From positions 62,001-126,000 of the forward strand of contig NCSJ02000015.1 in assembly GCA_002812745.2 (NCBI GenBank): a stretch of 64,000 nucleotides of DNA, read 5' to 3'. The stretch is from Scytalidium lignicola (taxonomy: Eukaryota; Ascomycota; Leotiomycetes). Under the pieces are notes generated by a model. The model worked only from the letters and a program-made list of their open reading frames with translations, was not told the DNA's origin and ran no database searches. A program made the translations under genes and the position numbers. Position 1 is the stretch's first letter. Each line of letters starts with the position of its first letter. Shown piece by piece: positions 1 to 64,000 of this stretch.

Positions 1-1
1 G

Positions 2-514
2 CTCCAACATTTTACATCCAAAAAGAAACCGGGCAGCATCGTCCACATCAGCTCCATAGCAGGTCAGCGGGCAAACCTCCTAACCCCCCTCTATAATGCC
101 AGCAAGCACGGAATCAATGGCTTTGTCCGCAGCCTCGCACCCCTAGAAGAAGCAGTTGGCGTGCGCGTCACAGCCGTGGCCCCAGGAATCATCAAGACCC
201 CCTTATGGACCGAACATCCCGATAAGTTAAAGACAGTTGGTGAAGACGATCTCTGGGTTTCACCAGAGGCTGTGGCGGAGGTGATGCTAGACTTGATCGA
301 GAAGGATAAGGTTTCCGCGGGGACGATTGAGGGGGGAACGATTTTGGAGGTCTCGAAGAGGATTCGAAAAGTGGAGCCATTCAATGATCCGGGACCGTCG
401 GGAGAGGGAAATACAGCAAGTAACATTGACCTGGGCCATAAAGATGTTTTAAATATTCTGTTTTCTGCTAATCGCGTAGGTGGTGGTCAACCAGCTGTGG
501 CTGTGGCTGCTTGA
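2..514 (+). CDS. Short-chain dehydrogenase/reductase, 3' part (5' end outside window)
   Basis: The frame is open from base 2 to the TGA at 512-514, about 170 residues, so the cofactor-binding N-terminal half lies outside the window. Visible classical SDR landmarks are the catalytic serine in HISSIAGQ, the active-site YNASK (Y-x3-K), and the following PGIIKTPLW segment that normally shapes the cofactor and substrate pocket. The layout resembles fungal 15-hydroxyprostaglandin dehydrogenase-like SDRs, which oxidise or reduce small alcohols and ketones with NAD(P)H. The C-terminal tail after about residue 125 is low in recognisable motifs. The substrate cannot be told. No intron is needed in the visible part. 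Confidence 0.85.
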   Translation, partial: LQHFTSKKKPGSIVHISSIAGQRANLLTPLYNASKHGINGFVRSLAPLEEAVGVRVTAVAPGIIKTPLWTEHPDKLKTVGEDDLWVSPEAVAEVMLDLIEKDKVSAGTIEGGTILEVSKRIRKVEPFNDPGPSGEGNTASNIDLGHKDVLNILFSANRVGGGQPAVAVAA

Positions 515-2106
515 TAGTTGATAGTTTATATTCTCATCTATATTACTTTATTTTCCAGTCCTTTTAGAATACCATTAGTTATCACCACCTTTTGTGGATG
601 AGTAAAACGGCTGTTGTATTACTGCTATATCCGATACTCTGGCCCGAACATATACTGACGTAGTGGTTGGGTAAATAGGAGATAAACTGACGATTTCTAC
701 CTTTTTGTCGAAGCACTGTTAAATCATCCCTCTGCCAGATAAGACCTACCCTTTTTCCCGCGGCGGCGCCAATTGAATTCACAGAACTTGTTTCTTTAAT
801 GAACCCAGAACTCTTCAGTGAGGATAACCGCTCTATGGTCGCTAAACTCCGGCAGTAAGGTAATTCCTGGTACACCGGCTCACCCCGCTCTGTAAGCCTG
901 GCAGCAACGACTAAGAGTGACGAGTCTCCCACAGAATCTAGCCTTTATAGGCTGTTGAACAGGTTACATAGGCCGATCGTAATAGGTTCCCATGTAATAT
1001 ATTTTATAAATTGACTACTAAACAACTACTGTACAGTTGGGTAAGTATGGCCATATATATACTATTACAGGCTAGTAGTGGGAGCCTTGTATAGCTGAAT
1101 ATTAGCTATATGGCCTGTACAACTGGGTCCCCCATTCCCTGTACAGCTGAACCATCATATTCAACATAGGCAAAAGGAAGGATAGGAGAGGCTAGGTACT
1201 GATAAATCCACATAAACTTTTATAACTGGATAGAATTCTTTTAAAAAGAGCAATCTATAAGACTATTTTAAGTCATTTACTTCAAGCATTTTAATATTGT
1301 TAAGTTATATTTTTAGAGAGGACCCACAAAAGTTAGGAATCGAGGAATCAAAATAACAAGGACAAGGATAAATCTGAGATTATGTTTAATGTAAATATGG
1401 GGGCAAGGATAGTTATACAGTATTAATATGACTGGCGCATTTTGAAGGGGGCTGTGAATGTCAATTGAGTTACAGGTGAGGCAGTGGACTGCCGTAACAA
1501 GGTTAATTTAATCGCCTTCCATCTCCGTCTCCATCTGAAGTTAACTTCCGAATGCTAATGTGAGATGCATGAGTGGCATTACATCTTAGGGTTTGAAGAC
1601 CGGACAAAATGGCTGGCTAATATTATGCCAGCGTTACAAGCCTCTCTGAGGCTGAATGCTTGTGGCTTAGTTATATTCTCCTGGACTAGAAGGCCACTTT
1701 TGGCTATGGTTTAGTGTTGTTGCTTTGAGCTGTAACTCAGAAGCGGCTGAAACGAGACGTTATTATTCTGCATATAAAATTTAAGTAATTGAACAATGTG
1801 ATTAAATCCAAATCAAATCCTCTTTCCAGCGGACACCCCCTCCACTGGTACCTAAGTTCATGCCTATATTATATGAGGGCCTAGTGAATGAGGTGTCTGG
1901 TTGACTGGTGAATACTGGTAGCGCCCTCAGATCTACTGTAAAGTACAGTAGACATTGGGCTACTCAGGGGCAAAAGTCTCCTAAATTTAGTTGCTTTTAT
2001 TATTTGAACGACATCTACACAAGAAAAGCATAGAATCAAAGTCTGCTCCGTTTAGTGATCTTAACATAGACCAGCTTTCAGGAACGGAATGCTAATTACA
2101 TAACCA
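515..2106. other. Intergenic, no supported gene
   Basis: This stretch lies between the SDR 3' end and the 3' end of the HeLo gene. A minus-strand open frame at 582-932 (116 codons) shows no recognisable family and is not called. The middle part (about 1000-1440) is AT-rich and contains several near-repeats of TGTACAGTTG/TGTACAACTG. A short perfect hairpin sits at 1932-1952. Confidence 0.6.
1932..1952. repeat. Short perfect hairpin
   Basis: The 9-base arms TCTACTGTA (1932-1940) and TACAGTAGA (1944-1952) are exact reverse complements around a 3-base loop. It stands alone in an intergenic stretch. TACAGTA words recur elsewhere in the window, so this may be chance in a motif-rich genome. Confidence 0.6.
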
Positions 2107-2883
2107 CTATTTCTGTGGTGGAACCCCAAAATTGTTCGTTTGCTGGCCTGAGAAGTAGCCTTGTTGTAGACCGTGGTTTTGACTTCCAGCAAATGTGATA
2201 TTAAAGATCTGTCCCCCAGCAGACTGCCTAGACTTGATAGCGGCGCTGAGCTCAGGGTCTTGTTCCGCGACAATAGGCGCAATGAGCGACACATTCTGGT
2301 CCGATGCTAATTGAGATCCATCTTCCTCGCATAGTCGCTCCCGCTCAGGCTGAGCCGCGGGGAACAATTCAACCAAGCCATTGACCAGTTCCGTTGTATC
2401 TTCGATTAACCGATTAAGATATTTCTCCTTGTATAAAGCCCATTTTGTCTTCTTCAATATGTTTCTTGGATTAAACCGCTTTAGCGATAGCATCTTCAGC
2501 TTCTTATGCAAGGAAGCTGTAGCCTTATCTAAGTCGTTTACAGTATCGTCAACATTTGAATCATTCCCCAGAGGCTTCAGCTTTGCTGATACTCGTTCGG
2601 CATCTGTAAACAATTCTACTATCTGGCGAAGTAATTTTTCGGCCTGCTCATGATCATCTTGGGACCCGATGATCCCTGGTAAAGTTTGCATGCCTTCTTC
2701 TACTCGATCTAATCCTATCGACTGGCCCCATCGAGCAAGACGCAATCTCGAAATGTCGAGCTTGAGAATAGCAGTCTGAAAATCTTTGTCGAAATTTCGA
2801 GCAACTTGGATGTACTCGAAACACCGGACAGCATCGTTGAAGGCGCCTAATATCGCGAATGCAAATCCAGCAGCCTCAGTCAT
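2107..2883 (-). CDS. HeLo-domain (HET-S-like) cell-death effector with C-terminal amyloid-type motif
   Basis: Single exon, 258 residues. I chose the ATG at 2883 because the sequence from MTEAAGFAFAILGAF onward has the form of a HeLo domain N-terminus: a hydrophobic first helix, then CFEYIQVAR, then a long helical stretch with LKLDISRLRLARWGQ. The HeLo domain fills about residues 1-220. In the HET-S family it is a latent membrane-disrupting domain activated when a C-terminal prion-forming segment converts to amyloid. Here the last 36 residues (223-258) are Gly/Asn/Gln-rich, with the blocks FNITFAGSQNHG, QQGYFSG and TNNFG. The same blocks occur at the N-terminus of the divergent NLR that starts 373 bp away. 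That pairing, rather than the tail alone, supports the assignment. The exact motif class (sigma-like versus HRAM) needs a profile search. The upstream in-frame ATG at 2964 would add 27 atypical residues. Confidence 0.85.
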   Translation of the reverse strand: MTEAAGFAFAILGAFNDAVRCFEYIQVARNFDKDFQTAILKLDISRLRLARWGQSIGLDRVEEGMQTLPGIIGSQDDHEQAEKLLRQIVELFTDAERVSAKLKPLGNDSNVDDTVNDLDKATASLHKKLKMLSLKRFNPRNILKKTKWALYKEKYLNRLIEDTTELVNGLVELFPAAQPERERLCEEDGSQLASDQNVSLIAPIVAEQDPELSAAIKSRQSAGGQIFNITFAGSQNHGLQQGYFSGQQTNNFGVPPQK

Positions 2884-3255
2884 CTTCCTTGTCGTCAGGA
2901 TTAAAATGTATACATTTCGAATGTTTGAATGTTTGGAGGGAATATGAGAGGGAAATGAAAGCAAAAAGATAAGAGCTGTCTACCTAAGCTCGTAAGGCTC
3001 TGCGGCGCTGTATCAACAGAGGCTTCCATTTTGGGTCGGTGGCTTGGCCTCTGCCAATCATCGAATGACACACTGTTTACACATTCGCACCTGACCCACT
3101 TTGAGGCTGAGAGCGCTGTGATCGAGGCTATGTACATCGCCTCATGTTTGAACTACAATACACCTCGATGCTTGACGTTATGGTATAACTTTGACAGGAT
3201 TTGAGAACGGTAATAAGTGACCAAAGCGCCTGCAAGCACGATTCTTGCCAACGGC
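2884..3255. promoter_or_regulatory. Shared divergent promoter of the HeLo effector and the NLR
   Basis: These 372 bases separate the two start codons, which face away from each other, so both genes must take their proximal promoter from here. No operator is recognised. Co-regulation is inferred from the arrangement and was not observed. Confidence 0.5.
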
Positions 3256-5990
3256 ATGGCGGGCGTTTTCACAGCCGCTTTCCCCGGTTCCAATCACGCT
3301 CAACAAATCGGCCAGAGCAATGGTCCGATCACGAACAATTTTTATTCGAGTGGCAATGGTAAGGGAACCTGCTTAGGATTAACAATGTTGACTGAGACCT
3401 TTCTTGTAGGCTACGACAACAATGATATCAAGAACCAACTTCACAAATCACCGGCTAAGAGTAAGTAGGGATTCTTATTTATGACTGTTGGAAGAACAGG
3501 TGAATTGAAATTCGAATAAAATCGAGATTTTCTGGTATTGTCTTGTTATATTAGACGTTAGAGAAATTAATGCCATAATTCTCTATTACATCAAATGGAT
3601 ATTTTAGGGATTCGTCGATATACTTGCATTCCGGGTTGCTTAAGAGATGAAACTGACGAGAGCCACTAGAAAATTTTCATTGGAGGGTCCCTCGATCAGT
3701 CAACCCACATTTCACTGGGCAAAAAGAGATTCTTACCACGCTTTGCGAGCAACTGTGTAACACAGAGATAGAAGAGCAGAAAAGATTCATTATATATGGA
3801 ATGGGTGGTTCTGGGAAAAGTGAACTCTGTTTGAAATTTGCCGAGGAGAACAGAGAGAGGTAAGTTGCCAAGGTGTAGAAGACGGGGGTTTGTCATTAGC
3901 TAATGCCACATCACAGTTTCTGGGCAATATTCTGGGTGGATGCCACCGATGACGGAAGCATTAAACAAGGAATTATTGATTCCGCTAAAGCAGTACGTAA
4001 AGAGGAAATGAGCTACGAAGATGGTAAACTATGGTTTAGCAATCTGGATAAATCCTGGCTTTTAATCCTTGATAATGCGGATAATATAAATATCGACTAC
4101 TCCGAATTCTTTCCATCTGGGAATTATGGAACGATTCTCCTTACAACACGCAATAAGGAGTGCGACATTTATAATACTGTTGGGAGTTATGAATCTGGCA
4201 AACTTGCATCTGACGATGCTGTAACACTTCTCCTTATATCAGCAGGTATTAAAAAAGAACTCTGGCCGGATAAATGGGAAAATGCAAAAAATTTAATTGG
4301 GGATGAAGTATTGGCACAACATGCATTATCAATTACTCAAGCTGGGGCATTTATCAGACAAGGTCTTTGCAAACTAGAGAACTACGGAGAAATGTTCGAG
4401 AAGCAACGTAAAAAGCTGTTGGAATATCGACCAAAGCAAGCCAAGTCTATCTATGGCGATGTTTACTCTACTTTCGAAATATCTGCGGGCGCAATGGAGA
4501 ATTCTACCAAACAGGAATGCTTGGACGGGCTCAAGCTTCTTGAGGTGCTTGCATTCCTCCATCGAGAAGGAGTCCCAGAGGAGCTGTTTACTAAGGCGTG
4601 GAATCATGCTTTGCAAGTTAAAAAAGAAAAAGAAAATAACGACATAGGGCAGCTTTCTCTTTGGCATATTAACCATTTAGAAAGTGTCTTGCACGAAGGT
4701 ACGACTCCTGCAGAATTGGATCTGGTTAGGCTACGACAAGCACGTCGGGTCCTTGAATCCTTTTCGCTGATCAAGATCCATCCTGAAACTCAAGATATCT
4801 CTATACATCCACTTGTGCATGCATGGGCGAAAGACCGACTACTGTTAGATTCGCAGATTCGAGCGTGGGCTACGACAGCCTCGATTTTGACGCTTTCCAT
4901 CGAGACCTTAGATTACCAAGAGTTTTACAACAAGATTGAAACTCATGTTAAGTCTTGCTTGCATCTTCAGCAAGAAGATGTCTATGTCATCGCCCAGTAT
5001 CCCCCTCTCGAAATTGACCGAACTTTTTATCGTTTGGCATGGATGTTGTATTACAACACTAATTCCGACCTGGCAAAAAAACTCGCGAATCGTCTCATGT
5101 CAAGGGTCGGACTCGAGATTCCGCCGCGGTCGTGGAATTGGCGGTGGCTCGTGTATTTGCTTGCCTCGTGCAAATCCGGGACAGAAAGCCCCGAAGGCGT
5201 AATCTTACTACTGGAAGATGTCCTGGCATTCGACGAGGAAAACAACCTGCCTCCTACTGATCCTAATCATTTGAGCGCTCGCGAAGCACTGGGCAGGGAA
5301 TACGCGCGGATGGGGCAGCAGCAGCAGGCCATCGGGATTCTCGAAGACGTCGTCCGAATTCAACAAGAGACACTTGCTCTAACACATCCACATCTTTTAT
5401 CATCGCAACATGAGTTAACATGTGCATACATAGACTATGGTCAACCTGACAAGGCCATCAAGTTACTGTACAAAGTCGTGCAAATTAGTCAAAACACACT
5501 CGCTCTCACACATCCAAGTCTTTTAGCATCGCGATATGAGCTAGCACGTGCATATTCACAAATTGGCCAACTTGAGAAAGCCATTGAGTTATTGCATGAA
5601 GTTGTGCAAATTAATCAAAAAACACTCGCTTTAACACATCCACGACTTTTAGCATCGCAACATGAGCTAGGACGTGCATATTTAGAAATTGGCCAACTTG
5701 AGAAGGCGATTGAGTTGCTGCACGAAGTTGTGGAAATTAGACAAAAAACACTCGCTCTAACACATCCAGATCTTTTAACATCGCAACATAATCTAGCAGT
5801 GTCTTATTACAGATGCGGCAAATACCAGGAAGCGCTGTCCATCGCCCAGAGAGTAGTTGAAGTTAGAGGAACTTTACAACCTGATAATCGTGATCGACAG
5901 CTGTCAGAGGGGCTTCTTGCTATATGCGTATCAGCTCTGAAGCAAGAGAATGCCAACAACTCTGGAATTGCTGAGAGTGACGAGAAATAA
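3256..5990 (+). CDS. NLR receptor: N-terminal amyloid-type motif, NB-ARC, TPR repeats
   Basis: Model: exons 3256-3358, 3410-3460, 3670-3859 and 3917-5990; 805 residues. All introns are GT-AG; intron 2 has CTGAC just before its TAG. The ATG at 3256 is the first in frame after a TAA. Residues 1-33 carry the motif VFTAAFPGS-NHA-QQIG-SNG-ITNNF, which aligns with the C-terminus of the neighbouring HeLo protein. Then come HWRVPRSVNPHFTG, the P-loop GMGGSGKS (about 95-102), the Walker B region SWLLILDNAD (about 161-170) and ILLTTRNK, all standard NB-ARC parts. Residues from about 560 are TPRs, four of them nearly identical. Fungal NLRs of this plan sense a ligand through the repeats, oligomerise, and pass an amyloid fold to a HeLo partner. 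The exon 2/3 join is the least certain. Confidence 0.85.
5310..5815 (+). repeat. 126-bp tandem repeat encoding near-identical 42-residue TPRs
   Basis: The sequence ACACTYGCTYTMACACATCC recurs at 5370, 5496, 5622 and 5748, exactly 126 bases apart. Each unit encodes one 42-residue TPR of the form TLALTHPxLLxSQHELxxAYxxxGQxEKAI. Units 2-4 are the closest to each other. High DNA identity between units points to recent duplication or concerted evolution. Confidence 0.9.
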
Positions 5991-7544
5991 TTAGTGATGG
6001 CGATGACTGAGGGATTTCCCCTCCATGCAATGTTAGTGTAGTCAAACAACGTATAGATCAAGGGGGTATTTGAAGGAAGGCCAGAAGTGGAAGCTAACAT
6101 CTAGTCAAGTTAGGCCAAGTGGTCAAGGCAGTCGCAAGTGAAGGACGACTATACAGCCAAAGAATGGCACAGAAATTCTATGCAGAAAGTGGGTGACTCG
6201 AGTGACCTGAATTAAGATGGCATTCTGGTATTCGAAGGAAACCAAGTACATGGACGCAATAGAAGTGTTGCGGAGTCATGCTGAGCTGTAGCTTAATATA
6301 GATATAGAGGTCTGTAAGAAGGAGCTATTTGTCCACTGTAGATAGTTGTTAGTTAGTTCAATTCAGTTGTTTAATCCGATATATGTTACCTACTACGATC
6401 GGTGTTGCATAACCTACAACAAGAAGGTTTCCTTGTAGCGTACATTAGGCGAGCATTGGGAAGCAACGATTCCCAAACAAACCCTTGTCAAATACATATT
6501 GCAAAACTTCCGTCCCCACCCGGGCTTCTTTACACCAATTAGAGTTATGCTTGCCTAGGTCCTATGTAGTAGAGAACTCTCGGATGCATGACTCCTTACC
6601 ATGAACATGAGTAATCAGGCTGATTGAGCTACAGAGTGAGAGATGGATGACTTATTGGCCGTCTTCTGCAAATGTGTGCTTATGGAGTGGAGCAGCAAAT
6701 AGTCTCACTCAGGGAAAGTCGTTGCTACTCTTGTAATCATCCTTGATAGCTGTTGTTGACTTTTTCCGCATTCAAGGTGGTGAAGTGGAATGCAAGAACC
6801 TGTGCAATGCGGTTGAGGTGTGGTGGTCTGTAAATGTAAACACTCGTCAGGAATCACAGAGACAGAATGTCCAATGCCAAGAAAATTGAGCTTACGTATC
6901 CACCGGCCAATCGGACACTTCCCCTCAACCGGACACTCCCACCATTGATGCCTTAAATATATGGTATTCCACGCTGCGTGGAGTACGTAAGCACATTCTT
7001 CTTTCTGCCAAATCGACCACTATTCCCGAGCGCCAGATTATGGATCAATTTCCAGGATACATGTTCGTAGAGGACGAGGAATCTATTTCTAAGGTTGGGT
7101 TTGTAAAGGAATAATACGCCGTCATACAGGAACGACGGCAGCGGACTGTAAGATGCTTACTGTGGATAGCGACCAGTAGTCCCGGCACATGGTGATCTCT
7201 CCGTCTTCAACTACTGTAATCGCTAGTCATTTGGGAAATTCCCCTCTAGGGCTTACGGCTTCAAACTGACGTCTGACCATATGATTTGAGGATGGTTTCG
7301 TAACAAGTAAGTGGATGCCCTAATTAAATAATGCCTAACGATAAGACGCCTCGGCGGCGAATCCGGACGAGTCCGAGTAAACAAACAACAAGCATCTGGT
7401 CTCTTCTGCCGGACTTTCCATCGACTTCGATCATGAATAGCTTCACGCTTCGAATCATCTAGAATATCACAGGCCCTGTGCATATTACAGTAACTCAAGG
7501 TCAGCTTTACTGTAAACTCCATTTTCCATTTTCCAAATTCAAAT
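5991..7544. other. Intergenic, no supported gene
   Basis: No open frame with recognisable content was found. A short frame from about 7039 starting MDQFPGYMFVEDEE stops after roughly 24 codons. Near 6975 there is a small palindrome CCACG-CTG-CGTGG, and two CGGACAC words occur just upstream. Nothing else stands out. Confidence 0.5.
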
Positions 7545-8219
7545 ATGGCAATGTATACCCCTTTGCCGTCCACGCACATCCTTCGCACACCCTCTCCCCT
7601 TCAAACTCCCCCATCAACGCCATCTTCCGGAGAAATACCACCACAACACACCACTCCAACTCCAAGCCGAGAACCAACACCTCAGTTCCTGCCATACATC
7701 TCCTCTCGACTGCCTCAATCCCAAGACCTCCAACAGCTGCAAGGGGCTCAAGCTCCACAACAACCGCACCTCCAACACTACGCGTACCCTCATCAACCAA
7801 AAGCCCCATACGCGCTCCCTACAACGCGCGACCAGCGACTCCAAATTCGAACAGCCCTACGCTTCGGCATCCCTCACAAACGAATAAGTGAAGTCCTCGG
7901 CGTCACACAGCATCAGATCATCACCGCGTCAAAGGGACCACTCACTCCCCAACGACATCGATGCGGGAACAAGCCCGCGATTACGACACCCCAACGCGCG
8001 AGAATCGTCCAATGGCTCAAGGCGTCGCCGTCGCGGCGGTTGCTGAGGTTCGATCAGCTCCATGATAAACTGCAGCTCGATAGTCCAGAATTGTTCCGTG
8101 AATTAAAGCACTCGGGTGTGAAGGCTATCAAGACGGCGATGGAGCTGGAGGGGTACAAGAGAAAATTTGTCCCTGGGAAGGGGTGTTTGACGGTTTGTGA
8201 GGATGATGTTCGGACATGA
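7545..8219 (+). CDS. Transposase-derived helix-turn-helix protein without a DDE domain
   Basis: Single exon, up to 224 residues; the ATG two codons further in (7551) is an equally good start. Residues 1-90 are Pro/Gln/Thr-rich and low in complexity. Residues about 92-190 form a two-part DNA-binding region: TTRDQRLQIRTALRFGIPHKRISEVLGVT, a helix-turn-helix, followed by TTPQRARIVQWLKASPSRR and a further helical block. That order is typical of the N-terminus of fungal Tc1/mariner- or pogo-type transposases. The catalytic DDE/DDD domain is missing and the frame ends soon after. It may be a truncated transposon gene or a host gene that kept the DNA-binding part. Expression evidence would be needed to tell these apart. 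Confidence 0.6.
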   Translation: MAMYTPLPSTHILRTPSPLQTPPSTPSSGEIPPQHTTPTPSREPTPQFLPYISSRLPQSQDLQQLQGAQAPQQPHLQHYAYPHQPKAPYALPTTRDQRLQIRTALRFGIPHKRISEVLGVTQHQIITASKGPLTPQRHRCGNKPAITTPQRARIVQWLKASPSRRLLRFDQLHDKLQLDSPELFRELKHSGVKAIKTAMELEGYKRKFVPGKGCLTVCEDDVRT

Positions 8220-8961
8220 GCTTACTTCTTTGTATCACGGAGAGAGACGGAGACATAATATCCGGGGGCGGCTGATTTGAAAGGGAACAAGTGTGAGTGT
8301 CAAGGACAATGCTGTGACAGTTTCGGCCGCCGCCAATGGAATGATTCGATGATCTTTGCTACTCATGGAACTCATCCTCCTATCAATCAAGCAATCAAGG
8401 TTATTCTTGATACTTGCCAACAGAATTCATAATGCGTACCTAATTCTGCTTCAAGCATATGGATACCCTCGAATACAATCTACCGTATCTACTCTTAGAT
8501 ATCTGGAACCCTTCACACTCTATATTCAACAAAATAGGATACATACCCAAAACTTAACCCCCAATCCCACCCTCTCTAGGAATAGGAGTTCTCGGGGATT
8601 GATCTCTCAGCACGATCATAGATGATATAATCTTCTATTTGATTTCAAGGGGTTGCTTAGTTTCGAATCATCCGCTTTAATTCAAAGCACCTAGTTGTGA
8701 GTTTAATATAGAATGTCTATATTCTACTTTCGGGAGGAGTTGGATGGGTGAAATTCAAGGACGACATTGTGGGTGTGAAGGAGCAAAGTCCGTTAATGAA
8801 TAATATTATTCTTTGTTTTCGGGATTATTACTCGTAACATGGTTTAATAGAGAATTTGGCGAAAATGTTAATATTCCAGGTTGTCCTGTTCATAGAAGGT
8901 AGGCACATAGTTATGAACTGTACATATATGTAAAATAACAATACCATTGAAGAGTGGTTTA
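8220..8961. other. Intergenic, no supported gene
   Basis: Only short open frames without recognisable content. Composition turns AT-rich toward the right, leading into the cupin pseudogene. Confidence 0.5.
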
Positions 8962-9690
8962 TTAGGTAGTACCTTGAGCAGCAACAAGAATCTGCTTCTC
9001 CGTTTTAAAAGTCTTCACCACATCCTCGGTGACATTAAGTATTTGCGCAACAAGGCCAAGAGTCGTCCGGGCCAACCATTGCTGCAAACTGACTTCCTCC
9101 ACAAGATCGGCATGGAAAAATTCAAGAAAGATCAACTCTTCGGTATCAGACAGATTCTCAATGTAATGTCCTACGTGCAAAGGATGTTAGCAAAGCTTAC
9201 ATTCATAGAAGCCGGCAAATATTTTAACTTGTGAAAGGTATACACGGCAACTTACCAGTATTAGCAGGGAAATCACCTGAATCGCCCGCTTGGAAATCAA
9301 ATGTTCGTGCATTGCTGCTTCCAAGCCAGCAGGTAGTCCTAACTTAACCGGACTGGAAATAAATCCATTCCTCTCCCTGTACGTAGCACTCGTCAGTCAG
9401 CTTCAAATCACCAACTTGGTCCTCCATTTAACGGAGCTAAAATCATGGTGTGTGATTCTAGTTCTACGTACGTTAGGGTGCCAGTGAAGCTCTCATAAAG
9501 CACGTGGTTTGAGAAAGTTAATCTGGGCTATAAAGTTCTGGGAAAGAGGAAACACCGTGTTGTCTACTTTCTTGTACACGCTGCCACCTCCTGTAGCTAC
9601 AGTTGCATTCATCTTGGATCCAGCGAAGAGTTCACTTGAATCTTCGAAACCAAGGCTCTTGCCAAAAGAGTTGTGAAGAAGTAGGTTCTT
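8962..9690 (-). pseudogene. Oxalate decarboxylase-type cupin, decayed C-terminal half
   Basis: Reading right to left, the minus strand gives a cupin core: FEDSSELFAG near 9650, then SVYKKVDNTVFPLSQNF, KPRAL, a TGA stop (9493-9495), ELHWHPN, an intron, EEWIYFQSG, a TAA stop (9344-9346), SSNARTFDFQAGDSGDFPANT, another intron, and an intact last exon (GHYIENLSDTEE, FLEFFHADL, SLQQWLART) ending at 8962. ELHWHPN with a later acidic residue, and the GHYIEN block, are hallmarks of the second cupin of fungal oxalate decarboxylases, which split oxalate to formate and CO2 at a manganese site. Intron boundaries survive, so this was a spliced gene. Two stops and the absence of the first cupin make it non-functional. 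Confidence 0.8.
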
Positions 9691-10293
9691 GCCTTTAACT
9701 TAAAGCTCAAAAGAAAATTTTTTATAGTGTGGGCAAACCTATATCCACATGCAGTTTACCAAAATCCACATGCGACCGCCGTACCGGCCTCTACTCGCCT
9801 AACTTCCTCCTATACAATTTGTTAGTAGTCTAGATATGCACTTAGATTCAGGTTTACAGAATTGAGACTTGCAGGTAGTTTTAAGGCATACAGTATTGTA
9901 CTGAAAGAGACACTGTAATTACTGTTAATAAATCTGTATTTATTACAATTGAAGTTATTCTTAACTACTTCTTCACTTCTACCAGTTTATTTAAGCTTTA
10001 AATGGTTATTATTACTTCTTTATGCAGCCTTGCCCCACCAGAAGCTTTATACGCCAAGGGTAATTAACGTTTGAGCAAGGCGACAATGCTAACTAATTAC
10101 ATTTGAAGTTCTGCAAGTTGAGATTCAGCGCAAACTACCTGATTAGGACTAGTACACATGTGACCGATCACGCCCTTATATGACTAACTACCAACACAAT
10201 ATAAGATTATCTAATTAATGCTTGCTTTAACAGCATAGAAGCTCTTTTACACTTATTAAAGTTATATTTACTTAATTTATAAAGAGATATTAA
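9691..10293. other. AT-rich decayed stretch
   Basis: No gene is seen. AT content climbs from about 9880 onward and the tract runs straight into the transposon remnant. It is probably the decayed upstream part of the same element, but I see no readable protein in it. Confidence 0.5.
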
Positions 10294-10590
10294 ATGATTA
10301 TGCACAACATAATATTTTTAATCAAAGAAGTCAAAGAATTAAAGGTTGTCAACCAATTAATACAATAAAAAGTTAAAAGATCTAGAAAGCAAATAGCTTA
10401 TAAAAGCTCCTTGATAACATAAGAAGCTCAAGAGATTATTAAATCAAGTGCGGTTGCTCAAGAAGTAGTAGAAGTAGCAAATCTAGAAAGTATAACACTA
10501 AGTTTGCCAACATTATAATGATGGCCTGCTCAGGGTGTGGAAGTACAGAATATAAAATAAACAAATGCCCTGATTTAGCTAGCAATTAGA
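10294..10590 (+). mobile_element. Remnant of a pogo/Fot1-like transposase, C-terminal region
   Basis: A frame beginning MIMHNIIFLIKEVKELKVVNQ is followed, through stops, by KVKRSRKQIAYKSSLIT and EAQEII. After a frame change comes CSGCGSTEYKINKCPD. This matches in order the tail of fungal pogo/Fot1-family transposases: a helical LREE..LR.AN region, a basic RRR/K patch, a TxxEAQ block, and a closing CX2CX4HX4C zinc knuckle. In the knuckle the histidine position reads Tyr (TAT). At least three stops and a frameshift are present. The tract is AT-rich, consistent with repeat-induced point mutation. Confidence 0.6.
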
Positions 10591-11211
10591 TATATCACAA
10601 TATATTTGTTTTGTGGTCGAATACTTGGTGTTGTATGCTTAAGTGGTGGACCGGGTAACGGTAAGCCGGTGCCCCGGGAATTACGTTATCCGGCAAAGGG
10701 GTTAACTAACTTACACAATACATGCTGTATTCTGCGGGGTCCCCACACTGTCCCGTTCAAATGTAATTATTACAGACTCGCGTGTATATTGCTTGTCCCT
10801 AATCATAGAGGGCTGCAATGTTAGGCACACCGGTACTGTAATAAAAAATATATATTCATGCTACTCTACCTCAAACTAGCTATCCTTCTTATGTAGATTG
10901 GTTGCCACCTGGTGAAATCCCGTTTCCCTGCTTTCGCTTATCTTTGGCTGTAAATATTTCCGCCGTCACCTCCATTTCCTCCATGCATCCTCAATCCTCG
11001 TCTCATTCGATGCGAGTCCTCTGATCTCACAGCGTAACTACTGTACTGGAGACACTTTCCCATATATCTACCCGTACGCGGGACCATTCTATCGCACTCC
11101 TCATATCCACGACAGGAAGTGATCTTCAATTGATTGATTCTTGGATGCCCCATGGTCGCAATCCCCTCATCCGGGTCCTTTTGTCCGTGCTGATGTCGCG
11201 TTTTCCAGATC
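10591..11211. other. Intergenic; likely promoter and leader of the Zn2Cys6 gene
   Basis: A 72-codon open frame at 10606-10824 has no recognisable content. Pyrimidine-rich DNA between about 10920 and 11000 could belong to the core promoter of the gene starting at 11212. Confidence 0.4.
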
Positions 11212-14149
11212 ATGAGCAACACGTTCGTCCGCGGGGCAAATCCATCTCCAGCTAAGCCTGAGCAGTATAGACATATTAGATTCGCAACCGCATACGATGA
11301 TGGCGTGCACCCTGCGAAGAGAAGGAGAGCCAATGCAGCGTAAGTCACTTTGCTCTAGTACATGATACATTACACTATCCATGGACCAGAAGGATAAAAA
11401 GCAGACCGGATGACATTTTATATACCCCTCTAGATGCCATAATTGCCGGAAACATAAAAAGAAATGCGATGGTAGACGACCGGTTTGTCTGGCTTGTGAG
11501 AAGAATGGGCGGAACTGCCAAGGATATCCGGGGGCTGGAGAGGCACAGGTCCAGACATGTGTAGCTGAAGAAAACAGTAGAAAGAAAAGTCTTCGGCGGC
11601 CGGCTCTGGAACATCATGAAACAGTTCCAATGAAACGGCTATATATGCCACAGCGCGACCAGGATGCACACGCTATAGGGCGGCAGTACAAACCACTGGG
11701 TGACCAACTGCTTTCAGATGTTCAAGATATCACATCAAAACCTATCTACGAGAATTCCTTCCTAGAGACGTCTCCAGATGCAGAGTCAGTGGGTGCGACC
11801 AGCGCTAGTCCATATTATACAACAACTCGAGATAACCAACACCGTGTTCCTTATTTTCGTTATTTCGGGCCTACAGCTATTGCACCGGGTTACAAACAGA
11901 TGGTAGTTCAAGTCAAACAACACGCTCAAAGCATTGATGCGTCTACAACGTTTCCCAGCTCTGAAATTGGGGGCGTGCTGGAAACACCTGATGGTAATTC
12001 AATACAAGCCATGTCTGAAGGGCAGCCTATTTTTGACGTCCCAGTGTACGACGTGAACACTTCCGCATTCGTCGATCCACTAATCATGCGTCTTGTTGAG
12101 ATTTTCTTTGATAATCTGGGATGCAACTTCCCATTTCTTCAACGTCAACGATTCCTCAAAAATATCGAGAACAAAGTGGCTGAGCCTATATTGGTGAATG
12201 CCATTTGTGCAGTTTCGGAAAGATTCTGTACAGGACCTTTAGTGGGCTCTTCATCGAATGGATCCTCCAGTAAGAAAGCTGTCAATGCCGAAGTAGGGCA
12301 AACATTCGCACACCGAGCGATGATTGGTTTGGTTGAGTCATTTCCTTGTCCCACAATTTCATCTGTTCAGGCCTGTTTGATATTGGCGTATGATGAGTTT
12401 GGGAGAAATCATGATAGTGGATTGTGGATGCAACTCGGTTGCTCAATACGCATGACGCAGGATCTTGGGTTGCAGAAAGTGGAAGAGGGTGGTCACCGAG
12501 ATAGCAATATTCTCGTGGATAAGGCTTTGTCAAATCAACCAGAGCAGCAATCTGTCGAATTGGAGCGAATGTATACATTCTGGGCTGTACTAATGACAGA
12601 TAGGTATGTCTCTAGTGGTACCGGCCGGCCTGTAACTTTGCAAGACAAGGATGTCCAGATTCCTTTTCCACCTCTTTTGCTGAGAGATGATGAGAATCAA
12701 TGGCCGAAACCCTTCCCAGCGTTGGTACGAATTGTGCATGTCTATGGCAAAGTCACAGATCTGTTGAATAATATAAGTGATGAGCTTGCTGCTGAGATAT
12801 TTGAGAACCTAGCCATTGTGGAGACTGAACTGACGACGTTCTATCAATCATTGCCATCAAGGCTGCATTTCAGCGCAATCAATTTTCAGCAATATGTGAG
12901 ATCTGGGGAAGGCACCAATTTCATACTTCTACACTTTTGGTTAGTGGCTTAGATTGCTAAAGAATCCTTCCCTCTGAGTGCGAGTTAATAGTCGTGCAGG
13001 TTTCACGCCCTGATTATTTTGGTGCATCAACCGAAATTATTGCATGGCTTCACAAACATCCAGAAACTATTTCCGAACTCCCATGAGCTGTCCATGTCTT
13101 CTGCCAAGACCATCGCTGATATTATAGCTTTCGCAGAGCTCATCGATCCGAAAAGTTTTACAGGCACACCGTTTACTTCACAACCTATCTACATTGCCGC
13201 TTGTAGTTTTCTCTTAGAGATGGAAAGATTGAAATCTTCTCAGCCCACTTCGGCTGACCACAACATACCAGATCCCACAAATCCCACACTGCTTGCGTCG
13301 GCAGCAATACGCAACTATCAGAGATGCTACAAAGCACTCCAGTCACAAGAGGCTTATTGGGCTGGAATCAAATATATATTAACGGCACTGGAACAGAAAG
13401 CTGAGGGAATATGGGATCCTCTTCTTTATACAAATGAAGAGATGGATAGCACGCGGCCTCCACCATCTCTAGCCCTCGCCTGGAGGCGACAAGCTCGCAG
13501 CATCCTCAACGCAACGACTGATAGATCGGAACCCCCCCAGCCGGAGAATGTGAGGGGGCTTTCTGCAAATGCAGACGACGCTCTCATGGATCCAAGCCAG
13601 GCCATAGGCTGGTCACTGGGTGGCAATGTCAACAGCCCTACTTTTAGCTTGAGTCTCTTCTACCAAAACACCTCATCTGGAACATCCGTGTTCAATGACA
13701 CGGATCAGTTGAACTCGACTTCTGGATCCTTGGACACCGAATACAGGCCCTTTCCTTCATTTCCCGTGCGCACGAATCAGCAGACAGCTCTCCATCCCAC
13801 TGTCGAATCCATTCCACAAACAGACTCTTTCGAAATACCTAACTCTGGAAACCCCATCCCCTTCAAACTCCAAACTACGACATCCCAACAAAGACCATCG
13901 GACGATGATTCCGATAACCGAACAATCTTATCCCTCCCCTACCAGCAACTACAAACCACTTACTCTAACCACCCGAACGGCATGACAACAACGCTACAAG
14001 CAAATGCAGATGCGGGCGGGATCTACCCTACAGACTTGGACGTAATGATCTCGAGCCAAGAAATCGACATGGCGTGTCTTGGGAGTAGGGATCTGGATTT
14101 CTTCCCTCAGGATGTGCTCGGTTTCTTCGATCATTGTACGTCGAGGTGA
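11212..14149 (+). CDS. Zn2Cys6 transcription factor with fungal_trans domain
   Basis: Exons 11212-11339, 11434-12939 and 13000-14149; 927 residues. The zinc cluster is split by intron 1 and reads ACHNCRKHKKKCDGRRPVCL then ACEKNGRNC, with the C-x2-C-x6-C then C-x2-C-x6-C spacing of Gal4-type regulators. A basic HPAKRRRANAA lies just before it. Residues about 190-450 (from VEIFFDNLGCNFPFLQRQRF through AYDEFGRNHDSGLWMQLG) correspond to the fungal-specific regulatory (middle homology) domain. The C-terminal 200 residues are Ser/Thr/Gln-rich, typical of activation regions. It stands next to an NRPS-like gene and an MFS transporter, so it may be a pathway-specific regulator, but no target is shown. 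The second intron was placed from GTTAGT and GTGCAG, joining LLHFW to FHALIIL. Confidence 0.85.
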
Positions 14150-14807
14150 GATTTTCGAGAAGTCAGGCAGTTCTTGACCATGCTATTAAACCCTAGCCAT
14201 ATAATGTAGCTAGCTTAATTGCAGGTACAGCTCAAATATATGGTATCTTTAGTCATCCTATAGAAGTTGACATGGTGAAACAATCTTACAGTAGCTCGCA
14301 TATAAGAGAGTAGACCAGGTCATAGAATAAGATACTGTAACTTTTATTGCAGATCGCTACTATTTCTTTATGCCTATTAACAAGATTACCCGCCGATGAC
14401 GTGCAATTTCTCACAACACATCCATATTAGGTCGCTCCTGTCAGTGCGCCGCAACGGTAGCATATTTATGAGCAAGGAATGTGGATGTATTTTGAAAGCA
14501 TTGAAAACATTAGCTACATATAAGGATGAAAGACGTTTGAGGTAGCTGGTTTAATTAGATTTACTATATCTCTATCAGATAGAATACCTCTGCTAGCCTT
14601 AATTTTTACGGCTGTAACTTTCCCAAGAACTAGCTTTATATAAGGAGTCTAAATGTCTTTGACGAAAATGTTTACAGCTCCCACTGTAAACTAAAATTCG
14701 CCTCCTATTTGAAGACTGCAACGAATGCAACAGACCCAGCTAATAAAAACCCATTCCATGTCTATATCATAATCGCTAATCTATCAATAATAACATACAT
14801 CATTGCA
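14150..14807. other. Convergent intergenic region
   Basis: It separates the 3' ends of the Zn2Cys6 gene and the NRPS-like gene. No open frame or notable repeat was seen; it is moderately AT-rich and presumably holds both 3' untranslated regions. Confidence 0.5.
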
Positions 14808-17800
14808 CTACCAAACTTGCTTCCACTCCTCCAACATCTTAGACACCATATCCCCTTCAATAACTAGACCAGCCGCATCAAAAGCCGCACTGTCCTTCAC
14901 AGCCTTCTCTGTTTCGAAGATAACTTCTTTCTTCTCCTGAGTACCTGCCTCCCAGAACCCCAACAGTTTTCTGCTAGGGTTCTTCTCCACATCCGACGAG
15001 CTACTTCTCAACTTATCTAACCACTCTACATACAGCACTGTCTCAAATTTCAATCCAGCCTCCTTCAACTTCGGCAGGAAATCGTTCTTCCAAGAAAAAG
15101 TCTTGGGATGCACGAGGTTATATACCAACTGCTTACTATCATCCATCTTTTCAGCGCCAATGCCAGCCAGCTCGATCATCGTCTTGGCTAGATCGTCCGC
15201 CATCAGCCACCGGCACTCATCCCGCCCGCCTCCTAGCTCATTAGGCAGTGCTTCGAGCACAAGTGCTGACCGTACCATCAATGGCACGGCCTCACTATCG
15301 CTCCACAGTTGACTTCCAGCATCTCTCCCCGGGACAATCTGCCCGATGCGGAGCACCATTGCTGCTGCGCCAGCTTTCTCGGCAGCGGCTTGCATTATGC
15401 GCTCCGCAACCAACTTCGACCGTGCGTAGCCAGTGGGTGCAGCATCAGTGAAGCGCGGGATAGGAGCTTCAGCGACAATGGGTGAGGTTGATGTGGAAAT
15501 AGAAGGTGTGGCCATCGCAGCGCCGACGGAGGAGCAGAAGAGGATTCGGGCAGGGGTAGGAGTGGTGACGGAGAGAGAGAGGGTTAACAGATTCTGGAGA
15601 CCAGAGAGTTGCTGTGTGAAGGAGGTAATGGGAAGTGCGAAGTTAACGGCCCAGGCGCAGTGGAGGATGTGAGTTACGGTTTTCTGAAGAGTTTCGTATA
15701 CAGATGATGGCAGACCAAGATTGGTTGTGGAGATGTCGCATGAGAGAGCAGTAATCTTGGGTGAGCTTGCGATGTGCCCAAAGGAACGTGATTCTAGAGC
15801 TGAGGTGAGGCGTGCTGACGGCTCAGAAGAAGGTCGTAGGAGACAGTAGATCTTAGTGACAGCAGTGGAGGCCACGAGTTGAGAGAGGATGTGCGAACCT
15901 AATGAACCAGTGGCTCCAGTGAGGACCTACACCAGATGGTTAGTAAAGGAAGTTTATGAAGTGGCTGGGATTTTTATACATACCACAGCACTACCCCCAG
16001 ACACCTTTGAAGTCCCAGGGACACGAGGCTGGAAAATGGAGTATTCTTCTATCAGTTTCTCCATGACCTCAAGCTCACTATCTCCAACATCATCTCCATT
16101 GATTTCCTCACCAGTACGGATAGCATACAGCCTCTTTGCTAGCTTCTCCGTGTCCCCACATTCGTAAACGATCATACTAGGCAATTTGGAAGCATTCCCT
16201 CCCATGTCAAGATCCCCAAGAATAAGACCTCGCATTTGAATAGCCTTCAAACTGTCCACACCAGCAGCGAAGAAGTCTGCTTTGATGTCGGGAAGCGTAA
16301 CATTTATCGCCTTGAATGTGTCAATAACCCATTTCTCCAGCTCAGGGATGCTTAACTTGAGTGTGCCAGAGTTGTTATTCTCGAGCGTGGTGTAGATATC
16401 ATCAATAGTCGTCGCAAACTCACGGTACACCTGGGCACGCTTGATAGACGCCTTATCCGTTGAAGGACAGTCAACATCTGCTGGAATCACAGCTACCATA
16501 TTGCGGCTAATTTGAGAAAAGGCCTCGGCACGTGAATTGGCATCTTCGATGGAAGGCCAGACAGCATCGAGAAACTCATCGTCAGAAAGACTTTCTGCAA
16601 TGGGAGCTCTGAAGAGAAGCAGTCCTGGGATAGGACGGTCGACGCCGAATACCACAGCTTCTTTAACGAGTGGATCCTTGCGGATTCGTCCCTCTATAGA
16701 AAGAGGAAGCACTTTCTCGCCGTTCGTGAGTGTGACTCGGTCGTCAAGACGACCAACAAACTTCCAAGCATTGTGGAGAGTTTTGTGTGGAATGAAGAGG
16801 TCTTTAGTGTGATAGGAGTTAGGAGGATCATTGGAGTTAGTCATGACCTTTCCCCTGTGCCCGTCGAGGACCACACATTCGTGGATGTCGCCATCAATGG
16901 GTTTGAATAAGAGGTAAGGAACAGCGTGTGGTACGGGTCGGAGGTAGTCCCATGCCTTGTCTTCACGAGGGCGGTCGAGAGAGGACAAGATTAAGGCTAC
17001 TTCAGTACTATATAAATTGATTGTTAGCTGAGGACCGCTACCCGTAGACACGACAAGAATTGAAAATACTCACGCTCCAAAATTCGTCCCGAAGTGAATT
17101 CCGTTATTGACGAGAGTATCTCCCAGTTCGTCTGGACATCGACTCCCCGAACAAGACACAAGCCTGCTAGGCTTCAAAGCCTCCAAGCCATCCGGTTTCT
17201 CGAGGAGTAATTTCAACACATAAGGAACCGTCCACACACACTCCGCCTTTGCAGCTCGTATAGCTGGGACAACAGTATCATGGGACTGCGGGACATTGCC
17301 ATTAAACAGGTAGATAACCTTGCGAGTGAAAATTGCCTGGATCATAGTCACAAACCCATGTGCGTGAAACATTGGCATGGACTGGAAGGAGGTCATCCGC
17401 TGCGACGTGAGGAGCGTCACCATGAGCCGCTTATGAGTGTATGTGATGGGACGTGGAATGCCCGTAGATCCTGACGAGTGCATCATGATCAAGGTCTTGA
17501 ATTGTTCCTTGGTGTTATCGACTCCCGAGCGAGCGAACTCGGGACCCCCATCGTCGAAGTCATATTGCTCCCGGGAGAGAATCTGAAGGAGCGTCAATGG
17601 AATCTCCTGGCTTGTATTGGTTGCGATGTCTAGATATGGGGATCCATGGAGGAGAAGTTTGCTGTTCTGTCCACTGAGAAGGCCGACACAGGCATTTACT
17701 GCGAGGCGAGGAGAGAGGAGGAAGGTTGTGTACCCCAGACGACCGAGAGCGAAGATGGTGACGATGTAGTCAAGATCTGAATTACCTATAATCCCCACGG

Positions 17801-18136
17801 TGGTGTTCTCATACTGTTTTTGCAAAGGATATTCATATCAGCGCCGCTATTCTCTAGATATGTTTTCTTTTTCAAGAACAAGTATGCTCCTTTTTTATGA
17901 AATACTAATGATATTTACACACATACCACAGGGGCTACTCCCGCTTTAATAAGACTCTTGGCAGCGCAATCAATGAATCTATTGAATTGCTTGCCGTTAA
18001 CAAGCTCATAGTCGGTGATTCCTAACTTGCTCTTTGGATATGCCAACAGAGGACTCTGATCTTCATCTATCGCACGCTGGCGAATCAATTGATCAAAGGT
18101 ATACAGAGTCTCTTCTTTGGTCTCTATGCTGCCCAT
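14808..18136 (-). CDS. NRPS-like carboxylic acid reductase (adenylation-thiolation-reductase)
   Basis: Exons 17927-18136, 17074-17813, 15984-17007 and 14808-15926; 1030 residues. The A domain (about 20-540) shows LIMMHSSGSTGIP, the NFGATEV core spanning the exon 2/3 join, WKFVGRLDDRV and the late lysine region TDKASIKRAQVY. The T domain follows with DFFAAGVDSLKAIQMR, whose Ser carries phosphopantetheine. The R domain begins at VLTGATGSLGSHIL (Rossmann GxxGxxG) and has the SDR catalytic pair in YARSKLVAE. There is no condensation domain. Such enzymes activate an aryl or alkyl acid, load it on the T domain, and release it as an aldehyde or alcohol using NADPH. The substrate cannot be read by eye. 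A regulator and an MFS exporter flank it, suggesting a small metabolite cluster. Confidence 0.9.
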
Positions 18137-19451
18137 CGTGTGTATCTGTATCTTTCCTCTGATTCGTGTGTATCTTTTTCCCTTTTGTGTTTTGGAGCAG
18201 GGGGGGTAGGTAGGGGCAAAACGTGGGAAATACGCAGGAACAGAGAGGGAGGAGGAGGGAATATCAAAAAATATGGCCCATTGACGAACGATATTGGAGC
18301 CCAGTCTTTGGGATTGCACTTTTCCCAAAAAGTGTAAATATTGAACAAGGGCTCTATGGGTCTTCTGCTAAACGGAAAAAGTGAGAGAAGCGTGCAATGA
18401 TACGAACGGTATTGTATTGCACCACGAGTCACACTGCAGAGCCGACGGGTGTTAATTAGAAACTGCAACCTCAAGCAACACAGGAGGGAAGAAAATGGGG
18501 GAGAGAGTAGACTCGAGTGGAGAAGAACAAAATAGCTTTCTCAAAGGATTCTGGTTTTTCCCGGCCCAGATTACCCATAGTGGTACTCTGGAGTATTAAG
18601 TAGATTAATAACACGTTAGGCAGGGCAGGGGACCTGGACTGCTAGGGGTGTAGAGGTTGCCACGAACATGCATATGCATCCTCCCCACCAATTTGCTTTT
18701 TTTGCTACCCTTGAAGGGTAAGAAAGTCTCTTTCCGAACCATGCCCGTGGGCCTGGGGCTTGTTTCTCTCAAATGCCTCGAAACCATCCTCCGGGCCCAC
18801 ATAGTCAAGTTTCCTTCTTGCAGTCGTATCTAATGAATTCGAGTATGCAACCAGGAACGATGAATGATACCGTTACTTTCAAAACGTGATTCTGGCTTGC
18901 ATAAGCCTCCAATAGACCTATCTGCAAGTACAGGCCCAGATATAGCGTACAGCGCATCACATACACTGTCAGAGTCCACTCAAATTGTGTACGCCATATC
19001 TATGCTACCTCAACCTCCACGCTTCAAAAGCCTCAGGTGTAAAAAACTTTCGTCACCTCTTTCCGACGTATCTTTGCCATTATCCGCGTCTCTTCCACCT
19101 CCTTCTTGCTGACTTTCAAGATAGATCCAATTTGACATTGACACCAGACATTGACTTTCCTAACAATTCACCCCCAAACATGTAGAACCGTCGTACAAAC
19201 TCCAAAACAAAGAAAGCCAAGAAGTTTGTGTGCCACACTCTGCCAATTTATAATTATAGTCTAAATAAACAAAAACGAGTTTGTACGAGAGAATGAGATC
19301 TAAGAAAAGCTTTTTCAGAGAGTCTACAAGAGTGGCACACAATTTTATATCTGTATATATATTAATAAAACACAAAACACCCAAAAGGTTTGACAATCTT
19401 TGGCGCCTTTATATACCCGGTTTTCGATCAGCAGATATTTCAAAAGATAAC
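18137..19451. other. Upstream region of the NRPS-like gene
   Basis: Both neighbours are on the minus strand, so this holds the NRPS-like promoter and the MFS 3' end. Short open frames on either strand have no recognisable content. No repeat of note. Confidence 0.5.
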
Positions 19452-21399
19452 TCAAACCGCCGCCTCAGCGTGATTGCCCTTGTCATCAACGACGTGCTCG
19501 CCTTCTTCGGTAGAGTTCAAGCCACCGACAGTCCACTCACGGATAGCATGACCCTTCCATATTAAGATGATAATGAAGACAAAGGAGAACAGGTCAAAGA
19601 GAGCCATCATTCCATACGTCCATCCAATAGTCACAGCAGCAACCCAGTTGTTGATGTAGAAAGCCACGGAGAGACCGAAGAGGAGACGGTAGGCGTTGAC
19701 GGTGATGGCAGTTTCAGCTGGGTGAGTTGTGAAACACTCGCAGGCATAATTGACCGTGATGGGAATTATACCTAGCGAAGCGAAAGTGACCAAGACTTGG
19801 CCAAAGGCGATGACACCCCATGAAAGGTCATATTGGAGAGCTGCCGCAAAGAGACCGAGACCGATAGGATTGCAGATCACAGCAGGGAACCAGAGAGCAT
19901 GGAGACGGTACTCGGGCTTCCAGATACCACCATTGCGAGCAGCGATGTAGAGGGGGAGTCTATCACTAACGAAGTGGCCGTAGAGCAGAGCAATACCATG
20001 ACCGACCCAGTGAACAAATGAGACTGAAGCACAGTATGCATTAGCACTGAGTTTTCTTAGTACAATAAAACGACGCAAACTTACAGTAGGCGTTCTGTTG
20101 AGCAGTGAAGCCATAGCCTCCGACCTTGGTGGGCTTTTGAAGCCAAACTGGAGTCAAGGCGTTCATTGCAATGTAGAAACCAAAGCTAACCAAGGTAAAG
20201 ACGCTCATGATAAGGATCACAGGGGAGACAGCCACTTGGAAAGGGGTAGCAGCAATACGCAACTAAACACAAAAGGTTGGTTAGGCATAGGAGACTATGC
20301 TAGGGAGAGGTAAAGCTCACAGTTTGCTTCATGGAGGCCTTAGGAGTGATTCTTGAACCAGGGAAGAAAGTAGCAAATCTGTTTGCAATGAATGACGTTG
20401 GTGGATCGGGATTAGCACCACCCTTCTCACGAACCCAAGCAGTTTCATGGAGGAAAAGGAAAACAAAAATGATCGAGGCGCCCAGGAGTCCAACAGTCCA
20501 CCAGAATTCCAGAGTCCATGATCGTCCCGAGGCGATGAAGGCGGACAGTGTTGGGCCAGCGACACTTCCGAAGTTGAAGCACCAATGGAAGGCAGTGAAG
20601 GCTCGACCTCGCTGGTGCAAGAAAAAGAGATCATGGAGGATACGGGGACCTAGGACACCAGTGACACCACCGAAGAAACCAGACAGGAAACGAGAGGCAA
20701 TGAACGAGTTGTAGTCGTTCTCATGGACCATTTGCGTTGCCCATATTTGGGTGAGGAGGCAGCCGATGAGAGTCCAGAAGATGACTGAGCTGCGACCAAA
20801 ACGGAAGGATAGAGGCGCAAAGAAGAAACCACCAGAGGCCAAGCCAGCAGAAGCAGCAGAGTTCTGTATAGTTGTATTAGTATATTTACTAATTGATTGT
20901 ATATAGACGATAACATTGAAACATGTATGCGCCGTGAACTTACCTGATAAGCGATCTGAGTAGTGGTCTTGTGGTAAAGGATGGACTGAGGCCGGACGGT
21001 CAATTGACCAGCAAGAGGGGACACGAAACCCGAGAAGGCCGCAATACAGATGGCTGTGACAATGAGGACTTTCTTGGGCATAGTCCAGTTCTATTTGCGC
21101 ACGGATTAATATGTCAGCACTCAGATGCTACAGACTTTAAAGATCTGCGATATGTAATGTTGGGGATATGTATGTGCGTATATGGGTATGTGAGGGGCAT
21201 GAAATGTTTGTGTAGCTGTGTTTGTGTCTGTGTATATACATACCAATGGGTCGCGAGGGTCGTCACTCGGACGAGGAATGAGAGTGACACCATTGATATC
21301 TTTGCGAGGAGTTTCAGGAAGACTGGTAGAGCTCATATTTCCATCGTCTTCTCTGACGCCAACGTTAGAGATCTCTTGCTTGAGCTCTACGTCAGCCAT
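19452..21399 (-). CDS. MFS transporter (DHA1-like)
   Basis: Exons 21244-21399, 20944-21090, 20321-20863, 20085-20262 and 19452-20023; 531 residues. A polar N-terminal tail of about 60 residues precedes NWTMPKKVLIVTAICIAAFSG, the first membrane helix. Further hydrophobic segments follow in two groups of six with a central loop near ANRFATFFPGSRITPKASM. RFGRSSVIFW occupies the place of the conserved loop 2-3 signature, and RFLSGFFGGVTGVLGPRIL fits helix 4. The family is proton-coupled export or import across the plasma membrane. Lying next to an NRPS-like gene on the same strand, it may export that product, but this is inference. The last intron (20024-20084) was placed so that NAY joins FSFVHW; an alternative acceptor 16 bases upstream breaks the frame. 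Confidence 0.85.
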
Positions 21400-24300
21400 T
21401 GTTGCTGTGTCTGCGTATGCGTAACCCGCAGGCGTGTTGTATCTTTTCTCTCCTTTGTGCTCTCTCTCGTTCTCTATATCTTATTACAAAGGACCCCTAG
21501 GAGCAACGAAGGAGGAAAAAAAGAACCCAGGATTTGTCGAGACTGAACAGTTCCACACAGAAAAGACAGGAAACAAGAGATAAGAAATGTAAAGAAGGAA
21601 GGCGAGACGAACAGGTTATACGAGTCCTCGAAACGTGGAAATAACGTGGAAAAGCACAAGGGGAACTACTAAAGCTTGCATGAATTCTGCACCTTGTCTA
21701 ATTTTTCGCGATTCCTGGCCCAATATTGGCTTGGAACAGACAAGGCTAAACAAGAGTAAGAACACCACCTTAACAGCCACTTCGATATCACCTTTGATAT
21801 CGCTCGAAAGGTGGCTTGCCGCGATGGGGAACCCTCCAGCATATGCCTTCTCTACATTGCCCTTGAGCCTTAACAAGCCTTGACAAGGCCTCGAACGTCG
21901 CCTAAGGGTACTGACAAGGGCAGAGGGAAATCACCTTCCGCTTTGAGAGAGAGCTCTTTAGACCCAGGTTGTCGGGCCCAAGTGGCACCCTCCTCTTGAA
22001 CCGAGTTGTCACGTCAGAAGAGACTGTGCTTCATGTTTTCTAATTCCTTAGCAGGGGGCCATTACCACGTTGCCGGGCATCGTAGCAGTTACTGTACTGT
22101 ACAGGTAAATGCCAGCGTGCTGACAGGAGGGTGTTAGCTAGTCCACGGCGATGCTTTAGACAATATCTGCAGTCAGCACTCAACTCCTCCGCGGCATTAA
22201 TTGCGATATAGATATGGCTCGACAGAGACGCAGAAATATGCCCCTCATGCTGCGATGTGGTGCTGCGATAGGAAGAGAGGGGGACTGCCTTGTTCTATGC
22301 TGGCTTTTGATGCGGTGTTAAGAGTGCTGCGTGCATCGGAGCGAACGCCGTGCAGCGAAGCTGCAAACCCAAGGCCACAAGTGAAGGCATGGGAGACTAG
22401 TGCGGGATACAAACGCCCAGATTGCCAGGATGATTGAGAGAAGTCCTTGAGGGTTGTGATATTTGATGCCACCATTCTATCTTTGCCATCTCATTTGATA
22501 AGAGTTTCGGCTACGGCCCCGTTGTAAGAACTCGCTGATTGTGCCCAGTCTTCTCTGCGACAGTTGTACGATATGGCATTGTTACAGAATCCGGATCTTG
22601 TGTTACGAGATCTGTGTTGGTTTGTGCTGGTTATTATACGGCTTTTGTACCGTCGAGAATGGCCCGCGATCTCCAGAAAAGTACCGGAATGGCGTACGCC
22701 ATTTGATTTATGCAACCCACCAGTTTCAACAACAGCCGGTAGAGAGTTATTAAACCGTGCAGCCTATTTGCTGGCTGTGGATGTGGTGGTGGCGGCGTCG
22801 AGGATAAATAGGGGGCCCACGTCCGTCGCTTAGTTGTGTCCTCATTGAGGATGAACGAAAGTACTTACGTACGAAGTAATACAGCATTAATAGAACATAA
22901 AAGAGAACTTGTGCGCAGAGACCAGAAGCGAAGAGAGTGTGTGTATGACAAAGACAAGACAAAGATAAAGACCGCGAACACAAGAGCCAGAGCGAGGCTT
23001 CACAAGACCGGCGTGATACTTTCCTACAGGTGGCGCGCTTTAGCTCTTGATGGTACAGTGCAAGCAAGTACAGTACAGCACTGTACTCCGTACAGGGTGG
23101 TTAATAACTTGGCAACTCTCCCACGCACTACCATAATTACGAAAAAGCCTCCACCAAAGAAACACACTACTGCAGCTTCCGGTGGCACCGTTTCTTAGTA
23201 GTTCCTTAGTTACGGTACCACACCACGGAGTATTTCGTGCTGAGTCTGTGCCTTTTGTGGGAAAAGAGGGCCAACGCCAGACACAAGTGCCCGTTGTCCT
23301 CCCCGCTCCCTCCCTTCCTCCCTCCAGCGCAAGCCGCACCGAACGGACTCTGCTGCTAGACTCTGCTGACTCTGCTCACTGGAACGGAAGAGTCCCCTAG
23401 TCTCCTGAGCCCCTGGTGGTCCCCCTTGTCAGCGTCGCAGTTCCGTCGTGCTTATTCCTTATTGCGGGATAAGAGCACCTCCCCTTCTTAGCCTACGGTG
23501 CTAACGAGAAATGTCTGTTCCTCCTCGACTCCGCTAGCACCGTCACATCGCGCAGGCCCCTGGACTGCCGGATCTGCAGGTTACAGTTCCGCAATCGCAC
23601 AAGGCCAAGGCTTGGAGTTTGCTCGTGAGGGCCAAGAAGCGACCAAGGAGGCCCCAAAAATGCTTCGTATGCTTCTACCAGAGGAGTTGCGCCCCGGACA
23701 TAGTCTCCAGCAACCGGCGCGAAACCCCTAAGGCTTAATTAGACCACCAACGGACGTTGAGGCCCTTGGCACCGCCCAGGCAAATCGGAGCGCAGGGTCT
23801 TGGGAATCTCCCTCTTCTTCACTTGGGAGAGCGCCGGATTGGGCGTTCTAGACTTAAGGTGGAGAGACAGAGAGAGAGAGTGCGAGGGATTGCGATAATT
23901 AGCTCCTATGCTCTATCCTGCAACTGCGCAAAAGTACCGGTACAATTATGGAGATAATACCGAACTGTAACTGGGCAGTTGGCAACACAGCATTTCAACA
24001 GCAATCCAGCGCCGCCACGGCCAGGGCATTTAATTTTTCTTCAGAATCCTTGAGTGTTTTGCACCAGGGGCCCAGCCACAGCACTGTAAACACAACCACT
24101 CATAGCCCAGCACTTCTTCTGCCACAGAACAAGGCTCCCAGTCTCTGCAATTGCTGCATGTCGCGCGAAATTTTTCAAATCCACACGATGTTGCATGTAT
24201 CCATCCGTGTGGCGTGTGTGAGGAAGAACGAGGGGGATGTACACGCCCTACTACCCGAAGCAGCTTACTGGCTTTCGCACTTCGTTTATCTGCTCAGCGT

Positions 24301-25933
24301 CGTACTTGGAAGGAATTGTGTACAGGAACTGTTGATACGTGCCTTGATTTGCTTTGGTGTTCACTACTATGGTACAGTGCCACTGCTGTTGCTATCCTAG
24401 TTACTTGTCTCCAGATGTTTCCATCTCGCTTTTGATGCCAGTTCCTCAATTACTATCCAGTAGTGCCCTCCAATCCTCTATTCTAACATCTAGCTAGACA
24501 AGATCTAGCAATGTACTGTACTTGTACTCTCGATGCTTCCGAGGTTGTATTATCCACTTCTCCGAAAAAGGACCGTTGTGAGAAGAGCCAATGGCTTTGC
24601 AGCAAAATGTCATTTACTCAACTTGCGGTCATACTCACTTACTTACCTGCCTTCTTACTTTCTTTTTCTTCGCTTCGTTCCTATTCGCAGTTCCTGCTCG
24701 ATTACTCCGAGTGCCTTTCAACGGTGGTGTGTCTCATATCAATGCTTGTGCCTGTCTCCTTGGTGTTATAATCAATGCCTTGTTTGGTGTCTCGGAAAGC
24801 TAACTAAATCCAGACGAACCCTTCAATTGCAAAGATGGCGTTTTGCTGCAGTCTTTGCAATTGAAGGTTCCATCATTACCGTTCTGTATGGCTTCAGATG
24901 GGCGGCACATTGATGGAACTTGCTCTCGTGAGAAAAGCCTCGGCGTGGGATGGTTATTTGCTCTCTCGTCATCAATTATGGTAATGTACCTTGTAACATC
25001 GCTCCTGGAAACCAATGTAGGCACCAGAGAACCCGAAGAACGCCTCTTCAGCCATGTGATTTTTGTCGGTAACGTGGTAAATTCAATGGAGACTATTGAT
25101 AGGTAGGTTGTCTTCTGTCTTGGTATTATTATGGCCTATTCTCGTCGGGGTACCTTACCTGGTTAACTTCAACCCCGGCGAAGAAAGCGCCAGTCTGGAA
25201 CATCGGCCCTGGTCAGTCAAACGCTCTCATTTCACACCATGGTACCGTTTTCATAGACTCGTCATTATTCTCGGAGAACAAGGAAGCTATACCGGTACCT
25301 TGGCTACTGTAGACTCTCACACGCCACACAAAGGCACACAAACCAACATTGCATCTTACAAGGGGCTCATATCTCTCTTACACATCGCACATTATTATCA
25401 CCTCCTCGGTTACAGAAGGAGATTTTCCCAAACGATGGTCGAGTTTCGATCCTAACGCTGCAGCGGTTGACTTACTGTCCTCACCATCCTCTTCCGTTCA
25501 ACCCCCTTCCCTCCCTCCCCTTTCTCCAGGTCCCAGAATCCATCCCATGGGTACACAACTCTCCGTCTTCCCCCCTGTAAAAGACTGTTTAACAACGACT
25601 GTGGCTTTTGTCTCTGCTGGGATTCTTTTTGGTCGCTGCTCGCCTCTGGCTTCTCCTATCATCACCTGGTTTCTTGGGGGGTTGAAAGAAAAGAGGGAAG
25701 GGTCTGCTGCAGGATGGCGACATAATAATGACAATCCAAAGATCATATCCAGAGAATTTCTTTGTATAATACTACTACGAAGATCCATCCCCACCTTTTA
25801 GACATAACCTATTGATTGTCGATCTCTTCCATTTTGTTTCAATTTTGGACCACTCTCTCCCTCTCTCTTTAATCGCTGGGCGGGTTAAGAGAAATAGAAG
25901 ACCGGAAAGGAAGAAAGAGAAAAGAAAGGCAAC
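21400..25933. other. 4.5-kb divergent intergenic tract without a supported gene
   Basis: It lies between two genes transcribed away from each other. Many open frames of 60-190 codons occur on both strands, but none shows a known motif, a coherent exon chain or fungal coding bias. TACAGTA/TGTACAG words are frequent (for example 23050-23100). Pyrimidine-rich runs near 25480-25570 and 25850-25880 are typical of fungal core promoters and fit the PTH11-like gene to the right. A strong hairpin lies at 24820-24867. A long untranslated leader or a non-coding transcript is possible but not demonstrable here. Confidence 0.5.
24820..24867. repeat. Perfect 16-bp inverted repeat (hairpin)
   Basis: The left arm CCTTCAATTGCAAAGA (24820-24835) and right arm TCTTTGCAATTGAAGG (24852-24867) are exact reverse complements around a 16-base loop. 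In RNA this would be a stable stem. It sits about 1.1 kb upstream of the PTH11-like start codon. Confidence 0.85.
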
Positions 25934-27484
25934 ATGGAGGCAATTACAATGGAAGCGAGAGCGTTTTTGGAGCCACGAATCGATCTGGCTTCGGCCAACG
26001 TCAACACGAGGAAAACGACGGTGCTCGTCTCAACCACAATCGTCTTGGTCGTTTCTCATCTATCCTATATACTTCGTTTGTGGGCGCGGAAGAAGTCTAC
26101 TCAGAAGATCATGCCCGATGACTGGGTGATGGGAGCTGCTCTTCCATTCAGTTGGATTCCTGCGGTTTGTCTATACTATGGTGGGTTTCTAGGCCTTTTC
26201 TTTTTTTNCTTTAACCTTTATATTGTTATTCCCGTGACGCTCAATTTGGGAGCCCATTGATTAAGGTCAAAAAGAGTTATCTAAACTTACACCTTTTTTT
26301 ATTTAGGATTAACTGTCGGACTCGGCGAGCATCAGGGCGATGTGTCAAAGGCAGATCTCAAAAAATTCAATATAGTAAGTCGATCGCTGATCTCGCCCCC
26401 ACCACCGTAGTATTTTACGATGATCTCGACTAACAACACATCAAAAAAATTAAAGTCACTGTTTGTGCTTCAGAGAGGTAATCCGCCATGTCTATTCTGC
26501 ATCAAGACTTCCATCTTAATGTTCTATACCCGTATCTTCCGAACAAGTCGAACCTTCAGACGTGTGGCCCTCGGCGCCTGGATATACACATTACTATGGG
26601 CTATCGCTGCCTTCTTCAGCAACATGCTGCAATGTTTGCCCGTCTCCTTCTTCTGGGATAAGGATCAACCTGGATCTTGTCTTCCCAATGCTCTTATTAC
26701 CATTGGTCTTACTAATGGTGTGCTATCGTTCGTCGGTGATCTCTTCATCCTCGCTATGCCGGTTCCCATGGTTTGGAAGCTCCAGATCGATAAGAGGCGC
26801 AAATTAGCCCTCATTGGAATTTTCTTGCTTGGAGGATTGTGAGTATACCTGCACTAACTTGAAGAGAACTTTACTGATTATTGCGTTACAGCGTCTGCTT
26901 AGCCAGTGTTCTCCGTTTCATTGCCCTTCTCAGTATCAATGTTAAAGATATCACCTGTATGTATTCATCTTCCTTCCACTTGCCATTGCCTTCTCCGAAC
27001 CCCTAGCGGCCTTATTCTACTTTCTATTACTGAATCTCTTTCAGTCACCCAGGTTGACCCGGGTATTTGGACCTACCTCGAACTCGGCATCGGTATCACC
27101 TCTGGCAACTTGCCCCTTCTCCGGCCGCTATTCGGCAACTTGATGAAAGGCAATTCCAAAGACTATTCCTCCAACATCATTTCAAACGGACTAGCATCCG
27201 GCAATAGACTCGGTCCAAGCACACGATCGCGCAACCCACCCTTCGACCCAAACGGCTTTGAGCGCATGACCGACCGCGGCATTCCCGCAGACGACGAAAG
27301 CTTGGGAGATACAGGAAGCGAGATTGAACTACGTCGTGTTGGTGAGGGTATCAATGTCAAGACTGATATTAATATCAAGGTTGAGGAGCAGAGCCTAGAT
27401 CAACAGGACAGTCACACCAATGGACGAGGAATGGGCATGCAGGCAAAGGATGGCATTAGGACCATGGTTAAAGGGCTGATGTGA
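25934..27484 (+). CDS. PTH11-like seven-helix membrane protein (fungal rhodopsin-type domain, no CFEM)
   Basis: Exons 25934-26180, 26307-26374, 26456-26838, 26892-26956 and 27045-27484; 400 residues. The N-terminus is extracellular-like and short, followed by a first helix (VLVSTTIVLVVSHLSYILRLW), RKKSTQKIMPDDWVMGAAL, then more helices. Landmarks of this family are LTVGLGEHQGDV, CIKTSILMFYTRIF, QCLPVSFFWD and WTYLELGIGITSGNLPLLRP. No cysteine-rich CFEM domain precedes the helices. The C-terminal 130 residues are polar and presumably cytoplasmic. Members are candidate G-protein-coupled or surface-sensing receptors in plant-associated fungi; some are only structural relatives. An N base falls in intron 1. 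The start could also be the ATG at 25949. Confidence 0.8.
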
Positions 27485-30421
27485 GGAGTAGTAATGCTTG
27501 TGGGAGTTCCAGAGGATTTCTATGATTGAAAAACGTTTGTTACAATTAGTGCCTCCATCATTTTTTCCTTATGTTGTTTTTCCGGCATGTTTTCAGATAT
27601 ACCATGATAACTTCTCTAAAATGGTGCATGTATATGGATATAGAGAGAGACATGTATTTATGTATGATGAGTTCAGGTGTTTAGATTTTACAAGACGAGT
27701 TCCCTAAAAAAGAGAGGAATCATCGCACAAAAGAATAAACAAATTCAAGTTCATTCAGTCTTGCACAAGTGACAGTAAGAGGATGCCAACATTGCTCTAC
27801 TCTCCTTCCAGGAAAAGCCACCCCTCTCGGATTCACCAGTTCATAGAGAACCGCACCAAAATTTCCGTTGTTCCAGAGACGCCGGAGTTTCCGAATTTGA
27901 TATTAATATTAGTTACATAAAAGATCCACTCAATAATTATCTTTCGACGCTCTACCTCTCTAAACCATTCTTGTCACTGTAGATAAAATGTAACTGTGGA
28001 TATCAAATAAGGTGATATACTTCTAGGCCACCTTCCAGACTCTCCAATCCATACATATAAATCAACAGTACTAAGTACTAAGCAAAACTCCATCGCGGCG
28101 ATATTCCTGGTTGATCAGCTGGTGAAACCTGGTCCACGGGACATATAGACATGGTTTGTTGGTATAGAACGGCAAACGGTCAATAATACTGTATACCTGG
28201 CACATGCAGTTACGCTTAACGAGTAGCCGGGGTTGTCAAATATCTGACACATGTCATACCTAATCTCAATCTTCCCCCTTTGTTCTGGAATTTTGGCCAT
28301 TCAACGGGTTCCCTCCCCATTTTGAGAATGGGGTATTTTCTTCTTTTCGCATCCCTCCTTCGCTTGTGGCAGTTGAAGTTCTAATAATGATTGGGGGGTT
28401 CGGTTGGTGTATGTTTACATATTGGGCCGTACAAGATCACAACAATATATTTCGAGGATGCGACTCCATGCAGGTACCACACTACTACACCATCGTACGT
28501 TCTGCTTACTGCATGTGAAGAGGGAAAGGAGTTTGCATTTCATTGCCGAGAAGACATGGCATCCGGGGAAGAGGCATGCGTACCGTTATCACCTTCACCG
28601 TTGCATTGCAGAGTACCACGAGTTTTCCAATAGTCCTAATAGTACTGTAGGTGCATTAGAGGCACAGTGAGCCTTACTCATACACCCTTTCCCTGTTGTG
28701 TTCGGTTACGCAGTTGATACCTATTTGGATGCTTTACTTAATGGTGGCAAAGGAATGTCGTTCTTTGAGATGAACGTGGATCGTGCTCAAAGGTTACTAT
28801 TACTCAATGTTTCGGTTTCTAGCTGTAAGGATGTATGATCGTGGTCTGATTGATGACGGTGTCAACTTTCTCTGCTAGGAATTTAAACAGACATCTATGA
28901 ATGACTCGGTATAGCTAAAAGTTCGAAGAGAGTCAATGAAGAGTGGATCTAGTAGAGTGATTTAGTGGTAAGGAGCGTGATAAAACTCGTTACTGTACAA
29001 CAAAGCATTGTAGGACTACAATCACAGCTACTCGTACGATCCAAAAGAGAGGGAAACACACTTACTTTATGATGCATTCTAATGAATCATACAGAAGTAC
29101 CGAGGACAGGCTGTAATTATACATACATAAAGTTATGAACACTGATGCATGTACCTTCGTACCTGTAATAACCAATCATATGGTGAATCTGTTTGCGGCA
29201 TTTGTGGCGTCAGCCATGTGTATCAGACTACCAGTAGTCATAAGTAGACCCTGCAGACGCATAACGTGCGGAGGGAAAACGGTCCGGCGGTCTAAATCAC
29301 AGTGGAGATACTGGAATATTCACATTTCACGTGAAAGGCACATGATCTCTGCATTATCAGTTCTTGGGCAACTCAGGCATAAATGTTTATCATGGAGAAC
29401 TTAATTAAAATCAGCAAATTGTTACAAGTTAAATGTAACTAGAAATTTTAATTAATAAGTTATTTTATTTATTTTAAAATTTTATCAGTTATAATATCAC
29501 ATGATCAATAAACTAATAACAAAGTGTCAGATATTATGTTTATGCAATGCCCAGTAATTCCATTATTTGTATTACAAGAAGTTAAAAGATTCTATTCTTT
29601 ATCTTATCTATTAATTAATCTAATTATTTTTATAAAAGAATCAATTAAGTATTATATTATCTAATCTATTCTATATATGATCATTATTATTATTTGTACT
29701 TTGACTTTTTTTCTACGTTATAAGCCTTAATAACCTATTTTAATGAACAATATATTTACCAACGAGATTATGCTTTGCATCATCGACTACGTGGCCTGCT
29801 GAAATAATATGCAACTCCTCTTTCGTTAATCAACATGACTGAGAATGAGATGCGCAAGTCTAGCTTCATGATTTACTGCCGGTATCATCACACTCAAGAT
29901 CCTTCATTCCAGCTTCTCCAATTTCGTTGATTTTGCCGGTCGCAAGTGCACTTTCAACTCTACCGTTACTTTACTCCGCCGTTCATTGATTGAAGATAAC
30001 GACATTTCAGGCAGGAGTTCAAGAATCCCAGCTCAGCTACGGACAGTACATGACTCGGTCATTTCAAAGGCAGAGTTAAGGCAAGAGCCCTAGTCTGCGA
30101 TTCAAGACACGCGTTATACACGATGCTTTGTAGGATTAGAGAGAGAGGCCAGATAAGCAATCTAACTCTCATGCTTGAGGGCCTGATTTGCTTCCAATCA
30201 CAAATCCAGATAGATCAAGACCAAACTTGCCAGCCAATGGTTCGTCTCCACATTGCGATTATACAGAAATTCCAACCCTAACGGATGTCTCGGAGTTGGA
30301 TTTTACATTGAAGAGATGGAAGTAATTTGGACAAAGTAGACGTATACGAACATCTTCTACTACCGACACCTTGGAGGAGAGCGATTAATAACGTCAACAC
30401 GCCGGTGTTGAACCCTCGTTG
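27485..30421. other. Gene-poor intergenic region with an AT-rich island
   Basis: No supported gene. Bases about 29405-29760 are strongly AT-rich with long A/T runs, unlike the flanks, and look like an old mutated repeat. A frame from 29743 (MNNIFTNEIMLCIIDYVA then TGA) looks like the start of an F-box, too short to call. Confidence 0.5.
29405..29760. repeat. AT-rich island, possible decayed repeat
   Basis: Composition changes sharply to A/T runs with few G or C bases across about 350 bases, then returns to normal. No terminal repeats or protein remnants can be read. It resembles DNA hit by repeat-induced point mutation, but this is inferred from composition only. Confidence 0.4.
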
Positions 30422-33400
30422 TTACCGGCCGAAGATTCTTTTAAAGTTAAAGCGTCTTGATGCGCCACGATTGCCCTTGAGGGCTAAACGTAATTTCTTG
30501 AGCTCGTCCCCAAATGCGATTTGAAGCCATTGATCATTTAAAATCTTCGCTTCGATAAAGTCATCCATTTTACGAGTCCTAGCGGCACCATGAGAAAGGA
30601 AGGTCGTGAGGATAAGGAACCAATCACGACATGTGTCCTCTCCCTCTTGAGTAAGAGGGCGAGCAAGAGAAACTAGCTCTGGGACACAAAGATCAACGAA
30701 TGTAGTCCAGACCGAATTTTTCAAATTGAATGACTCTGGTTTCTGGTGTGGCAGGGAGCGGGTCCGTGCATTTGGATCTGCGCCATGTTCAAGAAGTAAC
30801 GCTACACATCTAGGGCTTGGTGTAGCTGGTCTGCTTTCGAGGAACCAGTCTTCCATGTCGGCCAGCTTCTGCAGGGACAAGTTGTAGAATCTTTCTATGT
30901 CGGCCTTTCTCTGCGGGGAGAGGTAGAAGGATCTTTCCATGTCGGCCTTTCTCTGCGGGGAGAGGGAGAAGGATCTTTCCATGTCGGCCTCGCCCTGCAG
31001 GAAGACGGAGACGGAGTTCATATCTCTTTTTATCGCCCGAAGAAGTGGGCTCATGCGGTCAATGGTTGCCTTCAGTGAAGGGCGCAAACGTTGACTATTC
31101 AGTTGTGCCTCGACAGAAAAATCAAAGCCACAATAGACAGTTAAATTGAGAAAGACATTTTCAAAAGGATAAAGAAAAAGCTGATCGCTCAAATTTCGGT
31201 TGAATTTATTCTTCCCATTGTAGTCAATAAACTGACAAAAGGTACGATGTAGCTCGTCCATGATCATTTTGACCTGTTCAATGTCTGTCGCCTTCCACGC
31301 GAAGAAAGCAGTTGAATATATTAAAAACCAGAATTCTCCGACGTTAATTGCCGGTTGAGAAAACTTTAGATGCAGGAGGAATGACTTGCTGAGCGCTAGT
31401 TCCGCATTGAAAGATGTTGGAGTACCAGTAAGTAATTTCTCCCAGATATTCGGTTTCTCCAGCCAGTCCCTCACTGATCTGTGAAGATAGCGTACCGTGG
31501 AGTGTCTAGATATAGAAACATCCATATAAATTTTCGAAGGCCTGTAATCAAGATTCAGCTTGTGTTCTATAGGTGGTTGTGCTAAGGCGGCATACGGTTT
31601 AATTACGAGATCTCCCACGTCTATATCCCACTCCAAGTCAGGCATAGGATTTCCAACCTCTAAAAGACCCTTGCATCGACTATTTAAGCGTCTTGCCATG
31701 ATTTTAATTTTATAGAGAGCTTCATCTTCCATCATGGGAGTGATATTCTCGGTCTTCGCTCTTGTAATATCGTATTCGTCTGCAAAGTAGAAACGAAGGA
31801 GAGACAGAGGTTCTAAACTAGTGCGGCACGCGCGGTTGATCTGGAATAGTTGAGAGGCATGGCTGAAGTGAGAAGGCTCTATGCTGTCAAGTATCTTCTG
31901 AAAAAGCCCTTCAAGATCGCCTGGTATGGTGTCTAACCGTACTTGGAGATCCGATATCCTATCTCCACTTGAGAGGCCTTCCAGCAACGACTGAACTACC
32001 AGATGGACCCATAGGAAAACACCCGATGCCCTCTCTGAAACGCTACTTATGAGGTCTTGGGCAAACTTCTCCTCATGTTTTTGGATTTCTGAAAACATGG
32101 AGTTGCCCTGGAATTTCTCGCTGATAAATAATTTGATATCTGGCTCGGTGAGGTCTTGAAGCCTAAGGCTTGGGACTGTCCTGAACTCTTCTTCAAACAC
32201 AACCCAAGGGCGACTCGATGTGCATATCTTGATTTGCGGTGAGGTGATGATATCTTTGAAAAGGTCGATAATATCCGTAGGTTTTCCATCGAACTCATCT
32301 AAACCATCAACAAAGAGGCAGAGTTTTGTTTCTTCAACACAGGCTTGTTTAAGCGCTCTGAAAGCTCGTCGAAGCTCCGGAAAGCTGAAATCATGGGGCC
32401 TCAGACCGAAAATTGCGTACATCTCCCAATCTCCAGGGAATAAAGAGGCAGCAAATGAAGGCTTCGAATACAAAATTTGACAGAGTAACGAGCGTAAAAG
32501 ACCTATTTGTGACATCTGCAAGCTGGTTCCGGAATTCCAAAAAAAGAATCCTGCTATAACCAGGCCCGATGTTGAGGCCCAGGTGTTAAGATTTTGAACC
32601 ATGCGTGGATCTCGATAGATGTATTTCATCAATGTTGACTTTCCGGAACCTGCTTTTCCTGTGATCCAATAGATGTCACTGTCACTTTGAAGCCAATCGA
32701 TAAAGCTTGACCAAGGCTTTTGTTCGGTTCCAGGGTCATGAAAGATCCATTCGAACGTCTTGCGATGCGCCTCCGCAATAGTATCCTCGCGGTCTTTCAT
32801 ATCGCCAAATCTTAAATGGTTAGTGACCAGCTTGGCAAAACGACGAATTGATTCTGATTCACTGTACGCGATGGAAGTCACCGCAGGATTAGAACTATCA
32901 TGTACCTTGTGCGATGCGTGGATTGCGAGCATAAGGTCATCTCGCCAATGCCTTTCCTCTTCAACGAAAGAGAGGAAGGTTTCTCCAATAGCTTTCTCAT
33001 ACTTGTGGGCTGCCAGCTGCGATCGAGCTGACGCTTCAACTTGCCCCCTAAAGTATCTTTAGCTCTTCCCCCCTCATAGCTGAAGAGACCCACCTACCGA
33101 AGAGACCCAAGGAGAAAGGGGACTAGGTCTTGCCTAAGCTTTTGCAGTTGTGATACTAAAGATTCAATGTGCCGTCGCTCGAGTTGAGCCGAAATGGCCA
33201 GCCGAAGACTTTCCCACTTCTTAAGGTTTCGGGAAATGCTGAGCTCCTTCAAGACGGCCAAGAGCTCTGTTCCTATCCGTCTACACTCATTGGCGATCTT
33301 GCGCACCTCAATATCGTTGGGGGTGAGAGGGCGATCCGTATTCTCCTGCCTGAGTGACCCGTCTAGATTATTGCATAGTTTCACCAGGCTCGTTGTGGAT

Positions 33401-33537
33401 TTGTCGAGATCCGCATATTCAGAGAGAATGCCCCCCGTAGAGTTGTGAATATCCCGTGCTGAAATAACAAGCTTAATACCAAAATCCAAGAACTGCGCTG
33501 CGGCAGCTGCAACCGAAAGAGCTGATAACGGGTCCAT
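30422..33537 (-). CDS. NLR receptor: HeLo-like N-terminal domain, NACHT, degenerate ankyrin-type tail
   Basis: Exons 33098-33537 and 30422-33047, joined over a 50-bp intron; 1021 residues. Residues 1-145 start MDPLSALSVAAAAAQFLDFG and have the form of the fungal STAND N-terminal (HeLo-like) domain, a putative membrane-acting death domain. The NACHT domain follows: AHRKTFEWIF, P-loop GKAGSGKS (about 277-284), Walker B LCLFVDGLDEF (about 390-400), then SSRPW, and the winged-helix part with SGVFLWVHLVVQSLL. The C-terminus is weakly conserved, with one ankyrin-like piece CVALLLEHGADPNAR and a short tandem repeat. A large repeat array is absent, so the sensor may be worn down or atypical. It is divergent from a trypsin-like protease gene 1.2 kb away. 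Confidence 0.85.
30850..31005 (-). repeat. 42-bp tandem repeat inside the NACHT NLR
   Basis: TTCYATGTCGGCC recurs at 30851, 30893, 30935 and 30977, exactly 42 bases apart. The repeat keeps the frame and encodes 14-residue units of the form ADMERSFxLSPQRK. Two units are almost identical; the outer ones have drifted. Copy number could vary between strains. Confidence 0.85.
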
Positions 33538-34774
33538 AATAGTTCAACACGCTTTGAACACGCGCGAGGCTTTGAGGGAGAAAGAATCCAAGTTTAATAT
33601 AATAACGTGGCGGGGTTAAGCTTAACGAGGCTGTGCGGCTTAGTTTAAGGCTGGTTGACGTCGTGTACAATTAATTGGCTGGATCAACACAAGCTCAAAT
33701 CCCACAGAAATGATTAGATTAACTCAAGTTCAAATTCAAGTTCTTTAACCATTTTCTCAGTTATTATACATACTCAAGTGTGATGCCGCGAAAGCTACTG
33801 GACGGGAGTTCTCGCACAGGGTCTTGGTACGTATGGAACGGATTTTCCTATTACAGTAATCGCATAGAGTATTTTAATTAATCCTAATATATTATATATT
33901 GGATACTAAGAAAATAATTATCAGCTTTATGTTTAACAATAAACTTCAAGATAATCGTTAGATTGGATGAAACAGTAACCAAGTACTTACGGAGGTCGCG
34001 GCAAAAAGTCATCGGAATCTGCCAAGAGACTGAGATGACGCTAAATAATTTGGCGTTGCGAGTGCCCTGTAATTATAGCGAGCTTTAGGCTACCGATGGC
34101 CCTGTAATATGCTGTAATTATAGTAGTCTTTAGGTACTTTGGTCACTGTAAGAGCCTGAAGTGGATTATATCATGTTATGGCACGTGCGTTACTAGCGCC
34201 TTGGCGGATTCCGATGACCTTTTTATAAAGCTTTTATAATGTGTTAAGTATATGGACTAGAAGACTGTATAGACATGAGAAGTGTAAAAGTGCGTAAAAT
34301 ATGGATTGGAGGATCTTTGAATGCTGCTGGAATCATAGCGATTTTTTGGTTGGTGAGATATCCGAAATCAGCCAATCAGAATTAGCGATGGCGTGTTTGC
34401 TAAGTACTCACTACATGGACTCACGTGGACTCGACTCACAACATACAGTCAGTTCACTTTAGAATATTGAGGAAAGAACGCGTCTTCTCAGAGCTCCACA
34501 GACACGCCTTCACTTTCATTTAGCAAGGCAATCACTCAGGTAACCTAACAATAATACTGCATCGTGGGTCGATACTCTCTTCCTTTTTCCATTCCACAAC
34601 TCTTTCGTCATACAATTCGCGTCGTACCAGTTTGAGTTCCAACATTTCAGGACTGGAAGTCTCCCAGTCCATACCTACATCTCGTTACTTCTCTAGTCCT
34701 CATCAGAAGCGCTTGCCAGTTGAATTCACAACTCTATCTATATATTCTCCAAACTTGTCTGCAATACATTGACA
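33538..34774. other. Divergent intergenic region between the NACHT NLR and the protease gene
   Basis: It holds the promoters of both genes. The part around 33860-33960 is AT-rich. No open frame of interest and no clear motif is seen. Confidence 0.5.
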
Positions 34775-36532
34775 ATGGAAGAAGACAAAGTTTCATGTCG
34801 AAATATCGATTCTTCAGAAGAATCAGGACACCTTGACTTCTCATCCCTTCTATCACCCTCTACTACGTCAGAAATTACCGATCCACGATCAGCTGTTTCT
34901 CCAGAGATGGAGCTTACACCAGAGGAGCAAAAACACGAGAGGAGTTTCTGGTACTTCGGACTTTCTAATAATCGATATGCCAATCCTCCACTCATCGCAA
35001 GGAGTTCCACCCATCCATTCCCATACCAAAACAACTCCTTTTCAAGAGCATTTCCGACAACTGAACAAGAGCCAGAACCCAAGAGGATTTTCGAGGTTGC
35101 ACGCCACGACATAATTGACGGGTACGATGCAGGCGTGCGATCAGCAGTTAGAGATTGCCTGAAAAACATTCCGTGGTATTCCATTGATGTCGTCCGTATT
35201 GGTTACGGAAAAACGACTTTTGAGAACCCAGTGGTTGTCCTCATCACCGCAGATATCACCAAAACTAATGACGAATATGCTCAAAGGGCTGTTGACGATA
35301 TCCATGATTTAATGATTCGGTGAGTGGATTGCAGGCTCCCTTCTGAACCACTTCTTTCTCTAGCCATTTGCTAACTTGTAATTTGAGCAATCACTGGAAT
35401 GACGTTCATGCCGAAATTAAAGGAGGAGTCCTTGATAAATGTGACGAAGAACGAGTCCCTCGACAAGTACCATACATTGGGACCAGTGTGGGAGCCCGCG
35501 AAACTGTGAATACTGGGGGATTGACTGGCACCTTATCTGCATTCCTCAAACTTGATGACGAAATCTGTGGCCTTACATGTCACCATTGTGTTAAATCCGA
35601 CAACGACAAAATGATCACGTCTGAAATTGTTGTCGATCAACCTTCAACAGGCGACTTTAAACGAGCAATTGAAAGTTTGAAAGCCGATATAGAAATGAAA
35701 CAGAAGCTATGCAAAATGTATGATGAGGACGAGCAGACTCGTATTGCTATCGACCGCCCATGGAGTGTACGTGTCAGACAAGCGGTTGAAGCAGATCGAA
35801 AGCTTTTACAAGATTACATCAGGGATTTGCCAACTCTGGAGACTTTCGACCCTACTTTTGGTACGGTTAATCGAGTATCTGGTATATCCAAGGATGAGGA
35901 GACTGGATTCATCAGAGACTGGGCCCTTATAACGCTGAACAAGGACCGTTTCATCAATACTAAGCCCCAAAACACTGTAAGTATGATTTCACATGGTTTC
36001 GAGTATTTTGATGCCTATGACACAAAAGCTAATCTAAACGTAGCCCCCAATCTTCAAAGTTAGCCTCGAAGATCAGAGGGCTATAGGTGCCGGAGCATAC
36101 ATTTTAAAACTCGAGGAAATAAATGAGAATGCTCCATTCGTCGAAATTGAGCAGGCTTTGAAGATAACTGGACCAGAACACCATATGGATATGAAAAGTG
36201 CAAGGGTACTTAAACATGGGCGGACAAGTGGATGGACTGGAGGATCTTTAAACCAGATACGTTCAGATTGTCGACGAGGATCATTGATCACCACTGAACT
36301 TTGCATCGTCAATCTACCTTCTGCAACAGCCTTTTCAAGTCCTGGAGATTCCGGATCGCTTGTTTTCGACGAGGGCGGTAGAGTTGTTGGGATGCTACAC
36401 AGCGGAAACAACATTGGAGAAGAGCCTAAGACATATTCAAATGAGATTACGTATGCGAGTCCGATGGAATGGTTATTGGAGGACATCAAAAAGGAGACAG
36501 GAGCTACTTCTGCGACCTTTAAGTTATATTAA
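34775..36532 (+). CDS. Trypsin-like serine protease, intracellular fungal type
   Basis: Exons 34775-35319, 35388-35976 and 36044-36532; 540 residues. Intron 1 has GCTAAC before its acceptor. There is no signal peptide. A polar N-terminus of about 70 residues is followed by a small alpha/beta region (VVVLITADITKTNDEYAQRAVDD), then the protease fold: GLTCHHC carries the likely catalytic His, RDWALI the likely Asp, and SPGDSGSLVF the nucleophile Ser (GDSGS), in the right order for a chymotrypsin-fold enzyme. LKHGRTSGWTGG lies between Asp and Ser. Related fungal proteins occur as stand-alone genes or fused to NLR-like domains. It is divergent from the NACHT NLR, which hints at, but does not show, a shared role. 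Substrate unknown. Confidence 0.8.
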
Positions 36533-37868
36533 TATGGGTGGAGAAAGAGCTAGTATTCAAGCGTGATAACGCCAGGAGAACCTTAAGTCAGGGAAATTGG
36601 ACCTTTAATGATATCATAGCTAGAGTTTAATAAGAAAAAAGTATATTTTTAATGATTTGCGATTGATAATAATTACTAAATTCCACATGTTGCTCCACTG
36701 TGGAAGGTTCGAGTCATCATGCCGAGCCTTCTATCAATGCACCTCGAACATGGTCTTACCTACCGTAAGTGATACATCGGCAACTTATTCACCATAGATT
36801 ATTCTGCCCTGTCTCTTACCACATTAGAAATTTATCAGAGTCTATTTGTTGATTCTGTGAGCAACTATTGCAGTATTAATACTATCATATCTTGCAATGG
36901 CACTTTTCAGCGAAAATGAGCCACATGCATGACTTTTTCAGTGCGCGTACCATAGTAATTCGATGTAGAGGATAGAATCAACCAATTGACACCTTAAAAT
37001 TTAATAATTATATCCTCTTTTACCTGACACTTATCTCAAGAAAGCTTTTTTATAGCCGGCTCCATGCTAGCTTCTCATTATTGGCCTATAACAGACCCAT
37101 TCATTCATTCCAGCTCCTCCTACGAGTAGTTGCATACGCGCGGTATGTATGACCAAGGCTTCACATGCTAAGATGCACTGTAGCTTCCTATATATAGAAT
37201 CACTGATGTCAGTCAGATTTCAACTTGATATCTATCATCTCGGAATAAGAAGTAACTTATTGATGACGTGTTTAGAGCGATGTTTGAAAGGGCATTTCTG
37301 AACAGGGGTCTTTCCGAGCTAAATCTATTCCGAGGCATTCTTGAGGTGACAAAAGGAGCAGATCCGACGTGATGGAGATGTATCTGGAGCACATTTGGGT
37401 GGGCTATTACGGTACCCGTGGATAGCTAGCATATGATTGTTTTTGACTTTGCTGCGTTGGCTTTCCTCCCTGCTATAATAGTTTATGCTTAACGGGTACT
37501 CCGTACATTCAACGCGATCGGAATAATGGTCGATCTGGCTAAGATAATGTAAAAAAATATTATTCAGAAGAGTGTGAATTCTTAGAAGAATATGAGAACT
37601 ATGAATAGGCCTAAATATAGCACGCTCAACAGTCTGATAATTGCCGTAGCATGGAGCTACAGTAAGCATTCAACAACTTACTACTGTACAGGTTGTTGTA
37701 AGGTGGGAAACCTTACATATTTAGCCTGAGGTGTAGTAGCTCCATAACATAGCTCATCCGTTTCATAGGATTTCCTAGCAATGAAGTACAAATACTACAA
37801 GGAAAGAACAAACTACTTTTTTTTCCACAAAAAGAGGACCTGTAAGTTGTAATCTGGATATGAACCTA
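36533..37868. other. Intergenic, no supported gene
   Basis: The region separates the protease and P450 3' ends. Open frames are short and without motifs; several AT-rich runs occur. Nothing structural is recognised. Confidence 0.5.
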
Positions 37869-39612
37869 CTACGCGTTTGTTCGTGGGATGGCTTTGAGTA
37901 GCAACTCCGGCTTCTCCCACAATAAATAGACCTTCTGCATCTTCCAATCCTTCGATTCAGGCATAATCTCAAGATCGAAGTTCCAAAGCAGCAATGCCAT
38001 AAGCAAGCGCATCTCGGCATATGCTAAGCTGAAGAACGGAATTAGTTATGGGAGAGTCGGACACAGAGGAGCAGGAAAAGTAAACTCACTTCCGACCTAG
38101 ACAGTTACGAGGGCCAACATGGAATGGCTGCAGCGCTGCTTTTTTGTCTTGTGTGAACTCGCTCTCTTCTAACCAGCGCTCAGGGATGAAGTCATCCGGT
38201 TTTTCGAAGTTCTTAGGAGAGTGGAATGTAGCCCACTGCGTCATTCTCACGACAGTCTTGATAATTAGTAATGTCAGCGACAGGATGACTATGTCACATA
38301 TGCTAATGAGGAAGCTTACATTTGGCGGCACTATCTCACCACATATTACTTCGGAATTCAGACCGGTATTTCGTGGGAAGGCGTCAGCAACAGGCGGATA
38401 GATGCGAAGAGCCTCGTTCAGACAGGCGAGGAGGTAGGAGAGCTTATTGATGCTAACTAAGTTTATCTCGTCGGCGGAAGAGAATGAGCTACGGACTTCT
38501 GCCACAGCTTTGGCCATCTTATCTGGATTGGTCATTAGGTAGTATGTTGCACCCGACATCAGTGTCGCTGTTGTTTCACTTCCAGCAATGATTAAAGTCT
38601 GAACAGAGCTTTGATATTCGAGGTCTGTGACGCCACTGTCTGGCTGGAGAAACCCGGAAATCAGGTCAAGCCTCTCTGTCTCCAGGGTTTTGCGGTAGTC
38701 TCCTTTTGCCTTGGCCATCTTCTTTTGCTCAACTAGACCCTGCTTCAGCTCCTTCGGAATGAACTTTACCGCTAATCTGCTGAGGAAGGACCAGTACCTT
38801 GAACACCTGAGGAAGGCGACCATCTTCACCGAGTTAAAAATAAGCTTTACCCATGGGTGATATTCGGAGCTTTTGAGACAGTTAAATGATTCTCCGAAGA
38901 CAAGATCACCCATCACGTCGAAGGTAAAGAACTAGAATTGTAAGCTTGACATATTTCCGAGAGGCTGTGAAAGTGAAACGTACGTTAAACCACATAACTA
39001 TGTCGAGAGGCTTCGTTCCGTTTTCGGAATTTTCGTTTAAGCGTTTGATGAAAAGGTCAGAGTATGATCGAATGATTTCTTCCTGTGCCCTCATCCCTCT
39101 CTCCGAGAAGCCGTGCGACATCTTTTTTCGTAGCAAGCCGTGTCGGGATCGATCTGCGCTAATGATACTGCCGCCCCCCGAGACAAGATTACCATAAAAT
39201 AATGGGTCCTTTGTAAGTTCTACCTTGCCAATTCTTTGACCGTAGATGTCATTCCATCCATCTGGATTGGTATAACTAAGTTCATCTGGTGCAATACGAA
39301 TGACCTCGCCGTACCGTCGATGTTCTTCTGCAAGGACAAACGGTAGCTCTCCCCTTAAGCAATAGAAGCAATACCAAAGGCGAGTAGCTGCTGCCAGCTT
39401 CGGTCCTGGATATTTTGCTAGAGGGTGAAAGTAGACGTTATAGATAATATTGTAGACAACGGCGCATAAAATCTAGCAAGCACTGTCAGCACTGCATTTG
39501 AATGATGAAGGGACAATGCGCATACCAAACTGATAATAATCCCTAAGCAGGTCAAGATAATTTGAGCTTTAGTCTGGCCGACAAAGTGTAGGGCTATACT
39601 GGGGAGCAACAT
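37869..39612 (-). CDS. Cytochrome P450 monooxygenase
   Basis: Exons 39526-39612, 38984-39472, 38320-38931, 38090-38256 and 37869-38028; 504 residues. A hydrophobic N-terminal anchor (IILTCLGIIISL on into ILCAVVYNIIYN) precedes FHPLAKYPGPK, so it should sit on the endoplasmic reticulum facing the cytosol. The I-helix oxygen-activation motif is AGSETTA, the K-helix ExxR is EALR, PERW follows, and the haem loop is FHVGPRNCLGRN, with the Cys ligand near residue 449. It resembles fungal class E group I enzymes related to isotrichodermin- or benzoate-type hydroxylases, but the substrate is unknown. An alpha/beta hydrolase relic and an oxidoreductase lie downstream, with no clear cluster logic. All introns are GT-AG. 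Confidence 0.9.
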
Positions 39613-41273
39613 GGTGATGAAAGACGCTTGGAGGCAGAGCGAACGAACATGGACGTTTTAGAGTAAGTAAGATCAATGTCGATTTATACCATTAATTTAC
39701 AGCAGCGCATCATTATACGCACACTGCGCTAAATTTAGAAAGTTTAACAAGTCAGCCGGCTGTCTGAAAGGTTTGGAGCTTGCTTGCAAGTCTTCCGAGG
39801 GCAAGGACGATTCCGAAGCATGGAAAGGCGTCGTTATTATAGCACGTTCCGACACGTGCTTCCTAGGCTATGCCAAGACTGCTATGTAGATCTTTCCCTA
39901 TTACTCCAATAATTGGATTTTCTGTAATCTTTGTAATACTTAGAAATGCCCCCGCCGGTCCGGGGAATGATGTTCTGGCAAGTCGTTGAATTGCTCTGTA
40001 CTGTAGGAATGCATCTGGAATATGATGAGCTAAACCGAACAATACACTCATGCCTAAACTATTTGGAGATCAAAATAACCTGAACTAAGCTTGGAACACG
40101 GTCGGCCCAATTAAATCTGGGATACGGTGGAATGGTGAAATTGGCCGATGAGTGTATATAGAGAGAACTACTAGCTCCCAGGATGCAGAGCGGGGAAGGT
40201 GGTAGGGAACACATGCGGGGACAGCACATCAGCGCCAGCATGGCTCGACAGCTACAATGCTGCTAGATTTTAAGGGTGCACCAATATAATGACGCTGATT
40301 CTTTCATGAGGAGCACGAGGCCAGAGATCAGTCTGTGCACTGGTATAACGGTTGAATATAGCTTTGTTCTCCTCAAACTTAGTACATCTATTCTTCCTAC
40401 GTGAAAATTATCCCATGTTCCTTGTGCATGGTGCATGCTAAGGAACTCTCCCTCCACACCTCTCTACCGTACTATCCTGAACCTCGGCCCTTTTCAAATC
40501 GCTATGCGAACCACCTCAAATCCGAATCTCACTCAGCACGGCCTGTCTGAAAAGACCACTCTCCCCATCACCACACTATATCGACTTTAATTACAGCGTT
40601 CATCATTGCGTTTACCAAATATGAGAAGTTTTCCCTCTTCTTGATATCGTTCATCCTCACAACAATCTGAATAGGGGGAATTACTTTAGGATTTCTCGGT
40701 CAAATATAAAGAAGAGCCTCTAGATGTGTATAGTCTTTGTAGCTCCCGCCGTTGAAGAGGTTTAAGTTCCATGAGGAATACTATGATATAAATCCAACGG
40801 ATGCAGAGAGGTGTATCAAAATCCACTTTCTTTAAATTCGATACAAGCTCGACAATACCTTGTTAAGTGAATTGAATGTAAATTCCTTAGAAAGGTATAG
40901 AAAAGCGCGTGACCAAGCGCCATTTTCGAGAATATCCGCGTATAAGCTTCGCCAAGCCAGTAACTGATTCTATTAATTGGATATGACGCCTAGATTGGGA
41001 CTTTAGTCTCTTTAGCATAATGCAACCATGGCAATACTATTCCGGAAATGTGAATGGTATCAATGTGGTGCGGCTATTTGCAAAGCACCGGCTCACAGTG
41101 GCTTAATGACGACAACTAGTCGTAAAAAAGTATGCTAACGTTGATAGTAATGCTAAATTACCATATTCCTTTATTATAAAATGCTTGTTCCCTCTTTAAT
41201 ACCATTCAGTCCTTTTGAGTTTGCTCACGTCTCAGCTCTAATTATTCAAGCAAATATTTACAACCTCTTTATC
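39613..41273. other. Intergenic, no supported gene
   Basis: Short minus-strand open frames at 39863-40051, 40059-40241 and 40263-40457 show no family features and no splice chain. The right part is AT-rich. Confidence 0.5.
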
Positions 41274-41774
41274 ATGGCCAAAAAGCCTACATTAATCCTA
41301 GTGCCTGGAGCATGGCATAATATTTCGAAGTGGGGCAAAATTGTTCCACTCTTACGGGTACAAGGGTACAAATGTATCCCTGTGGCTGTTCCATCAGCAT
41401 CCCCAAATTCTTCTGCGACTTGCTTAGATGATATTACAAACGTTCGACGTGCAATTGTAGCAGAGACCATAGAGGGACGTAATGTCGTAGTGGTGGTGCA
41501 TTACTATGACAGCCACGTCGGAAACAGTGCAGTCAGGGGTCTCACACGACCTAAGAAAGATGATCCCTTATCTACACACGACTCTTCTGGTCACGTTATC
41601 GGTATTGTCATGATTGTGTCTGGTTTCACTATGACAGGAATTGGGGTTCTTGAGGGTATGGGCGGCAAGCTACCGCTATCATGGAAGGCTTTTATTTTAT
41701 ATATTTTTATATTCATACTCTCTATTGTCTTCCTGGTTTGGCGCCTGCAGAGAACTCTATGCTTACAGTTTTAA
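41274..41774 (+). pseudogene. Truncated alpha/beta hydrolase with lost nucleophile
   Basis: From the ATG at 41274 the frame starts MAKKPTLILVPGAWHNISKW, a typical first strand and oxyanion loop of small EstA/methylesterase-like hydrolases. It continues through DDITNVRRAIVAETIEGRNVVVV. Where the family has a nucleophile elbow of type HSYGG, this protein has HYYDS, so the serine is replaced by Tyr. After LPLSWK the homology ends in AFILYIFIFILSIVFL, likely intron-like or shifted sequence. A short block RELYAYSF in another frame just after it (about 41750-41775) looks like the next conserved piece. The His/Asp half of the catalytic triad is missing. A non-catalytic expressed protein cannot be excluded. 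Confidence 0.7.
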
Positions 41775-42759
41775 CATTGGCCTCCATTAAAAGGTATATA
41801 CCTCAGTCCTTCCTTTCCGCCTGTTTCTAGCCTTCAGTTTGCGTACAAATATTAGCGTACCTAACAGACAAAACAATATACCGCTTTTACTTCCTCAACT
41901 TCTAATCAAACTGCCTGTGTTCTTTTTTAGTTTATTATTAACTATTGAACGTTTTTTATTCGGCCTTAAAAGCGATATGGCGTCGAATCTAATATAGTAA
42001 GCATCTTTACCTTTGGAACCCCTCCCAGAGAAGGTCCTTTAAGCGCAAAAGCTTTAATTCTTTCTTTTGATAAATACTTCCGTACGCATTTCCCCTTATT
42101 CGTCTGCTCGGACGTCATGTCTGGCAGTTCAACTACCGAAGCAGCGAAGAACGCCCCCGCAACCAACAAGCGGCTAGAAATGGCATAACTGCGATGATGC
42201 CGTCATGTCAAAGCATAGAGAGGCCTGCCCGCTCTAGAATTCAGTTCTATACTCAATAACCACTCATTCTCTAGGCTTATCAGGGCAACTTCTAGAACTA
42301 GTCAAGGAGATGATTGTGAGAAATGTAGCAAATTCTAAACTAATTAAGAGTTATGTCAACATGTATATTATAACCATAAAAACGTAATGAATGGCATAAC
42401 AAGTCTTTAGATCGATAAATACCATTTGCCTTACCAGTAGATCTAGACTTTGGACCGGAGATGTCCTAATGGAGTCTAACTAGCACCGTGTCTCAGTTGT
42501 CATGGCTCAATTAGGCAGCCTTTATACAGTACGCCGGTTGATATAGTTTGGCATACCCGATCAACATATGACACCAATCTTTTGCAAACAATATACTTAA
42601 ATGTCTTCTTTCTCTCCATGTTCTTCTAATTTCTAGGACAGCAACAGAGTTTCTAATTTTCTAAGACGTTGAGATTCTTACTAGCATATGATCCGAACAA
42701 TATCAAAATATTCTCTTTAGACTTTACCATCACGTATATATCTTATTTGAACCTCTAAA
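41775..42759. other. Intergenic, no supported gene
   Basis: AT-rich, with short open frames only. The last 150 bases presumably contain the promoter of the small secreted protein gene at 42760. Confidence 0.5.
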
Positions 42760-43338
42760 ATGATTACTAAATTCTCCATATTTACTCTCATAGTTATTTC
42801 TGGCTTAACAACTTCTCTTCTAACTTCTGATATGGAGAATGGGACAACGTAAGTAATAAATGAGTCTAACGATTTTACCTCCTGCATGTCTACTGCACTA
42901 AAAGAAACCCATAGCGAGAGGAGAATAGCTACAGTGAATCTCAATCCAACTAGCTCCTATGGTTCTTGTGGTGTCATCAGCCCTGATTCATCCTTGACCG
43001 TCGCTATCAGCAATACTTGGATGAAGAGCGAGTCACCGAGTCCTTACTGTGGTCAAAAGATTAAGGTTACAAATACCAGTCTTGCTACCGATGTATCTAT
43101 TAGTGGAGAGGGGAACACTGTTATTGTTACGGTTGAGGATACCTGCATGGGCTGTGATGAGACTCATCTTGACCTCTCTGTGACAGCCTGGAATACGATA
43201 ACCAACAATTCGCTCTACAGTTCTGTTGGTATCTCCTGGTGCGTAATTATTACAAAGCTGTATCACGATTATAATGATGAAAAAAATCCAAACTAATTGG
43301 TAATTAGGGCCTTCTGCAGTGTTGATAGCGACTGTTAA
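42760..43338 (+). CDS. Small secreted double-psi beta-barrel (RlpA/barwin/expansin-like) protein
   Basis: Exons 42760-42848, 42915-43238 and 43308-43338; 147 residues. The N-terminus MITKFSIFTLIVISGLTTS is a clear signal peptide. The mature part has SYGSCGVISPDSSLTVAIS, SPYCGQKIKVTN, VTVEDTCMGCDETHLDLS and VGISW, the conserved strands and paired cysteines of the RlpA-like double-psi beta-barrel. The motif D-x-C-x-x-C with the following HLDLS is well kept. Such proteins are secreted to the cell wall or the plant apoplast; some are elicitor- or effector-like. The last short exon (AFCSVDSDC) rests on weak splice sites; without it the frame runs to 43296 with a less typical tail. No enzymatic activity is implied. 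Confidence 0.8.
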
Positions 43339-43770
43339 ATTGAAGGTTGATCAAACGCTGACGACATATGTATATATTGTATATACCTTGTGCTAAAATC
43401 ACTGAGGAGACCGTTCATCATTACGAAATTATTTGTATAGAAGCCTTAAAACGGAATGCAAAGTTGGGCTAGATGCTAACAAGGTATGGGCTATTGTTAC
43501 GATACGTTTGATAGATCCCAGGGTTCGGTTTAATTAATTTAGTATTTGCCCAAATGAAATTTCAAACTAAAATCAACTTAATTAGTATAAAGCTATACTA
43601 AAGTTAATTAATCTGTACTAGGTGCTGAGTGTTAAATTTTGAACCCTGATAAATACGCAGAGGCCAAAAACGGTTTATTTTGTTTATAATGTTATCTGTT
43701 TATAGAATGGAGGAAATCCAGCAAACAAGTTCTTCTCGGACCCATACTCTCTGCAATAGTTTCCGTCCTT
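43339..43770. other. Intergenic, AT-rich
   Basis: It lies between two convergent genes. Nothing other than AT-rich runs is seen, including TTAATTAATT words near 43530-43610. Confidence 0.5.
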
Positions 43771-45286
<1,516 letters not shown>

Positions 45287-46220
45287 TACGAATGAATATG
45301 ATTTGATGTTTGACAATATTTGAACAATGGAGCAAGCAATATAATTGATTTCAAAATCTTGTACTTTTACAATGAAGGAAAACTACGGAAGCCCTCGACC
45401 GGTATCATAGAAAAGCGATATTTATACTAGACGCGTGTTTCCTAGGTGGATCCACTCGCCCCAAAGTCGATTCGAGAACACAGCAATATGCACCAACATG
45501 AATCAGCAAGTGCGGGTAACAACATTTGCGCGGTGTACGTAACGTACAGTAGCTGTCTTGGCACGTGGTGTTGTTGCTGTGGTGCGTACCAGGGCAGTGA
45601 ATAGACTGGAAGGATTCAATAATCCATCATTTTAGGCTCCTCTCTTTTTAGTTACAATATTCACTTTGCTGATAGGTTTGCCTGTTGGTGGGCGTGCAGC
45701 GTGAATATTGTAGCCAGAATCTCAGTCTTATATTTAGGCAAGCGCAATCAAATCCCCACACAACTACTACAACAACAACAACTACAACCACAACCCCAGC
45801 TCACCGAGACCGAGTCGTGGCCAGAACTTGCTGATCGCGCAAAACAGAGGATCTGTCAATATGAATACGAGTCCGAATCTGTATCTTGACGCAATTAAGA
45901 TGCAAGCTTTCTGGTCCCTTGCCTATTGGCCTTCATTGAATGGCTGCCAGCAGGAGCAGGGAATCTATTGCGAGAGATATCCTGAACTTTGTCAACGATG
46001 AGGAGTTGTTTGACATCTACAGAAACCTTTGCACGGGTTCTCCTGTTTTCCCAGTAAGTTTCGAAGACCTTGTTCGTTGTTGATAAATATTCCACACCGA
46101 CTGACTTCTGACTTCTTATTGTAGTGAAAATATCACTTGAAGAAGCTCCATCATCGCGAACTATACTCCTGTTCTTCAATACCATCAAATACCAAAATAC
46201 TATTAAATTTTTTATTGATA
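45287..46220. other. Intergenic, no firmly supported gene
   Basis: A 46-codon frame at about 45860-45997 (MNTSPNLYLDAIKMQAFW...) is intact but unrecognised. It lies just upstream of the tandem small ORFs and could be a leader exon of that locus. A CAACAACTAC-type stretch occurs near 45760-45800. Confidence 0.4.
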
Positions 46221-46463
46221 ATGACACCACCAGCCTATCAATTCGATATCGGCACCTTCGTGGAGGGCAGCGTGGGAGGATTATCTACCCTGGTTATGGG
46301 GTGCATCTCATTGCGGCCGAAAGACAAACTGTCAAAATGGATTACCGAGAGAAAGGTTGCGCTTGAGAAAGCGCAAAATGATATAGAAGCTGGGATTCTG
46401 AATGAGCGGACCCTAGCTGTGGCGGGTATTATAATCCCCTCTACCATCACAAACCGCATCTAA
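46221..46463 (+). CDS. Small unknown membrane protein, copy 1 of a tandem pair
   Basis: Single open frame of 80 residues starting MTPPAYQFDIGTFVEGSVGG. I do not recognise the family. Residues about 13-31 are hydrophobic (FVEGSVGGLSTLVMGCISL) and could span a membrane. They are followed by basic and charged residues (RPKDKLSKW, then a predicted helix with KVALEKAQND). The start and first 40 residues are shared with the next copy 273 bases downstream, as is the sequence ATCAAATACCAAAA before each ATG. This repetition is the main reason to call a gene. Expression is unproven. Confidence 0.5.
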   Translation: MTPPAYQFDIGTFVEGSVGGLSTLVMGCISLRPKDKLSKWITERKVALEKAQNDIEAGILNERTLAVAGIIIPSTITNRI

Positions 46464-46493
46464 TTCTATCAAATACCAAAAATTACATTGAAA

Positions 46494-46954
46494 ATGTCAC
46501 CTCCCGCCTATCAGTTTGACATCGGAACGTTTGTGTGGGGGTGTGTTGGGGCATTATCTACCATGGTCGCTGTCTACATCTATTTGAGGCCAACGGGCAG
46601 AATATCGCGCTGGATTATCCGGCGCAGGGCGGGGCTTAATATAGCCCAAAATGGCGAAGAGAGTGGCCGGAATAGACTGAGGGCCCGCAGTAACTGTGTT
46701 GAGCCTGGAAGACGGAGCCGAAGAAATAGAAATGGGGGCCGAAACTACGTAAGTCTTGGAATTCCTGTCATATGATAGTAATGAATAGTATCTAACTCAA
46801 TATAGTATTGCCGCTGCCATACAACCTCCACCAACGGTGTACCAGCCGGGGAGACCCCGGAGTTCGGTAAGTCTTATCAAATGAATATTTCTGTATGTAT
46901 CGTACCAACGCTACTTATAACCTGATAGTCCTTCCCATAATTGGGAAGAGTTGA
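46494..46954 (+). CDS. Small unknown membrane protein, copy 2 of a tandem pair
   Basis: Proposed exons 46494-46748, 46806-46866 and 46929-46954; 113 residues. The N-terminus MSPPAYQFDIGTFVWGCVGA matches copy 1 almost residue for residue, and FVWGCVGALSTMVAVYIYL is a good membrane segment. The tail is strongly basic (WIIRRRAGLN, RRSRRNRNGGR), so the N-terminus is probably outside or lumenal and the tail cytosolic. Both donors are GTAAGTC, which supports splicing, but the last exon is short and uncertain. Without splicing the frame ends at 46775. No known family is recognised. Confidence 0.45.
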
Positions 46955-48899
46955 AACTATTTTTTGGGGAGGGTGGGTGTGCGGGCGGGCTTTTGAAAAG
47001 GGGGCGTTTGAAGTTTGGAGAGTTTTGGATTTTGGATTTTGGATTTTTTGCTTATAGACTTTCAATTTTCAATTTTTGTTTCCTTCCTGCTATTCTCCCA
47101 GCCCATCCGCTCTTCTCTATCCTCGTCGACCTGACCTCCTTATTCTCAAACTCCAATTACCCAGCCGATCCTTCAGCTTCCAAGAATGACTTCAACTCCC
47201 CAAGAAGATATTCCCTTTTCCTCTTCCTCCGACTTGAAAATGATTTGCTCCCGAGAAATCTTTTTCGATAGCTTGCTAGTATGATTGAGACTTGTATAGG
47301 TCATTAAGAGGTATAAGCCAAGGACTCCCGAAGGAGGGTATGTTGCTGGCTATTGTTTGTGGTATGCGACCTGGAAAACGTGAGAGATTTCCTGCAAAAC
47401 ATGATATCGTCAGCAAATTGAACTGACTCTATGCCAGTCATTTGATACGTACAGGAGTCACGAATGAATGCCCCGAGCACGTCAATATATCCCAAATGGC
47501 TTGTATATTGAATCCCTCAACGTAATTCCATCAACAGGTTATTGATATTTTCGTACTCATGCTGGTGTGTCGAATTGGAGGAAAGCATCATCATCGTATC
47601 TCCCAAGCATTGGGAGTATCCTGGGATAGCCCTATTCTAAATTAGCAATTTACTAGAAAAGATCCTAGAATTGATAAATAAATAAAAAAGTCATACCAGT
47701 ACCCTTTCTCCCGATACCTATGAGAACATAATGCCAAATAATTATCGTGGTGGAGACATGTTGAGCAGAAATGGGCATCGTGATCTCTGGGATCTGGCAG
47801 TGCGCTAGTCACTGGACCAGGCATTCCCTCCTAGACGGATAGGTCGAGCAGAACTGCTTTTGCAGAAAACTCATGGTTCACATTGAAGAGTAAATCATGT
47901 AATGTCTAGAGGAATATGCAGAAAAAATGGAATGAAGTGGTGGTGAGAAACGCTGATTAGGTCAGTTTCTGTTTTGGGACAGCCTCGGTTTCGATTGTGT
48001 ACGGCAGCTACTCGCCAAGAAGATCCCGCGAAAATGGAAGGCGGCAGTTGTCTGAAGACAGGTGTTTTGCGGATCTTCACTTGCTCTTCGACATTTGCAC
48101 ATAGGGGATATTTACCACCAAATCTCGGATACTGCACGCGTAAATTTGTTCTCATTCCTCAGCAACATCCTGCTTCTTTCACGCATTCGGCTGCCCAAGG
48201 CTTTGATTAACGACCTCTATAGTCCGCTCACCATATTTGCTTTAGCTGCCAAGAGGATGTGTTATTTCTGTAAGCTCGATGTTGGACCCAGCGACCGTGA
48301 TATTTGTCAAGGGCTAATTTCTTAACTTTTATAGAGATCCAGACCAACAGAGGACCTACACAACAAGCAGACAACATTATAAGCTGGCGACAATGGCTCC
48401 ATCGTCTAGGAGGCTCCCTCCGAACTGAAGGAATCAAGGAGTGACAGCGAAATTGTGAGTAAAACACTACCATTAACTCACAATGGTACTCTGCCATTTT
48501 CTAGTTGAAGGATAACGACCAGTAGTAATCTTGCTTATTTGCCCGATAGACAAACACTATGGATTCTACCCATAATTACCATATTACCTAACGAATCTTG
48601 ACCTATCGTCTAAGGCCTTTGTTTACACAGATGCTCTTATGGAAGATGTCGACAATCTGAAAGGAAGGTTGACGAGTAGGAGAGCGGAGCTCGAGAGGGT
48701 ATTACAGTACATTCTGCCTCAATAATATGGCGAGCGAAAGAAATCCAATAGCATACTCGTATCACAAAGAGTACACATAGCGTCCAACATTTCGTTCGGT
48801 CAGTACAACCTGTCAATAATCCTGCCAGCGATCAAGGCTCGCCTGACGCCATTATTCCCTCTGCTGTCTAGAACCACGACCATCATTAGATTGAAGAAT
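46955..48899. other. Intergenic with a possible coiled-coil exon remnant
   Basis: No complete gene is seen. At about 48632-48725, after a TTTACACAG acceptor-like site, an open stretch encodes DALMEDVDNLKGRLTSRRAE then LERVLQYILPQ and a stop, with heptad-like leucines. Another open block near 48335-48430 (DPDQQRTYTTSRQHYKLATM) may belong to the same decayed or unrecognised gene. I could not build a consistent model. Confidence 0.4.
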
Positions 48900-51800
48900 T
48901 CAGAACCAGGACCGCGACTCAGATTCCCTCCTCGAGGTTGGCTGCGTCCCATCCAACATCGCCCTGGAGTGAATATTCAAAGTCCTCCCAATCGTAGTAA
49001 CCAAATCGAAGACGTGGTTGTCGGAAAGCACCTCGGCCCACAGCCATGCCACGGCGACACGCAAGCTGGAAATCTGGCGTTGCCAGTATACTGTAGCATC
49101 ATCTTTGGGAGATGGAGGGGTGGGCATGGTCATCTCCTGCAATACCCAGTGTCCTCCATCATCAATGCCAAAAATTCGAGTGACATCGATATCAAATTCA
49201 TCATGGATAACACTGTTGCCGAGTTGTTCGGGGTTATTGTCAGTAGAACCATGTGGCATGAAGATAGAGTTGTCATCAACGCCCAACTGGCCATATATGT
49301 TCCCTTCGTCAGTGCCACTGGTATTGTTCGCGTCCAGTCTAATGCCATTTGAAGGATTAGAATTAGCAAGAGATTGTTTCTCTGCTGCAAGAGATAAGGC
49401 AGACAGATCTTGTTCAGTAAAGAATCCCGATTCTAAAACCACAGCTCGGAGCATCAAAATCAGATTCTTCTCCTGCTTGGTCATTGGGCTGTAACTAATC
49501 GACGAAGCCAAGGCTTCGAACCACTTGCTCAGAATGACTGCACATTCCAGGACGCACAGGGATTGATTGACACTCCAGAACATGGTCTGACTCCGGGCCA
49601 CAAATCTTATGCCCAGGCGGACAGGAACACTCAACGCATGTATCGCCTGAAGCAATACCGGTGTAAGTCGTGGGTGGCGTTGAAGTGGTGGGCCAGAGGT
49701 GAAGACATGCACAATCAAGTTCGGATTCCGAGTTGCGAGGTTGCGGCAGGGACCGAGGTCAGCGTATATGCGGATCCATGCAAGTCGCAAACAGGCAATG
49801 GCATTGAAAGAGATGGGCGAGGCAGATGCTTCAGGTTCGATGGTTGATTCAGGGCACTTCTCCCACAGCGATTGCCAACGGTGGAGTGCACGGATAATGC
49901 TGCGAATGTCCTCGGTGCGTAGACTAAGGTCAGTATCAGTATCCGTGTCTGCATCACCGGAAAATGGCACAGGGTAGCGCTGCCGTAAAAAGAAGATGCA
50001 CTGCAGAATGCCAACAATTAAGGCATAGTTTCCAAGCGCAGAGATCAAAGGCCTTCCTTGTGCGCTCTCTAGTGCGCCGTCATCCCATACTCGCCGAAAT
50101 AGGCTTCGAAACACCTCTTGAAATGGCACGGCTGTAATTTTGGATGTACTACAAACTTCCTCCCAGCGGTGGGCGCTGGTGGCTGCCCATTCGTCCTCTG
50201 AGCCTGGAGTATAGCACTGTATTTCCGCTGTTGTCAGAGGAGGGGCTGTGTTATATGCTAGGCTCTGCAAGTTCATGAAGTAGTAGCTGGTTATCTTCAT
50301 CCTTCGCCAGCTTTCAATTTCGATCCACGCATGCCATTGTTCTACAACCGTGCCATTCTCGGCCATCGCGGCTTCTGATCCTAAGCCCAATCCTTCTTCA
50401 CGAACAAGCATTGCTAGCAGACTCTGAAGCATAATTGCTTCGCTAAGAGGCTCTTTAGGGCCCCAAGAGCCAAATGACATCAGTGTCAGAATTGCTTGCA
50501 TGCGTTGCAGGCTTTTTTTTCTCGCCGATAACGTCACCGTGGCTCGAGACTGGTTTTCATCAATGATGTTATGTTGTGGTTGAGAGCTATCAGTTAGACG
50601 GGGATTCTGCTGCCTTGTTGTGATCGGTGGTTGAGAATGCAAGGAATTTGTCGCTGCAATGTCTAACTCTGATCGGAAGCGCGAGGGCTGTTCAAGAGCA
50701 TCAACGATGCTTTCCTCATGACGGTCACGTAGCCTCGACATGAGGATGGCTTTAGAGGCGTGGAATGCAGCAATGCCTGCTTGGCTCTCGAATCTCAATT
50801 GCGCTCCCACGGCACACATGGCGAGAATCAACTCGAGCAAAGACTCTCGCACTCTGAAGGTGGGCACATGGACACAAGGTTGATGTCTGTATAGACTGTT
50901 GATCGTCCGTTCGAGGTAGTGCGACACGGTATGCCGGCTGGGTAGGGTGAAATTGGGTGGAAGCACCTGGGCATGTCTCGTCACGTCGGCTTGAAGCTCA
51001 ACATACTCTGCTTGTGAAACTTTCCAACAAGGGCCCGAGTCTGTTTCTGGACGCGGAGCTCGACCTAGTTTATTATTCCTTGATTTCAGGTCAGGCAAGT
51101 TGCATAAGGAAGGCAGCGGGGAGCCGATCCGCGAAAAGATGTTTGCATCTTGGTTGTTATTATTACCATCGTCGTCGTCGTCGCCATCACCTTCACCAGC
51201 ATCACCTTCACCAGCATCACCTTCACCAGCATCACCTTCACCAGCATCACCTTCGTCTTCGGTGTAGTTTCGTGGCTGATCAGACGTTGAAACTCCCTGG
51301 CAGGCTCCTGGTCTTGTGCTGCTGTCATTTTCTGGGGTTGGTGAGGTCAAGCCAGCAGGATGCTCCACCTCGGCATTTTGCAACATTGGTGGAGGGTTTG
51401 AATTTGAGAAGTCGAGGTCAGCAAGAAGGAAATCTGCATTGCCAAACAAATTTTCGACTTGCAGATTGCCTGGAGTGATCCTGCTTTGTCCTCGGAGCAT
51501 GGGGTCGATGTCACATGGATAGTTAGCCATACTGAATGGAGGAGTGCGTACGGTGGAATTTTTCAATGGTCTAGAAGAGGCATTGGCCGAGTGAGCATTA
51601 CAGAAGGAAGCATTATTTGCTGGATTGAGATAATTCAAAATCTGAAGAGAGGCGTCGTCTGGGATTTGCTGAGCGGGGGTCGAGAGTGTGTTGGAGGCGA
51701 AACGCGAAGGTTGGTTGTCACTACCGCCATTCTGGTGCTGGTCGTGGCTTTGCTGCTGCTGCTGGTGGAGATGGAGGTGGTGATGGCTGTCGTGAGGGAA

Positions 51801-52264
51801 GTCGTTGTTATCATGTTGTTGTTGCTGTGGCTGTAGCTCTTGGTGGTGCTGCAACTTTCTCCGTTTTACTGGCTCGATATGATGGGCTGATTTTTGGTGT
51901 CTACTCAGCAGATCGCTAGGTGGGAGTCAGCAATGGTGCTCTCCTATGGAGCGTCTTTTCCCAAGATAGTAGGTTAGGCATACTGTCGAGGATAAGCTTG
52001 TCCACACGGACATTTGTACGGAGTCTCCTTGGTGTGTCTGCGCTCATGGCGTTGGACGTGATCAAGACGCTTGAAGCGCTGAGCACAGTAGCGGCATATG
52101 AATTTCTGCGGACTGGGGCTGGGGCTGGCGGCAGCAGCAGGAGTTCCAACATCTGCAAGATCACCCATCGAGGCAGTTTGACGTTGGACAGCATGTATGC
52201 AGCACACTACGACGTTGGAGGAGTTGGCCGTTCGGAACGCGCGCGAAAGACCCAGATTAGTCAT
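48900..52264 (-). CDS. C2H2 zinc-finger transcription factor with fungal_trans domain
   Basis: Exons 51985-52264 (to base 51984) and 48900-51915; 1098 residues from the outer ATG, or 1066 if translation starts at 52168 (MGDLADVG), which I find more natural. Two C2H2 fingers lie near the N-terminus: FICRYCAQRFKRLDHVQRHE, then YKCPCGQAYPRHDLLSRHQK, the second completed across the intron. A His/Gln-rich low-complexity stretch and an acidic repeat follow. From about residue 370 there is a fungal-specific regulatory domain (VSHYLERTINSLYRHQPCVHVPTF, later SWRRMKITSYYFMNLQSLAYN). The architecture fits regulators of metabolic genes, and it is divergent from none but sits at the edge of the catabolic genes to the right, which it may control (inference). 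Confidence 0.85.
51184..51255 (-). repeat. 15-bp tandem repeat coding an acidic (GDAGE)n run
   Basis: CACCAGCATCACCTT units repeat four times between about 51190 and 51255 with nearly no change. On the minus strand they encode EGDAG units inside an acidic, low-complexity part of the C2H2 regulator. Such runs readily change copy number by slippage. Confidence 0.85.
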
Positions 52265-52591
52265 CCGAGTATGGTGTGTTCTACAGTACCCCGCAAAAGG
52301 CTAATTGCCGGCGGGGTTGAAGAATTGGGGTAACAGGGGGCCATGATCACATGATCACTCACACGACGAGATGATTCCAGCTACTTCAATACGGTGCAGC
52401 TGGGCGGTTACGAGCATCTTCTGCGTTCATAGTCAAGAGGAACTATCTAATAAGCTATGTATCTATGAATTGCGGCGCTGAATTGACCTCCCTCCCTCCC
52501 ACAAGACGTCAGCGAACTAACCAATAGCAGGTACCCCTCTCTCTCTTTCTGACTTCTCTTCCCCCGCCTACCGTGCTCATATACTCAGCTT
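52265..52591. other. Intergenic between the regulator start and the epimerase 3' end
   Basis: It likely holds the promoter of the C2H2 regulator. Pyrimidine-rich runs around 52485-52565 are present. No open frame of note. Confidence 0.4.
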
Positions 52592-53635
52592 CTAAAAATG
52601 TCCCTGCCGTTCCTCATAATGCGTCGGTTTGTGATGCGAAGGCATATCTCGAGCTACCCAGTCCGCTACCCAATTGATCATCCGGCCCAGCGGGACCACA
52701 GGATACCCGTACAGACGCTGTGCAGCCAGTGTGTTGTTGTACCATCCATCTTCGGCCTCGTTGCCCTCGAAAATCGGCTTCTTGCCCAAGATCCGGCCGA
52801 ACTCTTGTGCGGCCAGCCGCACGCTCATATGCTCCGCTCCGCCGACATTGAGAGGGCTCGTCGGCGTCGTGACATGGGCCAGCGCCCCCAGAATCTGCGC
52901 GTTGCTGTCTCCTTGCCAGATCACCGAAGCGTAGGCCGTGCCTATGGGAATGGGAATGCCATCCCGAACCCAGCCAGCGATGTCGTGCAGAACGCCATAC
53001 CGCAGGTCGATGGCGTAGTTCAGGCGGACGATTCGCCCGGGCGTGTTGTGCTGCTGTGAAAAGTACGAGAACATGCGCTCGCGGCCCACGCAGCTGGTGG
53101 CATAGTCGCCGGATCCGCATGGCTGTGTCTCTTCACTCCAACCGCCGCCCGTGATGGGAGCGAAGGGGTAGACGCAGAGGGTTGAGAAGACCACGATGCG
53201 TGAGGCCTTGAACCGCTCAGCCACCAGCGCCGGGACGTGAGTGTTCATAGCCCATGCGAAGCTGGGGTCCTCATCGGCCCCGAACTTCTTACCGGCCATG
53301 TAGATGATGTTGGCGACGTCGGGCAGCTGGGCGATCGAGTCGCGGTCTAGCAAGTCACATGTGACAGTCTCCACGCCCCAGCTCTCCAACCTCTCACGCA
53401 GACCCTTCTCAGAGAAGCGTGCCACGCCGATGATGCGCTTCGACGGTGCTGCACGCTTCGCCATGCGTGCGATCGTAGGGCCTACTTTGCCGCCGACACC
53501 CAGGAACATGATATCGCCCTCCACAGTCTTCAGGAGGTCGGGCAGGTATCGCGGCGGCCGAGATAGCAGTTCCTCGACTGCCTCTTCATCCTGGACTCGG
53601 TCGGGTAGGTTGTGTGCCTCGAGGAGTTCGGCCAT
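52592..53635 (-). CDS. NAD-dependent epimerase/dehydratase, bacterial-like, GC-rich single exon
   Basis: One uninterrupted exon, 347 residues. The Rossmann start is MFLGVGGKVGPTIARMAKRA (GxGGKxGP type), followed by IIGVARFSEKGLRERLESWG, CDLLDRDSI, NIIYMAGKKFG and FSTLCVYPFAP. DYATSCVGRERMF occupies the position where classical extended SDRs carry YxxxK, with Cys-Val-Gly replacing the usual spacing, so catalysis may be altered. LNYAIDLRYGVLHDIA, VIWQGDSNAQ and a closing KPTHYEERQGHF match a family I know mainly from bacteria. The gene is visibly richer in G and C than its AT-rich surroundings and has no intron, all in line with transfer from bacteria. It would act on a nucleotide-sugar or sugar-acid-like substrate; which one is unknown. 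It lies beside FAH and transporter genes. Confidence 0.85.
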   Translation of the reverse strand: MAELLEAHNLPDRVQDEEAVEELLSRPPRYLPDLLKTVEGDIMFLGVGGKVGPTIARMAKRAAPSKRIIGVARFSEKGLRERLESWGVETVTCDLLDRDSIAQLPDVANIIYMAGKKFGADEDPSFAWAMNTHVPALVAERFKASRIVVFSTLCVYPFAPITGGGWSEETQPCGSGDYATSCVGRERMFSYFSQQHNTPGRIVRLNYAIDLRYGVLHDIAGWVRDGIPIPIGTAYASVIWQGDSNAQILGALAHVTTPTSPLNVGGAEHMSVRLAAQEFGRILGKKPIFEGNEAEDGWYNNTLAAQRLYGYPVVPLGRMINWVADWVARDMPSHHKPTHYEERQGHF

Positions 53636-54369
53636 CTTTTCGAGTGGGCGGTGCTGAAGGGCCTGAGGAGGACGTCCCCAATACTCAGCGCTGGTAATTA
53701 ATACGTATGCTCAGTCGTTACTGGTGCAACAAGATTAATTTGTCAACTAGAGTATTGAAAATTTAGTTATTATAACTTTTAAAAGATATCAAGACAAGGA
53801 AAATAGATATTTACAAAGCAGAAGAGTAGTACAAACAGATAAAGAAAAATAATAATAATCGTGCGTAATATTTTTAAAGAAAAGGAATTCAAAAATAGTG
53901 CAATGGCTTTCGAATTGAGTTCTCCTTTTCTTGGTTTCTCTTTTCCCTTGTTGATATTGTAGCATTCACGATAAAACGTGGAAGAAATTGGCGTTTTTAT
54001 TCTACCACCACGATGATTGGGAGAAATTCCCCAATTCGGCTGGTACCTTGCATGTGCGGTGTTGGAGAGAGTTGGAGGGGGAATTGTTGATCTTGAACGT
54101 TTTGGGTCCGCCCCGCCCATGCCACTCCATGCACTCCCGGCCTTAGGGTTTTCCCGCCCGGATCTCAACTTGTGCACGTGCTGGAGATGGGGATCTTGCA
54201 AACTATGATGGGAACTTGGAGAGGCAGGATTAACCAGAGCAATGGATATTATTGTCAAAGTCCGATCGTGAAAGTTAGTACACTAGTAGCAGCCACATCA
54301 TTATTTGGTGACGTCTAGCACGTTCAATCTCAGAACTTCTTCTCACTTCGTTTCAGCAGACTTCGAAAA
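53636..54369. other. Divergent intergenic region between the epimerase and the FAH-family gene
   Basis: The two genes are transcribed away from each other, so both promoters lie here. The left part (53700-53960) is very AT-rich, in sharp contrast to the GC-rich epimerase. No gene is seen. Confidence 0.5.
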
Positions 54370-55550
54370 ATGTCACCACCCTCGTGGACTCACCTGGTCA
54401 GATTTCTGGCCGAAGAAGATGGGCAGATCCATCTCGGCCAGATCGATACCAACGTCTGTCCAGATGTTGGACTCGCGCTGTACAAGGGAGAGAAGATTGG
54501 CGCGAGACTCGTGACGGGCTCAGTCTTTGATGGAATAGTCACCAACAAGACCATGACGATATCCAAGGTAAGGGGTCACCACAGTTTGCGTAGCCAAATA
54601 ATATATCCCGAAAAATTAGTCAACAATAACTAAATTCTAGACCTTGTGCTCCAAACCCTACAGCTTCTCCCTCCAATCGACATGTCCGAAGTCCCCATCA
54701 TCCGCTGTCTGGGCCTGAATTACTACGAAGCTGCCAAAGAAGCCCAAGCCCCCATCCCCGAAGTGCCCGTCTTGTTTGTCCGGCCCAGGACGGCTCTCAA
54801 TGGACCCTATCCAGCGGCAATCAATATTCCCAAGTTCGCCCAGGACGGATCGAGCGACTACGAGGCCGAACTCAGCATCGTGCTGTCGAAAAGCGGGCGT
54901 GACATTCCCGTGGAAGAGGCCATGGATTACGTGCTCGGATATACGTGCAGCAACGATGTCAGCGCACGCACGCAGCAGTTTAAGAATAGCCAGTGGTCCT
55001 TTTCCAAAGGTATGTTATGGGCTTTGATTTTCGCTTTATTTTGATTTCGGATTTTGGATTTCGATTTCGAGACCTTGGGTTGCAGCAGTTCTCTGATTGG
55101 TGCTGATTTTCTTGCTCGTAGGGCTCGACGGTTCTTGTCCCATAGGCCCTGTTCTTGTTGCTCCTTCCGCGATCGACGATCCCCATCTCCTGAGAATTCG
55201 AGCTATTTACAATGACGATGTTGTCCAAGACTCAAATACCCAGTAAGTAGACGTTTCTCTTGAACAAATGAAAATTCGTAAATGAAAAATTTGTTCTTGT
55301 TCAGAGCGAGGCTAATACCGGGTCTGCTCATTTTTATCTTCGCCGTAGGGACATGATTCACAAAATTCCTCAAACGATATCATTCTTATCACAAGGAACG
55401 ACATTGGAGAGAGGCACTATCATAATGACAGGTACGGGGCCGGGAGTTGGATTGTTTCGAAATCCAAAAGTGGTACTTCGTCATGGCGACGATATCAGGG
55501 TTGAGATTGAAAAAATCGGCACGCTGATCAACAAAGTTCATTATGAATGA
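54370..55550 (+). CDS. Fumarylacetoacetate hydrolase-family protein
   Basis: Exons 54370-54567, 54664-55009, 55122-55242 and 55349-55550; 288 residues. The N-terminal cap WTHLVRFLAEEDGQIHLGQI is followed by the catalytic core: IIRCLGLNYYEAAKEA, RPRTALNGPYPAAI, DYEAELSIVLSKSGRDI (acidic metal ligands), GYTCSNDVSAR, KGLDGSCPIGPVLV, and TGTGPGVGLFRNPKVVLRHG near the end. These enzymes use Mg or Mn to cleave acylpyruvates or 2,4-diketo acids into pyruvate or oxaloacetate plus a second acid, in aromatic, tyrosine or deoxy-sugar-acid breakdown. Acceptor choice in intron 1 (54663) restores the frame into LLPPIDMSEVP. The neighbouring sugar-type epimerase and monocarboxylate transporter suggest an organic- or sugar-acid pathway. 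Confidence 0.88.
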
Positions 55551-55709
55551 ATCCTTCCTTGGGTATTTAGATAGATAGACAGATAGACATATAGATATAT
55601 GAACCAAAAGCTCTTTGTAGCCACCCAAAACACTTGGAAACTTTTGAAAAATCTATTTTATATTTTCCGAGAGAGAGATCTTCTAAGAACGATGTAATAC
55701 ACAATTTCT

Positions 55710-56420
55710 TCATTTTCGACGCGCGAACTCCAGCCAGAATTGTTCACAGACCTCATTCTCACGTTGAGGAAGAGCATTTCCCCCAATTGCTGCATCTGCC
55801 CGGCTGATTACAGTATGATCCGCTGCTTTGGGCGGCAGCGACTCCTCAATCAGAACCAGATATCTCTGCTTCCCCGGCCCTCCACCGTGCACCTTTCGCT
55901 CGTTCGTCGCCATGTTCCCAATCGCCGCGTCCACCTTATACAGTCTGACACGCTCAACATGATCCAACTTAGCCGCGGCTTGGATCCATCGCCCAGCATA
56001 TTCGACTTCGCCAGCTTCTTCATCTGACAGATCAAATCGCAAGGAGGTAATATAGCTCGCTGCCGTCCGGGGTGAGTTCTGTCCCGCGACGGCTATTCTC
56101 GTGAAGGTGTCTCTCGTTGGTTTACGGAAGTGGGTGAGAGCTTCGCAGGTCCAGGGGGTGGGTGCGTTCAGAGCGGCCATGTAGGCATCTGAGGACAGCA
56201 CGGCGGTCGTCTCGGTATCATAGATCATGAGAAATGTTGGATGGCCGTTCAGGGCGCGGTAACGTCGTCCTTCGATAAAGCCGGGGATGGAAACGCGTTC
56301 GGGGATGTGTTCGCAGTTGTGCCATTGTTGGTATCGGAGCACGTACTCGGCGTCAATGTCGGCCCAGAAGGCCATCAGGCCTGTACAATCCTTTGTTGTT
56401 GGTGCTGCTTCGGACACCAT
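55710..56420 (-). CDS. EthD-like (dimeric alpha-beta barrel) protein of unknown role
   Basis: Single exon, 236 residues from the ATG at 56420; an upstream ATG at 56459 adds 13 residues. The N-terminal half has GLMAFWADIDAEYVLRYQQW, HNCEHIPERVSIPGFIEGRR and YRALNGHPTFLMIYD, the pattern of small dimeric ferredoxin-like barrels (EthD type) that bind or rearrange small hydrophobic or acidic compounds. The second half repeats a similar fold (SLRFDLSDEE, HVERVRLYKVD). The gene is fairly GC-rich and without introns, like the nearby epimerase. Its position between the FAH gene and a transporter implies a catabolic helper or a lyase/isomerase step. No catalytic residue can be named with confidence. 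Confidence 0.7.
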   Translation of the reverse strand: MVSEAAPTTKDCTGLMAFWADIDAEYVLRYQQWHNCEHIPERVSIPGFIEGRRYRALNGHPTFLMIYDTETTAVLSSDAYMAALNAPTPWTCEALTHFRKPTRDTFTRIAVAGQNSPRTAASYITSLRFDLSDEEAGEVEYAGRWIQAAAKLDHVERVRLYKVDAAIGNMATNERKVHGGGPGKQRYLVLIEESLPPKAADHTVISRADAAIGGNALPQRENEVCEQFWLEFARRK

Positions 56421-57014
56421 GGCGTTGAGGTTGAGACAGCAAAGTTCAATATTTTTCAAAGACTCAGAACTGGAACTCTGAGTGTTGGTTCTCTAAGTAG
56501 AATGAGAGTTTCTATCTGATCTGGTGGTGGCTTCTCGTTTCTCCTTGGCGAGACACAATTCGAGTTCAAGATCACCAAGTCTCGATCTTGAGTACAAATT
56601 ACAGTATCGCAGTCTCTGTCAGCAAACCAGTAGGAACAACAAAAATTGCATTCAATTCAACGTGGGCCTGAATGTCAAAATTCTGTTCCCATGCGAGTTG
56701 CACGCCAAGTTTTACGAGGTCAGAAACAGCAGCGCGCCGGCGTCCTCTCCCCNTGCTGCTCCCCCGCATTTCTCCAATATTGTCGCTCGATCTCCTCCAT
56801 GGGGTCGTTCCTCCAAAGACTCCTCCACCCACTTCTCCACCATCCGCTCCTCCACAGTTTCTTAAGCCCACCATTCCTAATCCTGTATACTAGTACGGTG
56901 CCAGCAAAAGGCAAAAGGCAAAAGGCAGGACCGATCATCAATGGCACGACCGTTTCGCTTGCTCTCAATGTGACAGACCTGAACACGTCTACAGTATCAC
57001 GGTATACAGACAAG
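56421..57014. other. Divergent promoter region of the EthD-like and JEN-like genes
   Basis: Both genes point away from here. One N base lies at about 56753 in a C-rich stretch. Open frames on both strands cross the N and show no family features. A triple GGCAAAA repeat occurs around 56908-56925. Confidence 0.5.
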
Positions 57015-58630
57015 ATGACGAGCAATCCAGTTGATGAGGAGAAAGCAGGAGCTACCTACATCGAGGACAGCAGTACCTCGAGACGTCAACATCATGAATA
57101 TCAAGCTAGCTACGAGCACACATCCATTGGTCACTATCTCGCCACGAGATTCACTTCGCTGAAGCCAACTTTTACCATCCCTCCTAATCCCATCAAGTCA
57201 CTGGCTCTGTTGTCTCGTAAGGACTGGCTCTTCTTCTCGGTATGTGTGCCCATACAGCCTGCGAAATCTGTATTGCCTCGATCCAAGAAACCTGTTACTG
57301 AATCATGTGAACTTAGATTGCTATGGCCGGTTGGACCTGGGATGCCTTCGATTTCTTCTCCGTCAGCTTGACTGTCACTCAGCTTGCTAAGCAGTTCGAT
57401 GTCAGCAACACCGACATCACATGGGGCATGACCTTGGTTCTCATGGTTCGAACTGTCGGTGCAGTCACCTTCGGTTTGGCCAGCGATCGATTCGGTCGGA
57501 AATGGCCCTTCGTCATCAATTGCATGATGTTCATTGCCCTTGAACTCGGCACCGGCTTCTGTCAGACCTATCACCAATTCTTGGCCTGTCGTGCACTCTT
57601 CGGTATCGCCATGGGTGCTATGTACGGAAATGCGGTGGCCACGGCCCTTGAGGATTGTCCGATGGCCTGCCGTGGAATCATCTCAGGTCTTCTCCAGATG
57701 GGCTACATCTTGGGATATCTCCTCGCCACGGCTTTTGCTCGCGCTCTCGTCGACACGACGAGTCACGGATGGAGACCTCTGTTCTGGTTCGGCGCCTGCC
57801 CACCACTGTTGATTTTGATCTTTCGACTTTTCCTGCCCGAGACCGACACCTTCATAGAACGCAAGAGAGTCCGCGAGGCCAGCAAACAGAGCATGCGCAC
57901 TTTCCTCCGCGAGACAAAGGTGTCTTTCCAGTCACATTGGCTCTTCCTCGTCTTCATGGTGCTCGTCACGGCCGGTCTGCAGTTTCAGACTCACGGCACC
58001 CAAGATCTATATCCGCTTTTATTACAAAGCCAGTACGGATTTACCGCAAATGGTGTCACTATTACCAACGTGATCGCCAACTTGGGTGCATTCGCAGGCG
58101 GCGTGACCTGTGGATTTGTCTCCGATATCATTGGACGCCGTCTGACTCTCATCATCACGTTCGTGGTCTCAGCAGCTTTGCTTTACCCCTATACTTTTGT
58201 CACCACTCGATCGACCGCGGCACCGGCATTTTTTGAGCAATTCTTCATTGAAGGTGCATGCGGTGTCCTCCCGATTTACCTGCTAGAGTTGGCACCAGGC
58301 TCTTTGAGAACATTCGCCGTCGGAACAGCCTACCAGCTTGGCAACCTCGCATCATCTGCTAGCTCAACCATTGAAGCCACCCTCGGTGAACGTTTCCCTC
58401 TTCCCGAGAAGACGAAGGGGGTAAAACGGTACGAGTACAATCTAGTCACCTGTATTTTCACTGCCTGCGTGCTGGCGTACAATCTTATTGTGGTGTTCTT
58501 CGGACCCGAGAGGAAAGGCGCGTCTATGGCGGTGGAGCAGGATACGGACATGCAGAAGGTGATAAGACAGAATAAACTGGACGAGATTTCTGAGCACGAA
58601 GCTTATGACGATATCCATGAAATTAGATGA
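57015..58630 (+). CDS. JEN-like monocarboxylate/proton symporter (MFS, SHS family)
   Basis: Exons 57015-57239 and 57317-58630; 512 residues. A 70-residue polar cytosolic N-terminus leads to KDWLFFSIAMAGWTWDAFDF, the first membrane helix with the WxxDAxDF signature of this family. Loop 2-3 is GLASDRFGRKWPF. In the second half the segment LQFQTHGTQDLYPLLL carries the core TH-x-TQD of the JEN substrate-recognition motif NXX[ST]HX[ST]QD. JEN1-type proteins import lactate, pyruvate or related carboxylates with protons at the plasma membrane, usually under carbon catabolite repression. Twelve helices can be counted by hydrophobicity. Its place next to FAH and dehydrogenase genes makes it the probable uptake step of the cluster. 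Confidence 0.88.
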
Positions 58631-59977
58631 ATGCGAGTATAGTGCATCATTTATTTAGTCTGCAGATATGAGACTGTGTATGAGGGTCGGTTATATGTCA
58701 ATTTATATGGTCCTCTCGTAGTAACGCATCTTAAATTGAGTGTATAAAGTATATTCTGTCAAATTTGAAGTCTTCTGATACACCTTGCTTGATAAATAAC
58801 TAAATCATGCTGATGTAGTATATCTGAATTCATTTAAGTAGCTTCCTGTATCCCTACTTTCCCCTATTGAAAACATCGTGTCATAGCCCATAACAGACAC
58901 TTATCTCATTCTCCTATTCGGTATTTGTTGCTAGTTGTGTAAGCTCGATTAGGCTATCTGTGTGATGCTATACTAGTATATCTTAGCCCAAGGAATCTAT
59001 CTGTCGGAGGTTTGACTTTGCTGATTGCAGTTTGCTTATTATCTTTGATTGAAATACCGAAAGAAATACCTCAGAATCTTGATGAGTTGAACCTTTGTTT
59101 TCTGAGGATTTCCAATTTTTATGCTTGCCAGATCAGTAATTACATCGCTTTTTTATCAATTCTGCCTCTTTGTGTTGTCTTACCTTACGTGCTCTTTCTC
59201 TCAAATCACAGTCACGTTTACTTACATTTTATATTATGTATATCTAATAGTAGCTTTACTGAATAACCGAGAGTAATTGGCGAGAACGGTTGACAGAGGC
59301 TTTTTGAGGGAACGCGTTTGCAGTATGTATTTGACAAGAAACTAGAGATTAGATACGAGGCTGTTATGGAGTTGGGTGAGGATGGGTATAGTAGACGGAC
59401 GATTGCCTGAAAAAATTATAGCGGTTTCAAATGATGAGCCCGGGACATATTATCCCGGGAGCTCGGCAGCGGGGAGATGTGGGCCATCTGGCTACTCTCT
59501 GGAAAGCCAAGGGACAGTTATGATTAATTATTAACTATCAAGAATCAACGATTTCGAACATGGTTGTATCGTGTCAATTCGGTCAAGCGTGGCAGATGTA
59601 GCTTGTGACGCATGTGTAGTTTCCAACTGCAAATAGTCACATTGCACCAAATCTATAAACCAAGAAATTACATGAGTAACAAGAAAAATAAGACAAGGGC
59701 TTTGATTAGCTTAAAAAGCAGTTTGCTGGTAAAAGATTGTTCGAAACGAAATGAACACTCTTATTTGGGTGTATTCTCTCTCTCTCTCTCTCTACATAGA
59801 TTATTCTGCTTATTAAGAACAACGTGTTTAATCTGTAATGATGTCTAAAATGATTCCTTGTCATTCCAGTAACAAGAGAGAAAAAAANGATTCTATGTGC
59901 TCCTTTTTAAAGCTGTTTGTATGGTAATACAAAAATATTCGCCATTGCCGTTCTCTAATCTATGCTGTGCTTGCCGA
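58631..59977. other. Convergent intergenic region
   Basis: It holds the 3' ends of the JEN-like and the Gfo/Idh/MocA genes. AT-rich short frames only. A (TC)n microsatellite is at about 59775-59792 and an N base at about 59888. Confidence 0.5.
59775..59792. repeat. (TC)n microsatellite
   Basis: Nine TC dinucleotides in a row in non-coding DNA. Likely length-variable between strains; no function is implied. Confidence 0.8.
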
Positions 59978-61216
59978 TTATAATCTTGCTCTCACTTCAT
60001 CTTGCGGCGTAATCCTGCGGCCTGACTCATCAAACTCTATTTTTTTGCCCGTAATAAGACTCTCTTGTAGCGCGTGGCCAATCTTGACCGCGTTAACTGC
60101 ACCTTGTAACTTCATAGGTGGCTCAGTATTCTCCAGACAGCAAGCTGTAAACTCGTTGGCTTCAGTGATGAACGCCTCACGGAACCGGCCGTAGTAATGC
60201 GGTTGGACCTCTCGTCTTATACCTGATCGTTCGTGGATGTTGACTAAGTTTAATGTGGGCTGAGTATTGATCGCAAGTTTGCCTTCCGTGCCAATGATTT
60301 CCGTTGCTATTACAGTTAGGATTTGCTCTCGAAAGAAGACTTCCTCAAAGCCCTAAAGCCTCAATTGTGTACATAACCTTGAGCGAATCTGAAGTGACTT
60401 ACTGTCTTCTTGGCCAGCGGCCATCATCCTGCTGCAATAGAGCTGTGCTATCTTGTCTCCGTAAAACTCTACTAAGCCAAGAGCATTGTCGCGATCCTTG
60501 TACTTCCTCAATTCTGGTGACACTGCTGTAATGCCAACTGCACTCACGGACTTTATACATGAGTCTTCGCCAAAATACCACAATGCAAGGTCTATATCAT
60601 GGATAGAGCAATCGACGAAGATGCCGCCGGAAAATTGTGCGTATTCTACGAAGAAGCCTGAAGGGTCAAGCATGTCACAGGTTTGAGAGCGAAAGACACT
60701 TGGTTGACCAATTAATCCAGAACGCATCTTCTCATAGGCATCGCGATAGGAGGTATCAAAGCGTCTGGAAAAGCCACAGATGACTTTTTGTTTGGGGTGT
60801 TTTAGCAGAGATGCATGGTACGCATCTACAACTGATTGTGACTAGATGAATATTAATTTCAATTCGAATGTCAGGAGCTTAAAGAAACATACCACTTCGA
60901 CGTTGGTGCTGAGAGGCTTTTCACATAGCACGTGCAATCCCAATGAAATGGCTTTGATGGCTTGCTCTGCATGCACAGCAGTTACGGATGCAATTACGAC
61001 AGCCTGGACGTCTTTTTCTTCTCGTAGCATTTCATCATAGTCAAGATAAGTTCGGACGCCTTCGAGATTGCGGGATGCCCATTCAATCTCGTTCGGATCA
61101 GGCGAAAACGCTGCAACTAGCTCAGCACGAGGAGTGAAATGATGAAAATGAATCGCATGCCGCGATCCCATCCGACCAAGGCCAGCAATGGCGACTTTAA
61201 GCTTGGGTGACGACAT
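59978..61216 (-). CDS. Gfo/Idh/MocA-family NAD(P)-dependent dehydrogenase
   Basis: Exons 60893-61216, 60403-60841 and 59978-60306; 363 residues. The Rossmann fingerprint is VAIAGLGRMGSRHA, and the family motif EKP occurs in HVLCEKPLSTNVEV at the end of exon 1. The C-terminal part has VDCSIHDIDLALWYFGEDS, where His and Asp form the usual catalytic pair, and TTEIIGTEGKLAI. It resembles inositol 2-dehydrogenase or related sugar/polyol oxidoreductases, which interconvert hydroxyl and keto groups of cyclic polyols or sugar acids with NAD(P). Intron 2 ends after CTAAC-TGTAATAG. I preferred the ATG at 61216 (MSSPKLKVAIAG) to the upstream one at 61363, which adds residues without family character. 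Context suggests a step in the same catabolic cluster. Confidence 0.88.
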
Positions 61217-61833
61217 AGTTTGAAGGCGTATTTCTCTTGTTGAGGAGGACTTGAATTGTAGACGGAACTCAGTTCTCAATGGCTCATGAGAAATTCGCCC
61301 GCAGTTCCTAGATAAAAAGGCTGAAGAGGATATATAAGGAGAAAGAAAAAAAAAAGAGAGCACATGAAAGGAAACCTAGGGCTTGGATATGTGGAGATCG
61401 CATTTAGCAAATCCCGCAAGGGCTGTACGCATGTGCAAGTGGGCGGGTTGACATAGTATCCATGCAGTTGCTACTCGAGATCTTACCTTGATAATCATGG
61501 TGTGTATCTTGAGGACAAGACATTTCAACATTGCAATCGGAATCTTTTACTAACCCGGGTTACTTTCGACGTCGGACTACCGGGCCCAACCCGCGGTTTT
61601 GCGGAGATCTGGACTAATCTGCTTTAGGAATGTTTCTGCGTCTGAAGCTTGCCGAATAATAACGCGTGATCGGTGCGGGTACATTTCCAAAACTTTCCTA
61701 AAATGGAATGGCGATCTCCTACGGCTTACGTCCATTGACCGACTTTAATCAGGTTCTTGTTGTTGAGACAACTGGAGACATATCTGCAAAAGCAATCCCT
61801 CGAGTAAAACTGCTTTTTGTATTATTGAAATTA
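61217..61833. other. Intergenic between the dehydrogenase start and the regulator 3' end
   Basis: Both genes are on the minus strand, so the dehydrogenase promoter lies here. A 77-codon plus-strand frame at 61708-61941 is antisense to the regulator's last exon and is not called. Confidence 0.5.
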
Positions 61834-64000
61834 TTACCCAGACCAAAGAGACCGAACATAAGCCTGTGCGGCTTCCGTAGGCCAGGCGTGAAGCTCCGTT
61901 GTCAAAACCAGAACTTCCTGCAGCACGGATTGGATCTTTGAGTCTGTAAATCGATCCGCACCTAAAAAGAGGATTCTACAGTTAGAATACAATATACGGG
62001 GAGTAGGTATAATGATAGCAACACTTACACATCGTGATGACCATGCTAGCTGCGATCAAAGCTGAAGGTAGCGATTGATTCGACACAGCAATGCCACATA
62101 TATCAATGACGCTGCTCTTCACTTCCTCCTGCGCAAACATTAGTTAGGAACGACCAAGAAAGTTTAGTCACTGACATTAACGTTACTTAGAGCTGCTTGC
62201 CTCTTGAAACCAAGCATTGGTGTACGTGGATTTATGGCCGCAAGAATAATTCGACCTAGGTGAAAGTGAATCATGCCCATGACTGCGCCACATAGGTTAG
62301 CAAAATATTCCGACTCCAGTAGTACGAGCTTACCATGACAATCGTGGAGATACCACACTTCCGGCAAGAAACGCTCCTTCTGGATATTCACCTCCTCGAA
62401 TAGTACTGGCTCAAAAGAATCTGGTTTTACACGGTGCCACGTGCGGTGGTAAGTAACCAGCTGGTCAAAATCTTCCACAGTTGACGGCGCAAGGGAGTAT
62501 TCTAGGCAATCTCTATAATGTAATATCATACGCCAGGCCCATGTGTCATCATCTGTTTCACGACTCAAATCTCGGTCGACATTGCATAATTCTACCGGTA
62601 AAGTCATCGGCTGTTGATTGACAAACGCATAATGCAACTCCGATCGTATGACGGCACGAAAGGCTGCCTGGCGGAGACTGCCTTCTTCCACATTTGCCTC
62701 ATTGGAGTCAATAAATACATGCACTCCAATAATATGGCCGCGAGACTCTAATCGTAAACTCTGCTCTGTGGTAATTTTAGCCTTGCATAAAATAGTGGTA
62801 TATGGAAGGGACGGTACAGCATTCCCATTCAACTTACCTCGAAGTTCTTCTAAAACATGCAATAAGACCGCGGCTGCCAGAATAGAATCGTCGGATTTCA
62901 CGGATGGATCATCCATAATCTTGATTAAATAATCTAAACACTCTTGGTAAAGGGTGTTCGACCAATCTCGATCGAACTTTCCCTGCCGACACAGATGCCA
63001 TGCGGAAAGGGCATGAACTGCTTTCAAAAGTATAGGACATTCCCGAGCTTTCTGTGACACAACCCGACGGAAGTGTTGTTCCGGATCACAAACATCAAAC
63101 TACCACCCAGAATCCAATGGTGAGTATAAGATGATAATTTTATTCGATAGATATCTTAATGTTTGTCAAATATCGGAATGCGAGAACTTACCCATTTGTA
63201 CATAACACTAGTAAATTGACGTAGAAGAATAGCCTGCTCTCTCGCGGTCAAATTTACGTAGTCTGTAGAGAAAATGGGAGATTGTGGGATTCCATTGAGT
63301 ACGGGAGCGCTCACTACATCAAGGTGAGGCTCAACTGGACGATCGAGTGGATCAATTCTTAGATTGTTCCTGACAGTAAGCTGGGCATGCGAATCTGCAG
63401 GGGAAAACTCTTGTGGCAGCGAATGCACAACGATAGTATCATAAGACGCGTCCACCGGAGCATTGCTCAGCAGCGATGGTTGAGGTGAGGATGTAGGATC
63501 CTGGATATTGTCTTCAACCTGCTCCGTTGCATCTATTGCTGGTGTCAAACATTGCTGCGTCTGTGTGTCATTATCAGTCAGCCAAACACATACTGTGCTA
63601 AATGATGTTAAAGACCATATCCACTACTTAGGTGGTTATTTCATCGAGCTAAAAAGGGCGAATTAAATTACCTGGACTGCTTCGACTGCTTTGACCTTTT
63701 TGGAAGAGTTTGGAGAGGCCGGATTGACATGCTGAAACCTGTGGTTGATTATACACGCCCGCCCCGAAGCACGACAAGCCTTGCACTTGTCGTCTCTGGG
63801 GATATATTCACCTATACAGCGAGTCAGACCAGATATAATAGACAGGGGGAGGAGATGTTGAAATACATTTGATATGGCCTTGCTGGCAGTTGACACTAGA
63901 ATTATGCAAATCAGTTGCTGAACGGTGCGTACACTGTACAGTACAGAGACGAGTTTCACTCACCATCTCCTTCTCGCTCTAGAAGGGTCATTCCTTTTAC
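61834..64000 (-). CDS. Zn2Cys6 transcription factor, N-terminus cut by window end
   Basis: Visible exons: 63964-64000 (incomplete), 63867-63895, 63672-63811, 63192-63554, 62182-63099, 62029-62128 and 61834-61961. The zinc cluster is spread over three exons and reads CVNCQQGHIKC-EYIPRDD then KCKACRASGRAC, with C-x2-C-x6-C-x8-C-x2-C-x6-C spacing; the first Cys codon is completed across an intron. A regulatory domain follows (LLRQFTSVMYKWFDVC, VSQKARECPILLKAVHALSAWH). It closes with DRFTDSKIQSVLQEVLVLTT and ELHAWPTEAAQ. This is a typical fungal Zn2Cys6/fungal_trans regulator. Its nearness to the dehydrogenase and transporter makes it a second candidate controller of the cluster. The 29-base exon makes automatic models likely to fail here. 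Confidence 0.82.

What the first reader, a model, noticed from the sequence alone, without database searches (positions are those of the whole stretch)
2107..5990. Divergent HeLo effector / NLR pair sharing a terminal amyloid-type motif
Seen: the HeLo protein ends with FNITFAGSQNHG-LQQG-FSG-TNNF and the NLR begins with FTAAFPGS-NHA-QQIG-SNG-ITNNF, aligning with one gap; the genes start 373 bp apart in opposite directions. Known: in HET-S/NWD2 and in sigma-motif clusters, an NLR N-terminal segment templates amyloid folding of the same motif at the C-terminus of a HeLo partner, causing cell death. Inference: this locus is such a two-gene signalosome. Its motif variant may be new, since the two copies differ at many positions while keeping Phe, Gly and TNNF spacing.
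Basis: partly seen in the sequence, partly recalled or inferred. Interest (0 to 1): 0.88.

Follow-up and report, generated by a model that had tools for sequence, protein, structure and literature searches.

The report
Fungal receptor–killer gene pair, PP motif
Two neighbouring genes of the mould Scytalidium lignicola look like a self-killing protein and the immune-type receptor that would switch it on through a shared prion-like tag; the arrangement is already known from other fungi, and here the two halves may have different evolutionary origins.

Summary
A 258-aa HeLo protein (minus 2883-2107) and an 805-aa NB-ARC/TPR NLR (plus 3256-5990) start 373 bp apart; the tail of one resembles the head of the other (13/27 identical; 1 and 3 of 20,000 shuffles score as high). 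The species is Scytalidium lignicola. The motif is of the published PP class (Pfam Ses_B, RHIM-related), not sigma or HRAM. A profile trained without window proteins ranks the HeLo ORF first and the NLR first-exon ORF second of 1,588 six-frame pieces (74.9, 14.3, next 4.6 bits). HeLo-PP beside NB-ARC/TPR-PP was published in 2012: a new member of a known kind. The mechanism (NLR oligomer templates amyloid in the HeLo tail, HeLo domain kills the cell) is inferred from Podospora. Less ordinary: the HeLo gene groups with Chaetothyriales sequences while the NLR's nearest relatives are leotiomycete and carry a phosphorylase domain instead of the motif; and the HeLo motif is closer to NLR motifs of Endocarpon (22/28) and Exophiala (20/25) than to its neighbour's. 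Within-pair co-variation is therefore not seen.

The parts
2107..2883 (-). HeLo effector gene, one exon, 258 aa
   Evidence: Pfam HeLo PF14479 1.2e-39; HET-s/HET-S N-terminal domain by sequence 1.9e-24 and by predicted fold 2.8e-10, TM 0.71/0.86; start codon shared by homologues
2128..2208 (-). C-terminal PP motif of the HeLo protein (residues 226-252)
   Evidence: Pfam Ses_B residues 228-249 (over the cut-off); GLQQ core in 26 of the 35 HeLo proteins (tails printed)
2884..3255 (.). 372-bp divergent intergenic region between the two start codons
   Evidence: coordinates
3256..5990 (+). NLR receptor gene, 4 exons (3256-3358, 3410-3460, 3670-3859, 3917-5990), 805 aa
   Evidence: gene model; same protein in the record B7463_g1450
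3265..3342 (+). N-terminal PP motif of the NLR (residues 4-29), in exon 1
   Evidence: pairwise alignment and shuffles; own PP profile 14.3 bits, E 0.0024 over the six-frame window; no Pfam match
3738..4235 (+). nucleotide-binding domain (NB-ARC residues 75-221), with an intron; Walker A GMGGSGKS at 3798-3821
   Evidence: Pfam NB-ARC 7.9e-5, 22.5 bits against cut-off 23.5; P-loop read directly
4731..4841 (+). DUF7779 match (residues 387-423) after the nucleotide-binding domain
   Evidence: Pfam 2.6e-6, 28.0 bits against cut-off 27
5226..5879 (+). TPR array; 126-bp period, copies 73-75% identical in DNA within 5310-5798
   Evidence: Pfam TPR_12, TPR_10; repeat search

Best explanation
The locus is a two-gene PP-motif amyloid signalosome. 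The TPR array of the NLR senses an unknown ligand; the NB-ARC-type domain then oligomerises; clustering lets the N-terminal PP segments (residues 4-29) fold into an RHIM-like amyloid; this templates the same fold in the C-terminal PP segment of the HeLo protein; the HeLo domain is released, exposes its hydrophobic N-terminal helix, goes to the plasma membrane and kills the cell. Shown here: the two genes, their domains, the similar terminal motifs, a predicted HET-S-like HeLo fold. Inferred from published Podospora systems: oligomerisation, amyloid, templating, membrane damage, death.
For: HeLo domain and fold. Effector tail is Ses_B/PP. No Pfam domain in the NLR's N-terminal ORF or 35-residue start. 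With a profile trained without window proteins, the ORF of NLR exon 1 is the second-best of 1,588 six-frame pieces. The NLR start matches a PP NLR of Endocarpon (69; 0 of 20,000 shuffles), although that NLR was found with a query that also held the window NLR's motif. The residue aligned with HET-S His33 is Asn, where HET-s has Pro (alignments; role of position 33 from PMC3321046 passages). The most hydrophobic 15-residue stretch is residues 1-15, in a predicted helix 2-23. HeLo/NB-ARC-TPR PP pairs are published, and in P. anserina PNT1(1-31), from an NB-ARC/TPR NLR, activates its PP effector (PMC7885112 passages).
Against: Pfam does not recognise the NLR motif. It has Ala for a core Gly and one residue less. 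The HeLo motif is closer to foreign NLR motifs (22/28, 20/25) than to its neighbour's (13/27), and the NLR start does not resemble the canonical PP NLR P0083 above chance (4,951 of 20,000 shuffles). Shuffles reach the NLR's profile score in 3, 4 and 7 of 20,000 cases for three profiles. No transcript, amyloid or death data exist here. Adjacency of a homologous pair could not be checked in any other species.
Confidence: 0.75

Rival explanations
1. Orphaned or decaying pair: both genes read open, but the NLR's motif has drifted too far to template the HeLo tail, so the link is lost.
For: Core Gly to Ala and a one-residue deletion in the NLR copy, while the HeLo copy stays close to its Chaetothyriales homologues.
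Against: Both reading frames are open; one Gly, Asn, Gln and a second Gly are invariant in the 19 motifs that I aligned, this one included (segments chosen by me); P. anserina and C. globosum PP regions at 36% identity still cross-seed, though less efficiently than like with like (PMC7885112 passage).
Confidence: 0.15
2. The HeLo protein and the NLR each work with other partners (another NLR, or another PP effector of the genome).
For: Two other PP-like tails exist, a HeLo remnant on C179 and an ORF after a phosphorylase-type end on C309. Signalling between non-adjacent genes is suspected for the established motif families (PMC9815663 sections). My short-motif searches see close copies only: neither found the other window motif, so a diverged NLR motif elsewhere would be missed.
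Against: Those two searches found no second close copy of either motif (one match each). The NLR motif does not resemble the C309 or C179 tails above chance (5,200 and 5,664 of 20,000 shuffles reach the score).
Confidence: 0.07
3. Chance similarity of two Gly/Asn/Gln-rich termini.
For: Short, compositionally biased segments; no Pfam match on the NLR side; a few shuffles score as high.
Against: Shuffle and six-frame controls; position at the termini of divergent neighbouring genes; NNFY..G beyond the motif shared with the Endocarpon NLR.
Confidence: 0.03

Closest known systems
HeLo/STAND PP-motif pairs of Arthroderma otae and A. gypseum (Daskalov et al. 2012, PMC3321046)
   Same: HeLo effector with a C-terminal PP motif next to an NB-ARC/TPR NLR with an N-terminal PP motif (passages read).
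   Different: Published consensus FxGx(x)NxGLQLxGxNxGxL; here GLQQG in the effector and AQQIG in the receptor. I did not fetch their sequences, so no direct alignment was made.
pnt1/hellp of Podospora anserina (PMC7885112)
   Same: NB-ARC/TPR NLR with a PP motif in its first 31 residues, adjacent death effector with a PP tail (passages).
   Different: HELLP has a HeLo-like domain, this effector a HeLo domain (PF14479).
nwd2/het-S of Podospora anserina
   Same: HeLo effector, divergently transcribed NLR neighbour, terminal amyloid motif (passages).
   Different: The HET-s motif is a 21-residue repeat present twice in the effector and the NLR is NACHT-WD; here one PP copy and NB-ARC-TPR.
sesA/sesB/het-eN sigma cluster of Nectria haematococca
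   Same: Terminal motif shared by NLR and effectors (passages).
   Different: The sigma motif is a threefold repeat of GxGxQFN/GGTQN submotifs; these are absent here.

Membership tests
PP-motif NLR/HeLo amyloid signalosome | HeLo or HeLo-like death domain in the effector | tested here: met
   PF14479 1.2e-39; HET-S fold
PP-motif NLR/HeLo amyloid signalosome | PP (Ses_B) motif at the effector C-terminus | tested here: met
   9.9e-5, 22.6 bits, just under the cut-off 23.2 by hmmscan; 27.5 bits, over the cut-off, in the genome scan
PP-motif NLR/HeLo amyloid signalosome | adjacent NLR without an N-terminal effector domain | tested here: met
   373 bp between starts; no Pfam match in the N-terminal ORF or the first 35 residues
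PP-motif NLR/HeLo amyloid signalosome | PP motif at the NLR N-terminus | tested here: met
   own profile 14.3 bits, E 0.0024 in the window; 0 of 20,000 shuffles against the Endocarpon NLR. Against: no Pfam Ses_B match; chance-level against P0083
PP-motif NLR/HeLo amyloid signalosome | G-phi-Q-phi-G core with flanking N | tested here: inconclusive
   GLQQG and AQQIG: Q and the last G kept in both, one hydrophobic position replaced by Gln in each, first G replaced by Ala in the receptor
PP-motif NLR/HeLo amyloid signalosome | motifs more alike within the cluster than between species (a tendency reported for sigma-type clusters, not a definition) | tested here: not met
   own pair 13/27; HeLo to Endocarpon NLR 22/28, to Exophiala NLR 20/25
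PP-motif NLR/HeLo amyloid signalosome | amyloid/prion formation, cross-conversion and cell death | not testable with these tools
   needs experiment
sigma-motif system | threefold GxGxQFN/GGTQN submotifs (Pfam NACHT_sigma) | tested here: not met
   single motif without these submotifs (read from the sequence); no NACHT_sigma match listed
HRAM/HET-s system | 21-residue HET-s repeat, two in the effector | tested here: not met
   one motif copy; no HET-s Pfam match listed

The most novel reading that the evidence does not exclude
A rewired signalosome caught young: a HeLo-PP gene of Chaetothyriales (black-yeast) type entered a leotiomycete, and a resident NLR whose relatives carry an in-cis phosphorylase domain took up a PP-coding first exon and became its receptor. 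The effector keeps the left half of the pseudopalindrome (NHGLQ) and the receptor more of the right half (QIGQSNG), so the two may stack better with each other than with themselves, as in a heterotypic RIPK1-RIPK3-like amyloid.
Probability: 0.12. Interest if true: 0.65.

Novelty: new member of a known kind. Interest (0 to 1): 0.4.

Why it matters
It adds a PP-type, RHIM-related pair in a leotiomycete and points to a group of GLQQG motifs in HeLo proteins of Chaetothyriales and in NLRs of Exophiala and Endocarpon. It offers a natural test of how far receptor and effector motifs can diverge and still signal, and, with a phosphorylase-bearing paralogue in the same genome, of how NLRs switch between an effector in the same protein and one reached through an amyloid motif.

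Tried and rejected
HRAM: no match listed. Alternative NLR partner in the genome: the Endocarpon-type motif finds only this HeLo gene and the NLR motif only this NLR; since neither finds the other, these searches cannot exclude a diverged motif elsewhere. A search with the whole Endocarpon NLR (70 matches at E up to 1e-10) gives TPR NLRs, the best 40% identical from residue 55 on and no listed match starting before residue 48; at that threshold a separate motif exon could not have appeared. The predicted C-terminal strands of the HeLo model (227-232, 237-242) have pLDDT near 50 and are not used as evidence. Two weak Ses_B matches on C11 and C380 (E 1.7 and 4.5) were fetched and not followed.
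Full report
What is there. The minus-strand ORF 2883-2107 encodes a 258-aa protein with a HeLo domain, closest among solved structures to the HET-s/HET-S N-terminal domain by sequence (1.9e-24) and by predicted fold (mean pLDDT 75, pTM 0.74; Foldseek 2.8e-10, the only four matches with E up to 0.001 being HET-s/HET-S). The plus-strand gene 3256-5990 encodes an 805-aa NLR: short N-terminus, P-loop and NB-ARC-type domain (22.5 bits, just under Pfam's cut-off), DUF7779 match, TPR array. The public record B7463_g1450 of Scytalidium lignicola, marked partial, has the same protein; its annotation was made with AUGUSTUS (whole text of PMC6256649), so the first exon still lacks transcript support.

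Is the shared motif real. NLR residues 4-29 align to HeLo residues 226-252 with 13 of 27 identical columns. Of 20,000 shuffles of the NLR's first 51 residues, 1 and 3 reach the observed score. A profile was built from 26 motif segments outside the window (listed): 23 of the 34 HeLo homologues P0002-P0035 whose tail fitted a motif pattern that I wrote (11 dropped, some truncated, some variant, some without a motif) plus three NLRs. Over 1,588 six-frame pieces of the window it puts the HeLo ORF first (74.9 bits) and the NLR first-exon ORF second (14.3 bits, E 0.0024), the third at 4.6. Against shuffles of the NLR N-terminus, 3, 4 and 7 of 20,000 reach the score for the full, HeLo-only and NLR-only profiles. 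Among the first 60 residues of 122 NLR-search hits it ranks fourth, after Endocarpon P0156, Exophiala P0157 and Wetmoreana P0083, which are in the training set of the full profile; the order is the same with the HeLo-only profile, where none of them is used. Many of the 122 are fragments that start inside the NLR body.

Which motif. Pfam Ses_B matches the HeLo tail and, weakly, the N-termini of P0156 (0.0022) and P0157 (0.00034), but not the window's NLR. PMC8086366 equates Ses_B with PP (passage). The published PP consensus is FxGx(x)NxGLQLxGxNxGxL (PMC3321046 passage) and its core resembles the mammalian RHIM (PMC7885112 passages). The HeLo copy keeps F.G..N.GLQ and then departs; the NLR copy keeps F.G.N and QIG..NG but has Ala and Gln where the consensus has Gly and Leu. 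In an alignment of 19 motifs that I selected, one Gly, Asn, Gln and another Gly are invariant. Against this, the NLR start and that of P0083 align no better than chance (score 29, 4,951 of 20,000 shuffles), while Endocarpon P0156 gives 69 (0 of 20,000) and Exophiala P0157 48 (30 of 20,000).

Relatives of the HeLo protein. The search gave 35 proteins; 26 of 35 tails contain GLQQ (printed) and 8 of 35 carry a precomputed Ses_B. Thirteen of 35 bear an organism name. The nearest named are Rhinocladiella similis (75%) and Exophiala species (60-68%), Chaetothyriales; none of the thirteen names is a leotiomycete as far as I know (Exophiala xenobiotica, Rhinocladiella similis and Lithohypha looked up, the rest recalled). 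In a tree of 29 of the 35 (five rows under 220 residues and P0034 left out) the window protein falls in a nine-row group with Exophiala and Rhinocladiella (support 89/88, below the star mark), inside a 23-row clade (100/100; midpoint root) whose seven other named rows are Exophiala, Rhinocladiella, Lithohypha and one Pyrenula MAG; 15 of the 23 rows are unnamed. Transfer from that side is therefore suggested, not shown.

Relatives of the NLR. The search gave 543 proteins, 120 listed. The nearest with an N-terminal domain are Phialocephala subalpina P0037 and an S. lignicola paralogue P0039, both leotiomycetes, with a phosphorylase-type N-terminus (precomputed PF01048 for P0037; 20.1 bits, under the cut-off, for P0039). 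Homology of the window NLR starts at residue 49 in P0037, 48 in P0041, 52 in P0048 and 53 in the paralogue's DNA, that is at exon 3 (residue 52); it starts at 40 in P0065 and at 7 in P0083. The paralogue's DNA aligns from window 3678 (74% over 186 bp). So exons 1-2 stand where several relatives have an enzyme domain. This is the in-cis/in-trans alternative discussed in 2012 (PMC3321046 passages), seen between two genes of one genome; which state is older is not decided, since P0083, a more distant NLR of the same type, also has a PP start.

Co-variation. A query made of natural motif segments, scored on its first 170 residues, found two further NLRs, P0156 EPUS_00073 (Endocarpon pusillum, 2.6e-3) and P0157 LTR92_010265 (Exophiala xenobiotica, 0.041), besides the window's own (3 proteins with E up to 10 among 877 candidates). 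E. xenobiotica thus holds both GLQQG HeLo proteins (P0006, P0010, P0025) and a GLQQG NLR, at species level; adjacency was not testable. The window's HeLo motif is 22/28 identical to the Endocarpon NLR motif and 20/25 to the Exophiala one, but 13/27 to its neighbour's. This is against the tendency of motifs to group by cluster reported for sigma-type systems, and in line with recent re-pairing or a loosely constrained receptor motif. Within-pair PP identities of 32-48% are reported for P. anserina and C. globosum, so signalling remains plausible. In the own genome, short-motif searches found one match each (the HeLo gene, the NLR exon); they miss each other, so they show only that no close second copy was found.

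How it would work. As in PNT1/HELLP and NWD2/HET-S: ligand, NLR oligomer, amyloid seed of N-termini, conversion of the HeLo tail, membrane attack by the HeLo domain. Nothing beyond anatomy was shown here. The residue aligned to HET-S His33 is Asn, where HET-s has Pro, which fits an active effector.

Verdict. A well-formed PP-type pair, ordinary in kind. In print: the paper search for PP motif/HeLo/amyloid/Exophiala (8 papers held at least 3 of 4 terms; the six with 'PP motif' had no occurrence of Exophiala) and for Scytalidium/HeLo/NLR/amyloid signaling (15 papers, 10 listed, 0 occurrences of Scytalidium in those 10) showed no earlier report of this locus; supplements could not be read, and the library holds open-licence papers only.

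Noticed in passing
L029:5470-5832 (contig C179): 120-aa ORF with the C-terminal part of a HeLo domain and a PP match (Ses_B 0.0056) beside ORFs that look retrotransposon-like to me; possibly a truncated second HeLo-PP gene.
   Followed up: partly
L030:4715-4948 (contig C309): ORF with a PP match (Ses_B 0.0063) just after an ORF that looks like the end of a phosphorylase domain, near an ankyrin-type NLR whose own N-terminus looks phosphorylase-like (by eye).
   Followed up: partly
L048 (contig C104:63200-68600): Paralogue of the window NLR (B7463_g8648) with a phosphorylase-type N-terminus instead of the PP motif.
   Followed up: yes
window 30422-33058 minus: Another NLR-like ORF: NPHP3_N plus DUF7791.
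   Followed up: no
window 5310-5798: TPR copies at 126-bp spacing are still 73-75% identical in DNA.
   Followed up: no
P0089, P0093, P0094 N-termini (NLR hits): Short N-termini with a VQIGD core that looks RHIM-like, on the same NLR type; P0117 has VHIGD. Possibly another PP-like family.
   Followed up: no
genome G000: 150 HET-domain (PF06985) matches scored out of 228 candidates, a lower bound: a large incompatibility-type repertoire.
   Followed up: no
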